Assembly: GCF_014197015.1 (NCBI RefSeq)
Contig: NZ_JACIET010000001.1
Location: 1,116,001 to 1,180,000 of the forward strand
Direction of reading: 5' to 3'
Length of the DNA stretch: 64,000 nt
From: Niveibacterium umoris
Lineage (GTDB): Bacteria > Pseudomonadota > Gammaproteobacteria > Burkholderiales > Rhodocyclaceae
Shown here: in pieces, positions 1 through 64,000 of the stretch
How positions within the stretch are numbered: position 1 is the stretch's first letter
Layout: every line of letters begins with the position of its first letter
Translations under genes and position numbers: made by a program
Notes under the pieces: model-generated
What the model was told of the DNA's origin: nothing
Databases searched by the model: none
What the model saw: the letters and a program-made list of their open reading frames with translations, nothing else

Positions 1-2239
1 TACCCAGCACCCACGCCTGCTCTTCGGCGAGTTGTTTGGAAACGCGCCCCACCTCCCGGTCAAAGCCCTTGTAGTACCCATCGTAGGTATAAAGACCCGG
101 CACCCCCTTCGTGAGCGGCTGCCCGCTCTTGCGAATGAAGACCAGGGCCGCCGATGACCCTGCGGCGCGTTCGATCGTGAAATCCGGAATGTCGTTGCCT
201 ACGCCCTGACGCTTCAGGCGGCTATAGACCCGCGCCGGCAAGCTGAAGCCCAGCAGTTTGTTGCGCGCGTCAGCAATCAGTTGGGCGTTGGCAGGCAGTG
301 GCGACAGCACCGCGCCATCCGCAAACAGCGCATCCACATGGGCAGACAGTGCTTGGCGCTGGTCGGTGGTGGCTTCCTGCGGCAGGTTGCGCGACCAGTC
401 GAATGCTATCCACGCCTTCAGCGCATCGGCGTTGAAGTGCGCGGGTTGATTGAGCATCAGGTAGGTCTTGAGCGCCTCGTAGGTGTACTCAAGATTGTCG
501 GTCGTCAGGCTACCCCTCAACTGAGCCTCGACCCGGTTCGAGATCCGCGGCATCAGCGTGTCGCGCAAAAGACTGCGATAGGCCTGCTCGGCTGCTGCGT
601 CCAGCTTGTCGCCCTGCCCCAGACCGAAACCCATCGACATCGGTGATTCGCCACCCGGACGCGACGCCGTGTGTGCAACGCCCTTGACCCCCTCGATCAC
701 CGGCAACACGCCGAGGATGTCGTCGATCGGTGCCTTGTTCGCGTCGCCCACGATCGGCTTCAAGGCTGCCACCTTGGCATCGACCTCGCCGACGTATCCG
801 CTGTTTCCGATGTACGAAAGCGTCCAGGCCAGCAACAAGCCCAAGCTGATCAGCGCAACCGCACCAAAGGCCGCAAGACGGATCAGCCCCCGGTTGCGTT
901 CCCACTTGATGTTTGTCCCGCCAAGCCGCTGCTCGGCAAAGACTACCTCCCGAAGCAGGCGCGTCAGGAAGTAGCTCTTGCCGCTGCCGGCTTGCGGCGG
1001 CAGGACACGACGCTCAAGCCCGAAGGCGCCGCCGAGACTCGCCAGCACGCGGTCGATCGGGTTGCCTTCCTGCGTGCCGCTGGTGAAATAGACGCCGCGC
1101 ACCTGTAGCGGATGGTCGAAACCGGACGGCGCCAGCACCTTGTCGAGGAAGTCGCGCAGCAACTTGCCCGCCGCTGCGAACTGCTGCGGAAAGGCCGCGA
1201 TCAAGCCACGTCGCATCAGGTCACGTTCGGTTTGCAGGCGCTCGAGGAAAACCCGATCAATGCGCGACTGCAGACCGGCCAGGCGCTCGCTCAGCAGCGC
1301 CTCGGGCACGCCCTGCACATCCGGCGCAAAGGTCGTGCCCCACACCTGATCGCGGGCGTCCTTGCCGAGATCGCCGAAGAATTCCATGAAGCCGGCGATC
1401 AGGTCGGCCTTGGTTACCAGCACGTACACCGGCAAGCGAACGCCCAGTTCGGTGTAGAGCTCCTGTATGCGGGTGCGCAGTGCGGCCGCGTGCGCGGTGG
1501 CGGCGGCTTCGCTCTGTGTCAGAAGATCGCCGATGGAAACCGTCAGCAGCACGCCGTTGAGCGGCTGGCGTGGCCGGTGCTTCTTCAGCAGGCCAAGAAA
1601 GCCCTGCCACGCCGTGCGATCTGCTGACTGGTCGGAATCCTGCGTCGTGTAGCGGCCGGCGGTGTCGATCAATACCGCCTCGTCGGTGAACCACCAGTCG
1701 CAATTGCGGGTACCGCCAACGCCCTTGATCTGGTGCGTTCCGAGCTTGTCGGCGAGCGGGAAACGCAGGCCGGAGTTGATCAGCGCGGTGGTCTTGCCCG
1801 AACCCGGCGCGCCGATGAACACATACCACGGCAGTTCATACAGATAGCGGCTGGAGCCGATCGAGGCAAGGCGTGCAAACGCGCCGGCCTTCTTGTCCGC
1901 CCCAAGCTGGCTTTGCTTGAGAACCGCTACACCCTCGGCGAAGCGTTGCCGCAGCACCTGGACTTCCGGCGAGTCCGCTTCTCCTGCGGAATGACCGGCG
2001 ATGCCATCGAGCAGTTGTGCATTGGCCTTGCTCGCCTTCCATTTGCGGTAGGCAAATCGCCCGACCACGAACAGCACGACCAGCCCGATCAGGATCCAGC
2101 GGACCAGTGCCGGTTCAAGCGGCGCATGCCCGGCGATCGCGATCAGCGGGCCGATGAACCAGACCACCAGGGCAAATGCGATCAGCCCGAACAGGCCAAG
2201 CACCACCGGATGCAACAGCGCCTTGAAGAAGCTTTTCAT
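1..2239 (-). CDS. tssM: TssM/IcmF, type VI secretion inner-membrane protein (partial)
   Basis: Open frame from ATG at 2239 running off the left edge, about 746 residues visible; full TssM is usually 1100-1300, so the C-terminal periplasmic part is missing. Two hydrophobic segments lie near the N-terminus (about 10-35 and 45-65). A Walker A motif GAPGSGKT follows at residues 143-150, in a cytoplasmic GTPase-like domain, with a third membrane segment near residue 450. TssM forms the T6SS membrane complex with TssL and TssJ, spanning from the inner membrane to the outer-membrane lipoprotein. It starts 19 nt after the tssL stop, so the two are cotranscribed. Identity rests on the TssM topology, the Walker motif and the tssJ-K-L-M order. 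Confidence 0.93.
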   Translation of the reverse strand, partial: MKSFFKALLHPVVLGLFGLIAFALVVWFIGPLIAIAGHAPLEPALVRWILIGLVVLFVVGRFAYRKWKASKANAQLLDGIAGHSAGEADSPEVQVLRQRFAEGVAVLKQSQLGADKKAGAFARLASIGSSRYLYELPWYVFIGAPGSGKTTALINSGLRFPLADKLGTHQIKGVGGTRNCDWWFTDEAVLIDTAGRYTTQDSDQSADRTAWQGFLGLLKKHRPRQPLNGVLLTVSIGDLLTQSEAAATAHAAALRTRIQELYTELGVRLPVYVLVTKADLIAGFMEFFGDLGKDARDQVWGTTFAPDVQGVPEALLSERLAGLQSRIDRVFLERLQTERDLMRRGLIAAFPQQFAAAGKLLRDFLDKVLAPSGFDHPLQVRGVYFTSGTQEGNPIDRVLASLGGAFGLERRVLPPQAGSGKSYFLTRLLREVVFAEQRLGGTNIKWERNRGLIRLAAFGAVALISLGLLLAWTLSYIGNSGYVGEVDAKVAALKPIVGDANKAPIDDILGVLPVIEGVKGVAHTASRPGGESPMSMGFGLGQGDKLDAAAEQAYRSLLRDTLMPRISNRVEAQLRGSLTTDNLEYTYEALKTYLMLNQPAHFNADALKAWIAFDWSRNLPQEATTDQRQALSAHVDALFADGAVLSPLPANAQLIADARNKLLGFSLPARVYSRLKRQGVGNDIPDFTIERAAGSSAALVFIRKSGQPLTKGVPGLYTYDGYYKGFDREVGRVSKQLAEEQAWVLG

Positions 2240-2258
2240 CGGAAGACCTGTAGACGGT

Positions 2259-3572
2259 TCAGACCCCGCCTGCGGCGGGGAAGACGATGATTTCGACACG
2301 CCGGTTCTGCGCGCGCCCCTCGACGGATTCATTCGACGCGACCGGTTCGCTCTCCGCGCGCCCTTCGGTCTGGATTCGCTGCCCGCTGCCGATCTTCGGC
2401 GCCAGCGCTTCGCCCACCGCATCGGCGCGCGACTTCGAAAGGTGCCAGTTGGACGGGAAACGCGCCGAGCGGATCGGCCGGTTGTCGGTATGGCCGCGCA
2501 CCAGCACCGCGCCGCCGACCTTAGCCACCGCTGCGCCGACGCGGTCGAGGATCTCGACGAAACTGGGTGCGAGCGTTGCGCTGCCCGGCTCGAAAACGCC
2601 ATCGCCAAGGGCGGTAACGATGCTGCGGTCAGACAGGTCGCGCACCACGATGCGACCGGCCTTGATGTCGTCCTGCAGCAGGCTGGAGAGGCGGTCAGGC
2701 GCCTTGATTTCGACCTGCTTGGTCACCACCGCGGCCGGAGGTTTCACGTTGAGGGCAAGAATGTCGGAAAAGGTCGGGTCGGAACGCCGATTCAGCGCGA
2801 ACGACAACCCGGTGAACACAAGTGCGAGCACCAGCGCGGCAATCGCAGCAACCGCCCAGATCGGCACGCTGTCACGCAGTGGGGTTCGGCTGGTCGCAGT
2901 CGTACGCCACGCGGGCGAGAGTTCGCGATCGGGTTCGCCGCGCGCCTTCGCAAGCATTTGCGAGAGGCGCTCACGCACCTGATCGAGTTGCGCGCGACCG
3001 TTCTGAAGCACGCGATAGCGGCCTTCGAAGCCCAGGGAAAGGATCAGGTAGAACAGTTCCAGCAAGGGGCGATGCGCCTCCGGTTGCTCCGCCACCTTCG
3101 CGAGCAACTGGAACACCTTTTCGCCACCCCAGGCCTCGTTGTGGAACTGCACCAGCAGACTGCGCTGTGCCCAGATCTTTTCGCCCCAGGGCGTATTCGC
3201 CGCGGTCTCGTCGAGGAAGGTGCACAGCGCGTATCGACCTGCAACGACATGCTCGTTCAGGGCACCACGCGCCCGTGCACGGTTTTCGAATTCCTGCACC
3301 GCGCGCCCGAGCATGTCGCGCAGCCCGGAAGGATCGGGATGGGTCGCCTGCCGCAGCTGGGGAACCAGGTTCAACAGGGGTGTCGCCGCCGCCACGAGCG
3401 GATTCAGGCCGGTATCCCAGTCAAGCGCACCCAGTTCAACACGCTCGAAACGCCCCCCGCCGCCGAGAGAAGGCGCCCACGCTGGTGCTGGCGATGCCGC
3501 CCGCGCCCCCGGCGAAGGGATGATCAGGGTCCGGTCGGTGGGCATCTGCCCGAAGGGATCGTCTTGCGCCAT
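2259..3572 (-). CDS. tssL: TssL (DotU family) with C-terminal OmpA domain
   Basis: 437 residues, ATG at 3572. The N-terminal half is a DotU/TssL cytoplasmic domain (NPLVAAATPLLNL; later CTFLDETAANTPWG). A single membrane helix follows near residues 230-260 (WAVAAIAALVLALVF). The C-terminal third is an OmpA-like peptidoglycan-binding domain (VRGHTDNRPI, NWHLSKSRADAVGEAL, EGRAESEPV, RRVEIIV). TssL partners TssM in the inner membrane; the OmpA extension is known in 'evolved' TssL proteins and should anchor the complex to the cell wall. It lies between tssK (125 nt upstream) and tssM. Confidence 0.95.
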   Translation of the reverse strand: MAQDDPFGQMPTDRTLIIPSPGARAASPAPAWAPSLGGGGRFERVELGALDWDTGLNPLVAAATPLLNLVPQLRQATHPDPSGLRDMLGRAVQEFENRARARGALNEHVVAGRYALCTFLDETAANTPWGEKIWAQRSLLVQFHNEAWGGEKVFQLLAKVAEQPEAHRPLLELFYLILSLGFEGRYRVLQNGRAQLDQVRERLSQMLAKARGEPDRELSPAWRTTATSRTPLRDSVPIWAVAAIAALVLALVFTGLSFALNRRSDPTFSDILALNVKPPAAVVTKQVEIKAPDRLSSLLQDDIKAGRIVVRDLSDRSIVTALGDGVFEPGSATLAPSFVEILDRVGAAVAKVGGAVLVRGHTDNRPIRSARFPSNWHLSKSRADAVGEALAPKIGSGQRIQTEGRAESEPVASNESVEGRAQNRRVEIIVFPAAGGV

Positions 3573-3697
3573 CGCGTCTCACCCGTTTCCATGGGCATCG
3601 GATCGTCCCGATCGCCCCGAATTGTGTTGAACCCCTACTGCTGCCCAGCGAACCTCATCACACGCAAGGCCAGTGAAACCCTGTGAACGCTGAGCCT

Positions 3698-5035
3698 TTA
3701 GTTACGGATCGCCCAGAGCGACAGCTCAAGCCCGGGGAATTCGCCGGCCACATAAATGCCGAGGCCACCAGAGGACTCAAGCTGCTTCCACAGATCACCC
3801 GTCGCATCGAGTTCGAAATACGAGAACCCGGCGTGATAAGGCAATTGCCGTGGCGCCACCGGCAATGGCCGCAGGCCGATGCCCGGCAGTTGCAGGTTCA
3901 CCAGTTCGCGAATCCGTTCCACCGGCCCCAGCTTCGCTTGCGTCGGGAAGCGGCTGCGCAGCGCTTCCCCCGGCACCTGGGCATTGACCGCAAGCACGAA
4001 CCCGGCATGGCGCAGCAGACCGCGATCGGTGATCAGACCAACGTAGCGCCCCTGCTTGTGATCCTGCAGTTCGATCGGCACCGCGGTCTGTTCGAGTACT
4101 GTCGCCAGCGCCTTGCGGATCTCGCGCACCAGCGGCAGGAAGCACAGGTCGAGCGCGTCGTGCGCGTAAGCCGGGAACGCATCCGGGCGTCGTTCGGCGC
4201 GCGTGAGTGTGGCCAGTTCGCCGGCGAGTTCGAGCAATCGCTCGTGCAAGCGCTCGGGATGCAGCGCCGACAACTGTGCAAACTGGTCCAGCACCGGTTG
4301 ATGCCGGTTAGTCAGCACCAGGAAGAGGAAATCGGCAAATTCGGAGACGCCGCCCGCACCCGGCTGCGCCAGACGGCCCGCCAGCGCATCGCCCCGTTGG
4401 CGCAGCAGCGCGCAGACTTCCTTCAGATAGCCACTGAGTACGTTCGAGACTGCACACGACACCACCGGCGGCACATAGCCGCGATCGAGCAGCAGGCTGT
4501 TGTCCGGGCGCCGTTCGGCGACGCGGACGATGCCTATCCGCACGAATGCGTCGGTCAACGGGCCAGCCAGTTCGATACGCAAGCGCGGATGTCCCACTTC
4601 GACCGGCGCGGCCTGCGCATCGGCCGTGTGGGCGTCGAGCACCTGGGTCTCGGCAGGCTCATAGCGCGCCAGGCGTGTAGCGGCGTCGGCGGCACCCGAC
4701 ACTTCGATCGCCTGGGGCCGGCGTAGCGGTAAGGCGAGGCACACCAGTGCATCTTTCGTGTCAGGCGGAAAGTCCAGCGGCGGTGGCGCGAGATCCACGG
4801 CAGGGAAATCGAATGGCGTACCGTCAGGCAGTATGCCGCGCCCTTCGAGCAGCGCGACCTTGCCGGCCGCCAGCGCAGCCTCGTCAATGACGAGGTGAGA
4901 GAAGCCCCAGAAATGCGCATGGATACCGCGCGTGCGGGCCTCGACCCACCACTCGCCGTGACGGTCCTGCTGCTGGAAATGCTGGGGCTGAAGGAACAAG
5001 CCTTCGGACCAGACGACCTTGCTGTACCAGGACAT
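3698..5035 (-). CDS. tssK: TssK, type VI secretion baseplate protein
   Basis: 445 residues, the normal TssK length. The family N-terminus MSWYSKVVWSEGLFLQPQHF is present, followed by the typical body (LRPLPVAPRQLPYHAGFSYF near the C-terminus). The frame stays open upstream to a GTG at 5152, but that would overlap tssJ and the family consensus begins at 5035, so 5035 is the start. TssK is the trimeric baseplate adaptor linking the sheath/spike assembly to TssL/TssM. It lies 23 nt after the tssJ stop. Confidence 0.95.
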   Translation of the reverse strand: MSWYSKVVWSEGLFLQPQHFQQQDRHGEWWVEARTRGIHAHFWGFSHLVIDEAALAAGKVALLEGRGILPDGTPFDFPAVDLAPPPLDFPPDTKDALVCLALPLRRPQAIEVSGAADAATRLARYEPAETQVLDAHTADAQAAPVEVGHPRLRIELAGPLTDAFVRIGIVRVAERRPDNSLLLDRGYVPPVVSCAVSNVLSGYLKEVCALLRQRGDALAGRLAQPGAGGVSEFADFLFLVLTNRHQPVLDQFAQLSALHPERLHERLLELAGELATLTRAERRPDAFPAYAHDALDLCFLPLVREIRKALATVLEQTAVPIELQDHKQGRYVGLITDRGLLRHAGFVLAVNAQVPGEALRSRFPTQAKLGPVERIRELVNLQLPGIGLRPLPVAPRQLPYHAGFSYFELDATGDLWKQLESSGGLGIYVAGEFPGLELSLWAIRN

Positions 5036-5058
5036 CGCTCTCTTCCGGAACGGGGCGC

Positions 5059-5538
5059 TCAGGGCGCCGGAGTAATCGTGACGCGGTCGCGCAGTACCGA
5101 CACCTTGTAAGCCGTGGTCTTGTTCGCCGGTACCGGCACGACGGCGCGCCACTGCGTCTTGTTCGGATCACGAAAGGCGACGAACACACCCAGCGCCTTG
5201 GCCTCCTGCATTGGCGCCAACCGGCTGCTCACACTGTCACCCGGCCTGAGGGTGACCTCTTCTCGTGAAACCATTGTTGCGCCAAGCGCCTTTTCGTCGC
5301 CGTCGAACAGCGAGAAGAAGTCGGCGGCCTCGAACGGACCGGCATTGCCAAGCAGGTAGTAACGCACCACGACCGGTGTCGCCCGCCCCTTCGCGTCGGG
5401 GTTGACGCCGGCGTCGGCGGACACCGCGAGTTGCACGATGGTAGGTGGTGGCGGTGGCGCCAAGGCCTTTCCGCCACAGGCGGCGAGCATCAGGCAGAAA
5501 CCGGCAGACAGCAGACTTCTCTGTGTTACACGCATCAT
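5059..5538 (-). CDS. tssJ: TssJ/SciN outer-membrane lipoprotein
   Basis: 159 residues with a lipoprotein signal (SAGFCLMLAAC, Cys21 predicted as the lipidated residue). A proline run and a TssJ-type beta-sandwich follow (TIVQLAVSADAGVNPDAKGR, VVRYYLLGNAGPFEAADFFS). TssJ anchors TssM to the outer membrane. It is the first gene of the visible tssJ-K-L-M run. Two adjacent Met codons (5538 and 5535) are both possible starts. Confidence 0.92.
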   Translation of the reverse strand: MMRVTQRSLLSAGFCLMLAACGGKALAPPPPPTIVQLAVSADAGVNPDAKGRATPVVVRYYLLGNAGPFEAADFFSLFDGDEKALGATMVSREEVTLRPGDSVSSRLAPMQEAKALGVFVAFRDPNKTQWRAVVPVPANKTTAYKVSVLRDRVTITPAP

Positions 5539-5736
5539 GCAGAGTCACCCTCAGTGTGTTGCGTTCGTCATCGGCGCCTGCGGATTATCACGAGCCAGCG
5601 CCCGCGCTGCAACGACAGCTTGCAACGACAGTGAATACGGTCGCAGTCTCGGCGAAGTTTCTGGCGCCTTTGGCCGCGCAGTGCTACGAATCAGTGTGCG
5701 ATCAAGCTTCCATCGCACCAGGGAGGTCACAATCTC

Positions 5737-7038
5737 ATGGCAGACCATCACGGCGGATACCCGCACTTCCCCTCGATCGCCCGCAAACCCGGCCCGCTGA
5801 CGCTCTGGCTGCTCGCGCTCATTGCCGCTTGCGCAACCTCGACGCTACCAAAGGACTCCGCACCTGCGACCCCGGCACCGGCGCAGGCCGTGGTCGCGGC
5901 GCCCGCCCCGCAACCGCCCCCTCCGCCGCCCACGCCGGTTCCCTTCGAGCAGGCGATCGAGAAAGCTGCCACCGCGCTCTTCGGTAGCGTTGCGCCAGAC
6001 GCCGCAGGGGCGAAACGGCTGGTGGTGATCGATCCGCTGATCGACGGCATGACCGGCGAGCAGACGCAGGCTACCCGCCTGATGCAGACCCGACTATCCC
6101 GCATTGCAAAGGAACGTTACCCGCAGTTCGACGTGCAGCCTTTCAGCGTCGAGAACCTGCGGCGCAAACCGCTGGTCCTGATCGGGACATTCACGGGCAT
6201 CGACGGCCAAGGCCGCACGCAAGGCACCCGCGAGGCTTACCGGATCTGCCTCGCCCTCGCCGACCTCGACAGCCGCACGCTGGTCGGCAAGGGCGTCGCC
6301 CGCGCCAAGATGGAAGGTATCGACGTTACCCCGCTGGCTTATTTCCGGGACAGCCCCGCCTGGGCGCTCGATTCCGTCACCGAGGGCTACATCAAGACCT
6401 GCCAGGGCAGCCGGGTCGGCGATCCGATGGATGGCTTCTATGTTGCCCGCATCGTTTCGGCGGCGAGCGTGCAGCGGGCAATCGAAGCGTACGACGCCGG
6501 CCGTTACCTCGAATCGCTAGAGCACTACAGTGTCGCGATGCAGGCGGCCGCCGGCGACGAGTTGCGGATCCTCAACGGGGTGTACCTCGCCAATATGAAA
6601 CTCGGGCGCAAAGACGCCGCGAAGGTGGTATTCCAGCGCATCGTCGATTTCGGCCTCGAGCGCAAGCGCATGGCGGTACGCTTCCTGTTCAAACCCGGAT
6701 CGACCTCGTTTGTCACTGACCCGCAAGTCAGCAATGCCTACCCGGTCTGGCTGGCCGAACTGGCGAAGCGTTCCGCACAACGCAGCGCCTGCCTGGAAAT
6801 CGTCGGCCATACCAGCCGCAGCGGGCCCGAAGCACTCAATGAGCGGATCTCCGTCCTGCGGGCTGAAACCATCAAGCAGCGACTCGAGGCGCAAGCGCCG
6901 GAGCTGCGCACCCGCACCATCGCAAACGGCGTCGGATCGCGCGAAAACCTGGTCGGAAACGGGCGCGACGATGCCACCGATGCGCTCGATCGACGGGTGG
7001 TCTTCAAGGTCGTCGATTGCGCCGCGCCGACCGCCTGA
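5737..7038 (+). CDS. OmpA-family lipoprotein next to the T6SS cluster
   Basis: 433 residues. ATG at 5737 is preceded by GGGAGG. A lipoprotein signal ([12 protein letters not shown]) gives Cys32 as the lipidation site, followed by a Pro/Ala-rich linker. A middle region of unknown fold follows ([33 protein letters not shown]), then a TPR-like stretch near 240-300. A C-terminal OmpA-like domain closes the protein ([43 protein letters not shown]). It is divergent from tssJ across about 200 nt. Proteins of this kind often accompany T6SS clusters and may tie the machine to peptidoglycan; that role here is inferred from context. Confidence 0.85.
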
Positions 7039-7137
7039 GCCAAGCATCACCACCAGCAGCCCTTCTCACCGCGGATCGGTCTCCCGATCCGCCCCTCACG
7101 GGTTTCGCCGCTGGGCGAAGTCCGATTCACATCCGCT

Positions 7138-7166
7138 GTAAGAAATTGGCGCCTCGCGCTGTCTAC
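7138..7166 (+). promoter_or_regulatory. ECF-sigma-like promoter of the first bufferin operon
   Basis: GTAAGAA (7138-7144), 16-bp spacer, GTCTAC (7161-7166), 63 nt before the bufA1 start. The same boxes with the same spacer recur before the second bufferin operon at 9733. The shape (AA-containing -35 with a short CGTC/GTCT-like -10) fits an ECF sigma factor. Bufferin operons in Caulobacter are under an ECF sigma factor. No ECF gene is present in the window. Confidence 0.7.
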
Positions 7167-7229
7167 CGGGACAGTTGCCCGCTGCTGCATCCCGCAGCAG
7201 CACCGGCACACCTTCTCAGGAGCCTAACC

Positions 7230-7538
7230 ATGAACACCAAATCGTCCGCCCGTCCGGTCACTGCACTCTGCATCGCCGCCGCACTGGGCTTCGCCGTATC
7301 CCAAACGACAGCTGCAGCGGAATCCGCCAGTGACAAGGAGAAGTGCTTCGGCGTCGCCCTCAAGGGCAAGAACGACTGCGCCGCGGGCGCAGGCACCAGT
7401 TGCGCCGGCACCTCGAAGGTCGACTTCCAAGGCGAATCCTGGAAGTACGTACCGAAGGGCACCTGCGAAAAGACCGCTTCGCCGACCTCGCCGACCGGCT
7501 TCGGTCAGCTCAAGGCCTTCAAGGCAAAGAAGGTCTGA
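7230..7538 (+). CDS. bufA1: BufA1-type bufferin precursor (DUF2282)
   Basis: 102 residues. ATG at 7230 is set by AGGAG at 7218-7222 and a classical signal peptide ending near [13 protein letters not shown]; the frame is open further upstream but without a leader. The mature part has four cysteines (39, 50, 58, 79) in the DUF2282 pattern [23 protein letters not shown]. Bufferins are exported RiPPs whose cysteines are modified by a DUF692 enzyme to bind copper in the periplasm. Here the precursor heads an operon with exactly those partners (DUF692, DUF2063, DoxX). Family assignment is firm; copper as the inducer is inferred. Confidence 0.93.
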
Positions 7539-7545
7539 GCCAGCG

Positions 7546-8436
7546 ATGAGCGCGACGCCCCCGATCGGCGCATGCCCGACCCCTGCCAGCCTGCCGGTCG
7601 GTGCAGGCATCGGGCTCAAGGCGCAGCACTTCGCGGACGCCCGGAATGCCCCAACACAGCCGGCATTCTTCGAAGTGCACGCCGAAAATCACCTCGGCGC
7701 CGGGGGGCCGTCACATCGCATGCTGGAGTGGGTGCGGCGCGATCATGGCCTGTCGATACACGGTGTCGGCCTCTCGATCGGCGGGCCCGGCCCGCTTGAT
7801 CGTGAGCACCTCGCGCGCATCGCACAGTTGGTCGCGCGGCACCAGCCCGACGCGTTTTCCGAGCATCTGGCCTGGTCCAGCCACGGCGGCGAGTTCTTCA
7901 ACGACCTGCTGCCCTTGCCCTACAACCGCGCCACCCTTGAACGTGTCTGCGCCCACGTAGTGCAGGTGCAAGATGCCCTCGGCCGCGCGATCCTGCTGGA
8001 GAACCCGTCCACTTATGTCGAGTTCGCATCCAGTTCGTTCAGCGAAGCCGACTTCATCTCGGAAGTCGTCAAACGCACCGGATGCGGCCTGCTGCTTGAT
8101 GTCACCAACTTTCACGTCTCGTGCACCAACCACGCGCGCGACCCATGGGCTTGCATCCAGGCGATGCCGCTCGAAGCGGTGGGCGAAATCCACCTCGCAG
8201 GCTTTGCACCGGACAGCGACGACGCCGGCGCACCGCTGCTGATCGACGCGCATGACCGCGCCGTAGTAGCCGAGGTGTGGTCGCTCTACCACCGGGTGCT
8301 TGATCGGATCGGCCCGACGCCGACGCTGATCGAGTGGGACAACGACCTGCCCGCTTACAGCCGCCTGCTGGACGAGGCTGCCGTGATCAAGCGCTGCCTT
8401 GCGCCCGCAAGTCACCCACAAGAAGCGGCCGCATGA
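7546..8436 (+). CDS. bufB1: BufB1, DUF692 multinuclear iron oxidative enzyme (MNIO)
   Basis: 296 residues; ATG at 7546 lies 8 nt after the bufA1 stop. It has the TIM-barrel DUF692 signature: FFEVHAENHLG, LSIHGVGLSIGG, FSEHLAWSSHGG, ILLENPSTYVEF, LLLDVTNFHVSCTNH, EIHLAGF, IDAHDRAV, LIEWDNDLP. The His, Asp, Asn and Glu residues in these motifs are the family's iron ligands. MNIO enzymes convert precursor cysteines, in bufferins to thiooxazole-type groups. In the family the partner DUF2063 protein (next gene) delivers the precursor. The cluster motif reads DVTN where the second copy (bufB2) has DVNN. Confidence 0.93.
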   Translation: MSATPPIGACPTPASLPVGAGIGLKAQHFADARNAPTQPAFFEVHAENHLGAGGPSHRMLEWVRRDHGLSIHGVGLSIGGPGPLDREHLARIAQLVARHQPDAFSEHLAWSSHGGEFFNDLLPLPYNRATLERVCAHVVQVQDALGRAILLENPSTYVEFASSSFSEADFISEVVKRTGCGLLLDVTNFHVSCTNHARDPWACIQAMPLEAVGEIHLAGFAPDSDDAGAPLLIDAHDRAVVAEVWSLYHRVLDRIGPTPTLIEWDNDLPAYSRLLDEAAVIKRCLAPASHPQEAAA

Positions 8437-9191
8437 ACAGCGTAGACGCCTTCGCCGCCGGACTGCGCGACATATCGCACCCGGCGCCAGCCGACCTGCG
8501 TTGCTGGCACGGTGGCAGCACCGCGCGACGCTTCGCGGTGTACCGGAACAACCGCGCAGCATCGCTGATCGCCGGGCTGGAAGATGCCTTCCCGGTCACG
8601 CGCGAACTGGTGGGTCAGGATTGCTTCCGCGCGCTGGCCTCGGGCTTCATCGAAGCCCATCCGCCGCGCTCGCCAGCATTGTTCGAGTATGGCGACGCGC
8701 TGCCCGACTTCATTGGCGACATCGACGCGCTCAAGCCATATCCCTACCTGTCCGATGTCGCCCGCCTCGAACGGTTGCGGGTGGTGGCCTGGCACGCGGC
8801 CGATGCACAGGCGTTGAAGCCCGCGGACTTCGCCGCCTGCCTCGCGGACGTCGAAACCCTTCCGGTCCTGAAGTTCCGCATGCTGCCCTCGTTCGCACTG
8901 CTCGAATCGGACTGGGCTGTGTACGCGATCTGGGCTTCGCACCAGGGCGACGACCCGATGACGGGCGTGCAGGTCGATCGCCCGGAGACGGTCGCCGTCG
9001 TTCGCCCGTACGACGACATCCACCTGCACCTGTTCGACGCCGGCACCGCAGCGCTGATCGGCGCGCTCGCGGCCGGCGAGACACTCGGCGCGTCGATCGC
9101 GCTCGCCAGTACAACCGACCCTGAATTCGAACTCGGTACCGCGCTGACACGCCTGATCGCGTGTCAATGCGTGGCTGCCATTACCTCATGA
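8433..9191 (+). CDS. bufC1: BufC1, DUF2063 precursor-binding partner of MNIO
   Basis: 252 residues. ATG overlaps the bufB1 stop (ATGA), indicating translational coupling. The DUF2063 N-terminal pattern is clear: RFAVYRNNRAASLIAGLEDA, FPVTRELVGQDCFRALASGF, then PPRSPALFEYG. DUF2063 proteins bind the precursor leader and present it to the DUF692 enzyme. Its paralogue bufC2 lies at 11010. No membrane segment or signal is seen, so it is expected in the cytoplasm. Confidence 0.9.
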   Translation: MNSVDAFAAGLRDISHPAPADLRCWHGGSTARRFAVYRNNRAASLIAGLEDAFPVTRELVGQDCFRALASGFIEAHPPRSPALFEYGDALPDFIGDIDALKPYPYLSDVARLERLRVVAWHAADAQALKPADFAACLADVETLPVLKFRMLPSFALLESDWAVYAIWASHQGDDPMTGVQVDRPETVAVVRPYDDIHLHLFDAGTAALIGALAAGETLGASIALASTTDPEFELGTALTRLIACQCVAAITS

Positions 9192-9205
9192 CTGGAGTCA
9201 GCACC

Positions 9206-9715
9206 ATGCCGCAACCCTCACGCTTGCGCGGTCTCGTCGACAAGGCGATAGACCTCGCCGGAAAGATCCCGGACAGCGCCATTGCCGCCCTTGGCCGTTT
9301 TTCGGTCGCCGCCATCTTCTGGAAGTCGGGGCAGACCAAGGTTGAAGGCTTCTCGATCGACCTGATCGAGCGCAGTTTCAGCATCGGTCTGCCGCATCTC
9401 TCCGCCTCGGCGGTGGATCTGTTCCGCGACGAGTATCACCTCCCGCTGCTCGATCCAGCCCTTGCCGCAACTGCGGCCGCGTTTGCCGAGCACTTCTTTC
9501 CGGTTCTGCTGCTGCTCGGGCTTGGCACCCGCTTCGCCGCGCTGGCACTGTTCGGCATGACGATGGTGATCGAGGTGTTCGTCTATCCGGACGCTTACCC
9601 GACTCATGGCGTGTGGGCGACCGTATTGCTGTTCCTGATCGCGCGTGGCGGTGGTGTGCTGTCGCTGGACCACCTGATCGCGCGTCGCGCCTCGATGTCT
9701 GTCGTAACCCGATAA
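9206..9715 (+). CDS. DoxX-family membrane protein of the bufferin operon
   Basis: 169 residues. ATG at 9206 has GGAG at 9194-9197; an in-frame ATG at 9188 has no better ribosome site. Several hydrophobic segments are visible (ALGRFSVAAIFWKSG, ALAATAAAFAEHFFPVLLLL, FAALALFGMTMVIEVFVY, ATVLLFLIARGGG), matching DoxX, a four-helix inner-membrane family. DoxX proteins commonly close BufA1-type operons; their exact role (redox or export step) is not settled. It begins 14 nt after the bufC1 stop. Confidence 0.88.
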   Translation: MPQPSRLRGLVDKAIDLAGKIPDSAIAALGRFSVAAIFWKSGQTKVEGFSIDLIERSFSIGLPHLSASAVDLFRDEYHLPLLDPALAATAAAFAEHFFPVLLLLGLGTRFAALALFGMTMVIEVFVYPDAYPTHGVWATVLLFLIARGGGVLSLDHLIARRASMSVVTR

Positions 9716-9732
9716 ATTTCTGCGGGCGCGAC

Positions 9733-9761
9733 GTAAGAAATCAAAGGCTCGCCCCGTCTAC
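9733..9761 (+). promoter_or_regulatory. ECF-sigma-like promoter of the second bufferin operon
   Basis: GTAAGAA (9733-9739), 16-bp spacer, GTCTAC (9756-9761), 77 nt before bufA2. It matches the promoter at 7138 in both boxes, spacer length and several spacer bases (CTCGC before the -10). It directly follows the doxX stop, so the second operon is probably started separately but under the same regulator. Confidence 0.7.
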
Positions 9762-9837
9762 TCCCATGCACACCCCGTGCATCTGCCGCCGGCCAGCGCC
9801 GTCGGACACGCACCATCCAACCAGAGAGGACTTCATC

Positions 9838-10101
9838 ATGATCAACGCCAAATCCGGAATCGCCATCGCCGCTGCTGCCGCTGCACTGTTCGCCATGGGC
9901 GCCGCCCCGCTCACCGCCGCTGCGGCGGACGACATGGGGGGCGTCAAGTGTGTCGGCGGCAACAGCTGCAAGGGCCACTCCGAGTGCAAGACGGCCAAGA
10001 ACGAGTGCAAGGGCCAGAATTCCTGCAAGGGCCAAGGCTGGACAAAGACCAAAACTGCCGCCGAATGCACCAAGGCTGGCGGCAAGGTCGACAAGTCCTG
10101 A
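9838..10101 (+). CDS. bufA2: BufA2-type bufferin precursor
   Basis: 87 residues. ATG at 9838 has GAGAGGA upstream. An alanine-rich signal peptide ends near PLTAAAA. The short mature peptide carries six cysteines (38, 44, 50, 57, 63, 77) in CKG-type repeats: KCVGGNSCKG, ECKTAKNECKG, QNSCKGQGW, AECTKAGGK. This is the BufA2 family, with more cysteines than the DUF2282-type BufA1. It is followed by its own DUF692/DUF2063 pair. The frame is open far upstream, but the leader and ribosome site fix the start. Confidence 0.92.
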   Translation: MINAKSGIAIAAAAAALFAMGAAPLTAAAADDMGGVKCVGGNSCKGHSECKTAKNECKGQNSCKGQGWTKTKTAAECTKAGGKVDKS

Positions 10102-10111
10102 GCCTGAATCG

Positions 10112-10140
10112 GGGCCGGCGCAGTATCACCGGCCCTTCTT
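10112..10140 (+). terminator. Hairpin with T-rich tail between bufA2 and bufB2 (attenuator-like)
   Basis: GGGCCGG (10112-10118) pairs with CCGGCCC (10129-10135), followed by TTCTT. Its place between precursor and enzyme genes fits partial termination, which would give more precursor than enzyme message, or protection of a bufA2 3' end. Confidence 0.55.
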
Positions 10141-10170
10141 CACATCAAACCCGCCTGACCTGGAGTCTCC

Positions 10171-11013
10171 ATGAATCGCGCCTTGCACGGATTCGGACTT
10201 GGCCTGCGCGTCGAGCACTATCGTGACTTCGTCGACACCCGGCCAGCGGTCGACTGGCTCGAGATCATCTCCGAAAACTACATGGTGCCGGGCGGCAAAC
10301 CGCTGCACTTTCTCGACACGATCCGCCGCGACTATCCGATGGTGATGCACGGCGTTTCGCTTTCGATTGGGTCGGCCGATCCACTCGACCGCAAATACCT
10401 CGGCGAGCTCAAGGCCCTGGCGGACCGTGTGCAACCGGCGTGGATTTCGGACCACCTATGCTGGACCGGCGTCGATCACCATAACCTGCACGACCTGGTG
10501 CCGATGCCCTACACCGAAGCCGCGCTGCAACACCTGTGCGAGCGCATCGATCAGGTGCAGAGCTTCCTCGGCCAACAGATCCTGCTCGAAAACGTGTCGA
10601 GTTACGTCGCCTTCGCGCAGGACGAAATGAGCGAGTGGGACTTCGTCGCCGAGATCGCCCGCCGCGCCGATTGCCTGCTTTTGCTCGACGTTAACAACGT
10701 TTACGTCAGCAGCATCAACCACGGCTTTGATGCCCGGCGCTACATCGACGCGATGCCGGCATCACGGGTCCGACAGATTCACCTCGCAGGCCATGAGGAC
10801 CACGGCGACTTCCTGATCGACACGCACGACCACCCAGTGTGCGATCCGGTCTGGACCCTCTACGACTACACCCTGCGCCGCGTCGGCGCGGTGCCGACGA
10901 TGATTGAACGCGACGATCACATTCCGCTTCTGGCTGAACTGCTCGCCGAACTCGATCATGCACGTGAGGTTTCGCGCCTTGCATTGGGGCAACACGAGGC
11001 GGTGACCGCATGA
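10171..11013 (+). CDS. bufB2: BufB2, DUF692 multinuclear iron oxidative enzyme (MNIO)
   Basis: 280 residues; the start is preceded by CTGGAG. The DUF692 motifs are complete: [83 protein letters not shown]. It should modify cysteines of BufA2. It is clearly diverged from bufB1 (ISDHLCW against FSEHLAW, DVNN against DVTN), so each enzyme is likely specific for its own precursor. It is coupled to bufC2 by an ATGA overlap. Confidence 0.93.
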
Positions 11014-11777
11014 ACACGCTGCACCAGACCCAATGTACCTTCCAACAGGCGATCCTGACACGGCGGCTTCCCGATGGTTTGCTGGCCGATAGCACCGGCA
11101 CTGCCGCCGCTCGCTTCGAGATCTACGCCGAGGCTTACCGCGCCCGCCTGCTCACGGCGCTGCGCGACAACTATCCGGTGCTGCGAGCCGTGCTCGGCGA
11201 TGAGGACTTCGACGCGCTCGGGCTCGCCTACATCGCCGCACACCCTTCTCGTCACCCGTCGATTCGCTGGTTCGGCGATGCGCTGCATGCATTCGCAACA
11301 AGCGACCCCGCGCGATTGCCGCATCCCGCACTCGGCGACCTGATCCGTATGGAGTGGGCGCTGCGGCATGCCTTCGATGCAGACGATGCAACGCCATGGT
11401 CACTCGACGAACTCGCAAGCACGCCGCCAGAGGGGTGGCACTTGCTGCGCTTTGCGCTGCACCCATCGGCCTGTTTGCTCGATGTGGAATGGGCGGTAGA
11501 GGCCGTGTGGCATCAGCTCACCGCAGACCCGGATGCGAGCGTCGAACCTCCCGAGGAAGATCCGCACACGCTGCTGATCTGGCGGCAGGGTCTGGACACC
11601 CGATTCCGTTCGCTCGACGCGGTGGCATCGCAATTCATCTACGCACTCGCGGACGGCGCGACGTTCGGCGAGGCGTGCGAGCAGGTATCGCCGTTGATGC
11701 CGGAAGAAGAGATCGCACAACGGGTCACTACGATGCTGGCACAGTTCATTGCCGACGAGGTACTGATCCGCACCTGA
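11010..11777 (+). CDS. bufC2: BufC2, DUF2063 precursor-binding partner of MNIO
   Basis: 255 residues, ATG overlapping the bufB2 stop. It shows the DUF2063 pattern [40 protein letters not shown], then [15 protein letters not shown]. It is shorter on homology to BufC1 in its C-terminal half, which may reflect a different precursor. Expected cytoplasmic role: hold the BufA2 leader for BufB2. It is the last gene of the operon; no DoxX gene follows. Confidence 0.9.
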
Positions 11778-11853
11778 GCCGTAATCCGATCGGGCTCGGC
11801 ATGTCCGGCGCCCGCGCTACACTGTCGCGCATTCGCCTGCCGGAGCCGCTTTC

Positions 11854-13011
11854 GTGAGCAAAGACTCGTCCCCAGTTTTCCACCCCGAAACCCTCACCGC
11901 GCAAGCGCTCGGTCGTGTTGCGGAGCCCTATCGCGACATCGTGCCGCCGCTGCACCTGTCGACGACCTTTGAGCGCGCCGACGATGGCAGCTACCCCGGC
12001 GGCCGGGTGTATTCGCGCGACGCCAGTCCCGCCTACGATCAGGCCGAAGCACTGCTCGCCGAACTCGAAGCCGGCGACAGCGCCCTGCTCTTCTCGTCCG
12101 GAATGGCCGCAGCCGCGGCGGTGTTTCAAGCGCTCGAACCCGGCCAGCGCGTGCTCGCGCCACGCAACATGTACTGGGCGCTGCGCAAGTGGCTGATACT
12201 CTTCGCCGAGCAGTGGCAGCTGGATCTCGCCTTCTACGAGAACGCCGATCTCGCCGACCTCGAAGCCAAGCTGGCGATCGGCGCCCCGAAACTCTTGTGG
12301 ATCGAGAGCCCCGCCAATCCGACCTGGGAGCTGACCGACATCGCAGCAGCCAGCGCACTGGCGCACCGCGCCGGCGCACAGGTCGCAGTGGATGCAACGG
12401 TGCTGACCCCGGTGCACGGGCAGGCGCTGAAGATGGGTGCCGACATCGTGATGCACTCGGCGACCAAGTATCTCAACGGGCACTCCGACGTCGTCGCCGG
12501 CGCGCTGGTCGCGCGCAAGGACGCGCCACTGTGGCCGCGCATCCGCACGGTCCGCGCGCTTGGCGGTGCGGTGCTGGGGCCGTTCGAGGCCTGGCTGTTG
12601 TTGCGCGGCATGCGCACGCTGTTTCCGCGGGTCCGCACGGCGAGCGCCTCGGCCATGAAACTTGCCGAGGCATTGGAACGCCACCCGGCCGTGTCACAGG
12701 TCAGCTACCCGGGCTTGCCCTCCCACCCGCAGCACGCGTTGGCGCAGCGGCAGTTCAGCAACGGATTCGGAGGCATGCTGTCGGTGCGCATTCGCGGCGG
12801 CGAAAGCGCCGCGCGAGCCGTGGCCGCAAAGCTTCGGATCTTTAAACAGGCAACGTCGCTCGGATCGGTGGAAAGCCTTGTAGAGCACCGCGCCAGCGTG
12901 GAGGGGCCGGGCACCTTCTGCCCCGATGACCTTCTGCGGGTATCCGTCGGCATCGAACACAGCGACGATCTGATCGCCGATTTCGTTCAGGCACTCGACA
13001 GCATCGCCTGA
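11854..13011 (+). CDS. PLP-dependent Cys/Met metabolism enzyme (cystathionine synthase/lyase-like)
   Basis: 385 residues from GTG at 11854, with GGAG 8 nt upstream. Aspartate-aminotransferase-fold family members of this type bind PLP on the lysine of SATKYLNGHSDV; other signatures are RVYSRDASPAYDQAEALLAE, ALLFSSGMAAAAAVF, WIESPANPTWELTDI and SLGSVESLVEHRAS. It could be a cystathionine gamma-synthase, beta- or gamma-lyase, or O-acyl-homoserine sulfhydrylase; substrate cannot be read from sequence. A sulfur-metabolism gene beside cysteine-rich copper peptides is suggestive but may be chance. Confidence 0.88.
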   Translation: MSKDSSPVFHPETLTAQALGRVAEPYRDIVPPLHLSTTFERADDGSYPGGRVYSRDASPAYDQAEALLAELEAGDSALLFSSGMAAAAAVFQALEPGQRVLAPRNMYWALRKWLILFAEQWQLDLAFYENADLADLEAKLAIGAPKLLWIESPANPTWELTDIAAASALAHRAGAQVAVDATVLTPVHGQALKMGADIVMHSATKYLNGHSDVVAGALVARKDAPLWPRIRTVRALGGAVLGPFEAWLLLRGMRTLFPRVRTASASAMKLAEALERHPAVSQVSYPGLPSHPQHALAQRQFSNGFGGMLSVRIRGGESAARAVAAKLRIFKQATSLGSVESLVEHRASVEGPGTFCPDDLLRVSVGIEHSDDLIADFVQALDSIA

Positions 13012-13018
13012 ACCATTC

Positions 13019-13041
13019 GGGCGGCAGCCCACCTGCCGCCC
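13019..13041. terminator. Bidirectional hairpin terminator
   Basis: GGGCGGCAG (13019-13027) pairs perfectly with CTGCCGCCC (13033-13041) around a 5-nt loop. It lies between the convergent PLP-enzyme gene and prc and can serve both. Confidence 0.75.
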
Positions 13042-13048
13042 GCTCCAA

Positions 13049-15226
13049 TCACTTCTTCGTAAGGCGCAGGTCCGCCGGCACGACACGCACGGCAAGCTTC
13101 GGGTTGGCTGTCAGCAAATCGACTTCGTCGCTGAGCACATGGGCACTCTCGGTCAGCAGGGCGTCGGGGCGTTCGCGTTTCTTCTTGCCCGCTCCTCTCG
13201 AACGCTCAATGGAACGTTCGTTGTCGAGCAAGCCGTCATCCGACGACGCCTGCAGGTCCTCATCAATCTCTGCCTTCGTTTTGCCGGCTTTTGCGCCGTT
13301 CTCGCGCGCCTCTTCCTCAGCCCGTTTCTTGGCCCGCGCTTCCATCGCGTCGCGCTCGGCACGCCGCTCCGCTTCATTGAGCGAGATCGTGGCGCGCTTG
13401 CGCAGGACCGCGATTTCGTTAGCGTCGTCGATGATTCGCTTGAGCGTTTTCTCGGCCGACATCCGCGCTTCGTGGCGGCTGCGCAACGAGGGAATCACCG
13501 CTGTCAGATCCCCGGCCGGCAGATAATCGGCTGGTTTGATCTGGCTCGCCGGCAAGGCGTTGTCGAAGCTCGACTCGCCCATATGCTCGATATCGTTCAG
13601 CAGCGGGTAGGCAATATCAGGCGTGACCCCACGCAACTGTGTGGTGTTGCCATTGATCCGGAAAAACTCGGCCACGGTGAACTTCACTTCTCCGTAAGTC
13701 GGTTTCTCCGACTTCAGCAACTGGTCCAGACTGATTACCGTTTGCACGGTGCCTTTGCCGAAACTCGGTTCGCCCAGAATTACGCCGCGCCCGTAATCCT
13801 GGATCGCCGCCGCGAAGATTTCGGAGGCCGATGCGGAGAAACGGTTGATCAGCACCGCCATCGGCCCGGTCCAGCTGTAGCCTGCCCGTGTGTCGGCCTC
13901 CACAGCGATCTGCCCTTTGGCATCGCGCTGTTGCACCACTGGCCCCTGGTCGATGAACAGGCCCGTCAGTTCCACCGCTTGTCGCAGCGAGCCGCCGCCG
14001 TTGTTGCGCAGATCGATGACGACGCCTTCAACCTTGTCCTTCTTGAGTTCGCCCAGCAGGCGTTCGACATCCCGCGCGGCGCTCTTGTAGTTCTTGTCGC
14101 CCGATCGACGCGCCTCGAAATCCTCATAGAACGATGGCAGGGTGATCACGCCGATCTTGTGGGCCCCGTGTGCATCCTTGATCTCGATTTCGGATTTCTT
14201 CGCGGCCTGCTCTTCGATGCTGATCTTCTTGCGCGTCAGTTGCACCCGCTTGTGTTTGGTGTCCGGTCCCGCGTCGGCCGGCAGCACGTCGAGCACCACC
14301 ACCGTATCGAGCGCACCGCGGATCTGGCTGACCACGTCGTCCAGACGCCACCCCAGCACTTCTGAGATCGCGCCGTCTGCGCCCTGCCCGACGCCGACGA
14401 TGCGATCGCCAATCTGAAGCTTCCCCGACAAGGCTGCGGGGCCACCCGGCACCAACTCACGGATCATCGTGTAGTCGTCGCGCGATTGCAGTACTGCACC
14501 GATGCCCACCAGCGACAGCTTCATCGAGATGTCGAACTCTTCAGAGGCCTTCGGGCCGAGGTAGTTGCTGTGCGGGTCGATCGCCGTCGCGTAGGCATCC
14601 ATGAAGATCTGGAACACGTCGTTCGGGTTGACCTTGTCGATGCGGCCGAGATAACCCTCGTAACGCTTGTCGAGCGTGCTCCGGATCGCATCGTCCTTCT
14701 GCCCCGCAAGCTTCAGGCGCAGCCAGTCGTTCTTGACCCGCTTGCGCCACTGATCGCGGATCTCGTCCATCGTTCGCGGCCAGGGGGCGTTCTTGCGGTC
14801 GTATTCGATCGACTCCTGGCCGGTGAAATCGAATGCCGTTTTCAACACCTGCCGCGAGTAGGTGAAGCGCTCGACCTGGCGGTCGCGGTACAGGTTATAC
14901 AGCGTGAAGGGAAAGCGAACGTCCTCGTTCGAGATCGCATTGTCGAGTTTTGTCCGCGCTGCGGAGAAAGCGTCGATATCGGCTTGCAGGAACAGCAGCT
15001 TCTCGGGATCGAGCGACTGGAGGTAACGGTCGAACACCTTAGCCGACAGCGCATCGTCCAGCCTCGGTGCGGTGTAGTGATAGCGGGTCAGCAAGGTGGC
15101 GATCATTTTCGCGGTGGCAGCCTGGTATTGCTGCGGCCCCAGCGGTACCCGCGCAGGCCCTTCCAGCGCCAGAACATGCCCGAGCGGCGCAAGCAAGATC
15201 AGCAAGCACAGCAAAACCTTCTTCAT
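13049..15226 (-). CDS. prc: Tail-specific carboxy-terminal protease Prc/Tsp
   Basis: 725 residues (E. coli Prc 682). The start at 15226 begins a signal peptide (MKKVLLCLLILLAPLGHVLA); an upstream GTG would bury it. An N-terminal Tsp domain (SLDPEKLLFLQADI) is followed by a PDZ domain (LVPGGPAALSGKLQIGDRIV). The S41 serine/lysine catalytic core comes next: serine in NRFSASASEIFAAAIQ, lysine in GEPSFGKGTVQT. A charged C-terminal DUF3340-type region rich in Lys/Arg/Glu ends the protein. Prc trims periplasmic lipoproteins and peptidoglycan hydrolases. It stands alone, convergent with the PLP enzyme. Confidence 0.95.
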   Translation of the reverse strand: MKKVLLCLLILLAPLGHVLALEGPARVPLGPQQYQAATAKMIATLLTRYHYTAPRLDDALSAKVFDRYLQSLDPEKLLFLQADIDAFSAARTKLDNAISNEDVRFPFTLYNLYRDRQVERFTYSRQVLKTAFDFTGQESIEYDRKNAPWPRTMDEIRDQWRKRVKNDWLRLKLAGQKDDAIRSTLDKRYEGYLGRIDKVNPNDVFQIFMDAYATAIDPHSNYLGPKASEEFDISMKLSLVGIGAVLQSRDDYTMIRELVPGGPAALSGKLQIGDRIVGVGQGADGAISEVLGWRLDDVVSQIRGALDTVVVLDVLPADAGPDTKHKRVQLTRKKISIEEQAAKKSEIEIKDAHGAHKIGVITLPSFYEDFEARRSGDKNYKSAARDVERLLGELKKDKVEGVVIDLRNNGGGSLRQAVELTGLFIDQGPVVQQRDAKGQIAVEADTRAGYSWTGPMAVLINRFSASASEIFAAAIQDYGRGVILGEPSFGKGTVQTVISLDQLLKSEKPTYGEVKFTVAEFFRINGNTTQLRGVTPDIAYPLLNDIEHMGESSFDNALPASQIKPADYLPAGDLTAVIPSLRSRHEARMSAEKTLKRIIDDANEIAVLRKRATISLNEAERRAERDAMEARAKKRAEEEARENGAKAGKTKAEIDEDLQASSDDGLLDNERSIERSRGAGKKKRERPDALLTESAHVLSDEVDLLTANPKLAVRVVPADLRLTKK

Positions 15227-15547
15227 CCGACTTCTCCGAGAAACATCAGCCTGACAGCACACCATCGGCGCGACACTGCCCCAGCCAAGGGTAGGCAAAT
15301 GTACGTCAAAACCGCGGGATGGGGCTGCTGGAGACAGCGCAAATGGGGTCGCTGTAGCACTTGCTTACACAGAATGTGCGGTGACTGCTCTGACACACAT
15401 CTCCACAGAGACATCCATGGAGATGGCACGCCTCTGAGGGCAATGCACTGGCTGACGGCATCCCCTCAGCGAGACTCCCGCACCGGGCCAAGCCTGGTCT
15501 GACGGGTGGCACGGCCTCAACGCAAGATCAAGTGAGCAGCGGACGCC
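15227..15547. other. Intergenic region upstream of prc
   Basis: About 320 nt between prc and the next minus-strand frame. It must hold the prc promoter, but I see no clear -35/-10 pair, hairpin or credible reading frame. Confidence 0.5.
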
Positions 15548-16018
15548 TCACCGTGCCCTGGCCGCGCGAAGTCTCGTTCTGGGGCCGACCTGCCGCGGCC
15601 TGGGTTGCGTGACCAGTACCGGATGCCCCTTGAAGCCGCGTAGCCCGAGAAAACGCCCGGGTTCCAGCGTGCAGACCTTTTGAGCCAGCATTTCGACGCG
15701 CGCGCCGCCAATCCCCGCGGTATGCAGCACACCGCGGGCAAACTCGATCTCGGGGATGCGCCCCAGAAGGACCACCGCGCTCCTGCCGAGTACCCCCAGG
15801 CCAGAGTCTCGGGCATCACGCCAGTCCGCGGCCATGCCCTTGGCGCGCAGCTCCGCGCACAAGGTTCGCCCGCCAAATCCGCGCCCGCCAACAACCCGGA
15901 TACGTGCCTTCGCCGGCACGGTCACAGGCGTGCGCCAATGCCAGCGAAGTGCGCCAATGCCCCATGAGCGACAGGCATCGCCAATCCGGATGAACTCGTC
16001 CTTGTCGCCTTCACGCAT
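15548..16018 (-). CDS. Hypothetical protein with glycine-rich loop
   Basis: 156 residues from ATG at 16018 (a TTG immediately upstream is also possible). It is unrecognised. A stretch RIRVVGGRGFGGRTLCAEL looks like a beta strand plus glycine-rich loop plus helix, as at the start of a nucleotide-binding fold, but the protein is too short and too basic at its C-terminus to be an intact dehydrogenase. No signal peptide or membrane segment. Competing frames on both strands look less natural. It may be a truncated gene. Confidence 0.4.
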   Translation of the reverse strand: MREGDKDEFIRIGDACRSWGIGALRWHWRTPVTVPAKARIRVVGGRGFGGRTLCAELRAKGMAADWRDARDSGLGVLGRSAVVLLGRIPEIEFARGVLHTAGIGGARVEMLAQKVCTLEPGRFLGLRGFKGHPVLVTQPRPRQVGPRTRLRAARAR

Positions 16019-16201
16019 CAACTGTATCGCCCACCTAGGTCGGGAGCGCTTACTCTACCCGGCGCAGCGCCCATTCACCCGTGATGCAAGTCCGCAGGCT
16101 GATGTCTCGAAAGCAGGCCATTGCTCGCTGCGCAGCGCGAAACCGGCACCATCGTGGCGCATCAGGCACAGCAACACGCCGCCGGCGTTGCCCGCGCTGC
16201 A

Positions 16202-17548
16202 TCAGAAGTATCGGCGACAGTCCTCTTCCCAACCTACCGGCCGTTTCGCAACCGGCGGCACCGGCTGCTTGACCTTGGTCTTGTCGTAGCTGCAGTCGAG
16301 CGTCGCGCAGGCGTTGGCCTCGTGAGCGGAACAATAGTTCCAGGCATCGCTGTAGGTCTTGCAAGCGGCATCCGGGTTGTTGTTGTCGAGCTTGGCCTGA
16401 ATGCACAGCGTCTGTTTCGCACTCGCACTTGGTTTGTCGACCCAGCGCGCGGCACAACGTTGCTTGGCCTCGGCGGCAGTGGGTGCGCCCGGCGTTGCCA
16501 TCTCGCGCAACCAGCACGCTGAAACGAAGTCGGCCTGTTCGTCCTTGATCAGATCGAAGCTACCTTTGCAACTCGCGTGCGGGTCACCGGGGCAGCAGTT
16601 GTAGCTCGTCACGTCGGGGTGATTGGTCGCGATCCAGGGCGTAATCCGGGACTGACCGCCAAGTTGGGTTTCACCCACATCCAGAATACCGACCGAGTGC
16701 GCGTCGACCATCTTCGCCCAAGTCTTGCGCGCGGTGGATCCAAATACCGCCACCGGCAAGGTCTTGGTGGCACTCGCGTCCTGCGGGGCGGTCACCAGTT
16801 GCAACATCGGCGTGAGATACACCGCTCCCTTGTCGTCGCTGTTGAACCAGGCCTGCGGATCGGGCAGCAGCGCATCTTCACCGCTGCCGGGCGCAGCGAT
16901 CGGGCGCGAATCGACGATCGTCTCGTAGGCAAACGGGTTCTTCGCGCCGGCAGCGCCCATTACCCGGCCCCAGCGGCACATGGTGAAGTTGTCGAGATAG
17001 TCCTTGCCGCTCAACGCAGGAATCGGCGGATAGTCGAGGAACAGCACCGAGCGTTGCGTCGCCATCGGCAGCCCCAGCGGCAGGTAGAACGCCCAAGGCT
17101 GGCCGGCGCGCGGCTGAGGATCCCAGCACTTGGGCGAGGCCTGCGCCTCGCACGCCTTGGTGCCCTTGAGCGCCGCCTGTGCGTGTGCGGCGTCGAGCAA
17201 TGTCGGGTGCACCTGGGCGTAACGTCGCGCGGTAGCGCTGGCCGGGCTGATGCTCACCTGCACCTGCTCAACGCCCGCGACGACCGGGAAGCTCACGCTT
17301 ACCTTGGCCTTCTTGACACCATCCCGCTGCAGCGACTGCAAGGTGAAACCTTCGATGGTCTTGGCAAGATCGGGATACTTGGCCGCATATTCGGACGGCA
17401 GCCAGCTTGCGTCTGGATACAGCGACTGGACGACGGACTTCGGTCCGAGGGTGTAGCTGACGGCATCGGCCGCACGGGCACCGGGCGCGTACTGCATGAC
17501 CAGCAGCAACAGACAGGCGCAGAGGCGCCAGCAACGAAAGAGATTCAT
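16202..17548 (-). CDS. Secreted protein of unknown function, paralogue of the 28096 gene
   Basis: 448 residues. The start at 17548 gives a signal peptide (LCACLLLLVMQYAPGARA) and has GGGAG upstream. Ten or more cysteines follow the leader, many in the C-terminal third (YNCCPGDPHASCKG, ACATLDCSYDK), suggesting disulfides in the periplasm or outside. It shares blocks with the protein at 28096: LPLG(L/M)P, YPPI, DYL-N-(F/M)T, PIAAPGSGE. The family is not one I can name. It lies 97 nt downstream of the phosphoesterase on the same strand and may be its operon partner. It contains no recognisable catalytic motif. Confidence 0.8.
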   Translation of the reverse strand: MNLFRCWRLCACLLLLVMQYAPGARAADAVSYTLGPKSVVQSLYPDASWLPSEYAAKYPDLAKTIEGFTLQSLQRDGVKKAKVSVSFPVVAGVEQVQVSISPASATARRYAQVHPTLLDAAHAQAALKGTKACEAQASPKCWDPQPRAGQPWAFYLPLGLPMATQRSVLFLDYPPIPALSGKDYLDNFTMCRWGRVMGAAGAKNPFAYETIVDSRPIAAPGSGEDALLPDPQAWFNSDDKGAVYLTPMLQLVTAPQDASATKTLPVAVFGSTARKTWAKMVDAHSVGILDVGETQLGGQSRITPWIATNHPDVTSYNCCPGDPHASCKGSFDLIKDEQADFVSACWLREMATPGAPTAAEAKQRCAARWVDKPSASAKQTLCIQAKLDNNNPDAACKTYSDAWNYCSAHEANACATLDCSYDKTKVKQPVPPVAKRPVGWEEDCRRYF

Positions 17549-17645
17549 GGCAGGGACTCCCTGAGGGGGCAGCAAAGGGCGCGTCGTTGCGCCTTGAAGT
17601 GTTCCGCGACGCCGCACGTATCTGCAGCGCCGCGGCTCCGTCAGA

Positions 17646-20051
17646 TCAACCGATCCGGCGCGACAGGTCGTCGATCAGGGCGTGCAGCGACTCCAGACTG
17701 GTCGCCCGCGCCAGGATGTCATCGGAAATCTTCTCGGCTTCCGATGCGCTGAGCTTCCCGCGCGCCAGTGCCCACACGATGCGCGGCGTCATCAGCCGAT
17801 GCAGGTCGTTGAGCTCAAGGTGCTGCCGCGGTTTGCCCTTGCTCGGGAAGTCGCTGTCGTAGGGCGGCTTGAGCGTCGGCGCGTCGTGCCTGGGCGTGGT
17901 GCGCTGAAACACCGCTTCAAAAGTCGGCGCCTTGTCGGTGCGGTCGCCCAGCGCCCAGCTCGCCTTCGGAATGCCATACCAGTGCAGCAGCGTGGCCAGG
18001 ATCGAGGTCGAGTCGTAGGCCACCGGCGTCGAAGAGCGGAACACGGTCTTCTCGTTGATCCACGGCGACACCAGGATCGTCGGCACCCGCACGCCCATCA
18101 TGTCGAAGCGGTAGCCGTCGATCACGTCATTCGGCCACGGGTTCTCGGCGTAAGGCGGCGGCACATGGTCGTAGATGCCGCCGTGCTCGTCGAAGGTGAT
18201 CACGAACAGCGTCTCGTTCCACGCCGGACCCGCCTTCATCGCGTTGAAGAGTTCGTTGAGTGCCTGCTCGCCGGGTACCACATCGGGCCCGGGGTGATAA
18301 GAAGTGGTCCCTGCCGAGCCTACCCACACCGGTTCGAGGAAGCTGAAAGCGGGCAGCTTTCCGGTCAGTGCGTCTTCCTTGAACTGGTCGATACCCGCGA
18401 TGAACTTGGCGGTATTCGCGTCCACCGACGGAATCTGACCCTGCAGGTAAAGGTGATAGGTGTGGACAAAGTTCATCCACACGATGGAGTTGTAGATCTT
18501 CCAGTCGGTGAAGCCGTTGGTCCACAGCACCTTCCATACCGACTGGCGATGCCAGGTATCCGGCCAGTCGATGTACTGCACACCATTCTGGAAATTGTTG
18601 AGCTGACGCAGCGCCGACCCGCTGAACGCGAAGGCGCGGTTGGAATCGGTCGCCCCAGGCATCGAGCTGAACCAGGCATCCGACACCGCGTAATGCTTTG
18701 CAAGCCCGTTGAGCACCGGGAGTTGTTCCGGCGAGTAGGTCCACATCACCGAATCGGCCGCGTTGTTCCAGACGAAGCCCCCCATATTCGGGGTCATGCG
18801 CTTCTCGTAGCCGTGGCTGTCCTTGTAGAAGTACTGGCGCATCACGTCCGAATGGTCGTGGTACGGATCAACCGTCAGGAAGTTCAGCGAATAGTCGTCG
18901 CTCAGCTTGCCGTCCTTGTACTTCTCGAGATAGACCTTGCGCTCGCCGCCCTTGCCGTCCGACGCCAGGTTGTACATCTCGGTGCTGGCACCGTCGAAAG
19001 GCCGATCATCACCGACGAAGTGGATGCCGGTTTCGCCCTGCTCGTACAGCCAGCCGCAGACATGATCGAAGGAGCGGTTCTCAAGCATCAGGTACACGAC
19101 ATGCTTGATCTTGTCGCGCATGAAATCGATCGTACCGGGGACGTTCTTGCGCGCCACGTCAACCGGCCTCAGGGCCTGGATGCCGAGCAGGTTCGTCTGC
19201 GCCGCAAACGCTTCGGGCAGCACGCCGCTGCGCACCGGCCCGGTCAGCGGGTTCTCGCTTTTCGGGTCGAATTGCCACAGCCGGTAGCTCCGATCGGCCG
19301 GCACCCAGTCGAGCACATGTTCGCCGATCGCAATCAGTTTGTGACTCGCGTCGATGTCTTGCCACTGCCCGTGCTGGATGCTTGGTCGGGCAAGCGGAAA
19401 TTCGTTCTGGGGATCGAAACTCCAGACCGCGTATTCGCCGGTCGCCGGCACCCGGTCGAGCACATAGTTGCCCAGCGCGATCAGTTCATGCCCATCGGCA
19501 ATCGTGTCGAACGCACCCTGCGGCGACCACGGCTTGGGCAGTGGATCAGACTGACATTTCGCCAGCGGAAGCGGATTCGGGTCGAAGTTCCAGAGCTGGA
19601 AGGTGCCCCGCCCGCTCTGCGGAATCAGGTTCAGAACGAAGCCGCCCAGCGGGACCAGCATCAGGTTCTTGCCGGAGTCGAAACTCTTGCTGGCGCCATC
19701 GGGGTTGCCGAAGTCCGGACGCGACCACCAGAACTTCGACTTCGGCCACAGGCCCTTCTGCACCGGCGCACCGGCAAGGGGGTCGGGGCTGGCTGGATCG
19801 AACTCGAACAGGCGATACGGGAAGCACGCCTGATAGGACTCCAGCGCGACCGGCCCCCACTCCAGCAAGTAACGCCCGATCGACAGCATCTGGTGACTGC
19901 GATCGAAGGTCGCCTTCGGGCTGAGCGGCACCGGCTCGAACAGCGCGGTGCTGTCGAGATCCAGCCGCCACAGACCGTAACTGTCATCGGTTTCGCTGCG
20001 GCTGATCACATAGTCGTGTCGAGCGCCCGCGCTCGGGGTACTGAGGGTCAT
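17646..20051 (-). CDS. Phosphoesterase (phospholipase C/acid phosphatase family) with N-terminal repeat domain
   Basis: 801 residues; ATG at 20051 has CAGGAG upstream. Residues about 305-690 are a PF04185-type phosphoesterase domain: IKHVVYLMLENRSFDHVCG, TPNMGGFVWN, MPGATDSNRAFAFSG, VITFDEHGGIYDHVPPP, GVRVPTILVSPWI. This family hydrolyses phospholipids or phosphomonoesters and is normally exported. The first 290 residues hold four to five repeats of the form (H/K)xLIxIGxxVLxxVPxxxxYxLWxFDPxxxxPL, perhaps a small beta-propeller. There is no Sec or Tat signal, unusual for the family. A role in another secretion route, such as the T6SS, is only a guess. Confidence 0.9.
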   Translation of the reverse strand: MTLSTPSAGARHDYVISRSETDDSYGLWRLDLDSTALFEPVPLSPKATFDRSHQMLSIGRYLLEWGPVALESYQACFPYRLFEFDPASPDPLAGAPVQKGLWPKSKFWWSRPDFGNPDGASKSFDSGKNLMLVPLGGFVLNLIPQSGRGTFQLWNFDPNPLPLAKCQSDPLPKPWSPQGAFDTIADGHELIALGNYVLDRVPATGEYAVWSFDPQNEFPLARPSIQHGQWQDIDASHKLIAIGEHVLDWVPADRSYRLWQFDPKSENPLTGPVRSGVLPEAFAAQTNLLGIQALRPVDVARKNVPGTIDFMRDKIKHVVYLMLENRSFDHVCGWLYEQGETGIHFVGDDRPFDGASTEMYNLASDGKGGERKVYLEKYKDGKLSDDYSLNFLTVDPYHDHSDVMRQYFYKDSHGYEKRMTPNMGGFVWNNAADSVMWTYSPEQLPVLNGLAKHYAVSDAWFSSMPGATDSNRAFAFSGSALRQLNNFQNGVQYIDWPDTWHRQSVWKVLWTNGFTDWKIYNSIVWMNFVHTYHLYLQGQIPSVDANTAKFIAGIDQFKEDALTGKLPAFSFLEPVWVGSAGTTSYHPGPDVVPGEQALNELFNAMKAGPAWNETLFVITFDEHGGIYDHVPPPYAENPWPNDVIDGYRFDMMGVRVPTILVSPWINEKTVFRSSTPVAYDSTSILATLLHWYGIPKASWALGDRTDKAPTFEAVFQRTTPRHDAPTLKPPYDSDFPSKGKPRQHLELNDLHRLMTPRIVWALARGKLSASEAEKISDDILARATSLESLHALIDDLSRRIG

Positions 20052-20247
20052 CGGTGATCTCCTGTTGGGGCGCGGATCGTGCCGCGCACGCTGTTTTCGT
20101 TCTTCTGCTGCACAAACTCGTTTAACCTTAGGCGCTAAACACCGCGCGCGCCAGACGCGCAGCGAAAGGTCCGGAATGCGAGCCTTCGCGCCGCCCGCAT
20201 CCTAACCCTGAAAAGTAACGCCCCCCAATATCAAGGAGCCACGACAG

Positions 20248-21036
20248 GTGTTCTGGTACTTTGGCTATGGTTCAAACATGGACTTGCGCTCGCTGCGCGC
20301 CAAGGGCGTCGAGCCGACCGAATCGCGGCGCGCGGTGCTGCACGGTTGGCGCCTGCGTTTCAACGTTCACCACTTCTTCCGCCATGAAGGTGGTGTCGGC
20401 AACATAGAGCCGACGGGTAATCCGGCCGATCAGGTCTGGGGCGTGGTGCACCATTGCGATGACCCTGACCTGGAACTGCTCGACGCGGCGGAGGCCTATG
20501 GCCACGGCTACGACCGCATCGCGGTAACCCTGGAGACCGGGAGTGGGCCAATGAAGGCTATCGCCTACGTGGGCATCCCCTCCTTCATCGATGAAGATTG
20601 CCGGCCCACGCAGCGATACCTCAACATCCTGATCAAGGGCGCCACCGACAACGGCCTTGATGCGGACTACATCGCGGCGCTGCGTCGACACCCCGTTCAC
20701 CAGAAGCTGCCGGTACCGCCCTTTCTGCCACCGCCCGGCGACTATCCCGTCTACACCGCAGAAACGCTGGCGGAGCAGCCGATGCTGACCGCACTCGCCG
20801 GTGCCGTGTTCGACATGACCGACGCGCGCTGGCAGCACAGCTTTCTGCAAGGCTTCTTCGGAGGGCGCGACATGACGCTCTTCCACCTCAAGCGGCTCGA
20901 CCATTCGGACGGCAGCGAGACCCTCGACGACATCCGCCACAACCGCCTGAGTGCAGCGCAGCGTCAGTACCTTGATGAGTACCTCCACGAATACAGTGCA
21001 GAGTACGTGTACGTGGGACGTTTCGTTTACGACTGA
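20248..21036 (+). CDS. Gamma-glutamylcyclotransferase-fold protein with C-terminal extension
   Basis: 262 residues from GTG at 20248, with AAGGAG upstream. The N-terminal 120 residues are a GGCT/AIG2-like domain: WYFGYGSNMD (substrate loop) and LLDAAEAYGHGYDR, where the glutamate is the expected catalytic acid. The family turns gamma-glutamyl compounds into 5-oxoproline. The second half is an unassigned domain with histidines and acidic residues (WQHSFLQGFFGGRDM, LDEYLHEYSAEYVYVGRFV). First gene of a probable plus-strand operon with the next three genes. Confidence 0.8.
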   Translation: MFWYFGYGSNMDLRSLRAKGVEPTESRRAVLHGWRLRFNVHHFFRHEGGVGNIEPTGNPADQVWGVVHHCDDPDLELLDAAEAYGHGYDRIAVTLETGSGPMKAIAYVGIPSFIDEDCRPTQRYLNILIKGATDNGLDADYIAALRRHPVHQKLPVPPFLPPPGDYPVYTAETLAEQPMLTALAGAVFDMTDARWQHSFLQGFFGGRDMTLFHLKRLDHSDGSETLDDIRHNRLSAAQRQYLDEYLHEYSAEYVYVGRFVYD

Positions 21037-21151
21037 GCGTGGCGCCCCACCCGCAAACCCGCACCAGCGCTGACTCTGGCGAGAAGATCGAATTGCAGCG
21101 CGGCGCGGCTCAAAGTAGGCTTTCAATACCCGACAGATAAGAGGACACACC

Positions 21152-21868
21152 ATGGACCAGTTTCCCGAAGCGCTGCCACACGGCCCGATAGAAGAAGTTT
21201 TCCCGAACGTGTTCTTCGTGACCGGCACCATGAAGACCGAGTTGATGAATGCGCACTGGCATTTCAGCCGCAACATGACGATCGTGCGCGAAGGCGACAG
21301 CCTCACGCTGATCAACACCGTGCGGCTGACCGACGAAGGCCTGGCAGCACTCGATGCGCTCGGACGCGTCACCAACATCGTCAAGATCGGTTCCCTGCAT
21401 GGCCGCGATGACGCCTTCTACAAAGCGCGCTACGGCGCGACCTTCTGGGCAATGCCCGGCATGCAGCACGAACATGGCCTCGTTGCCGACAAGGAACTTG
21501 TGCCCGGCGGCGAGATGCCCTTCGCCGGTTGCAGCGTGTTCGATTTCCGCACCATCAAGCTGCCCGAATGCATCCTGCACATCGACCGCGAAGGCGGCAT
21601 CCTGGTCGCCTGCGACGCCCTCCAGAACTGGGAGACCCCGGACGAATTCTTCTCCGACGAATCGCGCAGCATGATGACCGGCATGGGCTTCTTCCAGCGC
21701 GGCAACTTCGGGCCGGTGTGGATGCAAGTGAATGAACCAGCGGCCGACGATTTCACGCGCCTGAAGGAACTGAGCTTCCGCCACGCACTGTGCGGTCACG
21801 GCCAACCGCTGCGCGACATCGCCAAAGACGCCTACACCGAACGCGCGAATACCGTGTTCGGCGTCTGA
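21152..21868 (+). CDS. Metallo-beta-lactamase-fold-like protein lacking the canonical metal motif
   Basis: 238 residues; AAGAGG lies before the start at 21152. The layout resembles an MBL-fold hydrolase: an N-terminal beta region (NVFFVTGTMKTEL), LTLINTVRL, then a histidine at NIVKIGSLHGRDDAFYKARY, and late LSFRHALCGHGQPL. The HxHxDH motif is absent, so canonical two-zinc chemistry is unlikely. The fold assignment is tentative. It lies 36 nt upstream of the giant kinase-cyclase gene. Confidence 0.6.
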   Translation: MDQFPEALPHGPIEEVFPNVFFVTGTMKTELMNAHWHFSRNMTIVREGDSLTLINTVRLTDEGLAALDALGRVTNIVKIGSLHGRDDAFYKARYGATFWAMPGMQHEHGLVADKELVPGGEMPFAGCSVFDFRTIKLPECILHIDREGGILVACDALQNWETPDEFFSDESRSMMTGMGFFQRGNFGPVWMQVNEPAADDFTRLKELSFRHALCGHGQPLRDIAKDAYTERANTVFGV

Positions 21869-21904
21869 TCGGGTGGCACCGATCGCCCTGGCCTGACGCC
21901 GCAC

Positions 21905-24900
21905 GTGGTCACGATCCCCGGATACGAGATCGGCGCCAGCGTCCACCGCGCGCGCCAGAGCACGCTGTTTCGTGCCAGCCGCCTGTCAGACGGCGCCGCG
22001 GTGCTTATCAAGACGCTCGATGTCGAATACCCCGGCAAGCAGGGCATCGCCGCCCTGCGCCGCGAGTACCAGATCACCGAGCGCCTGCAGCCGGTCGCTG
22101 ACGTCATCCGTATCGCGGGTCTCGAGACCTGGGGCAACGGCAACCTCGCGCTGGTGTTCGAGCGCTTCGGCCACACGCTGGCCGAGGAACTCGACGCGCT
22201 GCCTGCCCGCCGCATGCCGCTCAGCCGCTTCTTCCCGCTCGCAGTGCGAATTGCGGAAGCGCTCGGCCAGGTGCACGAATGCGATGTCGTGCACAAGAAC
22301 ATCGAACCCCACAGCATTCTGATCGACCGTGAAGGCGGTGTCAGGCTGATCGACTTCGGGATCTCCTCCGAACTCTCGCGCGAGCGGCCGAACTACGGCG
22401 TGTCGCGCAAGCTCGAAGGCGCCCTCCCCTACATCTCGCCGGAACAGACCGGCCGGATGAACCGCGACCTCGATTACCGCTCGGACTACTACTCGCTTGG
22501 CGTGCTGCTGTTCGAGCTGCTGACCGGCGAAACACCGTTCAAGACTGACTCAATCCTGGAGTGGGTGCACAGCCACATCAGCAAACAGCCGCCCTCGGCC
22601 AGCACCTTGAACCCGGCGGTGCCGGAAATGCTGGCGGCGATCGTCCTGAAACTGATGGCGAAGAACGCCGAAGACCGCTACCAGAGTAGTTTCGGCTTGA
22701 TTTCGGATCTGCGGCGTTGCGAACGCGAGCTGCTCGACCACGGCGGCGTACGTCCCTTTGCTCTGGGCACACAGGACATCTCGCGCCGTTTCCAGATCCC
22801 GCAAAAGCTCTATGGCCGCGAACCCGAACTCGCCGCCCTGCTCGCGCTGTTCGACCAGGTTGCCGCAGGCAGCACGCAGATCTGCATGGTTGCGGGTTAC
22901 TCCGGCGTGGGCAAGTCGGCCCTGGTCAACGAGATCAACAAGCCGCTGGTACGCCAGCGCGGCTACCTAATCCAGGGCAAGTTCGACCAGTTCCAGCGCA
23001 GCACGCCCTACTCGGCGGTCGCCGTCGCCTTCCGCAGCCTGGTGCAGCAGCTCCTTGCAGAAGCCGGTGAGCGGCCGCAACACTGGCGCGAACGCCTGGT
23101 CACGGCGCTCGCACCGAACGCGCAAGTCTTGATCGATCTGGTGCCCGAACTCGAAATGATCACCGGCCCGCAGCCGGCTGTGCCCGAGCTGCCGCGCACC
23201 GAGGCACAGAACCGCTTCCAGATCGCGGTACTGAATTTCGTGCGCGTCGTCACCAGTGAGCAACCGCTGGTGATTTTCCTCGACGACCTGCAATTTTCCG
23301 ACGCATCGACGCTCAACCTGATCCGCTGGCTGGCTAACGCGCGCGACCTTTCTCGCTTGCTGCTGATCGGTGCCTATCGCAGCAACGAGGTCGACATCGG
23401 CCACCCGCTGCGCCTCGCGCTGGACGAGATTGAGGAGAGCCGCCCAGTGCACGAACTGCCGCTGCGGCCGCTCGATCAGGCTTCTGTCGAGCAACTCGTG
23501 GCCGACACCCTGCATGTCGAGCGCGGCGCCTGCGTGCCGCTCAGCGCGCTGCTGTTCGACAAGACCCAGGGCAACCCGTTCTTCCTGACCGAAATGCTGC
23601 GCACGCTGGAACAGGCGCGTGCGATCAGCTTCGTACCCGAGGTAGGCCGCTGGCGCTGGGACATGGAGGCGGTGCGGCGCAGCGGACTGAGCAGTAACGT
23701 CGTCGAGTTCGTTGTCACCAACCTGCGCAAGCTCCCGCCGGATACGCAGCGCGTGCTGCAACTCGCCGCATGCATCGGCAGCACTTTCGACCTGCGCACG
23801 CTGTCGGTCATTCACGAGCAGTCTATGGACGACACCGGCGAGGCGTTGCTTCCTGCGCTGCGCCAGCACATGGTGATCCCGCTGCAGCAAGACTACACGC
23901 TGGTCGGCAAGGCGGCCGGCGCCGATGAGGGCTCGCCGGGTGACGGCGTGAACCCGGCCTACCGTTTCCAGCACGACCGTGTGCAGCAAGCCGCCTACGA
24001 GCTGATCGACGCCGAACGCAAACAGGCAGTCCACCTCTCGGTCGGTCGTTTGATGCAGCGGCATGCCAACTCGCGGGAGCGCGACGAGCGCCTCATCGAC
24101 ATCGTCGGCCACCTCAACGAAGGTCGTCGCCTGATCGATGATCCGGCAGAGCGGCTTGCGCTGGCGCGCCTCAACCTGGCGGCGGGCACGCGCGCGCAAG
24201 CATCATCGGCCTACGAATCGGCGCTCGGGTATCTGCAGATCGGGCAAGACTTGCTACCGACCGATGCATGGGAGAGCGAGTACGAGCTCGCCCTCGCGTT
24301 AGCGATGGAATACCAGCAGTGCGCCTACCTCACCGCACGCTACGAGGATGCCGAGCGCTGGATCGAGCTGATGCTTGCGCGCGCACGCACCAATCTCGAA
24401 AAGGCCGAGATCCTGTCCATGCGCACCCGCCAGTACGCCACCACCGGGCGGATGGAAGAGTCGATCCAGGCGGCGATCGCGGGGCTCACGCTGCTCGGCC
24501 TGCGCATCACCGACAACCCGGATCGCGCCGCGATCCAGCGCGAACGTGCCGCGGTGCGACGCAACCTCGCAGGACGCCGTATCGCCGAGCTGATCGACGC
24601 CCCGGCGCTGCGAGATCCAGAAAAGCTGATCGCGATCCGCCTGCTGATGGAGATCTTCCCCGCCGCGTTTCTGTCTGGCAGCGGCAACCTGTTCCCCTTC
24701 CTGGTACTCAAGTCGGTGAACATCTCGCTGCGGCACGGCAACAGCCCGGAGACCGCGTTTGCGTACGCAGCCTACGGCATGCTGCTGTGCGGCGTGCTCG
24801 ATGACCCCGCGCTCGGCTACGAATTCGGCAAGCTCGCGGTGGCAATGAACGACCGGCTCGACGACATCGCGCTCAAGTCGCGGGTGATCTACGTCTATGC

Positions 24901-27274
24901 GATGTTCGTGCACCACTGGAGCAATCACTGGACGACGATGACGCCATGGTTCCGCCGCGGCATCGAATCCGGCTACCAGTCGGGCGACCTGCTCTATCTC
25001 GCCTACAGCGCGCAGGACTGCATCATCTGGGACCCGAAGCTCGATCTCGAAACCGCTGAGCAGGAACACGCCGACTATCTGAACATCGTGCGTGACTGCG
25101 AATACCAGGATTCGCTCGACTCGGGCACGCTGTTCCTGCAGATGCAGCGCAACTTCCTCGGCCGCACCCACGGCCTGTGTTCGATGAACGACGCGAGCTT
25201 CAACGAGCAGGCCTGCGTCGACGGCATGCTGGCGCGGCGCTTCATGACCGGCGTCGCGAACTATCACATCTACAAGGCCGAGATCTGCCACTTCTACGGC
25301 CAGTACGAAGAAGCCCTGCTGCACATCCGCACCCAGGACAAGCTGATCGCCTCGTCGATGTCGCTGCCGCAATTGGTGCGCTTCTACATCGTCGCCTTCC
25401 TCACGTTCGCCGCCGTGCTTCCCGGCATGGAAGCCGACGAACAGACCCGCACGCGCCAGCGCTTGCAGGCCGATCTCAAGCGCATGCGTCGCTGGGCGCG
25501 ACACTGTCCGGACAACTTCCTGCACTTGCAGTGGATGATGGAAGCCGAACTGGCGCGCCTTGACGACCGCGTCGACGCCGCGCTACGGCTCTACGAGAAA
25601 GCCATGGATGCCGCGCGGACGCAGGAATTCCGTCGCGACGAGGCGATGGCCAACGAACTGGCCGCACGCCACCTGCTTGCCGCGGGCCGGCGCAAGGCCG
25701 CGGTCGGTTACCTGCGCGCCGCACGTCACCTGTACGAGCGCTGGGGTGCGCGGCGCAAGGTCGACCTGCTCGACGAAGAATTCCCGCAGATCCTGCGCTC
25801 GCCGGGCACACGGGCGGTAAGCGCGGTGGCGCGTGCCGAACTGCGAGAGGGCACATCGGCGGAGGTCGATTCGGCGACACTCGACATGGCCTCGCTGATG
25901 AAAGCCTCGCAAGCCATCTCCAGCGAGATCGTGCTCGAACAACTGTGGACCACGACGATGCGGATCATGCTGGAAAACGCGGGCGGCCAGCGCGGTTGCT
26001 TCGTGATCCGGCGCGATGGCCAACTGGTTGTGGAAGGTCTGTGCGAAGTCGGCCGCGAATCCGACGCGCCGGCACGTTCGATCACCGTGCGCAGCACCGA
26101 CGACACTGCTGCGCTGCCGATCACGATCGTCTATCACGTGCTGCACACCAACACACCGGTGGTGCTGAACGACGCCAGCCAGGCCGGGCATTTCTCGCGC
26201 GACGCCTACCTGCTGGCACGCAAGCCGCAATCTGTGCTGTGCATTCCGCTGATCCGCCAGGGCAAGTTCGAAGGCGCGATCTACATGGAGAACAGTCTCG
26301 CGACCGGGGTCTTCACCGAAGACCGTATCGAGGTCATCAAGCTGCTCGCGGCACAGGCCTCGATTTCGATCGAGAACGCGAAACTCTACGAAGACCAGTT
26401 GCGCCTCATCGCCGCCCAGCGGCGTTTCGTCCCCAGCCAGTTCCTCGAAAGCCTCGCCCACCCGGACATCGCGACGGTGGACCTCGGCGAGCATGTCGCC
26501 AAGAAGATGAGCGTGATGTTCGCCGACCTGCGCGGCTTCACGCCGCTCGCCGAACGCCTCGATCCGCAGACGGTGATCGAGATCCTCAACCGCTACTTCG
26601 TCAGCATGGAGCCGGCGATCATCCAGGCGGGCGGTTTCATCGACTCGTTCGCCGGCGACGAGATCAAGGGCCTGTTCGACGGCACGCCGGATTCGGCGGT
26701 GCGCGGCGGCATCGCGATGTGGCGGGCGCTGGAGGCCTTCAACCTCGCCTCGCAGGAGCTCGGCCACCCCGAGTTGATGATGGGGATCGGCGTCAATACC
26801 GGGCCGGTGGTGCTGGGCACCGTGGGCGGTCACAACCGCATCCAGTGTTCGGTGATCGGCGATGTGGTGAACCTGGCTTCGCGCATCGAACAGCTCACCA
26901 AGGTCTACCGCGCGCGCTTCCTGATCGGCCAGCAGACCTACAACGGCCTCAGCGATCCGGAGGCGTTCGCGATCCGCATGGTGGATCGCGTTGCGGTGAA
27001 GGGCAAGAACGTCGCGGTGGAACTGTACGAGGTGCTCGACGCCGACACGCCGCAGCGGCGCGCAGCCAAGCTTGCGACGCGCGACCGGCTCGCCGCCGCG
27101 ATGGCGCAGTACTTTGCGCGGGATTTCAAATCCGCATGGGCGGCATTCGAACAACTCGCCCAAGAAGACCCGGAGGATGCGGTGCCACCGCTGTTCGCGG
27201 AACGCTGCGTGCGTTACCTGCAGGCGCCACCACCGGACGACTGGCAAGGTTTCGAGCGCCTCACGCAGAAGTGA
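21905..27274 (+). CDS. Giant receptor: Ser/Thr-kinase-like, AAA/STAND ATPase, TPR, GAF, adenylate/guanylate cyclase
   Basis: 1789 residues from GTG at 21905. Domains in order: kinase-like fold (1-290), AAA-type ATPase (about 305-560), helical/TPR region (about 750-1290), GAF (about 1320-1480), class III nucleotide cyclase (about 1535-1700). Kinase: Lys36 (VLIKTL) and DFG at 150-152 are present, but the catalytic loop reads HKNIEPHS with Asn132 where aspartate is expected. The ATPase Walker A is GYSGVGKS (331-338), Walker B LVIFLDDLQ. The cyclase keeps both metal aspartates (FADLRGF, FAGDEIKGLF); the usual purine-selecting lysine before the second is serine. Related kinase-ATPase-GAF receptors exist; here output would be cyclic nucleotide. 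No membrane helix is evident. Confidence 0.9.
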   Translation: MVTIPGYEIGASVHRARQSTLFRASRLSDGAAVLIKTLDVEYPGKQGIAALRREYQITERLQPVADVIRIAGLETWGNGNLALVFERFGHTLAEELDALPARRMPLSRFFPLAVRIAEALGQVHECDVVHKNIEPHSILIDREGGVRLIDFGISSELSRERPNYGVSRKLEGALPYISPEQTGRMNRDLDYRSDYYSLGVLLFELLTGETPFKTDSILEWVHSHISKQPPSASTLNPAVPEMLAAIVLKLMAKNAEDRYQSSFGLISDLRRCERELLDHGGVRPFALGTQDISRRFQIPQKLYGREPELAALLALFDQVAAGSTQICMVAGYSGVGKSALVNEINKPLVRQRGYLIQGKFDQFQRSTPYSAVAVAFRSLVQQLLAEAGERPQHWRERLVTALAPNAQVLIDLVPELEMITGPQPAVPELPRTEAQNRFQIAVLNFVRVVTSEQPLVIFLDDLQFSDASTLNLIRWLANARDLSRLLLIGAYRSNEVDIGHPLRLALDEIEESRPVHELPLRPLDQASVEQLVADTLHVERGACVPLSALLFDKTQGNPFFLTEMLRTLEQARAISFVPEVGRWRWDMEAVRRSGLSSNVVEFVVTNLRKLPPDTQRVLQLAACIGSTFDLRTLSVIHEQSMDDTGEALLPALRQHMVIPLQQDYTLVGKAAGADEGSPGDGVNPAYRFQHDRVQQAAYELIDAERKQAVHLSVGRLMQRHANSRERDERLIDIVGHLNEGRRLIDDPAERLALARLNLAAGTRAQASSAYESALGYLQIGQDLLPTDAWESEYELALALAMEYQQCAYLTARYEDAERWIELMLARARTNLEKAEILSMRTRQYATTGRMEESIQAAIAGLTLLGLRITDNPDRAAIQRERAAVRRNLAGRRIAELIDAPALRDPEKLIAIRLLMEIFPAAFLSGSGNLFPFLVLKSVNISLRHGNSPETAFAYAAYGMLLCGVLDDPALGYEFGKLAVAMNDRLDDIALKSRVIYVYAMFVHHWSNHWTTMTPWFRRGIESGYQSGDLLYLAYSAQDCIIWDPKLDLETAEQEHADYLNIVRDCEYQDSLDSGTLFLQMQRNFLGRTHGLCSMNDASFNEQACVDGMLARRFMTGVANYHIYKAEICHFYGQYEEALLHIRTQDKLIASSMSLPQLVRFYIVAFLTFAAVLPGMEADEQTRTRQRLQADLKRMRRWARHCPDNFLHLQWMMEAELARLDDRVDAALRLYEKAMDAARTQEFRRDEAMANELAARHLLAAGRRKAAVGYLRAARHLYERWGARRKVDLLDEEFPQILRSPGTRAVSAVARAELREGTSAEVDSATLDMASLMKASQAISSEIVLEQLWTTTMRIMLENAGGQRGCFVIRRDGQLVVEGLCEVGRESDAPARSITVRSTDDTAALPITIVYHVLHTNTPVVLNDASQAGHFSRDAYLLARKPQSVLCIPLIRQGKFEGAIYMENSLATGVFTEDRIEVIKLLAAQASISIENAKLYEDQLRLIAAQRRFVPSQFLESLAHPDIATVDLGEHVAKKMSVMFADLRGFTPLAERLDPQTVIEILNRYFVSMEPAIIQAGGFIDSFAGDEIKGLFDGTPDSAVRGGIAMWRALEAFNLASQELGHPELMMGIGVNTGPVVLGTVGGHNRIQCSVIGDVVNLASRIEQLTKVYRARFLIGQQTYNGLSDPEAFAIRMVDRVAVKGKNVAVELYEVLDADTPQRRAAKLATRDRLAAAMAQYFARDFKSAWAAFEQLAQEDPEDAVPPLFAERCVRYLQAPPPDDWQGFERLTQK

Positions 27275-27355
27275 TCACCGCCGGATAACGGAAACCCCAC
27301 CCTCACCCGCGGCGGCCACCCGGCTGCGCGACACCTCCCGACTGGAGTCCACACC

Positions 27356-28081
27356 ATGGCCACGCGCAAACCGAGCAAGAGCAACGTCATCGCCGATCGT
27401 TCGCAGACCCTGCAGACTTTCGACCTCCTCGACCTGCAACAGTACACCCGGGAGAAGTCCTACTCGAACAATGCGAGTCGTGACTTTCACTTGTTCTACG
27501 TCGGGCGTGACGATGTGCACGACATCCTCAAGCACATCCTTTCGCGGGTCAGCGTCTCGCTCTACCTGAACATGTTCGGCTATGACGACGACGAACTGAA
27601 CGACATCGTCATGGCCAAGGCGATGGATCCGCAGATCACGGTGCTGATCACACTCGACAAGAGCCAGGCCGGCGGCATGCATGAAAAGCGCCTGCTCGAT
27701 TCGGACATCGCCAAAGACCCCGCCGCGTTCAACACGCATTTCGTGATCGGCCAATCCGCAACCCATCAGATCAGCCACACCAAGGGATTCGTCGCCGACG
27801 GCCTGGTCGGTTGCGAAGGCTCGACGAACTGGTCAGCCTCCGGCGAAGGCACCTTCGTCGTGACCGGACAGGCCGGCGGCGTCGGCTACAAGGCGCAGAA
27901 CAACACGCAATCGGTGTTCACCGACCCCGACACGATCCATCGTTTCCAGGCGGAATTGATCGCCGAACATCTGGCCGCGCGCGCACAGCAGGCGGCAAGC
28001 AAACCCGCGGGCGCAGCGTCGGACACCGCTGCCACAACACCCGCCGCAGGCAAGCCGGCAAAGAAATCCGCAAAACGCTGA
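27356..28081 (+). CDS. PLD-like phosphodiesterase domain protein, single HxK motif
   Basis: 241 residues; TGGAG upstream of ATG at 27356. It has one phospholipase-D-type active site: ISHTKGFVADG (HxK) followed by EGSTNWSASGEG. It has no signal peptide; the tail is Ala/Lys-rich. Single-HKD members act as dimers, often as nucleases or phosphodiesterases. It lies 81 nt after the giant cyclase receptor and may belong to the same operon, suggesting an effector of that pathway (inference). It converges on the 28096 gene. Confidence 0.78.
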   Translation: MATRKPSKSNVIADRSQTLQTFDLLDLQQYTREKSYSNNASRDFHLFYVGRDDVHDILKHILSRVSVSLYLNMFGYDDDELNDIVMAKAMDPQITVLITLDKSQAGGMHEKRLLDSDIAKDPAAFNTHFVIGQSATHQISHTKGFVADGLVGCEGSTNWSASGEGTFVVTGQAGGVGYKAQNNTQSVFTDPDTIHRFQAELIAEHLAARAQQAASKPAGAASDTAATTPAAGKPAKKSAKR

Positions 28082-28095
28082 TGGCCGCCAACCGC

Positions 28096-29424
28096 TCAGG
28101 CAGCGCTGCCTAGCGGCTTGCAGCCGAAGCACGGGGACAGGCTGGCGCCGCCAGCCTGTTTGCAGCGCGCGACCGCCTCGTCAAAGCTGTACATCGGCGC
28201 GATCTTCACCGGGTCGAAGCACAGATCCATCTGCGCGAGCGCGCAAATCGTCAGCGTGTCGTTCGCGTCCGGAGGATTTGGCGCGCCCTCGCCGTCGGCG
28301 GCGCCGAACCAGCGCTGACAGGCCTGCGCCTTCGCCGCCGCAGGATCGAAGGGCTTGCCTTGCGCCAAGGCATCGGCATACAGGCTAAGCCAGGTCGCCG
28401 CGACCAGATCCTGTGCCTCGTATTTCTGGATATTCGGAATCTTCGATGGGTCGCTGGTGCATTCGCCGGTGACACCGGCCGCAATCATGTGGTTCGCGAT
28501 CATGTACGGCGTGAGCTTGGCGCTGTCAGGATGCAGGCGCACAAGCCCGACCTGCAGCACATCGACGGTCGGCGAACCGTTCTTGTCCTTCGGCAGCTGA
28601 TCCTTGTAGCGTGTGCGGAACCAGCCCGGCGCCTGCGGATCGTAGAGCGGCGACCCGCACACCAGCAGCGGCAGCGTCAGCGGGTTCGACCTGTTCGAAG
28701 GCGGATCGAGCATCAGTTCGAGCATCGCCCGCACATAGTTGAGCCCCTTCTTCTCGTCGTCGTAGAACTGCGAGGTCAGGCTGATCGGGAAGTAGTCGTT
28801 CGGATACTCGCTCTCGCCCGATCCGGGCGCGGCAATCGGGTTCACGTCAAGAATCGAGTGATACAGCGACGTCTCGGTGATGCCGACGCAAGTCAGCAAC
28901 TGCGCCCAGCGCCGCAGCGTCATGTTGTTGAGGTAGTCGGCGGTGCGGTACGCCACGATAGGCGGGTAGTGCATCAGCGTCACCGCGCGGTGGTTGGCGA
29001 TCGGCATGCCGAGCGGCAGGCACGGCAGCCATTCGGAGGGGCCGTCGCTGCGATTGACCGGGTAACCCGCCATCGGATTCCAGGCCGGCGTGCGCTTGCA
29101 GGCGTCTGCCCCTTTGAGCGCAAGGCCAAAGTGCCTTTCGTCAAGCATCGCGACATGCATGTCCGCAAACTGTCGCGCCTGCGCTTCGTATCCGGCTGCC
29201 GGTTCGAAGCTGACGCGGTAACGCCCCTCGTGCTTATCCACCCGCAGCGATCCCGTGACAATGCCGATCCCGTCCTCGGCCAGCGAACTTGCGGTGAAGT
29301 GCGCAATTACATCGGCATAGGTCTTCAAACCCAGCTTCTTGCGGGTCGCCGGCTCAAGCAAGGCGGGCTTCGGGAAGATGCGTTCCTGGTATCGCGCACT
29401 GCCGGGCAGCTGGTACTGGATCAC
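28096..29424 (-). CDS. Cytoplasmic paralogue of the secreted 16202 protein, unknown function
   Basis: 442 residues from GTG at 29424 (GAGG upstream), where alignment with the mature 16202 paralogue begins (IQYQLPGSARYQERIFPKP). The frame extends to another GTG at 29589, but that adds an unconserved, leaderless stretch. Shared blocks: CLPLGMPIANHRAV, HYPPIVAYRTADYLNNMTL, NPIAAPGSGE, LTPYMIANHM. Cysteines are fewer than in the paralogue and cluster at the end (LSPCFGCKP). No signal peptide is visible, whereas the paralogue has one. Function unknown. It converges with the PLD-like gene, 14 nt apart. Confidence 0.75.
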   Translation of the reverse strand: MIQYQLPGSARYQERIFPKPALLEPATRKKLGLKTYADVIAHFTASSLAEDGIGIVTGSLRVDKHEGRYRVSFEPAAGYEAQARQFADMHVAMLDERHFGLALKGADACKRTPAWNPMAGYPVNRSDGPSEWLPCLPLGMPIANHRAVTLMHYPPIVAYRTADYLNNMTLRRWAQLLTCVGITETSLYHSILDVNPIAAPGSGESEYPNDYFPISLTSQFYDDEKKGLNYVRAMLELMLDPPSNRSNPLTLPLLVCGSPLYDPQAPGWFRTRYKDQLPKDKNGSPTVDVLQVGLVRLHPDSAKLTPYMIANHMIAAGVTGECTSDPSKIPNIQKYEAQDLVAATWLSLYADALAQGKPFDPAAAKAQACQRWFGAADGEGAPNPPDANDTLTICALAQMDLCFDPVKIAPMYSFDEAVARCKQAGGASLSPCFGCKPLGSAA

Positions 29425-29597
29425 GACGAATACCTCGCTCAAGGATTTGCCGGCGGACCTGCCGGGAGTGGCGCCGACCGCATGCTGACCGATGCAGCCA
29501 GTACGACACGGCGCTGCGATGATGCCTGATGCCGCCGATTCCTTGAAGCCCGGCGTTCCCTCATGCTCGCCCAGCCCGCCGCGCGGCACGCGAGCCC

Positions 29598-29667
29598 GGA
29601 TCTTTACGGATTCTTGATACCGCGCCCTTGGATCTTTCCCCCGTCTTTACGCGCCGCTGTCTAGAGT
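29598..29667 (+). promoter_or_regulatory. Likely kdp control region with TCTTTACG repeats
   Basis: TCTTTACG occurs at 29601-29608 and 29644-29651, with TCTTT also at 29633-29637, and GGATCTTT twice (29598, 29630). TAGAGT at 29662 may be a -10. T-rich direct repeats upstream of kdp are typical of KdpE binding, so this is the best candidate operator; assignment is inferred from position. Confidence 0.4.
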
Positions 29668-29701
29668 TGAAGCATCCAATCAGTGCATGCCGGGAGGCAT
29701 C

Positions 29702-29794
29702 GTGGATCTGTTCTTCATTCTCGTGACCGTGGCGTTCTTCGCCGCGACCGGCGCCTTGTGCGCCCTCTTCGACCGCATCAGGAGGCGCACATGA
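29702..29794 (+). CDS. 30-residue membrane peptide preceding kdpF
   Basis: GTG at 29702 has GGGAGG 5 nt upstream. The peptide starts MDLFFILVTVAFFAATGALC and ends ALFDRIRRRT: one membrane helix plus a basic tail. Its stop overlaps the kdpF start (ATGA), so it is translationally coupled to the Kdp operon. I recall similar unnamed peptides before kdpF in other proteobacteria, but cannot verify this here. A role as an extra Kdp subunit or leader peptide is inferred. Confidence 0.6.
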   Translation: MDLFFILVTVAFFAATGALCALFDRIRRRT

Positions 29795-29883
29795 GCGCGC
29801 TCCACTTCATCGCCCTGGGGCTGGTGATCGCACTGGTGATCTACCTGGTGCTGGTGCTCTTCAATCCGGAGGACTACTCATGA
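29791..29883 (+). CDS. kdpF: KdpF, small subunit of the potassium-transporting ATPase
   Basis: 30 residues, starting MSALHFIALGLVIALVIYLV and ending FNPEDYS. One membrane helix and the closing (R/N)PE(R/D) motif are typical of KdpF, which stabilises the KdpABC complex. Its stop overlaps the kdpA start (29880). Confidence 0.88.
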   Translation: MSALHFIALGLVIALVIYLVLVLFNPEDYS

Positions 29884-31688
29884 CAGCCAATGCCTTTCTG
29901 CAGGCAGGGCTCTACGTTGTTGTACTGCTGGCACTTGCCTGGCCGCTGGGCCACTACATGGCCCGCGTCTTCGAGGGCAAGCTGCCGATGTTCGTGCGCT
30001 GGCTCGCCCCGCTCGAACGCGGCCTCTACCGCCTTGCAGGCGTGTCACCCCAAGACGAAATGGACTGGCGCCGCTACGCAGTCGCCGTGCTGCTCTTCAA
30101 TGCAGCCGGCCTGTTCGTCGTCTACGCGCTGCAACGCGTGCAGGTCTGGCTACCGTTCAACCCGCAGGGGCTCGCCAACGTGCCGGCCGACCTCGCGTTC
30201 AACACCGCAGTGAGCTTCGCCACCAACACCAACTGGCAGAGCTACAGCGGCGAAGTGGTCATGTCCTACTTCACGCAGATGCTGGCGCTGACGGTGCAGA
30301 ACTTCGTTTCCGCCGCGACCGGCATCGCCGTGCTGCTGGCGCTGGTACGCGGCTTCGTGCGCCGCGAGACCGGTGACCTGGGCAACTTCTGGGTCGATCT
30401 GACCCGTTCCACCGTGTACCTGCTGCTGCCGCTGTCGCTGATCCTCGCGGTCATCCTTGTCGGCCAGGGTGTGGTGCAGACCTTCTCGCCGTACAAGGAA
30501 GTCGCGCGGGTTGAAGCTACGGCTTACGACGAGCCGGTCGTCGATGCATCCGGCGCCGCGGTGCTCGACAAGAACGGCAAGCCCGTCACCAAAGCAGCGC
30601 AAGCCAGCACCCAGACGCTGGCGCTCGGGCCGGCCGCATCGCAGATCGCGATCAAGCAACTCGGCACGAATGGTGGCGGCTTCTTTGGCGTGAATTCCGC
30701 GCACCCGTTCGAGAACCCGACACCGTTGACCAACTTCCTCGAAATGCTGGCGATCCTGCTGATCCCCGCGGCGCTGTGCTTCACGTTCGGCCGCATGGTG
30801 CGTGACGAGCGTCAGGGCTTCGCCCTGCTCGCCACGATGACGATCATCCTCGTCGCGCTGATGGCAGTCTGTATCGGCGCCGAGCAGAGCGGCAACCCGA
30901 TGTTCGACAGGATGGGGCTCGCTACCGCGGCGTCCGACGCGCAATCCGGCGGCAACATGGAAGGCAAGGAAACCCGCTTCGGGATCGTCAATTCCGCGAT
31001 ATGGGCAACGGTGACCACGGCGGCTTCGAACGGCTCGGTCAATGCGATGCACGATTCGCTGACGCCACTCGGCGGCCTGGTGCCGATGTGGCTGATGCAA
31101 CTGGGCGAAGTGATCTTTGGCGGCGTCGGCTCGGGCCTCTACGGGCTGATCGTCTTCGCCATCGTCGCGGTGTTCATTGCCGGCCTGATGATTGGCCGCA
31201 CGCCCGAATATCTCGGCAAGAAGATCGAATCCTTCGAGGTCAAGGTGTCGGCCGTCGCGATCCTCGTGCCGTCTGCGGCGGTGCTGATCGGTACCGCAAT
31301 CGCAGTGCTCGTCGACCCCGGCAAGTCTGTCGTCGCCAATCCGGGCACGCACGGGTATTCGGAAATCCTCTACGCCTTCTCGTCGGCGGCCAACAACAAC
31401 GGTAGTGCCTTCGCCGGTCTGGGCACCAACAACTTCTTCTACAACCTCGCGCTGGGGCTGTGCATGCTCTTCGGGCGCTTCTGGGTAATCGTGGCGGTAC
31501 TCGGCATTGCCGGTTCGCTGGCCGCGAAGAAGCTCGTCCCGGTGTCGAGCGGCACCTTGCCCACCCACACGCCAATGTTCGTCGGCCTGCTGATTTGCAC
31601 CGTAGTGATCGTCGGCGCGCTGACCTTCCTGCCCGCGCTCGCGCTTGGACCGATCGTCGAGCATCTTCAGATGATCGCAACGCGCTGA
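29880..31688 (+). CDS. kdpA: KdpA, potassium-binding channel-like subunit
   Basis: 602 residues, full length. About ten membrane helices and the four selectivity-filter-like loops are visible, including [45 protein letters not shown]-type region and [16 protein letters not shown]. KdpA carries the K+ through the membrane for the Kdp P-type ATPase. Overlaps kdpF by 4 nt and precedes kdpB by 14 nt. Confidence 0.97.
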
Positions 31689-31702
31689 GACGGAGAAAGA
31701 AC

Positions 31703-33766
31703 ATGAAAGAAACCCTTTCGATGTTTGACCGCACGCTCGTGACCGAGGCGGTGGTTGAATCCTTCAAACGCCTTGGCCCGCGCGCGCAACTGCGCAACCC
31801 GGTGATGTTCGTGGTGTGGCTGGGCAGCATCCTGACCACCGGGCTGTTTGTCGAGGCGCTGCGCGGTGAAGGCGAAGCCCCCGCCGGATTCATCTTCGCG
31901 ATCGCGCTGTGGTTGTGGTTCACCGTGCTCTTTGCCAACTTTGCCGAAGCGATCGCCGAAGGCCGCGGCAAGGCACAGGCCGCCGCGCTGCGCGGTCTGC
32001 GCAAGACCGTATGGGCGAAGAAACTGCTTGAACCCCGCTACGGTGCCAAAACACATCTCACGCCTTCGGAAGACCTGCGCAAAGGCGATGTGGTACTGGT
32101 GTCGGCCGGTGACACCCTTCCGGGCGATGGCATGGTGATCGAGGGCGTCGCCTCGGTGGATGAATCGGCCATCACCGGCGAATCCGCACCGGTGATCCGT
32201 GAAGCCGGCGGCGATTTCTCGGCCGTGACCGGTGGCACCCGTGTACTGTCGGACTGGCTGGTGGTACGCATCGAGGCGAATCCCGGCGAGACCTTTCTCG
32301 ACCGCATGATCGCAATGGTCGAGGGCGCACAGCGCAAGAAGACACCAAACGAGATCGCGCTGACGATCCTGCTGGTGATGTTCACGCTGGTCTTCTTGCT
32401 GGCGGTGGCCACGCTGCTGCCCCTGTCGGTGTTCTCGGTCGAAGCAACCGGCGCGGGCACGGTGGTCACCGTCACGGCGCTGACGGCCCTGCTCGTCTGC
32501 CTCATCCCGACCACCATCGGCGGCCTGCTGTCTGCGATTGGTGTCGCTGGCATGGGCCGCATGATGGCAAAGAAGGTCATCGCCACCTCGGGCCGCGCTG
32601 TGGAAGCCGCCGGCGACGTCGATGTGCTGTTGCTGGACAAGACCGGCACGATCACGCTGGGCAATCGCCAGGCAAGCGCCTTCGTCGCCGCACCGGGCGT
32701 CACCGACAAGCAACTTGCCGAAGCCGCGCTGATGAGCTCTCTGGCCGACGAAACGCCTGAGGGCCGCTCCATCGTCGTACTCGCCAAGGAGAAGTTGAGC
32801 ACGCGGGGTCGCGACATCAGTGCCGACGGTGCCGTCTTCATCCATTTTTCGGCCCACACCCGCATGAGCGGCATCGACTGGAACGGACGCTCGATCCGCA
32901 AGGGCGCCGCGGAAGCCGTGCGTACGCATGTCGAATCGCTGGGTGGCTCGATGCCGCGCGAAATCACGCACGCGGTCGAGGACATCGGCCGGCGTGGTTC
33001 GACACCGCTCGTGGTCGCCGAAGGCACGCGCGTGTTGGGTGTCGTCGAGCTCAAGGACATCGTCAAGGGCGGCATCAAGGAGCGTTTCGCCGAGCTGCGC
33101 CAGATGGGCATCAAGACGGTGATGATCACCGGCGACAACCGGCTCACCGCCGCGGCCATTGCGGCCGAAGCCGGCGTCGACGACTTCCTCGCCGAAGCGA
33201 CGCCGGAAGCCAAGCTCAGGCTGATCCGCGAGTACCAGAAAGACGGCCGTCTGGTCGCCATGACGGGTGACGGCACCAACGACGCCCCCGCGCTGGCGCA
33301 AGCCGACGTTGCAGTCGCGATGAACAGCGGCACGCAGGCCGCGAAGGAGGCCGGCAACATGGTCGATCTGGATTCGAACCCGACCAAGTTGATCGAGATC
33401 GTCGAAACCGGCAAGCAGATGCTGATGACGCGCGGCTCGCTGACCACTTTCTCGATCGCCAACGACGTCGCCAAGTACTTCGCGATCATCCCGGCGATGT
33501 TCGTCGCCACGTACCCGCAACTGGGCGCACTGAACGTGATGGGGCTCGCCACGCCGAACTCAGCGATCCTGTCGGCGGTGATCTTCAACGCGCTGATCAT
33601 CGTCGCGCTGATCCCGCTAGCCCTCAAGGGCGTCGCCTATCGCCCGCTCGGCGCCGCCGCGCTGTTGCGCCGCAACCTCGCGATCTATGGCCTTGGCGGC
33701 CTGATCGTGCCCTTCATCGGCATCAAGGCCATCGACCTGATCCTGGTCGGGCTGCATCTGGCCTGA
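31703..33766 (+). CDS. kdpB: KdpB, P-type ATPase catalytic subunit
   Basis: 687 residues; start at 31703 after GGAGAAAGA. It has the P-type ATPase signatures: [12 protein letters not shown] (actuator), [13 protein letters not shown] (phosphorylated Asp), [14 protein letters not shown] and [17 protein letters not shown] (P domain). It hydrolyses ATP to drive K+ uptake through KdpA. Length and motif order are normal. Confidence 0.97.
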
Positions 33767-33777
33767 GGAGAAATGCC

Positions 33778-34353
33778 ATGCTGAAAGAACTCCGCCCCGC
33801 ATTGGTGTTGCTTGGCGCCTTTACCCTGATCACCGGCGCGCTCTACCCCGCCGCCGTTACCGGCATCGCGAAGCTCGCGTTCCCGAAGCAAGCTGAAGGC
33901 AGCGTGATCCTGCGTAGCGGCAAACCAGTCGGCTCGATACTGATCGGCCAGACCTTCACTTCCCCGAAGTACTTCTGGAGCCGCCCGTCCGCCACCAGCC
34001 CGATGCCGCACAACGCGGCGTCTGGAAACGGTTCGAACCAGGGCCCGCTGAATCCGGCGCTGACCGAAGCGGTCAAGGCGCGCATCGAGGCCTTAAAAGC
34101 GTCCGACCCGCAACAGCACGACCCGATCCCGGTGGACCTTGTGACCACATCCGGCAGCGGCCTCGACCCGCACATCAGCCCGGCCGCCGCCGCGTGGCAG
34201 GCGCCGCGCGTGGCCCGCGAACGCGGCCTGGACCGCGCTCGGGTCGATGCACTGATCGCGCAGCACACACAAGGACGCCAGCTCGGCGTGCTCGGCGAAC
34301 CGCGCGTCAATGTGCTGATGCTGAATCTCGCGCTCGATGCGCTCAAATATTGA
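33778..34353 (+). CDS. kdpC: KdpC, potassium-transporting ATPase subunit C
   Basis: 191 residues; GAGGAG upstream. An N-terminal membrane helix (ALVLLGAFTLITGALYPAAV) is followed by the KdpC periplasmic domain (YFWSRPSATSPMPHNAASGN, GSGLDPHISPAAAAWQAPRV). KdpC stabilises the complex and helps nucleotide binding. It starts 11 nt after kdpB. Confidence 0.96.
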   Translation: MLKELRPALVLLGAFTLITGALYPAAVTGIAKLAFPKQAEGSVILRSGKPVGSILIGQTFTSPKYFWSRPSATSPMPHNAASGNGSNQGPLNPALTEAVKARIEALKASDPQQHDPIPVDLVTTSGSGLDPHISPAAAAWQAPRVARERGLDRARVDALIAQHTQGRQLGVLGEPRVNVLMLNLALDALKY

Positions 34354-34413
34354 CTGGACTGAGGCCACTCTGCCACCCGTCGCGCAATAATCCGGACCGA
34401 TGGACATCTCGCC

Positions 34414-37113
34414 ATGACCGACGACCGACCCGACCCGGACGAGCTGCTTGCCAGTATTGAAGCCGAAGCGCAGAAGGCCCGGCGCGGCAAGCTGCGCATC
34501 TTCTTCGGCGCGAGTCCCGGTGTCGGGAAGACCTACGCGATGCTCACGGCCGCGCAGCAACTGCAGGCGCAAGGCGTCGATCTGGTGGTCGGCGTGGTCG
34601 AGACCCACGGCCGCGAAGAGACCGCCCGCCTGATGCAGGGGCTGGAAGTACTGCCCCGCCGCACCATCGATTACCGCGGCCACACGCTGAACGAGTTCGA
34701 CCTCGATGCCGCGCTGGCCCGCAAGCCCGACCTGATCCTGGTGGACGAACTCGCGCACACCAACGCGCCGCAGTCGCGCCATCCCAAGCGCTGGCAGGAC
34801 GTCCATGAACTGATCGAGGCGGGCATCGATGTCTTCTCGACGATCAACGTCCAGCATCTGGACAGCGTCAGCGACGTGGTGGCCAGCATCACCGGCATCC
34901 GGGTGTTCGAAACCGTGCCCGACCACGTCTTCGACGATGCGGACGAGATCGTGCTGGTGGACCTGACGCCGGAAGAGCTGCTGCAACGCATGCGCGAGGG
35001 CAAGGTCTATCTGCCCCAGCAGGCTGAGCGCGCGGTGCAGAACTTCTTCCGCAAGGGCAACCTGCTTGCCCTGCGCGAGCTGGCCCTGCGACGCACGGCG
35101 GACCGCGTCGACGAAGATGTCCGCATCTACCGCAGGGAGCGCGCCGTCAGCCGGATCTGGAAGACCGGCGACACGCTTCTGGTGTGCATCGGTGCCGATG
35201 GTGTCGGCGAGCGGTTGATCCGCACCGCTGCGCGCATGGCAACCGAGCTGGGCGCACCGTGGGCGGCGATTTATGTCGAAACACCCGCCCTGCAACGCAT
35301 CGACCCCGCGATCCGGCAACGCACGCTGAAGGCACTGAATCAGGCTGAATCACTCGGCGCACGAGTGGCGGTGCTGGCCGGTGAAGATGCCGCCGAGGTG
35401 GCCGCGCAATACGCTCGGCAGGAGAACATCGGCCGCATCGTGGTCGGGCGACGACGCACCCGCAGGGTGCTGTGGCGGCCAGGGTTCGGCGAACGTCTCG
35501 CTGACAAGGTGCCCGAGATCGACCTCCTGCAGCTGGGACGCGACCAGCCTCGCGAAATCCCCGGGGCTTACGCGCGGGATGCAGTCAAGACGATTGCCGA
35601 TCCGCAAGTCGTCAAGCGCTATGCCGTCACCGCAGCGGCAGTGGTCGCGGTGACGGTGCTCGCCACACCGCTGCGCGCCAGGCTGGACCTTGCGAACATC
35701 GTGATGCTGTTCCTGCTCGCAGTGTTGTTTTCCGGGGTGAAACTCGGACGCGGACCCGCGGTGTTTGCGGCCTTCCTGTCGGTGGCCTTCTTCGACTTTT
35801 TCTTCGTCCCGCCGCGCCTGTCCTTCGCCGTCAGCGACGTTCAGTATCTGGTGACGTTTTCGGTGATGCTGGCGACCGGATTGATTTCCGGCCAACTCGC
35901 AGCCGGGCTGCGCTTCCAGGCGACCGTCGCGGAGAACCGCGAAGGGCGCGCTCGCGCGCTGTACGAAATGGCGCGTGAGCTATCCGCTGCGCTGACCACA
36001 GAGCAGATCATCGAGATATCGAAACGCTACATGGAGCGCGCCATTGAGGGCGAAGTCACCTTGCTGCTACCCGACCGGGAGGACCGCATCCGCCTCGCCC
36101 CGGACCTTGCGGCAAAGGGGCTTGATGACGGCGTCGCCCAGTGGGCGCTGGACCATGGCGAAGAAGCGGGGGCGGGTACCGCGACCTTGCCGGCCAACCG
36201 CGCGCTGTATCTTCCGCTGCGCGCGCCGATGCGGGTGCGCGGGGTCATGGCGGTGAGCCCACGCGACGGCACCTTGGCGCCCTCCCCCGAACAACGGCAA
36301 CTGGTTGCGACGAGCGCAGCGCTGATTGCGATCGCCCTAGAGCGTGTCCATTACATCGAGGTCGCGCAGCACGCGTTGCTGCAGATGGAATCGGAGCGGA
36401 TGCGCAACTCCCTGCTCGCGGCGCTATCGCATGACCTGCGCACGCCCCTGACCGCGTTGGTGGGCTTGTCAGACACGCTTGCCATCAACCCGCCTCGGGA
36501 TCTGGCCGAGCGCAGCGCGATCGAAGGTGCAATCCGGGAACAGGCGCATCGGACCAGTACCCTCGTCGAGAACCTGCTCGACATGGCGAAGCTGCAAGCC
36601 GGGGGCATCAAGCTTCGCAAGCAGTGGCAACCAGTGAGCGAGGTCATCGCCTCAGCGCTGGATTCGCGCGCCGAACTGCTGCGCGATCACACGGTGCGGA
36701 TCGAACTGCCGGAAGACCTCCCCTTCCTGGAGTTCGACGCGGTGTTGCTCGAACGGGTGTTCACCAATCTGTTCGAGAATGCCGCCAAGTACACCCCGCC
36801 CGGCAGCCAGATCCTTGTGCGGGCGTTTCCGACGGAAGATACCGACGGGCACCGCGTCGTCGAACTTAGTGTCGCCGACAACGGGCCCGGCGTGCCGCCC
36901 GGCCGGGAAGCCTGGCTCTTCGAGAAATTCACCCGCGGCACCGAAGAATCATCGATCGCCGGCGTCGGATTGGGCCTTGCGATCGTGCGGGCCATCGTCG
37001 AGGCGCATGGCGGCAAGGTGCGCGCCGAGAACAGACCCAGCGGTGGCGCCTGCTTTACGCTCACCCTCCCTGCCGGTGACCCACCGGAACTTACCGAGTT
37101 ACCCGATGCGTGA
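34414..37113 (+). CDS. kdpD: KdpD, osmosensing/K+-sensing histidine kinase
   Basis: 899 residues. N-terminal KdpD domain with Walker A ([14 protein letters not shown]) and [20 protein letters not shown]; a universal-stress-protein domain (about 250-370); four membrane helices (about 405-500, including [20 protein letters not shown]); GAF-like region; then the kinase core. Phospho-acceptor His is in [19 protein letters not shown] box [16 protein letters not shown] boxes VADNGPGVP and [10 protein letters not shown]. All kinase boxes are intact. It senses K+ limitation and phosphorylates KdpE. The gene overlaps kdpE by 8 nt. Confidence 0.97.
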
Positions 37114-37822
37114 CCCCGAAGCCGCCGGCGCCATCCATATCCTGGTGATCGAAGACGATCCCCAGATCCGACGCTTCGTGCGCGTCGCACTTGAAGGCGA
37201 AGGCCTCCAGGTCAGCGAAAGCGACACCGCGCGACGAGGCCTGATCGATGCCGCGACGCGACGCCCGGATCTGCTGGTTCTTGATCTGGGCTTGCCGGAC
37301 CTCGACGGTATCGACGTGATTCGTGACCTGCGCACCTGGTCGAACGCGCCGGTGCTGGTGCTGTCTGCCCGCACCGACGAGGCCGACAAGGTGGCAGCCC
37401 TGGACGCAGGCGCCGATGACTACCTGACCAAACCTTTCGGCGTACCGGAACTGCTCGCACGCATTCGCGCGCTGAAACGCCGCATTGTCCGAGTCGCGGA
37501 ACCGGAAGGCGCCGAAATCCGCTTCGGCGAGATCCGCCTCGACCTTGCGCGGCGTGAGGTCACCCGCGCAGGCACGGCCATCCACCTCACTCCGATCGAG
37601 TACCGTCTGCTGGCGCTGCTCGCCTCCAATGCCGGCCGCGTGTTGACGCAGCGCCAGTTGCTGAAGGACGTATGGGGCCCGGGCCACATGGAAGACGGCC
37701 ATTATCTGCGGGTCTTCATCGCCAATCTCCGTAAGAAGCTGGAAGCGGACCCGCTACGTCCAACCTACATCAAGACCGAAACCGGCGTCGGTTACCGGCT
37801 GATGCTCGACGCGCCGCGCTAG
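37106..37822 (+). CDS. kdpE: KdpE, OmpR-type response regulator of kdp
   Basis: 238 residues. ATG at 37106 overlaps the kdpD end; a longer open frame upstream is the shadow of kdpD. Receiver domain: [14 protein letters not shown], phosphorylated Asp in [13 protein letters not shown], Lys in [12 protein letters not shown]. The C-terminal winged-helix DNA-binding domain ends [17 protein letters not shown] and ETGVGYRLM. It activates kdpFABC when K+ is low. Confidence 0.97.
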
Positions 37823-37988
37823 CGCCAAAACACGATCTACAGCCTCTGCGCGGAGACGGGATCATCTTTCGCGGCCACTCCTTGAGGCGGCTCAAACAGT
37901 GAAGCCCGATGCCGATTGTGGCCCTGATGCGTCGGGGGGAGAATGTGATCGACCATCAACCAGCATGGCCTCTGTCCGGGAGCGCATC

Positions 37989-39386
37989 GTGAAATTCGAA
38001 GCGATACAGGCAAACACCACGGCTTGCTCAGGAATCACCCGCGCGCTCGGTTTGGCGCTCTCGGCGCTTCTGGCACTCGCGCTGGCCGGCTGCGCCAGTT
38101 GGCTGGATCGCTCGACCCCAGAGCAGGAAAAGGCCCGCCGCTTCGAGTCGCAACTGCAGCTGCGGGTGATGCGTTTTGCCGACGGCTACGTCGATGCAGT
38201 GTCGCGCGCCGCCGCAAAAGTGGAGGCCGACGCCACCGATTCGGCGCTGCGCTATCGCCTGGTGGAATTCCAGATCAAGCAATCCACTGCCGCAATCCAG
38301 ATCGCTGCCGGCCCGAATCCGAACATCAATGCGGTCGACATGGTGGTGCTGGCGGCGCTCACTCACGCTACGGTCAAGCAGAACCTGGTGCCACTGATCG
38401 GCGCAACCAAGGCCCAACCGGTGATCGAGACCTTCTCGCGCATGGAAACCGGCGCATGGTCGCTGGTCGACTTCCTCACCCCGGCGCAACTGGCCGATTT
38501 GCACCGGCGGCTCGACGCCTGGGCGCCCGACGCAGCCTCGCTGGACAGCGTCGCGTTCAATCGCCTGGCTGATTTCGCCAAGGCGAGCGGCTTGCCGGCC
38601 GACGACCAGAACGCTGCCGGCAGCATCCTCGTGTTGATCGGCGCCGACCCGCTCGCCGGCATGAATCCGGCACTGCAGGAAGTGGAGCGCAGCCGGATTC
38701 TCGCGGAGCGCGCGATTTACTACGCCGAACGCACCCCGATGCTGATGGACATGCAGATGCGTGCCCTCAGTACCGCAATCGCCAACATGCCCGAAAGCCG
38801 CTCGCTCCTCTCGACCTCAAACCGTGTTGGCGAATCGGCCGCCCTGCTCGCCGAAACCGCCGCAAAGATGCCGGACACTTTCAGCAAGGAACGTGAAGCG
38901 ACGATCCGGCAGTTGCTCACTGCGCTGGAGCAACAGCAAGGTGCCATGAAGGAGTTGCTGGTCGAAGTCCGAGGGAGCCTCGACGCCGGCCGCGGCGCAT
39001 CCGATTCGATCCAGGGTGTGCTCGACCGGACCGACGCCCTGATGCGCAGGCTCAAAGTCGGCGAACCGCCCCCACCGGGCGCAGTGCCCGGGCGCCCCTT
39101 TGACATCACCGAATATACCCAGACCGCAATTGCGCTGGGCGAAGCGACAAAACAGATGCAGGCACTCGTCACGATGCTCGACCACGACGTCCCCGCTGCG
39201 ACGCGGCTCGGAGATGCAATGCGCGGCCACGCGGAGCGCCTGCTCGATCACCTCTTCAAGCGCGTCATGCAGGCGTTCGGCATGCTTTTCGTCGGCGTCT
39301 TGCTGATCGTGCTTGCGTCCCGACTGTTCGGCGCCTATCTGGCACAGCGAACCGCACGGATCGCATCCGGCGGCAAGCCGACGTAA
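37989..39386 (+). CDS. Lipoprotein with C-terminal membrane anchor, unknown function
   Basis: 465 residues from GTG at 37989, chosen for its GGGAG site; in-frame ATG codons upstream (37965, 37899) would lengthen the leader. A lipoprotein signal (LSALLALALAGC, Cys35) is followed by a mostly helical body rich in Ala/Glu/Leu with coiled-coil-like stretches (KEREATIRQLLTALEQQQ). A hydrophobic segment near the C-terminus (AFGMLFVGVLLIVLASRLF) ends in a basic tail. A lipid anchor at one end and a helix at the other may bridge two membranes or hold both ends in one. I do not recognise the family. Confidence 0.75.
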   Translation: MKFEAIQANTTACSGITRALGLALSALLALALAGCASWLDRSTPEQEKARRFESQLQLRVMRFADGYVDAVSRAAAKVEADATDSALRYRLVEFQIKQSTAAIQIAAGPNPNINAVDMVVLAALTHATVKQNLVPLIGATKAQPVIETFSRMETGAWSLVDFLTPAQLADLHRRLDAWAPDAASLDSVAFNRLADFAKASGLPADDQNAAGSILVLIGADPLAGMNPALQEVERSRILAERAIYYAERTPMLMDMQMRALSTAIANMPESRSLLSTSNRVGESAALLAETAAKMPDTFSKEREATIRQLLTALEQQQGAMKELLVEVRGSLDAGRGASDSIQGVLDRTDALMRRLKVGEPPPPGAVPGRPFDITEYTQTAIALGEATKQMQALVTMLDHDVPAATRLGDAMRGHAERLLDHLFKRVMQAFGMLFVGVLLIVLASRLFGAYLAQRTARIASGGKPT

Positions 39387-39531
39387 GCGCGGAACCCGAG
39401 CTATGCCATTACAGTTACATCGGCATCAACAGAAATGGGACCTTTCTTCATCACGGCATGACTTGGATTCACCTCATTGCCGTGAAACAGGGCTAATCTT
39501 GCCCGGATTCTTCCAACCCAGGAGCGTGAGA

Positions 39532-40125
39532 ATGAACTTCAAGAAACTCGCAGCAGCACTACTGTTTGCCGGTATTGCCGGCACAGCCTTCGGCGCAGAT
39601 GCAGGCGCCGCCGTTGTGACCGTTCCGGGCAAGGCCATGGTTGCTGGCCAGGTGACCTACACCGGCGAAGTCACCGCGGTCGACGCCACCACACGCGTCG
39701 TCACCGTGAAGAACGCCAAGGGTGAGAGCTACGAAATCGTTGCCGGTCCCGAGGTCAAGAACTTCGCCCAGATCAAGGTTGGCGACGCTTTGGTCATCAA
39801 GGCAGTGCAGGCGCTGACACTCGAGCTCAAGAAGGGTGGCGCTGGCATTCGTGAGCGCACCGACGCCGTTGATGGCGTTCGCGCCGCCGAGGGCGAGAAA
39901 CCCGGTGCCGCCGCGGGTGCAAAGACCACGGTGATCGCCGATGTGGTTGCCGTGGACCGCAAGACTGGCGTCGTGACCCTGAAGGGCGTGCATCACTCGA
40001 TGAAGCTGAATGTGAAGGATCCGGAGCAGCTCAAGCTCATCGAAAAGGGTGACCAGGTCAAGGGCACCTACGTCGAGGCCATCGGCGTCGCCGTCATGCC
40101 GGCGGCCAAACCCGCCGCCAAGTAA
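39532..40125 (+). CDS. Periplasmic protein with two related beta domains
   Basis: 197 residues. ATG at 39532 has GGAG upstream and starts a signal peptide ([18 protein letters not shown]). The mature protein appears to hold two copies of a small beta unit: [19 protein letters not shown]...[10 protein letters not shown] and [19 protein letters not shown]...[10 protein letters not shown]. It is reminiscent of DUF5666-like or OB-type domains. Function unknown. Single gene, ended by a strong terminator at 40141. Confidence 0.72.
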
Positions 40126-40140
40126 GACCAGCGCTGCAAC

Positions 40141-40182
40141 GCACCGGCCGGGCGCGCATCACCGCGCCCGGCCGGTGCCGTT
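40141..40182 (+). terminator. Strong hairpin terminator
   Basis: A perfect 16-bp stem (40141-40156 with 40163-40178) around a CATCAC loop, followed by CGTTT. It ends the 39532 gene. Confidence 0.85.
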
Positions 40183-40279
40183 TACGGGCTGCAGTGCGCG
40201 AGCGGCATTTCGCAGCAAGCGCATTGAACCGGATCAGGCGAGTGCAATCAAAGCCTTATCCCGTACAATCCGCCCCCTC

Positions 40280-42511
<2,232 letters not shown>

Positions 42512-42527
42512 CCAACGCATTTCCTGC

Positions 42528-42860
42528 ATGAGTACCAGCACCGAAAGAAACCCCTGCCTCGCCTGCGGCGCTTGCTGCGCGCATTTCCGCGTCTCGTTCT
42601 ACTGGTCTGAAGCCAGCGCCAAGGGCCTGCCCGAGTCGCTGACCGAGCAGATCAACCCGTTCTTCGCCTGCATGGCTGGCACCAATGATCCCGTCGCGCC
42701 ACGCTGCGTTGCGCTTGGCGGAACCGTTGGCGCGCAGGTCGCCTGCACGGTCTACGAGCAGCGCCCGGAGGCCTGCAAGGAAGTCGAAGCCGGCGACGAC
42801 AAGTGCAACCGCGCCCGCGCGCGGCACGGCCTCCCGCCGTTGGCACCCAGCGCTGCCTGA
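42528..42860 (+). CDS. YkgJ-family cysteine cluster protein
   Basis: 110 residues. Cysteines match the zinc/iron-chelating CxxCxxCC-type family: NPCLACGACCAHFRVSFYW near the N-terminus, then FFACMAG, PRCVAL, ACTVYEQRPEACKEVE and DDKCNRAR. It starts 16 nt after ygiQ and is likely cotranscribed. Function of the family is unclear, possibly metal binding. Confidence 0.85.
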   Translation: MSTSTERNPCLACGACCAHFRVSFYWSEASAKGLPESLTEQINPFFACMAGTNDPVAPRCVALGGTVGAQVACTVYEQRPEACKEVEAGDDKCNRARARHGLPPLAPSAA

Positions 42861-42898
42861 TTCGCGTCGGCGCCTTGCCGACCGGATCGCGAGGCCGG

Positions 42899-42962
42899 GT
42901 GAATAAGTCACACGCCCGATGCGGCAAGCCGGGGCGCGCTCCTCTCGCAAGCCTCGTAAATT
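42899..42962 (+). promoter_or_regulatory. GTGA-N5-TCAC site and TAAATT box before the GNAT gene
   Basis: GTGA-ATAAG-TCAC at 42899-42911, followed exactly 58 bp (start to start) later by TAAATT (42957-42962), then TCTCTCCATG. The same palindrome and spacing occur at 43839 and 46802. If TAAATT is a -10, the palindrome centres near -64, a usual position for a class I activator. Confidence 0.6.
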
Positions 42963-43033
42963 CTCTCCATGCCCGCTGCACATAGAAACAGAGCGGCGGG
43001 CACCCGGTGCAGCCCCCAACCGAGGAGAGAATC

Positions 43034-43783
43034 ATGCAAGCCACTACCGCAGCCACCACGACCTACAACATCCACGCCTACCCGGCCCACCTGATCGACG
43101 CCATCACCCTCCCCCATGGTGAGCGCGCGGTGCTGCGCCCGGTGCTGCCGCAGGACGCGGCACTGGAACAGAAGTTCGTCGCCGGCCTCTCGCAGGGCGC
43201 CCGTTTCAACCGCTTTCACGGCCACCTGAGCGAGCTGAACGAACGCATCGCGATGCAGCTCACCTACATCGACTACATCCACCAGATGGGCTTTGTGGTG
43301 ACCCTGCGCGAGGGCGACGACGAGATCGTGATTGCAGATGCCTGCTACGTCCTCAACGACGACGGTGACACCGCCGAGTTCGCGATCGCGGTGTCCGACA
43401 AGTGGCAAGGTCAGGGTCTCGGCACCCAGCTGATCAAGGCGCTGAGCGACGCAGCGCGCCACAGCGGCGCACGTTGGCTGTACGGCGAAGTGCTCGCCAG
43501 CAACAGCAACATGCTCGCCCTGATGGTGCAGTGCGGCTTCACGGTGCGCCCGCACCCCGGCGACGACACGCTGGTGCGGGTCGAGCGCAGCGTCAACGCC
43601 CCCTGCCGCGCCCACCGCAATCCACGCAACACCGGCCTGCTGGCGGCCATCAGCCAGGCGCTACCCCAATGGCTGAACCTCGGCCCGAACGCGGCACCGG
43701 CGCGCGTGCAGCAACCCGCGCTGAGCCAGCATCCCGCCTTCGGCCGCAGCTATGAGCGCCAGTTGCTCGGCCCGTTCATCTGA
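43034..43783 (+). CDS. GNAT-family N-acetyltransferase
   Basis: 249 residues; GAGGAGA precedes ATG at 43034. The GNAT core spans about 25-185: LPHGERAVLRPVLPQDAALE, ARFNRFHGHLSELNE, then the acetyl-CoA loop VSDKWQGQGLGTQLIKALSD and ASNSNMLALMVQCGFTVRPH. The substrate cannot be told. The C-terminal 60 residues are Pro/Ala/Arg-rich and lie outside the fold. It is preceded by the GTGA/TCAC promoter module shared with the two micropeptides, and followed by a terminator. Confidence 0.88.
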   Translation: MQATTAATTTYNIHAYPAHLIDAITLPHGERAVLRPVLPQDAALEQKFVAGLSQGARFNRFHGHLSELNERIAMQLTYIDYIHQMGFVVTLREGDDEIVIADACYVLNDDGDTAEFAIAVSDKWQGQGLGTQLIKALSDAARHSGARWLYGEVLASNSNMLALMVQCGFTVRPHPGDDTLVRVERSVNAPCRAHRNPRNTGLLAAISQALPQWLNLGPNAAPARVQQPALSQHPAFGRSYERQLLGPFI

Positions 43784-43805
43784 GGCGCCGCCCCGCCCCT
43801 CGACA

Positions 43806-43828
43806 AAGCCGCCTGCGGGCGGCTTCTT
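43806..43828 (+). terminator. Hairpin terminator after the GNAT gene
   Basis: AAGCCGCC (43806-43813), loop TGCG, GGCGGCTT (43818-43825), then CTT. It separates the GNAT gene from the micropeptide promoter 13 nt later. Confidence 0.8.
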
Positions 43829-43838
43829 CATGTCAAGT

Positions 43839-43902
43839 GTGAAAAGGTCACATTCCGGGCGCGACCTGTGCCGACGACCCGAAATCGCCCGCCCTCTAAA
43901 GT
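43839..43902 (+). promoter_or_regulatory. GTGA-N5-TCAC site and TAAAGT box before micropeptide A
   Basis: TGTGA-AAAGG-TCACA (palindrome arms 43838-43852) with TAAAGT at 43897-43902, 58 bp from GTGA. The following 65 nt are almost identical to the region at 46802, and GTGA lies 129 nt before the start codon in both. No good -35 lies before TAAAGT, which fits activator dependence. Confidence 0.65.
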
Positions 43903-43967
43903 CTCTCCATGGCCACGCGACTGCAACAACGCAGCGGAACGTGAAGCCACAGATCAGGGAGCGCGAC

Positions 43968-44078
43968 ATGAACACGACTTCAATCCAGCACGCCGCAAAA
44001 GCAAACATCTCGATCGAGAAGGACATGTTCGAGACATATCCGGCACGGCGCCAGCCCTGCGCACGTTTCGCACGCTGA
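43968..44078 (+). CDS. Micropeptide A (36 residues), paralogue of micropeptide B
   Basis: Starts MNTTSIQHAAKANISIEKDM and ends PARRQPCARFAR. CAGGGAG lies 6 nt before ATG. Micropeptide B at 46931 shares the first eight residues (MNTTSIQH) and the C-terminal pattern RxPCxRFAR with a different middle. Conservation at both ends, with a conserved promoter, argues for a real product. No signal peptide or membrane helix. Function unknown; the single cysteine and Arg/Phe-rich tail are the notable features. Confidence 0.65.
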   Translation: MNTTSIQHAAKANISIEKDMFETYPARRQPCARFAR

Positions 44079-44123
44079 GCAGCCACGCCGGTCGCTCCAC
44101 ACAACCCTCACCAGGAGCCGATC

Positions 44124-44384
44124 ATGAGCATGCACACAACACTGCACCGCGCCGATGCCGGATTTGCCGTATCGCCCGGCCCGAGTGTCGCCACGATACT
44201 GGTCGCAGCGGTCGCTGCGGTCCACAACGCGCTCGCCCGACTGACCTCGCCCCAGGCAAGTGAAGGGGATGCCGAACGGGCAGACTTCCTCGCGCAGGCA
44301 CGCGACCACGCCGACCTTGAAATGCGCGAACGCGCATGGGACGCCCTGCAGGCGCGCAGCCGTTCAATGCCACCCGTGCTCTGA
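44124..44384 (+). CDS. Small protein with DUF3563-like tail
   Basis: 86 residues; CAGGAG 6 nt before ATG at 44124, 45 nt after micropeptide A, so probably the same transcript. Middle: VATILVAAVAAVHNALARL, weakly hydrophobic. The C-terminal part, ERADFLAQARDHADLEMRER, resembles the DUF3563 motif (x-YLA-xAxDxxDLE-xRxR) found in small proteobacterial proteins of unknown function. Identification is by eye. Confidence 0.6.
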   Translation: MSMHTTLHRADAGFAVSPGPSVATILVAAVAAVHNALARLTSPQASEGDAERADFLAQARDHADLEMRERAWDALQARSRSMPPVL

Positions 44385-44402
44385 CCCGCCCCTGCGCCCG
44401 GC

Positions 44403-46298
44403 TCAGGTCGGGCGCGCTGCGGCACGCCGGGTGCCGTGCAAGGCATCGAGCGCCGCGCCGCCTTCCGCCTCCAGCTGCGCCACCGCGTATGCGTAGCCTT
44501 GTTCCACGATCTGGTCGAACTTGCTCCACTGCAGCAGCCCGACCCGTTCAAGCGGCGGGTTGAAATACAGGTCGGTCATGCGTTGCGCCTCACCCTGGCG
44601 CGACATGCTGTAAAGGATCGTGACATTCATCAGGTAAGCCGACAGCGATGGCAACCGGTAGCGGCGCATCGCACGCGGCACCAGGCGGTCGCGCAACAGG
44701 GCCCAGGTGCCCGGAACTTCGTCGAACTCCATCCGCCGCGGCTTCTTGAAATTGAGGTCGACGCCGATCACCGTAACCACGCCGCGCATGCGCTGCATGA
44801 CATCCACCGGGAAGTTGTTGAAGGTGCCGCCGTCGCACAGCAGGTCACCGTCCATGATCACCGGCGGCAAGGCGCCAGGTATCGCGATGCTCGCCCGCAG
44901 CGACTTCGACAGGCTGCCGCGAAACAGGGGTTGCTCGCGCGCCTGTGAGTAGTTGGTGGCAACGCAGAAGGCGTTCTTCCAGAGATCTTCGATCTCGATC
45001 TCGCCGCCGAAGAGTTGTTGCATGGCTTCGCTGATGATGCCGCGCAAACGCCGGCCCTTGATCAGCGAAAGCATCGGCAGCCAGTTGAAGTCGCCGGTCG
45101 GGTTGGTGCGGAACGCGCGCCGCGCGATTTCGGTGGCGCGCGCGAGCGGCAGATCCGATGCCACCAGGGTCGCCATCACGGCGCCCATGCTGGTGCCGCC
45201 CACGCAGTCGATCTCGACACCCCGCTCCTGCAGCGCCCGCACGATGCCAAGATGCGCAAAGCCGCGTGCGCCGCCCCCAGCCAGCACCAGCCCCACCGCC
45301 TTGCGTGCCTGGATGCGCGCGAGGCGTGCGATGTCCCGCTCAAGCGTCGGTCGCACATGCACATGATCGGCAACCGGTCGCCGCGCCAGCCATTGGCCTG
45401 TTGCCCGCGGACATGGACTGTCTGCCGCGTGCAGCAGCACGAGTATCTGCGCCGCCTCGGCGCGCTGCGGACGGTTATCGAGGCAGGCCGACTCGATCGG
45501 GTGAATGGCGATCGGCTGCGAGGCATCGGCGAACAGCAGGATCTCGTCGCTGTGGCGGCTGCAGCGCTGCGTCCAGGCCGTCGCCGTCGCGTCGCTGACC
45601 AGCAGCACGAAGTCACTGTCGGCCTCGATCTCGTCGATCAAGGTGGCGATCCGGCGATTGAGCTGTGCGTCGTCCGCGCGACCGTTGGCGGCTCCGGTCT
45701 CGCCCAGTTCGCGATCGATCGTCGCCGCATCGACCCAGCGCACCTTGCCATGCACCGCCATGGCCGCCGCCAGTCGTTCGCCAAGCACCGCGAGATCGAT
45801 GCCGGCGGTCACCGGAAACAGCCCGATGGTGACCGGAAGCGCGAGCGGATTGCGTTGCCGTTCCGTCTGAAAACGCAGGATGATCCGCCGTGTCAGCGCC
45901 AACGACAGCTGCGGGCTGCTGCCAAGCAGTGCAAGGAAGGCGCTCTTGTCGAGGCGCACTAGCACCGAGTCGCGCACCGCCACCACCGTTGCCGAACGCG
46001 GTGCATCGGTGTACAGGCTCATCTCGCCGATGATCTGGCCGCGTCCCATTTCACGCACCATGCGCTGAACGCCGTCGTCGCCGGTGACATAGGCGCGCAG
46101 TCGTCCGCTCACCGAGAGGTACATCGTGTCACCCGGCTCGCCCTGCACCATCAGCGTCTCGCCGCCAGCCAGTTCGATCCACGTCAGGCTGGAGAGCAGC
46201 ATGGACATCGCGGCAGGTTCGATCTCGCCGAGAAAGTAATGCAGGTATCGCGCAAGCAACGGATCGAGATGCGGTGCGCGCGCGGATGTCAGACTCAT
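44403..46298 (-). CDS. Cyclic-nucleotide-binding patatin-like phospholipase (NTE family)
   Basis: 631 residues; ATG at 46298. Residues 20-145 are a cNMP-binding domain (GDTMYLSVSGRLRAYV, GQIIGEMSLYTDAPRSATVV). Residues about 150-320 are a linker region of NTE-type proteins. The patatin domain begins at 334: VGLVLAGGGARGFAHLGI (oxyanion loop) and nucleophile Ser370 in CVGGTSMGAV, with the partner aspartate in LLCDGGTFNNFPVD. It should deacylate membrane phospholipids, gated by a cyclic nucleotide. The giant cyclase at 21905 is a possible source of that signal. Confidence 0.92.
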   Translation of the reverse strand: MSLTSARAPHLDPLLARYLHYFLGEIEPAAMSMLLSSLTWIELAGGETLMVQGEPGDTMYLSVSGRLRAYVTGDDGVQRMVREMGRGQIIGEMSLYTDAPRSATVVAVRDSVLVRLDKSAFLALLGSSPQLSLALTRRIILRFQTERQRNPLALPVTIGLFPVTAGIDLAVLGERLAAAMAVHGKVRWVDAATIDRELGETGAANGRADDAQLNRRIATLIDEIEADSDFVLLVSDATATAWTQRCSRHSDEILLFADASQPIAIHPIESACLDNRPQRAEAAQILVLLHAADSPCPRATGQWLARRPVADHVHVRPTLERDIARLARIQARKAVGLVLAGGGARGFAHLGIVRALQERGVEIDCVGGTSMGAVMATLVASDLPLARATEIARRAFRTNPTGDFNWLPMLSLIKGRRLRGIISEAMQQLFGGEIEIEDLWKNAFCVATNYSQAREQPLFRGSLSKSLRASIAIPGALPPVIMDGDLLCDGGTFNNFPVDVMQRMRGVVTVIGVDLNFKKPRRMEFDEVPGTWALLRDRLVPRAMRRYRLPSLSAYLMNVTILYSMSRQGEAQRMTDLYFNPPLERVGLLQWSKFDQIVEQGYAYAVAQLEAEGGAALDALHGTRRAAARPT

Positions 46299-46801
46299 GG
46301 CGGTGCCTCGGCAAGGCCGGCAAACTGCTCGAGCCAGCAAAAGGGGGAAAGGGACGCATGGGTCGGAGGCAGTCGGCGGTGCCCAAGCGGCCCAGCGCGA
46401 CGAAGCCTTCGAATCGCCTTCAATATCGGCAATTGCCGGGCACGGGTCAAACTATTTGCTGGCGGCGGACCACCTTTGGGGCGCGCCGACGCGCGCGCCG
46501 GGGCGATTCACAGCTTCAACGTTCTGGGAACCTCGGTGGGACCGGTGTCAGCCCTTTTACGAAATGCGTTTGATGGCGATCGAGCGACCGCTCTTCGCCG
46601 GGAAGCGTCGGTGAGTCCCTCAGCCATGAGCCGCCGCGTGTCAGCCATCACCCGAATCGTCGGGCAACGGCACCGGCAGCCCCTGAAATCGCCCGCAAGG
46701 GGGTCAAGAGTAAGAACCGTGTTTGAAGGCCTCCAACGCTCCCTGTGACTGTGGGCCGTCAGGCTATTGGTCGTTCGCGCCGCGGCTTCTCGCGTCGCTG
46801 G
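46299..46801. other. Gene-free stretch upstream of micropeptide B
   Basis: About 500 nt between the divergent patatin gene and the micropeptide B promoter. Frames here are open only because of high GC and lack ribosome sites or recognisable protein features. It should hold the patatin promoter; no other structure was seen. Confidence 0.5.
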
Positions 46802-46865
46802 GTGAAAAAGTCACATTCTCGGCGCGACCTGTGCCGGCGACCCGACGCCGCCCGCTCTCTAAAGT
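46802..46865 (+). promoter_or_regulatory. GTGA-N5-TCAC site and TAAAGT box before micropeptide B
   Basis: GTGA-AAAAG-TCAC at 46802-46814 and TAAAGT at 46860-46865, again 58 bp apart and 129 nt from GTGA to the start codon. It aligns almost without gaps to 43839-43970. Confidence 0.65.
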
Positions 46866-46930
46866 GTGCTCATCGACGCGCCACTGCAACGAAGTGGCGC
46901 CAGGACAAGAGCCAGAAAAGGGAGCACATC

Positions 46931-47047
46931 ATGAACACCACTTCGATCCAGCATTTCGCCGCACCGCGCGCACTTGAGGTCGTTCGGTTCGAGGACAACG
47001 GCGACATGCCGGCAGGCAAGCGCCCGTGCGTCCGTTTTGCACGCTAA
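46931..47047 (+). CDS. Micropeptide B (38 residues), paralogue of micropeptide A
   Basis: Starts MNTTSIQHFAAPRALEVVRF and ends AGKRPCVRFAR. AAGGGAG precedes ATG at 46931. It shares both ends with micropeptide A (MNTTSIQH; RxPCxRFAR) and differs in the middle, where B carries an acidic FEDNGDMP stretch. No DUF3563-like gene follows here. Function unknown. Confidence 0.65.
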   Translation: MNTTSIQHFAAPRALEVVRFEDNGDMPAGKRPCVRFAR

Positions 47048-47298
47048 GGCCGGCGCAGCCGCATTCCTGCCAGTCACTCAAACCGTCTGCGGCAACACGT
47101 CTACAGACCTCGAATCACCGTCAGGCTCCGAGCAGTAGCTGGCGGGGCTTGTGACCCGTACATGTGCGACGAGCGCGCCTGGCACGCAAGTCCGCCAAGC
47201 AATAATCCACCCGATAAAGCCGACATCGCGCGTCATCACCCCTTGATGGCGCCTGCGATCGCAGCGGTCGACCGTTTCGGATTACGCCGCGTCGCGCC

Positions 47299-48579
47299 TC
47301 AACCGGCGAATTCAGTGTGAGGGTCGCTAGAGACCACCGTGCTGACCCAGCGCTGTGCGTACGCGAAGTTGTCAGTCACCTCCGGCATACGTGGCGCGCT
47401 CGCGCCAACAGCGTTCGCGCTCATTGCCTGCTGCTTTGCACGAGCCCGAGCCAGCCGCTCCAGGGTCTGATGTTGGGTCGGCCGAACTTGCCGCGGCTGA
47501 ACCAGGTCAGCCTTCCGCGAGGCATACCGCTCGGTCCATGTTGCCTGGTTTTCGGCGAGCCACTGCCGATCGAATTCGGCAAGCACCGTCGCGTAATGCC
47601 CTGCGAACAACACGCTTGCGGCACTCGGCTGGCGCGTTTCTTCGTCAAGGAACGCGCCGCGTTCCCCAAGCCCGTCCAGCCGTTCCCGCAAACACGGCGT
47701 CGGACGCGTCTCGTCCGGCGCATCCGCCAGCACACGCGCAAACGCGCAATGCAGTTCGGTCCGGGTTGGGAGTTCCACCGCGACACGAATACCGGCATGC
47801 GGAAGGTAGGACGGGGACGCCTCGATATCCGCGCGTGCCCAGAAATTCGGCCAGATCGCTTCGGTCAGGATACGTTCCTGAACGGCCATGCGCGCGATCG
47901 ACCTGGCCACCAGCGCGCTTCTGCCCGCGCGCGCAACCATGTTGTCGACAGACAGCACATGCTGGCGCATCAAACCGTTGCATTGTGCGACATGGCGCTG
48001 GAGTTGCCCGCGAAGCCGCCTGCTCAGCGCGGCGTCCCAGCCCGTCCGGGCGAGGCACGCATCGATCAAGGTCAGTGCACCGAGCTGCCGACTTAGCCAA
48101 CCGACGGACCCAATGCGACCTTTGGCGCTCGTCACGGCATGCTGGACTGCCACCGCGAAGGTACGGGCATCGACCGATTGCATGAGTTCGATGCCAATTA
48201 CGAGAGTGCGCTTGCGTCGCCACGCGATGCCGGGCACTTCAACCAATGCGATGCCGTAGTCCGTTACCAGAACGATATCGGTGACCGGTTGCGTCTGCGC
48301 ACTGGCGCATGCCTTGCACACAATCCGGTGGAGCCAGGGATAGTCGGACGCCGAAAGGGATTTGCCTTCTACGCTTGCCGCACGAATAAGCGCCGAGCGC
48401 CAGCGCCACACCGTCAGCGACAGCCCGGCGATCAGCACCACGATGCCGAATGCACCATCCAGGAAGAAGGCGCCAAAGAAGCTCAGAAACAGCCCGCTGG
48501 CACTGGCTGACACGCCAAGCAACGCGTACAGGACAAGCGTATTGAAGGTGGCCGCGCCGCGGCTGAATTGTTTGTTCAT
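47299..48579 (-). CDS. Membrane protein resembling an M48 metallopeptidase without the zinc motif
   Basis: 426 residues. Two N-terminal membrane helices (NTLVLYALLGVSASASGLF; AFGIVVLIAGLSLTVW). The region 98-165 follows the M48 pattern: VTDIVLVTDYGIALVEVPG, RRKRTLVIGIELMQSVDART, then AVQHAVTSAKGR. In M48 enzymes the last block is AHE(L/x)GH. Here it reads QHAVTS (146-151), so the HExxH zinc site is lost. A further internal helix bundle with Trp/Arg-rich segments follows. Presumably a non-catalytic paralogue; function unknown. It converges on micropeptide B. Confidence 0.7.
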   Translation of the reverse strand: MNKQFSRGAATFNTLVLYALLGVSASASGLFLSFFGAFFLDGAFGIVVLIAGLSLTVWRWRSALIRAASVEGKSLSASDYPWLHRIVCKACASAQTQPVTDIVLVTDYGIALVEVPGIAWRRKRTLVIGIELMQSVDARTFAVAVQHAVTSAKGRIGSVGWLSRQLGALTLIDACLARTGWDAALSRRLRGQLQRHVAQCNGLMRQHVLSVDNMVARAGRSALVARSIARMAVQERILTEAIWPNFWARADIEASPSYLPHAGIRVAVELPTRTELHCAFARVLADAPDETRPTPCLRERLDGLGERGAFLDEETRQPSAASVLFAGHYATVLAEFDRQWLAENQATWTERYASRKADLVQPRQVRPTQHQTLERLARARAKQQAMSANAVGASAPRMPEVTDNFAYAQRWVSTVVSSDPHTEFAG

Positions 48580-48813
48580 GATGGATACGGGGTGAAAAGA
48601 GTTGCAGCCCGCGACGGATGTCGCGAACTACCCACGCAGACGCGAATTCAGGCGCGACCGGTACTTGCTCGGTCGCTCAGCTCATTCGCCAGCGCTTTAC
48701 CAGGCAAGCGCCAGCCTTCACCGCCCTCACCGCAACGCCGCCCCGGGTGAGTCCCCGGAGCGTGTGCGATCGGAATATGCGTTGCAGGACTGGCGCAACT
48801 TGACGGGTGAGGA

Positions 48814-51800
48814 TCAGAACGGATATGCCGGCATGCTGGTCTCGATGTCCAGCCACTGTCCCGTCGCCAGCTGGTTATGCTTGCCGTTGGCCAGCGCGTA
48901 GAAACCGCGGGTCGCCGCCGGCAGGCCGAGGTCGGAGATCGAGTCCAGCGCGGTCTGGCTCAACGGGATGCCGTACATCGCGAAGTGCTTGCGCATGTCC
49001 TGGCCGATGATCTTCGAACTCAGTACGTAGAACAGGTCTTCGTTGCTGATGGTGTTGTTGGCGAAGCGCCCCATCCCGTACTTGCCCTTGTTGTTGGCGT
49101 CCCAGGCTTTGGCGACAAGGCGGTCGGCTTTGGTCAGCAGCTGGAAGAATTCCAGCGTGCTATCCATCGTCGGCTTCGCCAGTCCGGCGCGCAGCTTGGC
49201 GTACTGGAAGGCCATCTGGAAATGCACGGCACGCATCGGGTCCTGGCTTGCGCCCTGCCACAGGCGCACTTCCATGTCGGCGCGCAGGGCCTCGTCGGCC
49301 AGACCGGTGCCCCGGTTGGCAACGATGTCGGCGTAGAGCCCGGTGTGGTCCAGGTTGTGACCGGTATCGACGCCAATCAGCGCGTATTCGCGCAGCATCG
49401 TTGCGCTGGCGAGGATGTTGTTGTCGCACTCGACGACGCAGCCCTTGCCGTTCGGCGCGATGTGCATCACGCGCTGCACCGTGTTATGGCCCAGCTCGTG
49501 CGCCCAGCCCCAGCCGACGTCGATGCCGGCAAAACCATCCGACGGATTCCCTGAACACAGGAAGCCGCAGGCCGCAATCCAGCCGATGAAGTGCTGCACG
49601 TTCGGTGCGCGGTGCAAGGGGCCATCGCAGGTCCAGCCAAGCTGGGTGCAGACGTTCTGGGCCAGCGCCGACATCGGCATGTTGTTGTAGCCGTTGGCAT
49701 AGTGGTTGCTGTCGAAGAGGATGCCCTTGATGCGGTCGACCACGTACACCTTCGGGTCGGTGGTGCCGATGACCTTCTGTGCGTAACCAATCGTTTGCTG
49801 GATCTCGCCGCCGACCAGTTTGCTGGTCTGCCAGCCGAAGTCGGCGCGTTTGAGCGCGGCCACCGCCTCGTCAATCTCCGCCTGCGAGGGATTGCGGGTG
49901 AAATCGAAGTGCGCATACTTCGCGGCGCCCTTGATGCGCAGCTTCACCACCGTACCGGCGGTAGCGCCGCTATACCGCAGTTCGAGCGGACCACCGAACG
50001 GGGTCACGAAGCTGTTGTCGGTGCCTGCCGTGAGCGGGATGTTGAAGGATTGCGGACGACGCGGACGGGCGTAGGTCTTGTCGGCAACCGGATCGCCGTA
50101 GCTGCGCACATAGCTCGTCTGCACGCCCAAGCCGGTCGCACCGGCGGCATCGACGATCTGGATCGTCACCGGCTTGCCCGGGATCGCGCCGCGGCCGATC
50201 AGCGTGATGCCGCTGGTCTGCGCAATGGTCACGTCGATGTCTTCGTAGCTGTTGCTCACCGCGATGCTGGCTGCGGCGGCCGGCATGTAATCGCCGGCGC
50301 CCTTGGGCGGAATGGTGGTCGTGGTGCGGTTGAACACCAACCACGAGTCCGACGCGTAGGCGCGCAGGAAGTCGTCCGAATCGCCCTTGCTTGACAGCGG
50401 CGTGCCATAGACCTGGCTGCGGCGCTGCACGTCCGCCCACAGCACGAGCAGCGGGTAGAGCTTGCTGTCCGGGTCGGCAAATACGTTGATGCCGCGCGAC
50501 TGCAAACTCGCCAACGCGCTCATCACCGCGTCGATCGGCTTCAGCGGCGTGGTATCGGTAAAGTCCAGCGTCAGGTCGGTGCGCTGCAGCAGGCCGAGGG
50601 TGGTGATCAGCGCGCCGAACTGGTCGGCTCGCGCCAGAGTGTCGGCCCGGGTGCGTCCTGAGCCGACTGATACAGCAGCGGCCGAGGCGTAATAGTTGCC
50701 CGGGTAGCCGCCCAGAGACATGCCCATCGCACCGAGCACGGTGCGGCCGCCTGTGGAGTCGATCCAGTTCGGGTGCATGTAGATCACCGACTTGCCGGCC
50801 TCGAGGTAGCGGCGCACGAGCGCGGCGAGCCCGGGGCTGTCAGTCGTCTTCGCGCCGAATACGATCAGGTTCAGCGAGCTCCAGCAGGTGTTGGTCGGGT
50901 CGTCGACCTTGCAGGTACTCAGCACCGCGTTCACGCCGGCTCGTGCGGCGAAGAGCTTGACGTTGTTGGCGTCGTAACCTGCAACGCCAACCTGCAGCGT
51001 GGCCGGTAACTTGCCAGCGCCGTTGCCGGTCACCAGCCAGGTGAATGCACGCGTGAACAGCGGAAGATGTTGCTGCTCGCGGGTCGTGCCGGCCATCCAC
51101 CCGAGCACGTCCGCTCCGTAGGCAAGGCCCCGGCCGGTGCCGACACGCGCGATGGCCGCCATGCCTGTGCCGTTGTCGGACAGGATCAGGGGCGCGGCGA
51201 TCGTCGTCTTGGTCGCGGTGATCGAGCTGCTGTTGGTGCCGTGGTTCAGGCTCAGGTCAGTCAGCTGCAGGCCATAGATGCCCTGAAGTGCGCCCTGCTG
51301 CCATTGCTGAAGCGCGCTGGCGGTGCTGATGGCCTGCGAGAGCAGGTCTTTCTGGTTGGCCGTGCTCAGGCCGCTCGGGTCACCGCTGCTCAGCGCCTTG
51401 GTGATCGGGCTAACCGTGGGCGCGGGCGGGGTGCCGGTGCCGCCGGTCGTGGTGCCGCCAGTCGAACCGCCGGTGGTCGTGCCTCCGGTGGTGGTTCCGC
51501 CCGTGGTCGTGCCTCCGGTACTCGTACCACCATTCGTGGTTCCGCCCGTCGAACCGCCTGTGGTGGTGCCACCGGCGGTCGTACCACCAGTCGCGGTTCC
51601 GCCGGTCGTGGTTCCGCCCGTCGTGGTGCCGCCGCCAGTTGCCCCGCCCGTGGTGGTGCCGCCTGTCGTAGTGCCGCCAGTCGAACCGCCTGTGGTAGTG
51701 CCACCGGTGGTCGTACCACCAGTCGCTGTTCCGCCGGTCGTTGTACCTCCCGAGGTGCTCCCGCCGTTATTGCCACCTGTTGTCGAGCCACCGCCATTGG

Positions 51801-52200
51801 TGCCTCCCGTCGCGGTGCCGCCAGTCGTTCCCGTGCCGCTACCCGACCCGGTATCGGTGCCGGCGCTGCCGCCCGAACCCGTGGTACTGCCGCTGCCGCT
51901 CGAAGCATTGTCGTCCGGCGTCCCTCCGGTCGTGGTGCCAGCGCCGATCCCGCCCGGTTCCGCGTTCGGGTCCAAGTTGCCGGCCGTCGAGCCACCGTTT
52001 CCCGGCGTGCTGCCCCCCGAGGTGCTGCCGTTGTCGGTCGAGCTGCCGCCACCGGTCCCGGTCTGGCCGCTGCCGCCACTGGCAGAGCCGTTTCCGGGGC
52101 TGGAATTTCCGTCCGAGCCGCCACCACAGGCGACGAGGAGCGCCAAGACTGCCGACGCGGCTACACGACCGATCAGGATTTTGTAGTCAGCTTTTTTCAT
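48814..52200 (-). CDS. ImpA-family lipoprotein metalloprotease with long Thr/Gly linker
   Basis: 1128 residues from ATG at 52200; the frame extends upstream without a leader. Lipoprotein signal ASAVLALLVAC (Cys25). Residues about 26-255 are an almost pure Gly/Thr/Ser linker built on GGTTTGG-like repeats. Then an ImpA-type N-terminal region, a beta domain (IPLTAGTDNSFVTPFGGPLE, VVKLRIKGAAKYAHFDF), and an M60/ImpA peptidase with the zinc motif HELGH at 901-905 (GWGWAHELGHNTVQRVMH). ImpA of Pseudomonas cleaves O-glycosylated mucin-like proteins. The lipid anchor plus a long flexible stalk suggests surface display (inference). Confidence 0.88.
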   Translation of the reverse strand: MKKADYKILIGRVAASAVLALLVACGGGSDGNSSPGNGSASGGSGQTGTGGGSSTDNGSTSGGSTPGNGGSTAGNLDPNAEPGGIGAGTTTGGTPDDNASSGSGSTTGSGGSAGTDTGSGSGTGTTGGTATGGTNGGGSTTGGNNGGSTSGGTTTGGTATGGTTTGGTTTGGSTGGTTTGGTTTGGATGGGTTTGGTTTGGTATGGTTAGGTTTGGSTGGTTNGGTSTGGTTTGGTTTGGTTTGGSTGGTTTGGTGTPPAPTVSPITKALSSGDPSGLSTANQKDLLSQAISTASALQQWQQGALQGIYGLQLTDLSLNHGTNSSSITATKTTIAAPLILSDNGTGMAAIARVGTGRGLAYGADVLGWMAGTTREQQHLPLFTRAFTWLVTGNGAGKLPATLQVGVAGYDANNVKLFAARAGVNAVLSTCKVDDPTNTCWSSLNLIVFGAKTTDSPGLAALVRRYLEAGKSVIYMHPNWIDSTGGRTVLGAMGMSLGGYPGNYYASAAAVSVGSGRTRADTLARADQFGALITTLGLLQRTDLTLDFTDTTPLKPIDAVMSALASLQSRGINVFADPDSKLYPLLVLWADVQRRSQVYGTPLSSKGDSDDFLRAYASDSWLVFNRTTTTIPPKGAGDYMPAAAASIAVSNSYEDIDVTIAQTSGITLIGRGAIPGKPVTIQIVDAAGATGLGVQTSYVRSYGDPVADKTYARPRRPQSFNIPLTAGTDNSFVTPFGGPLELRYSGATAGTVVKLRIKGAAKYAHFDFTRNPSQAEIDEAVAALKRADFGWQTSKLVGGEIQQTIGYAQKVIGTTDPKVYVVDRIKGILFDSNHYANGYNNMPMSALAQNVCTQLGWTCDGPLHRAPNVQHFIGWIAACGFLCSGNPSDGFAGIDVGWGWAHELGHNTVQRVMHIAPNGKGCVVECDNNILASATMLREYALIGVDTGHNLDHTGLYADIVANRGTGLADEALRADMEVRLWQGASQDPMRAVHFQMAFQYAKLRAGLAKPTMDSTLEFFQLLTKADRLVAKAWDANNKGKYGMGRFANNTISNEDLFYVLSSKIIGQDMRKHFAMYGIPLSQTALDSISDLGLPAATRGFYALANGKHNQLATGQWLDIETSMPAYPF
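51430..52130 (-). repeat. Thr/Gly-coding tandem repeat tract inside the ImpA-like gene
   Basis: Roughly 700 nt of imperfect repeats with units like GGTGGTACGACCACCGGT. It encodes the GGTTTGG linker, about 230 residues. Such a tract is prone to slippage, so its length may vary between strains. Confidence 0.85.
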
Positions 52201-52628
52201 TGGTTCGCCAATCAACACAAACGCCCCCGGCGCGCTCTGCGACGCGGAGTGCCAATTTGAAGGAAATTCAAACGTCTGCCCGCGCGCTTCCTCGGTCTGC
52301 GCGGCGTTCCGTCGCGGTACCACGCGCTGCGATCCGTGCGCGGGTCACGACCGTGAGGCCGAGGCCGGGTTCGCCCGCCTCGTGCATGACACCAAGGCGA
52401 GCCAGACCCAACATGGACAGCATGGTAAGAAGCGAGCCGCCCAAGGCCTACTGCATGTCTGCTCGATCGTCCTGCAGCAGCGCTCAGGGCAATACGCACC
52501 GAGCAGTGCAAGGCCGGTTCAGTGAGGCGAGAAGCGGTCGCTCCGTTGAAGAAGGAAGGCTTATTCTTCTGGTCGACAGAGGCGACCAGGTGGCAACCCG
52601 CGATCAATCGGGCGCAGTGAGGGGCGGG
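52201..52628. other. Intergenic region carrying repeat copy R1
   Basis: 428 nt between the GGDEF sensor gene end and the ImpA-like gene start. Apart from repeat R1 (52445-52485) nothing credible is coded. It should hold the ImpA-like promoter. Confidence 0.5.
52445..52485 (+). repeat. 41-nt repeat, copy R1
   Basis: The core reads GGCCTACTGC-ATGT-CTGCTCGATCGTCCTGCAG and ends CAGCGCTC. It matches R2 (56421) at 36 of 41 positions. It contains CTGCT...AGCAG able to pair and the CTGCAG palindrome. It lies 144 nt past the 3' end of the GGDEF sensor gene. Confidence 0.7.
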
Positions 52629-54245
52629 CTAGATCGTGCGGGAATCCGCCGGAGACCGATGCGAAGTCTCGTTCGCAGCATGCGGGAACGATGTCACACG
52701 GACATCATTGCGTCCGGCCTTCTTGACTTCATACATGGCGACATCTGCCCGGCGCAGCAACTCCTCAGCGCCGCAGAGTTCGTCGTTCGCAATCGTGAGC
52801 CCGATACTCGCACCGACGTGCGCGATCGCGCCGCCATCGAGTTCGATCGGTTCCAGCACGGTATTGCGGATCTTGTGGAGGATCGTCACGGCGGTGGCCT
52901 CGTCGGTGACGCCGTCGAGCACGATCACGAACTCGTCACCGCCAAGTCGCGCCAGCGTGTCGGTGCGACGCAGGCCACGTTTGAGGCGTGCCGAAACGGT
53001 CCGAAGAACATGGTCGCCCGCATCGTGACCGTAGGTGTCGTTCACCTGTTTGAACCAGTCGAGGTCGATCATCGCGATCGTGAAGCCGTCTTGCCGATCA
53101 CGCGCGTGGGACGCCACGCGATCCTTCAAGGCGCGTTCGAATCCGAGTCGGTTCAGAACCCCGGTCAGGTTATCGGTCACCGCGAGTTCCTGCGCTTCGG
53201 CCTCGGCGCGTTTGCGGTCGGTGATGTCGTTGGCAAGCCCCTGCATCGTGCCCTCGCCTGACGGCGTCAGCACGAGCTGTATCCAGCGTGAAACGCCGAT
53301 CGCGTCACGCAACTCGAAGTCACCGGAGGCGGAGCGTTCGCGCTCGAAAACGCGCTGTCGCAGGGCCGCGATCTGTGCCGCCAGCTCCGGGAGCAGTTCC
53401 TCGAGTGTCGGGTGCGCGTCGTGCCGGGTGGGCCCCCCCAGCACCCGCACGCAAGCGGGATTCCAGGATTCCATGCGGGCCTCGGCGTCGAGCGTGAAGA
53501 TACCGGTCTCCGCGTTCTCGATGATCAGTCGCAAGCGCTGCTCATCGCGCTCGCGCAATTCACGCAAGTGTCGCTCTGAAGTAATAAGGCGCGACATGCC
53601 ATCAATCAGGCGGTTGGTGTCGACAACCAGACTGCCGAGCTCGTCATGTTCGTGCCCGGGCGGGATCGCCACCGCGCCGCCGGGCCGGCCCTCGATCCGG
53701 TGCAACTCAAGCGAAATACGGCGGATCGGACGTGTCACAGCCATTGCGACCGCAAGCAGCACCGCAATCGCAACTGCCAGCACCTGCAAGCCTTGCATGG
53801 CTGCCGTGCGACTCGCGACATCGAAACGGCGCTGGCGCAGGTGCGAGTCATTGAGCTCGACCTCGATCTGGCAGACCGTCTCAGTTTTCGAGAACGGCGA
53901 ATTCACTGCACGCGTGATGACCGGATTGCTCGGCATGCTGCGGCCACCCGCCACCGCCATGACACCTTCGCGCGTACGAATCGCGGCGCGATGGATGATG
54001 CGGGTGCCGCCCAGGCCGGCGAGCGTCTCGCTGGCGAGTTGTTTGTCGGACACGAAACATGCAGCGCTCGCGGTGCCAGAAATGGCGTCAAGCAAGGTCT
54101 CGACCTGGCGATTGACCTCGGCGCGCTCCTGTTCCTGCTGGTACTGGATCGAGCCAATCGTGAAGCCCACGCCAACGACACCCGACACTGCCAGCACGAT
54201 TGCCGCAGTACGAAGTCCGATCTTGCGGGACAAGGCGAAGGCCAT
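52629..54245 (-). CDS. Membrane sensor diguanylate cyclase (CHASE8-like, HAMP, PAS, GGDEF)
   Basis: 538 residues from ATG at 54245. Membrane helix 1 (about 10-32), a periplasmic CHASE8-like domain (LLDAISGTASAACFVSDKQL), helix 2 (LQVLAVAIAVLLAVAMAV), HAMP, a PAS domain (LIIENAETGIFTLDAEARM), then a GGDEF domain with the intact active site RLGGDEFVIV and MIDLDWFKQVNDTYGHDAGD. It should make cyclic di-GMP in response to a periplasmic cue. Last gene of the cassette after the outer-membrane and phosphate-binding-like genes. Its sensor half resembles the kinase-like protein of the second cassette (58507). Confidence 0.92.
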   Translation of the reverse strand: MAFALSRKIGLRTAAIVLAVSGVVGVGFTIGSIQYQQEQERAEVNRQVETLLDAISGTASAACFVSDKQLASETLAGLGGTRIIHRAAIRTREGVMAVAGGRSMPSNPVITRAVNSPFSKTETVCQIEVELNDSHLRQRRFDVASRTAAMQGLQVLAVAIAVLLAVAMAVTRPIRRISLELHRIEGRPGGAVAIPPGHEHDELGSLVVDTNRLIDGMSRLITSERHLRELRERDEQRLRLIIENAETGIFTLDAEARMESWNPACVRVLGGPTRHDAHPTLEELLPELAAQIAALRQRVFERERSASGDFELRDAIGVSRWIQLVLTPSGEGTMQGLANDITDRKRAEAEAQELAVTDNLTGVLNRLGFERALKDRVASHARDRQDGFTIAMIDLDWFKQVNDTYGHDAGDHVLRTVSARLKRGLRRTDTLARLGGDEFVIVLDGVTDEATAVTILHKIRNTVLEPIELDGGAIAHVGASIGLTIANDELCGAEELLRRADVAMYEVKKAGRNDVRVTSFPHAANETSHRSPADSRTI

Positions 54246-54249
54246 TGCG

Positions 54250-54678
54250 TTACAACCCGAACTCGAAAACGATGCGCACCCGGGAATCGACTTTCGAGCG
54301 CTCGACATAACCCACACCACCGGGATTACGTCTCACGAAGTCCAGCACCTGCTCTGCCGAACCTGCCTGCACCGGCGGCGATGCTTGCCCGGTGAAGGTC
54401 AGTCTGACCCAGTAAGCCTTTACTTCAGCAAGATCGCGACCGAGCAGGCGCTGGTAGAACTCGGCCTTTTCGTTTCCGCCGTCGCGCGCGAGGTCAACCG
54501 GGTAGACCGGCGTGCCATCCGGCAATCTGCGGACGCGACCCATGTAGAAGTTCACCACCTGGTCCTTGGACAGGCGTTCCAGTTTGGCGACCGGATTCGC
54601 GACCACGACCAGATCCGCCGCCGCGAGCGACGGGAAGACAGCGGCCAGTACCGCGATGAGGAGCCAAAATGCTTTCAT
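54250..54678 (-). CDS. Small phosphate-binding-protein-like periplasmic protein (cassette 1)
   Basis: 142 residues with a signal peptide (LLIAVLAAVFPSLAAA). The fold resembles a short PstS-type solute-binding domain: VVVANPVAKLERLSKDQVVN, FYMGRVRRLPDG, YWVRLTFTGQASPP, VRRNPGGVGYV. It is far shorter than a full binding protein (about 340), so it likely binds a ligand or partner rather than feeding a transporter. Its paralogue in cassette 2 is at 59985. It ends 4 nt before the sensor start. Confidence 0.85.
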   Translation of the reverse strand: MKAFWLLIAVLAAVFPSLAAADLVVVANPVAKLERLSKDQVVNFYMGRVRRLPDGTPVYPVDLARDGGNEKAEFYQRLLGRDLAEVKAYWVRLTFTGQASPPVQAGSAEQVLDFVRRNPGGVGYVERSKVDSRVRIVFEFGL

Positions 54679-54683
54679 GTTCT

Positions 54684-55916
54684 TCAGAATGCGAAATCCA
54701 GCGCGGCGCTGAAGACCCAGAAGCGGAAATGGTCGGGAAGATCAGCATCCCCGAACCACAGGGTGGAACTGCGCGTACCCGACACGCGGTCGGCCTGCAG
54801 CTTCACCGCGATGTTCTGCATCGGGTCGTATCGCACACCGAGCGCAACGCTGCGTTGATCGCTGAGGTTTACCTGCAACAGTCGGTTGGCTGCCGCTTCG
54901 ACCGGAGCAAGCGCGGGCACGGGCGGCAGACCGGTCGTGGGATTCAGATCGTTCGATCGTGCGGCAGACAGCACAAGGTAAGGCGTCACCGGCCCCACCC
55001 GGTACCCCGCGTGCGCGTAGCCCGAGTAATAACCCTGGATGGCGTCGGAATTGGAGTGGAAATAGCTCGCAGCAAGAATCGCTTGCCACCCCCCCGCCTG
55101 ATAGCTTAGCGACCCGACCAGATACCCGAACTGGCGCCCCTTGACCGACAGACGATCGGCCAGCTCCGGGCCGCCCGGGATCCCGTAATCGCGCAGCACG
55201 GTGAAGAGCTCCTCGAGCGGGAGTTCATCCTTGAGCTTGATGCGTGAGTACCCGAGTCGGCCGCTCCAGGGTTCGCCCTGATACTCCAGGTAAGCGCCGA
55301 CCAGTGGCGAACCATTGAGCGAGTAATTACGCACTTCATCCACCGGAATCGTGCTGCGCGCCGTACCGATGTACGCCTTGGTCTTGATTGCCGCCGTACC
55401 GACCGGCCAGAGGTAGCTGACATCCAGGCCGTCGAGCGACTGGATCGGCAAGGTACCGTAGTATTCGGTTGGCGGCCGCACCGGGAGGTACGTGTAGCCC
55501 ACGTTGGTGGAATCGGCGAGCGGGTAGACATCAAAACCAAGTCGGCCAGCGCGCGCGGTCACACCCGCTTCCGACAGGTAGCTCAGAAAGCCCCAGGTCA
55601 GCTCCGGCCGCCAGGAGCCGTCGTAGCGGTAACGCGAAACGAGTTGCCCCACGGCGCTCCATGCGGAGAGGTACCGGTAGCTGGCCTGGATACCCACGCG
55701 GGAATCAGGTTCAAACGAGCCATGGCTGCGGCCAGTGCCCGAAGGTGCCTGCGAGACGTCGCGCCTGAAATCGGCACCCGCCACATCGGACCAGGCCCAA
55801 CCCAGCGTACCGAACCCCCCGAACTGCAAGGACTGCTCGGCCAGCGTGTCGGCGTCGCCCGCGGATGCGGCCGCACTGAACAGCGCGGCCAAAGCAATTA
55901 CACCGTGACGCACCAC
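54684..55916 (-). CDS. Outer-membrane beta-barrel protein (cassette 1)
   Basis: 410 residues from GTG at 55916 (a second GTG at 55913 has a better 8-nt distance to GGAGG). Signal peptide MVRHGVIALAALFSAAASA. The mature part alternates aromatic/hydrophobic strands and ends in Phe (FWVFSAALDFAF), typical of an outer-membrane barrel. Shared blocks with the cassette 2 protein: GFGTLG(W/I)A, LGLDVYPLADSTNVGYTY-like, RPP(T/V)E(Y/F)YG, SLDGLDV. First gene of the cassette. Confidence 0.82.
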   Translation of the reverse strand: MVRHGVIALAALFSAAASAGDADTLAEQSLQFGGFGTLGWAWSDVAGADFRRDVSQAPSGTGRSHGSFEPDSRVGIQASYRYLSAWSAVGQLVSRYRYDGSWRPELTWGFLSYLSEAGVTARAGRLGFDVYPLADSTNVGYTYLPVRPPTEYYGTLPIQSLDGLDVSYLWPVGTAAIKTKAYIGTARSTIPVDEVRNYSLNGSPLVGAYLEYQGEPWSGRLGYSRIKLKDELPLEELFTVLRDYGIPGGPELADRLSVKGRQFGYLVGSLSYQAGGWQAILAASYFHSNSDAIQGYYSGYAHAGYRVGPVTPYLVLSAARSNDLNPTTGLPPVPALAPVEAAANRLLQVNLSDQRSVALGVRYDPMQNIAVKLQADRVSGTRSSTLWFGDADLPDHFRFWVFSAALDFAF

Positions 55917-56518
55917 GTCAGCCTCCGTTACGACCAGCCAGGATTCGGTTATCGGCGCGCGGGCGCCAGACTTGAGTGCGCGTGGCGGTTGAGCGTCGAA
56001 TGCCTTTCCGGCACAGGCTGGCCGGCGCAGCTTGCAGCTTGATGCCACCGCGCATATCGGCCGACCCCCCCTCGTCGCACATGCGATGGCGCATCGCTGA
56101 GATCAGCGCGCTAGCGGCCTCGTTACCGGGCACAGCGCCATCGACGCGACAAATCGTCTCGTTCATCATCACTTCGGCTCTCTTCAACGTTGCGTTCCTG
56201 CTCGCCAACCACCCACCTGCATTCCTGTGTGGCGCGGGCATTTGAATCACATCGGCCATCTGCCCCGCTCCCATTGCTGGTTTTCACCACGTCTGCCCGG
56301 AATGACCTCTCCGGTAAGTCGCGCAACGACGACGCGCTTGTCAGTCATCCAGCGCCATCCAACTGCATGATCGTGGCGAAGACCAACGATATGCGGCATC
56401 CTAGAAAGATCGCCGCGCGTGGCCTACTGCAAACCTGCTCGATCATCCTGCAGCAGTGCTCCTCAGCCGCGGAAGTTCAAACAGGGGCTCGAATGCGCGG
56501 CGAGGTGCGAACGCGAAG
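55917..56518. other. Divergent intergenic region with repeat copy R2
   Basis: About 600 nt between the cassette 1 outer-membrane gene (minus) and the AraC-HDOD gene (plus). It holds repeat R2 (56421-56461). A minus-strand frame (55918-56274) has no leader, ribosome site or known motif and is not called. Confidence 0.5.
56421..56461 (+). repeat. 41-nt repeat, copy R2
   Basis: The core begins GGCCTACTGCAAACCTGCTC and ends CAGCAGTGCTC. It matches R1 at 36/41 and R3 at 35/41. Weaker similarity among the copies extends about 35 nt upstream. It ends 57 nt before the AraC-HDOD start. With R1, it flanks cassette 1 in direct orientation. Confidence 0.7.
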
Positions 56519-58297
56519 ATGAGCGACGAACTCGAGCATGATTACGTGCCGGAGATGCGGCACTACCAGCCATTTTTTCTGCGCTACCGCGATCAGCCGG
56601 TTCGATTGAGCATTCTTCAGTCTCATTTCGGACTGGTAAGAGTCAGCCCTTCCGACGCACGTCCGCTGAGTGCCGAAACCGCGCTTCAGATGAGTGAATG
56701 GCTCCACGCGAACGGCGACCCGCACGCGTTCGCCTGGCTTGCTTCCGAGTTGGACATGGGCGCCGGAGACGGGCTGGTTTACTACCTCCGCGCACATGAC
56801 AGTCTGGAAGCCGCGCTTGAGGAATTCACGCGCCTTACCGCCTTGCTGCTGCCCGACGGGCGGATCGCCTGGAGCAGCGACGGCCATCGCCTGCACATCA
56901 CCCTGGCGCCGGTGCGGCAAGCGACGCGACTGGGCGTGCGCTTGCGTTACGAATCGATCCTGGTTTGGTTTGTGCGCGTGCTCAACTACGTCACCAGCTC
57001 GGAATTGCCGATTTCGCAGATACAGGTGATGTCCCACGAGGGCGCCAACCCGGCGGTTCTGGCTACGTACCTGGGTGTGAGGCCCTCCCTTGGCGGCGAG
57101 GAATTCGTCCTGGAGTACCCCGCCGAAGTATTGAAGATCCACTTGCCGGGTGCGAGTGCCGCCTTGCGCAACACGATTCGCCCGCTCTACGACCAACGCC
57201 TCACCCTTACGAAAAAGGACCATGGCAATACGACCCGGGTCGCAAGCAGGGTCGCGAACTGGATGTCGAAGCTCGATGACCTGAGCGACGCCAACCTCGA
57301 CGCGGCTGCAAGCGCCTTGGCGGTTGGCGCGAGCACGCTGCGTCGCCAGCTGGCGGAACAGGGTTGCCGCTTCTCCGCCCTGCTCGCCGCCATGCGCGCG
57401 CATCAGGCGATGAACGCGATTCTCGGCTCGGACGAAAAGATGGAGAGCCTCGCGCAACGGCTTGGCTATGCCGATCGCAATACCTTCGAGCGCGCCTTCC
57501 GCGAGCGCTTCGATGTCACGCCTGCGCTATGCCGGCGCGCCGCACGCGAGTTGCTGTCCGCCCGACGTTTCGCAACTTGGAGTGCCCCCCAGAACTGGTC
57601 GCGCCACAGTCCCTCGCTTGCGCGATTGAGAAGCGCCCTCGCCGACGGCAGCGGCGATGCCAACACCTGGCTCGAATCGCTCGAGCGCGATCCTGTGCTC
57701 CTGTTGCGAATCCTCGCCCATTGCGCGGAACCGGCACAGGGCGCGAGCGAGACCTGCATTGTGGACACGGAACTGCTTGCGTCGCTGTCGCCACGGACGC
57801 TCCTGACCCTGGTCGAAGCATGCGTCCCGATGGCGAGTGGCACGCGGGCAATGCCGACGCAAGAGGGAGAAGACATCTGGCGTTGCGGCGAACTTGCGTC
57901 CCGCGCGGCGCGACTGATCGCCGGGCAACTCGCGCCGGCAGACGCGCCCGTTATCGCCCTCGCCGCCTTTGCACACAACCTCGGGGCCCTAGTGATCCCC
58001 GCGCAGGCGGATGCCGTCGTCGAGGGCATTGATTGCACCTGGTTGCTGCTGGCGGCGTGGCATGTACCCGCGCAACTGCTGCGCTTCTTGCGCGCCCGCC
58101 ATGCCCCCATGGACGCCGCGGGCGAAGCGCTGGCGCTAGCGATCGCGTGGGCGGAGGCAGCAACAACCGGCAAGGCCGCGAAGAGGCGCGCCGAGGTCGA
58201 AGCTCGGATTGCGGCACGGCTCAATTGGGATCTTGCTGACGCGCTGACAGACCTGCTACATGCTGATTCCGGCGCCGCGTTGAGCGAACAGGAGTGA
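56519..58297 (+). CDS. AraC-type regulator fused to an HDOD-like domain
   Basis: 592 residues from ATG at 56519 (no strong ribosome site; an upstream in-frame start at 56456 is possible). Residues 1-220 are an AraC 'arabinose-binding'-type effector domain (LASELDMGAGDGLVYYLRAH). Residues 230-350 are the AraC helix-turn-helix pair (VGASTLRRQLAEQGCRFSAL; ESLAQRLGYADRNTFERAFR). After a linker, about 390-560 resembles an HDOD signalling domain (DPVLLLRILAHCAE, LSPRTLLTLVEACV, WRCGELASRAARLIAGQL, FAHNLGALVIPAQ). AraC-HDOD fusions are unusual. It lies between the two sensor cassettes and may regulate them. Confidence 0.8.
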   Translation: MSDELEHDYVPEMRHYQPFFLRYRDQPVRLSILQSHFGLVRVSPSDARPLSAETALQMSEWLHANGDPHAFAWLASELDMGAGDGLVYYLRAHDSLEAALEEFTRLTALLLPDGRIAWSSDGHRLHITLAPVRQATRLGVRLRYESILVWFVRVLNYVTSSELPISQIQVMSHEGANPAVLATYLGVRPSLGGEEFVLEYPAEVLKIHLPGASAALRNTIRPLYDQRLTLTKKDHGNTTRVASRVANWMSKLDDLSDANLDAAASALAVGASTLRRQLAEQGCRFSALLAAMRAHQAMNAILGSDEKMESLAQRLGYADRNTFERAFRERFDVTPALCRRAARELLSARRFATWSAPQNWSRHSPSLARLRSALADGSGDANTWLESLERDPVLLLRILAHCAEPAQGASETCIVDTELLASLSPRTLLTLVEACVPMASGTRAMPTQEGEDIWRCGELASRAARLIAGQLAPADAPVIALAAFAHNLGALVIPAQADAVVEGIDCTWLLLAAWHVPAQLLRFLRARHAPMDAAGEALALAIAWAEAATTGKAAKRRAEVEARIAARLNWDLADALTDLLHADSGAALSEQE

Positions 58298-58301
58298 TGC
58301 G

Positions 58302-58318
58302 CGGCCCCGCGCGGGCCG
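58302..58318 (+). terminator. Short GC hairpin after the AraC-HDOD gene
   Basis: CGGCCC-CGCGC-GGGCCG followed by TATCGTTCT. A modest candidate terminator. Confidence 0.4.
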
Positions 58319-58506
58319 TATCGTTCTCGCAGTAACCGATCGCGGCGCTCAGATCGCTGGACGAAGGCGCGCCTTACGGTTTGATCCGTCGAATCGGCTT
58401 GCAAGCCGATCCGGAGCAGAGCGAATCCATTGCTGGGAAACCGGCGCGCAAACGGAATCTAACGTCGTGTGCGCTCGGGATCTGCCTGGCCGCCGTGGGA
58501 GCGATG

Positions 58507-59988
58507 TTAGTCCCGCGCGCGCATTGGAATATCGAGGGTCAGCGTGGTGCCCTTGCCGTCCTCGCTCTCGGCACGAACGCCGCCACCGAGCACGTTCTCA
58601 ACGATATTGCGCACCACATACAAACCCAGGCCGGACCCGCCAATACCGAACTTGGTGGTGAAAAAAGGCTCGAAAATGCGCGGCAGATTGGCTGCCGGAA
58701 TGCCGCAGCCATTGTCGCCCACCGAGATCCGCACATTGTGCACATCAACCCGCCAGCCGCGCACGGTCACGGTGCCGGCGGACCGCCCCGCGAAGCCGTG
58801 GACAATCGCGTTCTCGACGAGATTGGAAAGCGCTTGACTGAGCGGATCAGGATAGCTCAACAAGGTCAGGTCCTTGGGGACGTCGACGACGATCGCATAG
58901 GCGCTGTCACCGCGCCCCTCCCGAATGGTCGCCACGGTATCTTCCACGATCTGACGCAGATCGAAGACTTGCGGTTTTTCACTCCGGATCTCGACCGCCA
59001 CACTCCTGAAGTTCTTCAGGAAATCCGAGACGCGCTGTACGTTGCGCAGAAGGAAATCGGCGCCACACTTGGCGTCAGCAATGAATCCATCCAGATCCGA
59101 TCGCTTGATGCCACTGGCGGCGATCTTGCTGATTTCGCCTGAGCGTTCTACGAGCGTCGTCGCGACTGCCAGACTGATGTCAATCGGCTTGCTGAGTTCC
59201 AGCGAAACCCCTTCCACCAGCGACCCGAGCGCCGCCATCTTCTCGGAGCGCATCAACTCAAGCTGAGTGGCCTGCAACTCACGTGCGCTCTCCTCGACGC
59301 CGACCCGCAGGCCACGCTCGGTTTCAATGCTGACAGCAATGCGATCCAGAAGCTGGTTGAACGTGCCGATCAGGGCTCCCACTTCAGTTGCTTGAAGCAA
59401 TGGCGGGCACTGCACACGCGCAGAACTGCCAGGTTCGATTTCCCCGATCTGCTGCGTAACCCGTGCAAGATTGCGCGACAAGACTTGGCGGATGATCTGC
59501 ATCGAAATGAGCGCACTCAGACAGATCAGACCGAATATCCATGCGACCAGTTCGAGTGCCGACTGTCGGGCGCGATCAGCAACCCAATCGGCATTCGCCC
59601 CAACCTCCAGGGTGCCAACTTGTTCGGTGCTGAGGAAAGGTGAGCGAATCGGGTATTGCTGGATACCCGAAATTTCGGTAGCACCAGCCCGCTTGCGAAA
59701 CGCGAGTGTGCTGTTGTTGCCGATCAACCTGGCGCTCGCAACCACCTCATTGTTGAGCAGACCGGACACCACGTCATTTGCGATTTCGATATTGCCGGCA
59801 AAGGCGGCCACCGCCGCTGATCGCTCCACCGTCGCCACCAGACTCTGCACCATTTCTGCGCTTTCCTGCGCCGAATGCCGGTACTGCATCACATAGACGA
59901 AAAGGCCTGCGACGATCGCAAGCACCAACGCCGTTCCGCCAACGAGCGCGGACAGCAGCCCTTCGAGGGTGTGAAAACGCAGGCTCAT
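58507..59988 (-). CDS. CHASE8/HAMP sensor with histidine-kinase ATPase but no phospho-acceptor His (cassette 2)
   Basis: 493 residues. Membrane helix 1 (about 12-35), a CHASE8-like periplasmic domain (LVATVERSAAVAAFAGNIEI), helix 2 (about 145-165), HAMP, coiled coil, then a kinase module. The ATPase boxes are intact: SNLVENAIVHGFAG (N), DNGCGIPAANLPRIFEPFF (G1/F), GSGLGLYVVRN (G2). The dimerisation motif reads ALGSLVEGVSLELSKPID: Leu263 stands where family members have the phosphorylated His (GVAHELNTPI). The codon is CTG, not CAC/CAT. It cannot act as a normal histidine kinase; it may be a pseudokinase or phosphatase/scaffold. Start overlaps the previous gene by 4 nt. Confidence 0.9.
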   Translation of the reverse strand: MSLRFHTLEGLLSALVGGTALVLAIVAGLFVYVMQYRHSAQESAEMVQSLVATVERSAAVAAFAGNIEIANDVVSGLLNNEVVASARLIGNNSTLAFRKRAGATEISGIQQYPIRSPFLSTEQVGTLEVGANADWVADRARQSALELVAWIFGLICLSALISMQIIRQVLSRNLARVTQQIGEIEPGSSARVQCPPLLQATEVGALIGTFNQLLDRIAVSIETERGLRVGVEESARELQATQLELMRSEKMAALGSLVEGVSLELSKPIDISLAVATTLVERSGEISKIAASGIKRSDLDGFIADAKCGADFLLRNVQRVSDFLKNFRSVAVEIRSEKPQVFDLRQIVEDTVATIREGRGDSAYAIVVDVPKDLTLLSYPDPLSQALSNLVENAIVHGFAGRSAGTVTVRGWRVDVHNVRISVGDNGCGIPAANLPRIFEPFFTTKFGIGGSGLGLYVVRNIVENVLGGGVRAESEDGKGTTLTLDIPMRARD

Positions 59989-60419
59989 CGCGCTTCCAAT
60001 GTCAGAACTACCTTCACCTGACGCCCCGATGGTTCAAAGTCGAAATAGCCAATGGCGCCCGGGTTGTTTCTGATGATCATCAGCATGGCGTCACTATCCG
60101 AAACGGTCTGTGGCGGCGAGCCCTGGCCAGTGAAGAACAGGCGTGCCCAATAGGCATTGATTTCAGAGACTGGCTTTCCGGTCAAATCATAATAGAAGCG
60201 CTGCCGCAGTGCAGAGTTCACCGGATGGTCCAGCGGCAAGGCAAACTCGCCATTAGCGAATGTCTTGCTGCGTCCGAGAAAAATGTTGACGGCGTCCTTT
60301 TCACTCAAGCTTGAAATCGGATTCCTGGCATTGACGACCACAAAAATCCGGCTGTTCTGAGCTTGAGCGGGAACGCTCAGGCAGATCCATGCAAAGGCAA
60401 GAAGAACAATTCGACGCAT
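59985..60419 (-). CDS. Small phosphate-binding-protein-like periplasmic protein (cassette 2)
   Basis: 144 residues with a signal peptide (IVLLAFAWICLSVPAQA). It matches the cassette 1 paralogue in pattern: ARNPISSLSEKDAVNIFLGR, YWARLFFTGQGSPPQTV, IRNNPGAIGYFDF. It overlaps the sensor gene (ATGA), so the two are translationally coupled; the likely idea is a periplasmic ligand-binding partner of the CHASE8 sensor (inference). Confidence 0.85.
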   Translation of the reverse strand: MRRIVLLAFAWICLSVPAQAQNSRIFVVVNARNPISSLSEKDAVNIFLGRSKTFANGEFALPLDHPVNSALRQRFYYDLTGKPVSEINAYWARLFFTGQGSPPQTVSDSDAMLMIIRNNPGAIGYFDFEPSGRQVKVVLTLEAR

Positions 60420-60421
60420 GA

Positions 60422-61693
60422 TCAGAACAGGACATCAACGGTTACGGTCAAGACACAGGTATCGACGCGCAAGGGCGTGACATCGCTCAAGCCGGCGCCC
60501 TGCCGGTACCAGAGCCAACGGCCCTCTGGCGGCGCCGATACGCTATCGATCTGGAATTTCAGCGCCACATTGTTTGCAACATCCCCGCGCGCGCCGAAAG
60601 ACCAAGTGCGCTGGGTCATGCCGCGCTGGTTGATGGCGGCGGAGCCCGCTGCCCAGAGCGGCGTCAGCAAAGGATTGGCCGGTTGCGCGAGTGTAATGCT
60701 CCGGTGGTCGGTACTGTTGGCGTACATCACATACGGTAACCAGGCCCCGAAGCGATAACCCACGCTCAGATAGGCCTTGTTCCCGCGCGGCAATGACAGG
60801 CGTTCCACCGAAGTGCGGCTGAGTTCTCCGATCACTTGCCAGCGCCCGTCGTCATAGGACGCACCGATGCCGGTATAGGTCAGGTCGGTGTCGCGAACCT
60901 TGAAGGCGTCCAGCAAAGTAGCTGCCTGCGGCCACACTGGAAGGGCCATCTGCAATCCATCCGTAAGATCGCTTGGCGCCGCGTAATCGAGATCAAGGCG
61001 CGATCGTGTGTAACCCAAGCGCCAGCGCCAATACAGGTTCTCCCAACTGATATTGAGGCCCACTGCAGGCGATACGGCGAACTGGATCGGGGTGCTGGTC
61101 AGCTTGACGTCGGCAGCTTGAGAGCGGCCCGCGAAGAACTTGGTTTTGAGTTGGCCTTCACCGAGACTCGTCCACCAGGTCACGTCGCCCCCATCAAGCG
61201 AGTACAAGGGCAGCCAGCCATAGAATTCAACCGGCGGCCGGACCCAAGAGTAGGTGTAGGAGATATTGCGCTGATCTGAGAGCAAGAAGAGGTCGAGACC
61301 CACTCGCCCAAGTCGAAACGTGGTCGCGGGAATCGGCTCCCACTTCCCAAACGCCCACTCCACGCTGTTGTTGAGCGTGTTATTGACCTTGTCGCGCGCC
61401 ACCACCTGACCCACCAGTTCCAGGTCAGACAACAGCCGGTAGTTCAGTTGAAGTCCGAGTCGGCTGTCCTGACGCGCCGAAACGCGATCGATCTCGTCGA
61501 TGTTCTGCGAAATTTCCCGGATGAATGGCATGCCCGCCTGACTGCTGTAGGCGATGCCCAGGGTGCCGAACCCGTGCAGAGAAAAGTCTGAATCGAGCGC
61601 GCCAATCTCAGCCGCCTGCGCAAACGAACAAACCAGAACAATGGCCGCAAGACCTGCACGAAGCATTGACTCACCCACTCTTTTAAACGACAT
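60422..61693 (-). CDS. Outer-membrane beta-barrel protein (cassette 2)
   Basis: 423 residues from ATG at 61693; an internal ATG at 61666 also gives a complete signal peptide (RAGLAAIVLVCSFAQA). The mature part shows barrel-like strands and ends in Phe (TVTVDVLF). It aligns in blocks with the cassette 1 barrel: LHGFGTLGIAYSS, RVGLDLFLLSDQRNISYTYS, VRPPVEFYGWLPLYSLDGGD. Substrate unknown. It lies 2 nt upstream of the binding-protein-like gene. Confidence 0.82.
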   Translation of the reverse strand: MSFKRVGESMLRAGLAAIVLVCSFAQAAEIGALDSDFSLHGFGTLGIAYSSQAGMPFIREISQNIDEIDRVSARQDSRLGLQLNYRLLSDLELVGQVVARDKVNNTLNNSVEWAFGKWEPIPATTFRLGRVGLDLFLLSDQRNISYTYSWVRPPVEFYGWLPLYSLDGGDVTWWTSLGEGQLKTKFFAGRSQAADVKLTSTPIQFAVSPAVGLNISWENLYWRWRLGYTRSRLDLDYAAPSDLTDGLQMALPVWPQAATLLDAFKVRDTDLTYTGIGASYDDGRWQVIGELSRTSVERLSLPRGNKAYLSVGYRFGAWLPYVMYANSTDHRSITLAQPANPLLTPLWAAGSAAINQRGMTQRTWSFGARGDVANNVALKFQIDSVSAPPEGRWLWYRQGAGLSDVTPLRVDTCVLTVTVDVLF

Positions 61694-61877
61694 CCGATCA
61701 CCCAAATACGAACCCGCTTGCAACCGCCCTTGGAACGCGCTCATTCGCGCGCTTCAGGAAAGGGCGTCATCGCCCCTCTGGGTGCCTTTCAACGATCGAC
61801 AACATTGCGCAACCGCTTCGTTCAAAAATCATGGCAAGCCGCGCATAACCGCACGTTTCAAATCAGCCGCATGGCCA

Positions 61878-62246
61878 TCAATGCAATTGAAAGTCGAAAT
61901 CAGCCGTCCATTCCGATGTGGAAAGTCCGTCGGAATAGATCCGGGCGACATACTCATATGGAATCTCGAGAACGGCCCTGTCGAACACTGGCAGCTTGAA
62001 GAACCGCTTCAAAACAACGACCAGTTGATCCCCGTGGGTAACATGCAGATCATCCTTGACCCGCTCCGCGGCAAGTTCCTTGCGCCGCCCTCTTCCTTCC
62101 CCCTCCAATTGGAGCGTATAGCGTGCGCCAGGCCTCGCATTGAATTGCCGGGGGACCTTCACCGGAAAGCGGTCATAAACGAAGCCGTTTACCTGCAATA
62201 CAACGACATGTCCGCCCGGTTCCGCGGCGGTAGCTGCATTGGACAT
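61878..62246 (-). CDS. Hypothetical protein
   Basis: 122 residues; AAGG lies 9 nt before ATG at 62246. No signal peptide. Recognisable only as a beta-rich small protein (VVVLQVNGFVYDRFPVKVPR, PGARYTLQLEGEGRGRRKEL, DQLVVVLKRFFKLPVFDRAV). It lies 184 nt upstream of the cassette 2 operon on the same strand. Function unknown. Confidence 0.5.
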   Translation of the reverse strand: MSNAATAAEPGGHVVVLQVNGFVYDRFPVKVPRQFNARPGARYTLQLEGEGRGRRKELAAERVKDDLHVTHGDQLVVVLKRFFKLPVFDRAVLEIPYEYVARIYSDGLSTSEWTADFDFQLH

Positions 62247-62400
62247 GAACCTAACCTTGCAAAGCGAATGGAGAATGCCCGGCGTAGCAGACGCCGGTCT
62301 TACGTGTCACCTTTGCCACTCTGCGGCACCCCGATGCCGTATCTACCGGGCATCCGGCCCAAGAGGCGATATGCAGGATGTTAGGAGGTGCGCCGTTCGA

Positions 62401-62441
62401 GACCTACTGCAAACCTGCTCGACACTCCTGCAGCAACGCTC
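62401..62441 (+). repeat. 41-nt repeat, copy R3
   Basis: The core begins GACCTACTGCAAACCTGCTC and ends CAGCAACGCTC; 35/41 with R2. It lies about 110 nt past the 3' end of the kinase remnant (62550-62750), as R1 lies past the GGDEF gene. Confidence 0.7.
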
Positions 62442-62549
62442 GATCGGCCCGGCACCTCAGGCCCCCGCGAAGATCGGGCCGCGAGACCCGTGCGCACCGC
62501 AGAGCACGCCCCAGCGAGCCGGTCCTTCCTTGGATCCGGCGCGACACGC

Positions 62550-62750
62550 GGGCGCACACGCACCATGCAGGCCCTCACGCCTTCACTGCTGCGGGCGTGG
62601 ATGCTGCCGCCCAGAACGTCGACCACCACTTTCCGGAAGATGTAGAACGCAGGCCCGGGCCCCCACCAAGTCGCGAATGAAGAAGGGATCCAACATGCGC
62701 GCCAGGTGCATCGCTCGAACTCCACATCCAACGTCCGCCATGCCGATCCG
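62550..62750 (-). pseudogene. Remnant of a cassette-type histidine kinase ATPase domain
   Basis: Minus-strand translation gives RIGMADVGCGVRAMHLARML-DPFF in one frame, then GPGPAFYIFRKVVVDVLGGS-IHAR in another, after a shift within the GGGGGCCCGGG run near 62655-62665. It aligns with the cassette 2 sensor (RISVGDNGCGIPAANLPRIF-EPFF; GSGLGLYVVRNIVENVLGGG-VRAE). Only about 65 residues survive and the upstream part is not recognisable, so it is a decayed third sensor. Confidence 0.75.
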
Positions 62751-63056
62751 GCTCCGTGCTGCGCCTTTCCATCACACCGAATCCGCCCACCGACGATCCA
62801 AAGCGCCGGCGCGATGATCGATTGCCAGAGGGCTTCAGGGCCCAGCGCCGAAATAGCCCTTCGCGAGTGATCTCCATTGCCAGCAACGACGCATCAACGC
62901 GAAAACGGCTCCCGGCATTCGACAGGGGCTCGATGCCGGTGCGCCTGCTACAAAACGCAGTCCGATTGCGACAAGCGTCGGGTCGATCCCCCAGCAACGA
63001 TTCCCGCCAACGCGGGCTTGCGCTATCGTTAATCCCCCCTGCCGCAGATCAGAGAC
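62751..63056. other. Region upstream of the CRP-family gene
   Basis: About 300 nt with no convincing gene; it may contain more decayed kinase sequence but none that I can align. The CRP-gene promoter must lie here; no clear boxes were seen. Confidence 0.4.
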
Positions 63057-63698
63057 ATGAAGACCGCTCCAGCATCACCCGCTGCACTCAAGGACGAAGT
63101 GCTCCAGGCCATGGCCGCCCATGGTGGCGTGCGTACCTTTCCCGCCCAGTCAGTGCTGATCAACGAAGACGACGACAGCGACTCGATCTTCATCATCCTG
63201 TCTGGCCGCGTGAAGGTGTTTGGCGCGTCGGCGCAGGGCCGCGAGGTCATCTACAACACGCTTGCTGCCGGCGAGTATTTCGGCGAGATGTCACTCGATG
63301 GCGGTTCACGCTCGGCGTCGGTGATGACGCTGGAGCCTACGACCTGCGTGGTCGTACCGGGCAGCAAGGTGCGCGACTTCCTGGGCTCGCACCCGGACTT
63401 CGCCCTGCACCTGATCCGCAAGCTGATCGGCCTGGTGCGCCATTCCACCGACAACGTGAAGAGCCTTGCGCTCGACGACGTTTACAGCCGCGTCGCGCGG
63501 CTGTTGAACGACCGTGCGCAGGAGATCGACGGCAAGCTCGTGGTCGCCGAGAAGCTCACCCAACAGGACATCGCGGAGCGCGTCGGTTCGTCACGCGAGA
63601 TGATCAGCCGCATCTTCAAGCAACTCACCCAGGGCGGCTACATCTCGGTCGACAGCAAACAGATCGTGCTGCTCAAGAAGTTGCCGGCCGGCTGGTAG
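63057..63698 (+). CDS. CRP/FNR-family transcriptional regulator (CRP-like)
   Basis: 213 residues. An N-terminal cyclic-nucleotide pocket (GEYFGEMSLDGGSRSASVMT, with the Glu and Arg-Ser pair of cAMP-binding CRPs at E77, R85, S86), a dimerisation helix, and a C-terminal helix-turn-helix. The recognition helix SSREMISRIFKQL has Arg180, Glu181 and Arg185, the three residues that read GTGA in E. coli CRP. That makes it a candidate reader of the GTGA-N5-TCAC sites at 42899, 43839 and 46802, though the spacer there is 5 not 6. No FNR-type cysteines. Confidence 0.93.
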   Translation: MKTAPASPAALKDEVLQAMAAHGGVRTFPAQSVLINEDDDSDSIFIILSGRVKVFGASAQGREVIYNTLAAGEYFGEMSLDGGSRSASVMTLEPTTCVVVPGSKVRDFLGSHPDFALHLIRKLIGLVRHSTDNVKSLALDDVYSRVARLLNDRAQEIDGKLVVAEKLTQQDIAERVGSSREMISRIFKQLTQGGYISVDSKQIVLLKKLPAGW

Positions 63699-63807
63699 AA
63701 CCGGGCCGCGGCGGGGAATCTCCTCACGCCGTACGCCGCACGTTGCGAGCCGTCCGGACACGAAGATATTGCGTACTGAGGATTCGCTCCTCGCTGCAGC
63801 GTCAGTC

Positions 63808-63866
63808 AGATCGCGGTCCTGCGCCCCTTTCTTGACGAGGTAGAGGCCGGCATCGGCCGTCACTGA
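63808..63866 (-). pseudogene. Possible tail of a decayed GGDEF domain
   Basis: Minus-strand translation TADAGLYLVKKGAQDRDL resembles the end of GGDEF domains (ADxALYxAKxxGRNR). There is no room for the rest of the domain before the next gene, so it would be a remnant. Weak evidence. Confidence 0.3.
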
Positions 63867-63883
63867 ACGGCGCTGGTCGCGCC

Positions 63884-64000
63884 CTAGGTTTGTGCTTCGC
63901 GTTCGTCGACGACGACGGTGTGCGCGATCTTGTCTTGAATCGCCTGCCGGTTAACGTCCCACAGCACCTGTACGAAGCCGAACATGCCGGTCGCCAGCCC
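63884..64000 (-). CDS. RDD-family membrane protein (partial, C-terminal 38 residues)
   Basis: Enters from the right edge and ends with TAG at 63884-63886. The visible part has a hydrophobic stretch (GLATGMFGFVQVLW) followed by DVNRQAIQDKIAHTVVV, matching the closing motif of RDD proteins (xDxxRQxxHDKxAxTxVV). Function unknown; the bulk of the gene lies outside. Confidence 0.6.
   Translation of the reverse strand, partial: GLATGMFGFVQVLWDVNRQAIQDKIAHTVVVDEREAQT

Follow-up and report, generated by a model that had tools for sequence, protein, structure and literature searches.

Two paralogous micropeptide genes with conserved ends

The window (the whole 64,000-nucleotide stretch of Niveibacterium umoris DNA analysed here) contains two short genes encoding peptides of 36 and 38 residues. 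The first lies between the gene of a stand-alone GNAT acetyltransferase and that of a DUF3563-like protein, and a CRP-family regulator gene is found further along the same strand.

43034..43783, plus strand: GNAT1, stand-alone Pat-type GNAT acetyltransferase, 249 aa (Acetyltransf_1, E 1.6e-11)
43968..44078, plus strand: peptide 1 gene, 36 aa, MNTTSIQHAAKANISIEKDMFETYPARRQPCARFAR; sits where relatives hold a second acetyltransferase gene, GNAT2
44124..44384, plus strand: DUF3563-like protein behind peptide 1, 86 aa (DUF3563, E 0.006, below the curated cut-off)
46931..47047, plus strand: peptide 2 gene, 38 aa, MNTTSIQHFAAPRALEVVRFEDNGDMPAGKRPCVRFAR; not followed by any gene on its strand
63057..63698, plus strand: CRP-family regulator, 213 aa (cNMP_binding, E 9e-22; HTH_Crp_2, E 2e-12)

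Between the two peptides, on the minus strand (44403-46340), lies a gene for a patatin-like protein with cNMP-binding and NTE P-loop-like domains, and peptide 2 is placed divergently in its upstream region. Another minus-strand gene (48814-52323) encodes a large protein in which IMPa N-terminal and helical domains are recognised, together with a weak match to M60 peptidase.

The two short genes are real paralogues, with a resemblance beyond chance similarity. Their bodies align at 41, against a maximum of 31 among shuffled sequences (n=200), and the 152 nt upstream, comprising promoter and leader, are 77% identical, with 129 nt from the start of the operator to the ATG in both. Each gene has an AGGGAG ribosome-binding site and encodes a single cysteine; both peptides begin with MNTTSIQH and end with [RK]xPC[AV]RFAR, while the middle is not conserved and carries an in-frame indel. 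A preliminary description of this DNA had already proposed a paralogous pair of these lengths with aligned promoters and 129-nt leaders, fixed ends and a free middle, all of which is borne out here; of the two end motifs that it gave, the start stands, and the end, written there as RxPCxRFAR, is corrected to the form above.

The ends have diverged in a way that points to constraint on the protein. In the seven codons after the ATG, none of the three nucleotide differences between the copies alters an amino acid, and the four that fall in the last seven codons produce one amino-acid change. Simulated divergence gives such a pattern a joint probability of ~1e-4 in the absence of protein-level selection, a figure that applies to ends selected post hoc for being alike and to one pair in one genome. 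Because the end differences are almost all synonymous, it seems to be the peptides themselves, beyond the DNA, that are preserved, and the peptide itself is probably under selection. Also, both copies retain the start, the ribosome-binding site, the stop and the frame across the indel, and both peptides are most likely translated.

Searching 299 genomes of the family with the peptide 1 protein, as the preliminary description had suggested for short frames in related genomes, returned just the two copies described here as credible matches, the next match having an E-value of at least 0.02. Those weak matches (E 0.02-1) that were fetched as loci lacked the start and end motifs and were rejected as relatives. 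No model in Pfam or NCBIfam matched either peptide, and no relatives appeared in pattern-based searches of genome and viral collections or in a plasmid search, in agreement with the earlier statement that the pair belongs to no known family.

A rigid promoter precedes both peptides and GNAT1

Upstream of each peptide we found the same arrangement of an operator, a second conserved block (element 2) and a -10 hexamer, of which a third copy precedes GNAT1.

42899..42962, plus strand: third promoter copy (operator, element 2, TAAATT), before GNAT1
43838..43852, plus strand: operator 1 of peptide 1, TGTGAAAAGGTCACA, inverted repeat TGTGA-N5-TCACA, with GTGAA and GTCAC in every aligned site
43861..43877, plus strand: element 2 of peptide 1, GCGACCTGTGCCGACGA, a block conserved in the 19-site alignment
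43897..43902, plus strand: -10 element TAAAGT of peptide 1, 45 nt past the operator GTCAC
46802..46815, plus strand: operator 1 of peptide 2, GTGAAAAAGTCACA
46824..46840, plus strand: element 2 of peptide 2, GCGACCTGTGCCGGCGA, conserved in the 19-site alignment
46860..46865, plus strand: -10 element TAAAGT of peptide 2

The layout is TGTGAAWANGTCACA, exactly 45 nt, then TAAAGT, with a spacing that is invariant across sites. Conserved parts of the alignment are TGTGAA[AT]ANGTCACA in the operator, GCGAC..GC...CG.CGA in element 2, TANAGT, and C[AC] near the predicted transcription start. While E. coli CRP favours a spacer of six, TGTGA-N6-TCACA, all sites here have a spacer of five. Since the half-sites match but the spacer is N5, the operator is non-canonical, and it may still work like a CRP site. 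At every site its centre is 52 nt upstream of the -10 hexamer, or at about -64 relative to the predicted start, which corresponds to an activator-type position near -61. A sigma-70 -35/-10 scan returned nothing at the peptide promoters, which have no recognisable -35 box, as fits an activator-dependent promoter.

Element 2 is located ~40 nt before the predicted start in all promoters, a position expected for a class II activator or for a substitute of the -35 box. For peptides 1 and 2, the predicted starts are at about 43908-43910 and 46871-46873. Most transcripts of the set would open with a stem-loop located within a few nucleotides of the predicted start (z about -2.4 for both peptides). 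These leader stem-loops differ in sequence, for example those at 43908-43967, 46871-46930 and 42968-43033 of the window.

The promoter defines a genus-level regulon

A pattern search allowing three mismatches detected 19 sites in five of seven congeners (the Niveibacterium/Uliginosibacterium group), with almost no matches to a reversed control pattern. A 75-nt profile built from these sites recovered 20 sites at E <= 1.8e-7 among the 299 family genomes, the next match following at 8.5e-4, and the promoters of peptides 1 and 2 are its two best-scoring members; nothing convincing was found in the 292 family genomes outside the genus. The genome studied here has seven such sites. With a flexible spacer, a search of 81 relatives yielded one fixed spacing, in four genomes of the genus; two matches outside the genus had other spacings and looked like chance.

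Downstream of the sites are stand-alone Pat-type GNATs, hydrophobic proteins of 69-86 aa, DUF3563-like proteins and the two peptides, so the promoter is not specific to the peptides. The hydrophobic proteins (MNxNRLDDQMNSILVAVFA...SFGR...PRITVVA) have one hydrophobic stretch and are unmatched in Pfam; members behind the regulon promoter lie at G000:C1:1244641 and C5:26230 (loci L095 and L135), and also in G120, G185 and G072. A motif scan around GNAT relatives in Rubrivivax and Piscinibacter detected neither such a promoter nor a CRP-like neighbour. The gene set is apparently a previously undescribed genus-level regulon with a rigid promoter.

The CRP-family protein is a putative activator of this regulon, based on co-occurrence and neighbourhood. 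It carries both a cNMP-binding domain and a Crp-type HTH domain; most residues that align with the cAMP pocket and the recognition helix of CRP are conserved, the helix SREMISR corresponding to SRETVGR of CRP. The five genomes carrying the promoter and stand-alone GNATs, and no others, have an orthologue with 75-86% identity, a co-occurrence over seven genomes that would arise by chance once in 21. In the two congeners lacking promoter and stand-alone GNATs, relatives of the regulator reach ~40% at best, and the best GNAT match is a Pat-domain protein of ~930 aa that is present in all seven genomes. The regulator orthologue lies immediately upstream of the first GNAT in four of the five genomes; here, its gene precedes a second GNAT pair by ~3 kb, and that pair begins past the end of the window. 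It is thus probable that one CRP-family activator switches the acetylation genes jointly with the small hydrophobic proteins and the micropeptides.

Neither the third promoter copy, the promoter regulon, the regulator gene nor the position of peptide 1 in an acetyltransferase slot had been part of the preliminary description. Its suggestion of a stress-induced small protein is retained as far as an induced small protein goes, given that the promoter is part of a CRP-type regulon.

Peptide 1 occupies the position of GNAT2

Genome G120 has the order YgiQ, YkgJ-like, CRP-like, GNAT1, promoter, GNAT2, DUF3563-like, followed by a promoter and a small hydrophobic protein; the order here is YgiQ, YkgJ-like, GNAT1, promoter, peptide 1, DUF3563-like. 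The 86-aa DUF3563-like protein is 42% identical over 86 aa (E 5e-19) to the protein that follows GNAT2 in G120. From stop to next start, 45 nt follow peptide 1, and the gap after GNAT2 is 43 nt in G120, 38 nt in G185 and 48 nt in the second cluster of this genome. This second GNAT1/GNAT2/DUF3563-like cluster (L094 4641-6250; G000:C1:1182640-1184249) lies ~3 kb downstream of the CRP-like gene, and the N-terminal halves of its GNATs have strongly diverged.

An in-frame alignment pairs the 3' end of peptide 1 with that of GNAT2 of G120 (DMFET..YPARRQPCARFAR versus HVFETIQHAWPQWLLPTRFAF), a match equalled by 4 of 4365 control 3' ends, and by 2 of 344 at the protein level. The resemblance is short and strong just for this pair, that of peptide 2 being equalled by ~5% of controls, and alignment of the peptide N-termini with GNAT2 was insignificant. 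No GNAT catalytic domain was detected in either peptide, given their 36 and 38 aa and the lack of Pfam and NCBIfam matches. A competing local match places the 3' end of peptide 1 inside GNAT2 of G185; an origin from the middle of GNAT2 is considered less likely, because a C-terminal origin accounts for the stop and the downstream spacing as well. In their operator-to--10 stretch, the peptide promoters are as like the GNAT1 and DUF promoters of G007 as they are like GNAT2 promoters; in G007, a promoter of the same type stands directly before a DUF3563-like gene, without GNAT2.

Because the slot, the gap length, the homology of the DUF3563-like proteins and the in-frame tail agree, descent of peptide 1 from GNAT2 is likely, appreciably better than an even chance. 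Fixed ends and a free middle are what the junction of a mid-gene deletion would leave.

Weighing alternative explanations

The best overall explanation, to which we assign a probability of roughly one half, is that GNAT2 shrank to a micropeptide, which then became duplicated, has been kept by selection and is made under the CRP-like activator. Its main rival, unlikely but weightier than the others, is a functionless relic: GNAT2 was deleted, the promoter was inherited and causes the short frames left behind it to be translated as noise, and the second copy arose by chance duplication and is being lost. The peptides are indeed known from one genome alone, their middle is unconserved, and the slot can be lost, because G007 carries the promoter and the DUF3563-like gene without GNAT2. 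The nearly uniform synonymy of the end differences speaks against decay, as do the intact start, ribosome-binding site, stop and frame of both copies and the rank of the peptide promoters at the top of the regulon. Quite unlikely, in turn, is that an unrelated and possibly functional small-protein gene recombined into the GNAT2 slot and acquired its tail likeness by chance. The insignificant N-terminal similarity to GNAT2 and a tail match that is short and clear for one pair alone would suit this idea, but slot and downstream gene are the same, the intergenic length is similar, and the in-frame tail match is rare among controls.

That the transcript is the product, as a small RNA or a leader whose 5' hairpin controls stability or translation, has little probability. 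The stem-loops near the predicted start agree with it, but they are common to members encoding ordinary proteins, so the hairpin is not a special product of the peptides; additionally, the coding ends vary at synonymous positions, no terminator-like site follows either peptide on its own strand, and Rfam matched neither transcript. The preliminary description had regarded frames broken behind a kept promoter as a sign of an RNA product; such a case is absent, and what follows the promoter in relatives is a complete GNAT gene, a gene for a DUF3563-like protein or one for a small hydrophobic protein. It had also offered a leader peptide, which does not suit both copies, as no gene that peptide 2 could attenuate follows it on its strand. 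Least probable is its further proposal of a modified peptide, taken here as a peptide made on the ribosome and then modified, or a secreted signal, in which the leader is conserved and the C-terminus contains the cysteine. One cysteine, fixed ends, a variable middle and a radical-SAM protein at 40049-42511 recall such systems; this protein, the sole radical-SAM gene product seen nearby, is however YgiQ-like (Radical_SAM_N, DUF3362), and relatives without the peptide keep the same neighbourhood, including a long ORF beside the YkgJ-like gene in the corresponding position. Among the neighbours examined (GNAT, DUF3563-like, patatin, YkgJ-like and YgiQ-like), no modifying or export gene was recognised, and the very C-terminus is invariant, unlike a variable core.

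Proposed mechanism and relation to known systems

According to the GNAT2-collapse model, a CRP-family activator would switch the regulon on via TGTGAAWANGTCACA operators ~64 bp before the predicted start, with stand-alone Pat-type GNAT acetyltransferases as its core. In-frame loss of the catalytic domain of GNAT2 would have left a short start and the C-terminal tail as peptide 1, and the promoter-peptide unit would then have been copied to give peptide 2. Both peptides would be translated, with their two ends maintained by selection, and their production would most likely accompany that of the GNATs whenever the CRP-like activator is active, for which carbon limitation is a possible condition. 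As to their molecular role, which we infer, the peptides might serve as small non-catalytic partners in the acetylation regulon, for instance by filling a site once bound by the GNAT2 tail. The strength of these proposals falls from the regulator to the origin to the molecular role. A stronger version, that a micropeptide family derived from an acetyltransferase gene through loss of its catalytic domain, retained under the CRP-type promoter of the enzyme and duplicated, now regulates the remaining Pat-type acetyltransferases by mimicking the GNAT2 ends, is doubtful.

A link between CRP and acetyltransferases has precedent, because cAMP-CRP is described as raising expression of the E. coli acetyltransferase gene patZ (Castano-Cerezo et al. 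2011, cited in PMC4299603; reviewed in PMC8556138). As there, a CRP-family activator, here putative, is linked to a Pat-type GNAT gene; unlike PatZ, the GNATs here are multiplied and have no acyl-CoA-synthetase part, one rigid promoter is common to GNATs, small proteins and two peptides, and the operator spacer is 5 rather than the 6 of E. coli CRP sites. Mycobacterial Pat is a type III GNAT in which a cAMP-binding domain is fused to the GNAT domain (PMC8556138). It provides the nearest NCBIfam model to the GNAT domain found here (E 1.5e-23 for GNAT1, under the family cut-off of that model), and a cNMP-binding protein is again linked to a Pat-type GNAT, whereas the cNMP-binding part here belongs to a separate DNA-binding regulator.

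The likeness of the 86-aa neighbour and its relatives to DUF3563 (Pfam PF12086) concerns a C-terminal stretch and scores below the curated cut-off; to our knowledge no function has been assigned to DUF3563, and a literature search found no paper naming it.

Truncation of a larger gene, or a deletion inside it, can give rise to small bacterial proteins. Under the GNAT2-collapse model, the peptides would resemble such truncation-born proteins as short frames left in the slot of a larger gene; they differ from them in being duplicated, conserved at both ends and unmatched to described families; a literature search for small proteins left behind by internal deletion found none.

The locus thus offers a testable case of small-protein gene birth, in which an enzyme gene would have collapsed in place, with its promoter kept and its product preserved and copied. 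It also defines a compact regulon of rigid promoter, regulator, enzymes and small proteins, whose members are probably co-switched by one activator, so that the function of its unknown parts may be approached through the known one.

Follow-up and report, generated by a model that had tools for sequence, protein, structure and literature searches.

The window analysed here (64,000 nucleotides of the Niveibacterium umoris genome) carries on its reverse strand a cassette in which a porin-like gene is followed by a gene for a small protein and then by a gene for a membrane protein resembling a histidine kinase (Table 1). The open reading frame that a previous inspection of the sequence alone (hereafter the sequence-only reading) had assigned to such a protein is real, and its product matched Pfam HATPase_c (E = 4.4e-28) and, weakly, HAMP. 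Its H-box motif is GSLVEGVSLELSKPID, which compares with GVAHQLGEPIGN in the ortholog of a sister species and with GVAHELNTPIGN as the consensus of its paralogs.

Table 1. Features of the kinase-like gene, its cassette and the surrounding part of the window.
Feature	Position	Strand	Remark
Membrane histidine-kinase-like gene (putative pseudokinase)	58507..59988	-	ORF from ATG, 493 aa
Domains of the kinase-like protein			Sensor/TM ~1-165, HAMP-like linker ~169-217, DHp ~229-335, CA ATPase ~380-490
N-terminal sensor/TM/HAMP-like part, residues 1-237	59278..59988	-	Common to diguanylate cyclases of other porin cassettes
Dimerisation-helix stretch, residues 229-261	59206..59304	-	32/33 identical in ortholog
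Altered H-box core, residues 262-272 (SLELSKPIDIS)	59173..59205	-	
Leu263 codon CTG at phospho-acceptor position	59200..59202	-	+ strand reads cag
Small protein, 144 aa	59985..60419	-	4-base overlap with start of kinase-like gene
Outer-membrane porin-like protein, first cassette gene	60422..61744	-	Pfam Porin_4 E = 1.8e-6; conserved upstream in sister species
AraC-type neighbour, convergent with kinase-like gene	56456..58297	+	AraC-type N-terminal domain, HTH, then degenerate HDOD-like domain
Second cassette	52629..56048	-	Porin-like gene, 142-aa small protein, membrane diguanylate cyclase
1169-aa protein	48814..52323	-	
Relic of a histidine kinase CA domain	62679..62750	-	Upstream of porin; 24 aa, 50% identical

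The 144-residue protein is probably periplasmic; a signal-like N-terminal stretch was recognised by eye, and the protein is 74% identical in the sister species. It matched no family in Pfam (E ≤ 1) or NCBIfam (E ≤ 0.01), so that the cassette shows no periplasmic partner of the YfiR family. The source genome has nine copies of this gene, each adjoining a porin-like gene. In the second cassette of the window, the small protein is related to the 144-residue one, and the diguanylate cyclase contains a PAS domain and a weak CHASE8 match. In the source genome, a single further cassette is followed by a kinase (L225), which was set aside as unrelated, being a HHRVKNN-type cytoplasmic kinase with a response regulator. 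A CHASE8-containing paralog (L106) was likewise rejected as a cassette mate, since BLAST revealed no porin or small-protein gene in its 9-kb region. The genes next to the kinase-like gene and its cassette are an AraC-type gene, conserved in the sister species (L091), and a Crp-type gene; neither a partner kinase nor a response regulator adjoins it. Elsewhere in the window, the 1169-residue protein carries, close to its N terminus, an extended Gly/Thr/Ser repeat region of the GGTTTGGT type, and it also has a metalloprotease-like HELGHN motif. A search of the literature for cassettes combining a porin, a periplasmic protein and CHASE8 retrieved no relevant description.

The replacement of the acceptor histidine by Leu263, already pointed out by the sequence-only reading, was confirmed. 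In a BLAST-based comparison of 115 homologous kinase domains, from which redundant copies had been removed and in which the rows spanning the H-box were kept, histidine occupied the aligned column in 114, the sole exception being the 493-residue protein; outside the ortholog pair, the count was 113/113. A stricter MAFFT alignment of 102 domains gave the same picture, with the acceptor histidine present in 100/100 kinases besides the pair, among them 20 paralogous kinases of the same genome. No other histidine is available in the DHp domain, the histidines of the whole protein lying solely at residues 6, 38, 397 and 417, which rules out an alternative histidine acceptor within this domain. As the DHp domain is also devoid of tyrosine, the earlier idea of a different acceptor found no backing in the sequence. 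An error of sequencing or assembly, for which nothing speaks beyond the rarity of Leu263 itself, is extremely improbable: CTG lies two base changes away from the CAT of the ortholog and thus does not result from one misread base, several neighbouring conserved residues are changed as well, and the frame is intact within a 2.7-Mb contig.

The H-box indeed departs from its relatives at more than the acceptor. Further substitutions are A262S, N266S and T267K, plus A259E, the last being common to the ortholog; Glu259 was seen in 0/100 of the other kinases. Alanine scanning of CrdS, together with assays of three other HisKA kinases, showed that an acidic residue at H+1 is needed for kinase activity and Thr or Asn at H+4 for phosphatase activity (PMC3510030). 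Judged by these features, the Leu263 protein has no acceptor histidine, retains the H+1 acidic residue (Glu264) and has Lys267 in place of Thr, Asn or Ser at H+4. Among the other kinases of the MAFFT alignment, all three features (histidine, acidic H+1 and Thr, Asn or Ser at H+4) were found together in 94/100, one was missing in six and two in none; H+4 was Thr, Asn or Ser in 97 of them. A charged residue at H+4 is common to both orthologs (Lys267 here, Glu in the sister species), and no charged residue, Lys and Glu included, occurs there in any of the 100 others. Pfam HisKA matched neither the Leu263 protein nor its ortholog at E ≤ 1, and the five paralogs scanned all gave HisKA matches, each below threshold.

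A full-length ortholog was present in two of the seven genomes of the genus, the source genome included, the other copy belonging to a different species (G006). The two proteins are 67% identical over their whole length, and gene order is conserved, including the operon and the convergent AraC-type neighbour. No further full-length ortholog was detected among 395 genomes of the family or 399 of the order, searches in which three candidates were scored per genome, so that a weak ortholog could be missed; a sensor-only search (385 genomes, up to seven candidates scored per genome, best 30 loci read) makes such an omission less likely within the family. A search of genome contigs returned distant kinases only (80 loci, 24-41% identity), and four hybrid kinases (L092-L095) were discarded as orthologs because their match was limited to the kinase half. 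In the source genome itself, kinase relatives lie at 58 places at E ≤ 0.001, the Leu263 gene included.

The ortholog bears His263 (codon CAT), followed by Gln264, Gly266 and Glu267. Gln at H+1 is known from 2/100 other kinases in the MAFFT alignment (4/115 in the BLAST comparison, where the sister ortholog is counted), and the sister protein may thus be an active kinase. This counts against the pseudokinase reading, since the sole ortholog found has the histidine. The sequence-only reading had named His-bearing orthologs, in the case of a single-strain mutation, as evidence against its proposal; the histidine is there, but the H+1 acidic residue and the H+4 Thr or Asn are absent, so that a mutation confined to one strain, in a kinase that is normal in other respects, is not the better reading. 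On the simplest account, which draws on two sequences, phosphatase chemistry would have disappeared in the common ancestor of the two species. The loss of kinase chemistry would have followed their separation, with certainty in the Leu263 protein and perhaps also in its ortholog.

How unusual this divergence is was evaluated by pairing the kinase domains of both genomes by reciprocal best hit, which yielded 17 pairs, 16 of them controls. Within core residues 262-271, the Leu263 protein and its ortholog share 3/10 residues, while the control pairs (54-89% identical overall) share 10/10 in 13 cases and 9/10 in three, i.e., 7/10 differences versus 3/160 (Fisher P = 1.9e-8). Windows near residues 101-110 and 349-357 diverge more from the ortholog than the H-box does, which is thus remarkable for being normally invariant in other kinases and not for being the fastest part of the protein. 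Over 41 columns conserved at ≥75%, the Leu263 protein departs at residues 259, 262, 263, 266 and 483, which amounts to 3/5 in the H-box versus 1/27 in the CA domain (P = 0.008). The sister ortholog departs at 259, 264, 266, 385, 446 and 483, with 2/5 versus 3/27, a difference which is not significant (P = 0.16).

Comparison with this single ortholog, from which the maintenance of the gene is judged, gave dN/dS values of ~0.15 for the whole gene, 0.15 for the CA domain and 0.17 for DHp, compared with 0.11 for the small protein and 0.12 for the porin, all of them rough because dS is near saturation. The Leu263 gene is, by this estimate, under purifying selection, the pairwise values being compatible with a recent relaxation on the Leu263 branch alone. 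A rival explanation is early gene decay, in which this lineage no longer needed the kinase and the histidine was lost first, the remainder not yet having had time to decay. In line with decay, the sister species retains the histidine, the gene is rare (see the genome counts above), and a frameshifted relic of the CA domain of another kinase lies about 1 kb upstream, an indication that kinase genes do decay here. This relic continues in a different frame to about position 62600 with a VLGG..HARSSEG-like stretch. Decay is nevertheless an unlikely explanation, considering that several H-box changes were gathered while 26/27 conserved CA columns were kept, that the box of the ortholog is non-canonical too, and that nothing interrupts the open frame, the dimerisation helix also being nearly identical (Table 1).

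The preservation of the ATP-binding part, by contrast with the H-box, is clear. The N, G1, F and G2 boxes are intact, as the sequence-only reading had stated, and the sole departure among the 27 conserved CA columns is residue 483, Leu for Phe, a position replaced in the ortholog too. An AlphaFold2 monomer model of residues 222-493, computed with 43 distant kinases, showed a DHp of two helices along with a CA domain (mean pLDDT 89.9, pTM 0.75) and placed Leu263 (model residue 42) within a helix spanning model residues 2-71. Foldseek retrieved HK853 structures as the best solved matches, with DivL (4q20) also among the nearest folds and, likewise, among the sequence matches. As modelled, the Leu263 protein has retained the histidine kinase fold. 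These intact CA motifs, together with the 20 paralogous kinase domains of the same genome, whose dimerisation helices are related, could suit a protein that is active by another route, its CA domain phosphorylating either an acceptor of unusual type within the same chain or, in a mixed dimer, the histidine of a partner kinase. We regard this as quite improbable, as the DHp domain offers neither His nor Tyr, its helix is identical to those of the paralogs of its own genome at just 6-19 of 33 positions, so that mixed dimers are not assured, and no kinase or response-regulator gene is adjacent.

Relatives of the sensor half (residues 1-237) occur in 82/385 genomes of the family, and 27 of the 30 best-scoring loci have a GGDEF output, kinase output among these 30 being limited to the Leu263 protein and its ortholog, plus a hybrid kinase of genome G330. 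A kinase core has thus been attached to a type of sensor whose usual output is c-di-GMP synthesis. In the G330 locus (L155), the same sensor type has been independently joined to a hybrid kinase of canonical type, which has a receiver domain and an intact HDLRQP box and is encoded divergently from a gene for a porin and from the first part of one for a small protein. Exchange of outputs has been described for YfiBNR-type cassettes, where the sensor is combined in different species with GGDEF, GGDEF-EAL, HPT or sensor kinase outputs (PMC3375315). The present cassette resembles them in its outer-membrane, periplasmic and inner-membrane set, with a sensor part common to diguanylate cyclases and a linked small gene, but the periplasmic partner matches no family in Pfam or NCBIfam, and the place of YfiB is taken by a porin. 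NCBIfam NF053592 ("HK near YfiR-like") matched the Leu263 protein at E = 4.4e-6, far below the cut-off, a weak hint in the direction of such output exchange, and did not match the ortholog at E ≤ 1; CHASE8 gave no match in the Leu263 protein, while the neighbouring cyclase has a weak one, below the cut-off. Kinship of the porin cassette with Yfi is at most weakly indicated.

Three degenerate or pseudo histidine kinases emerged from a literature search, namely DivL, RocA and ChrS; no case with leucine was among the matches listed, although one may exist in print. DivL of Caulobacter has Tyr550 at the acceptor position, is neither a kinase nor a phosphatase, and signals by binding (PMC4211667). 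The Leu263 protein shares with it a histidine kinase fold with a residue other than histidine at this position; it differs in having Leu instead of Tyr, a sensor that faces the periplasm and belongs to a porin cassette instead of the PAS sensors, and intact ATP motifs instead of the weak ATP binding described in that account. It is not an ortholog of DivL. RocA of group A Streptococcus is a membrane histidine-kinase-like accessory protein which acts via CovS and whose acceptor position is dispensable (PMC7028121); it has the histidine (H246) and is described there as devoid of several CA-domain residues, the reverse of the Leu263 protein. A kinase-dead ChrS variant of Corynebacterium glutamicum still modulates signalling through the sister kinase HrrS, and two-hybrid heterodimers were reported for native ChrS with HrrS and not for the truncated variant (PMC9491836). 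Unlike the Leu263 protein, this variant stems from a laboratory-evolved frameshift in the CA domain. Judged from its sequence, the Leu263 protein is of the DivL/RocA kind, a histidine kinase homolog without a catalytic residue whose gene is maintained.

Altogether, the Leu263 protein is probably an old, maintained signalling pseudokinase, neither a fresh mutation nor, so far, a dead gene. With the histidine lost and the ATP-binding part intact, it probably signals without phosphorylating itself. The earlier interpretation is thus supported in part: its proposal of a pseudokinase or regulator that binds ATP without normal autophosphorylation fits the CA motifs, the purifying selection, the changed H-box and the DHp domain without His, its ATP binding and inactivity being deduced from sequence. 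From a mechanistic point of view, the porin, the small periplasmic protein and the inner-membrane sensor would together make up a cassette for envelope sensing. The output half of the Leu263 protein may derive from the large GVAHELNTPIG kinase family of the organism, with phospho-chemistry lost afterwards. The protein would still dimerise and bind ATP, without autophosphorylation, and its conformation could relay the state of the sensor to a partner protein. By analogy with proposals for RocA-CovS and HrrS-ChrS, it might form mixed dimers with a paralogous kinase or otherwise modulate it; alternatively, as for DivL, it might dock a response regulator. A more specific scenario, which we put forward tentatively and hold to be doubtful, is that a c-di-GMP sensor was rewired to a kinase core which then became an ATP-binding pseudokinase through different catalytic losses in the sister species, ATP-dependent conformation rather than phosphate carrying an outer-membrane signal to one of many paralogous kinases.

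To our knowledge, only a small number of histidine pseudokinases from bacteria have been investigated, and in the most familiar one the ATP site works poorly. Combining an intact ATP site, a missing acceptor, a His-bearing sister and a recognisable sensor cassette, the Leu263 protein could be used to test the effect that ATP binding by itself has on a kinase core, and the path by which pseudokinases arise from kinases.
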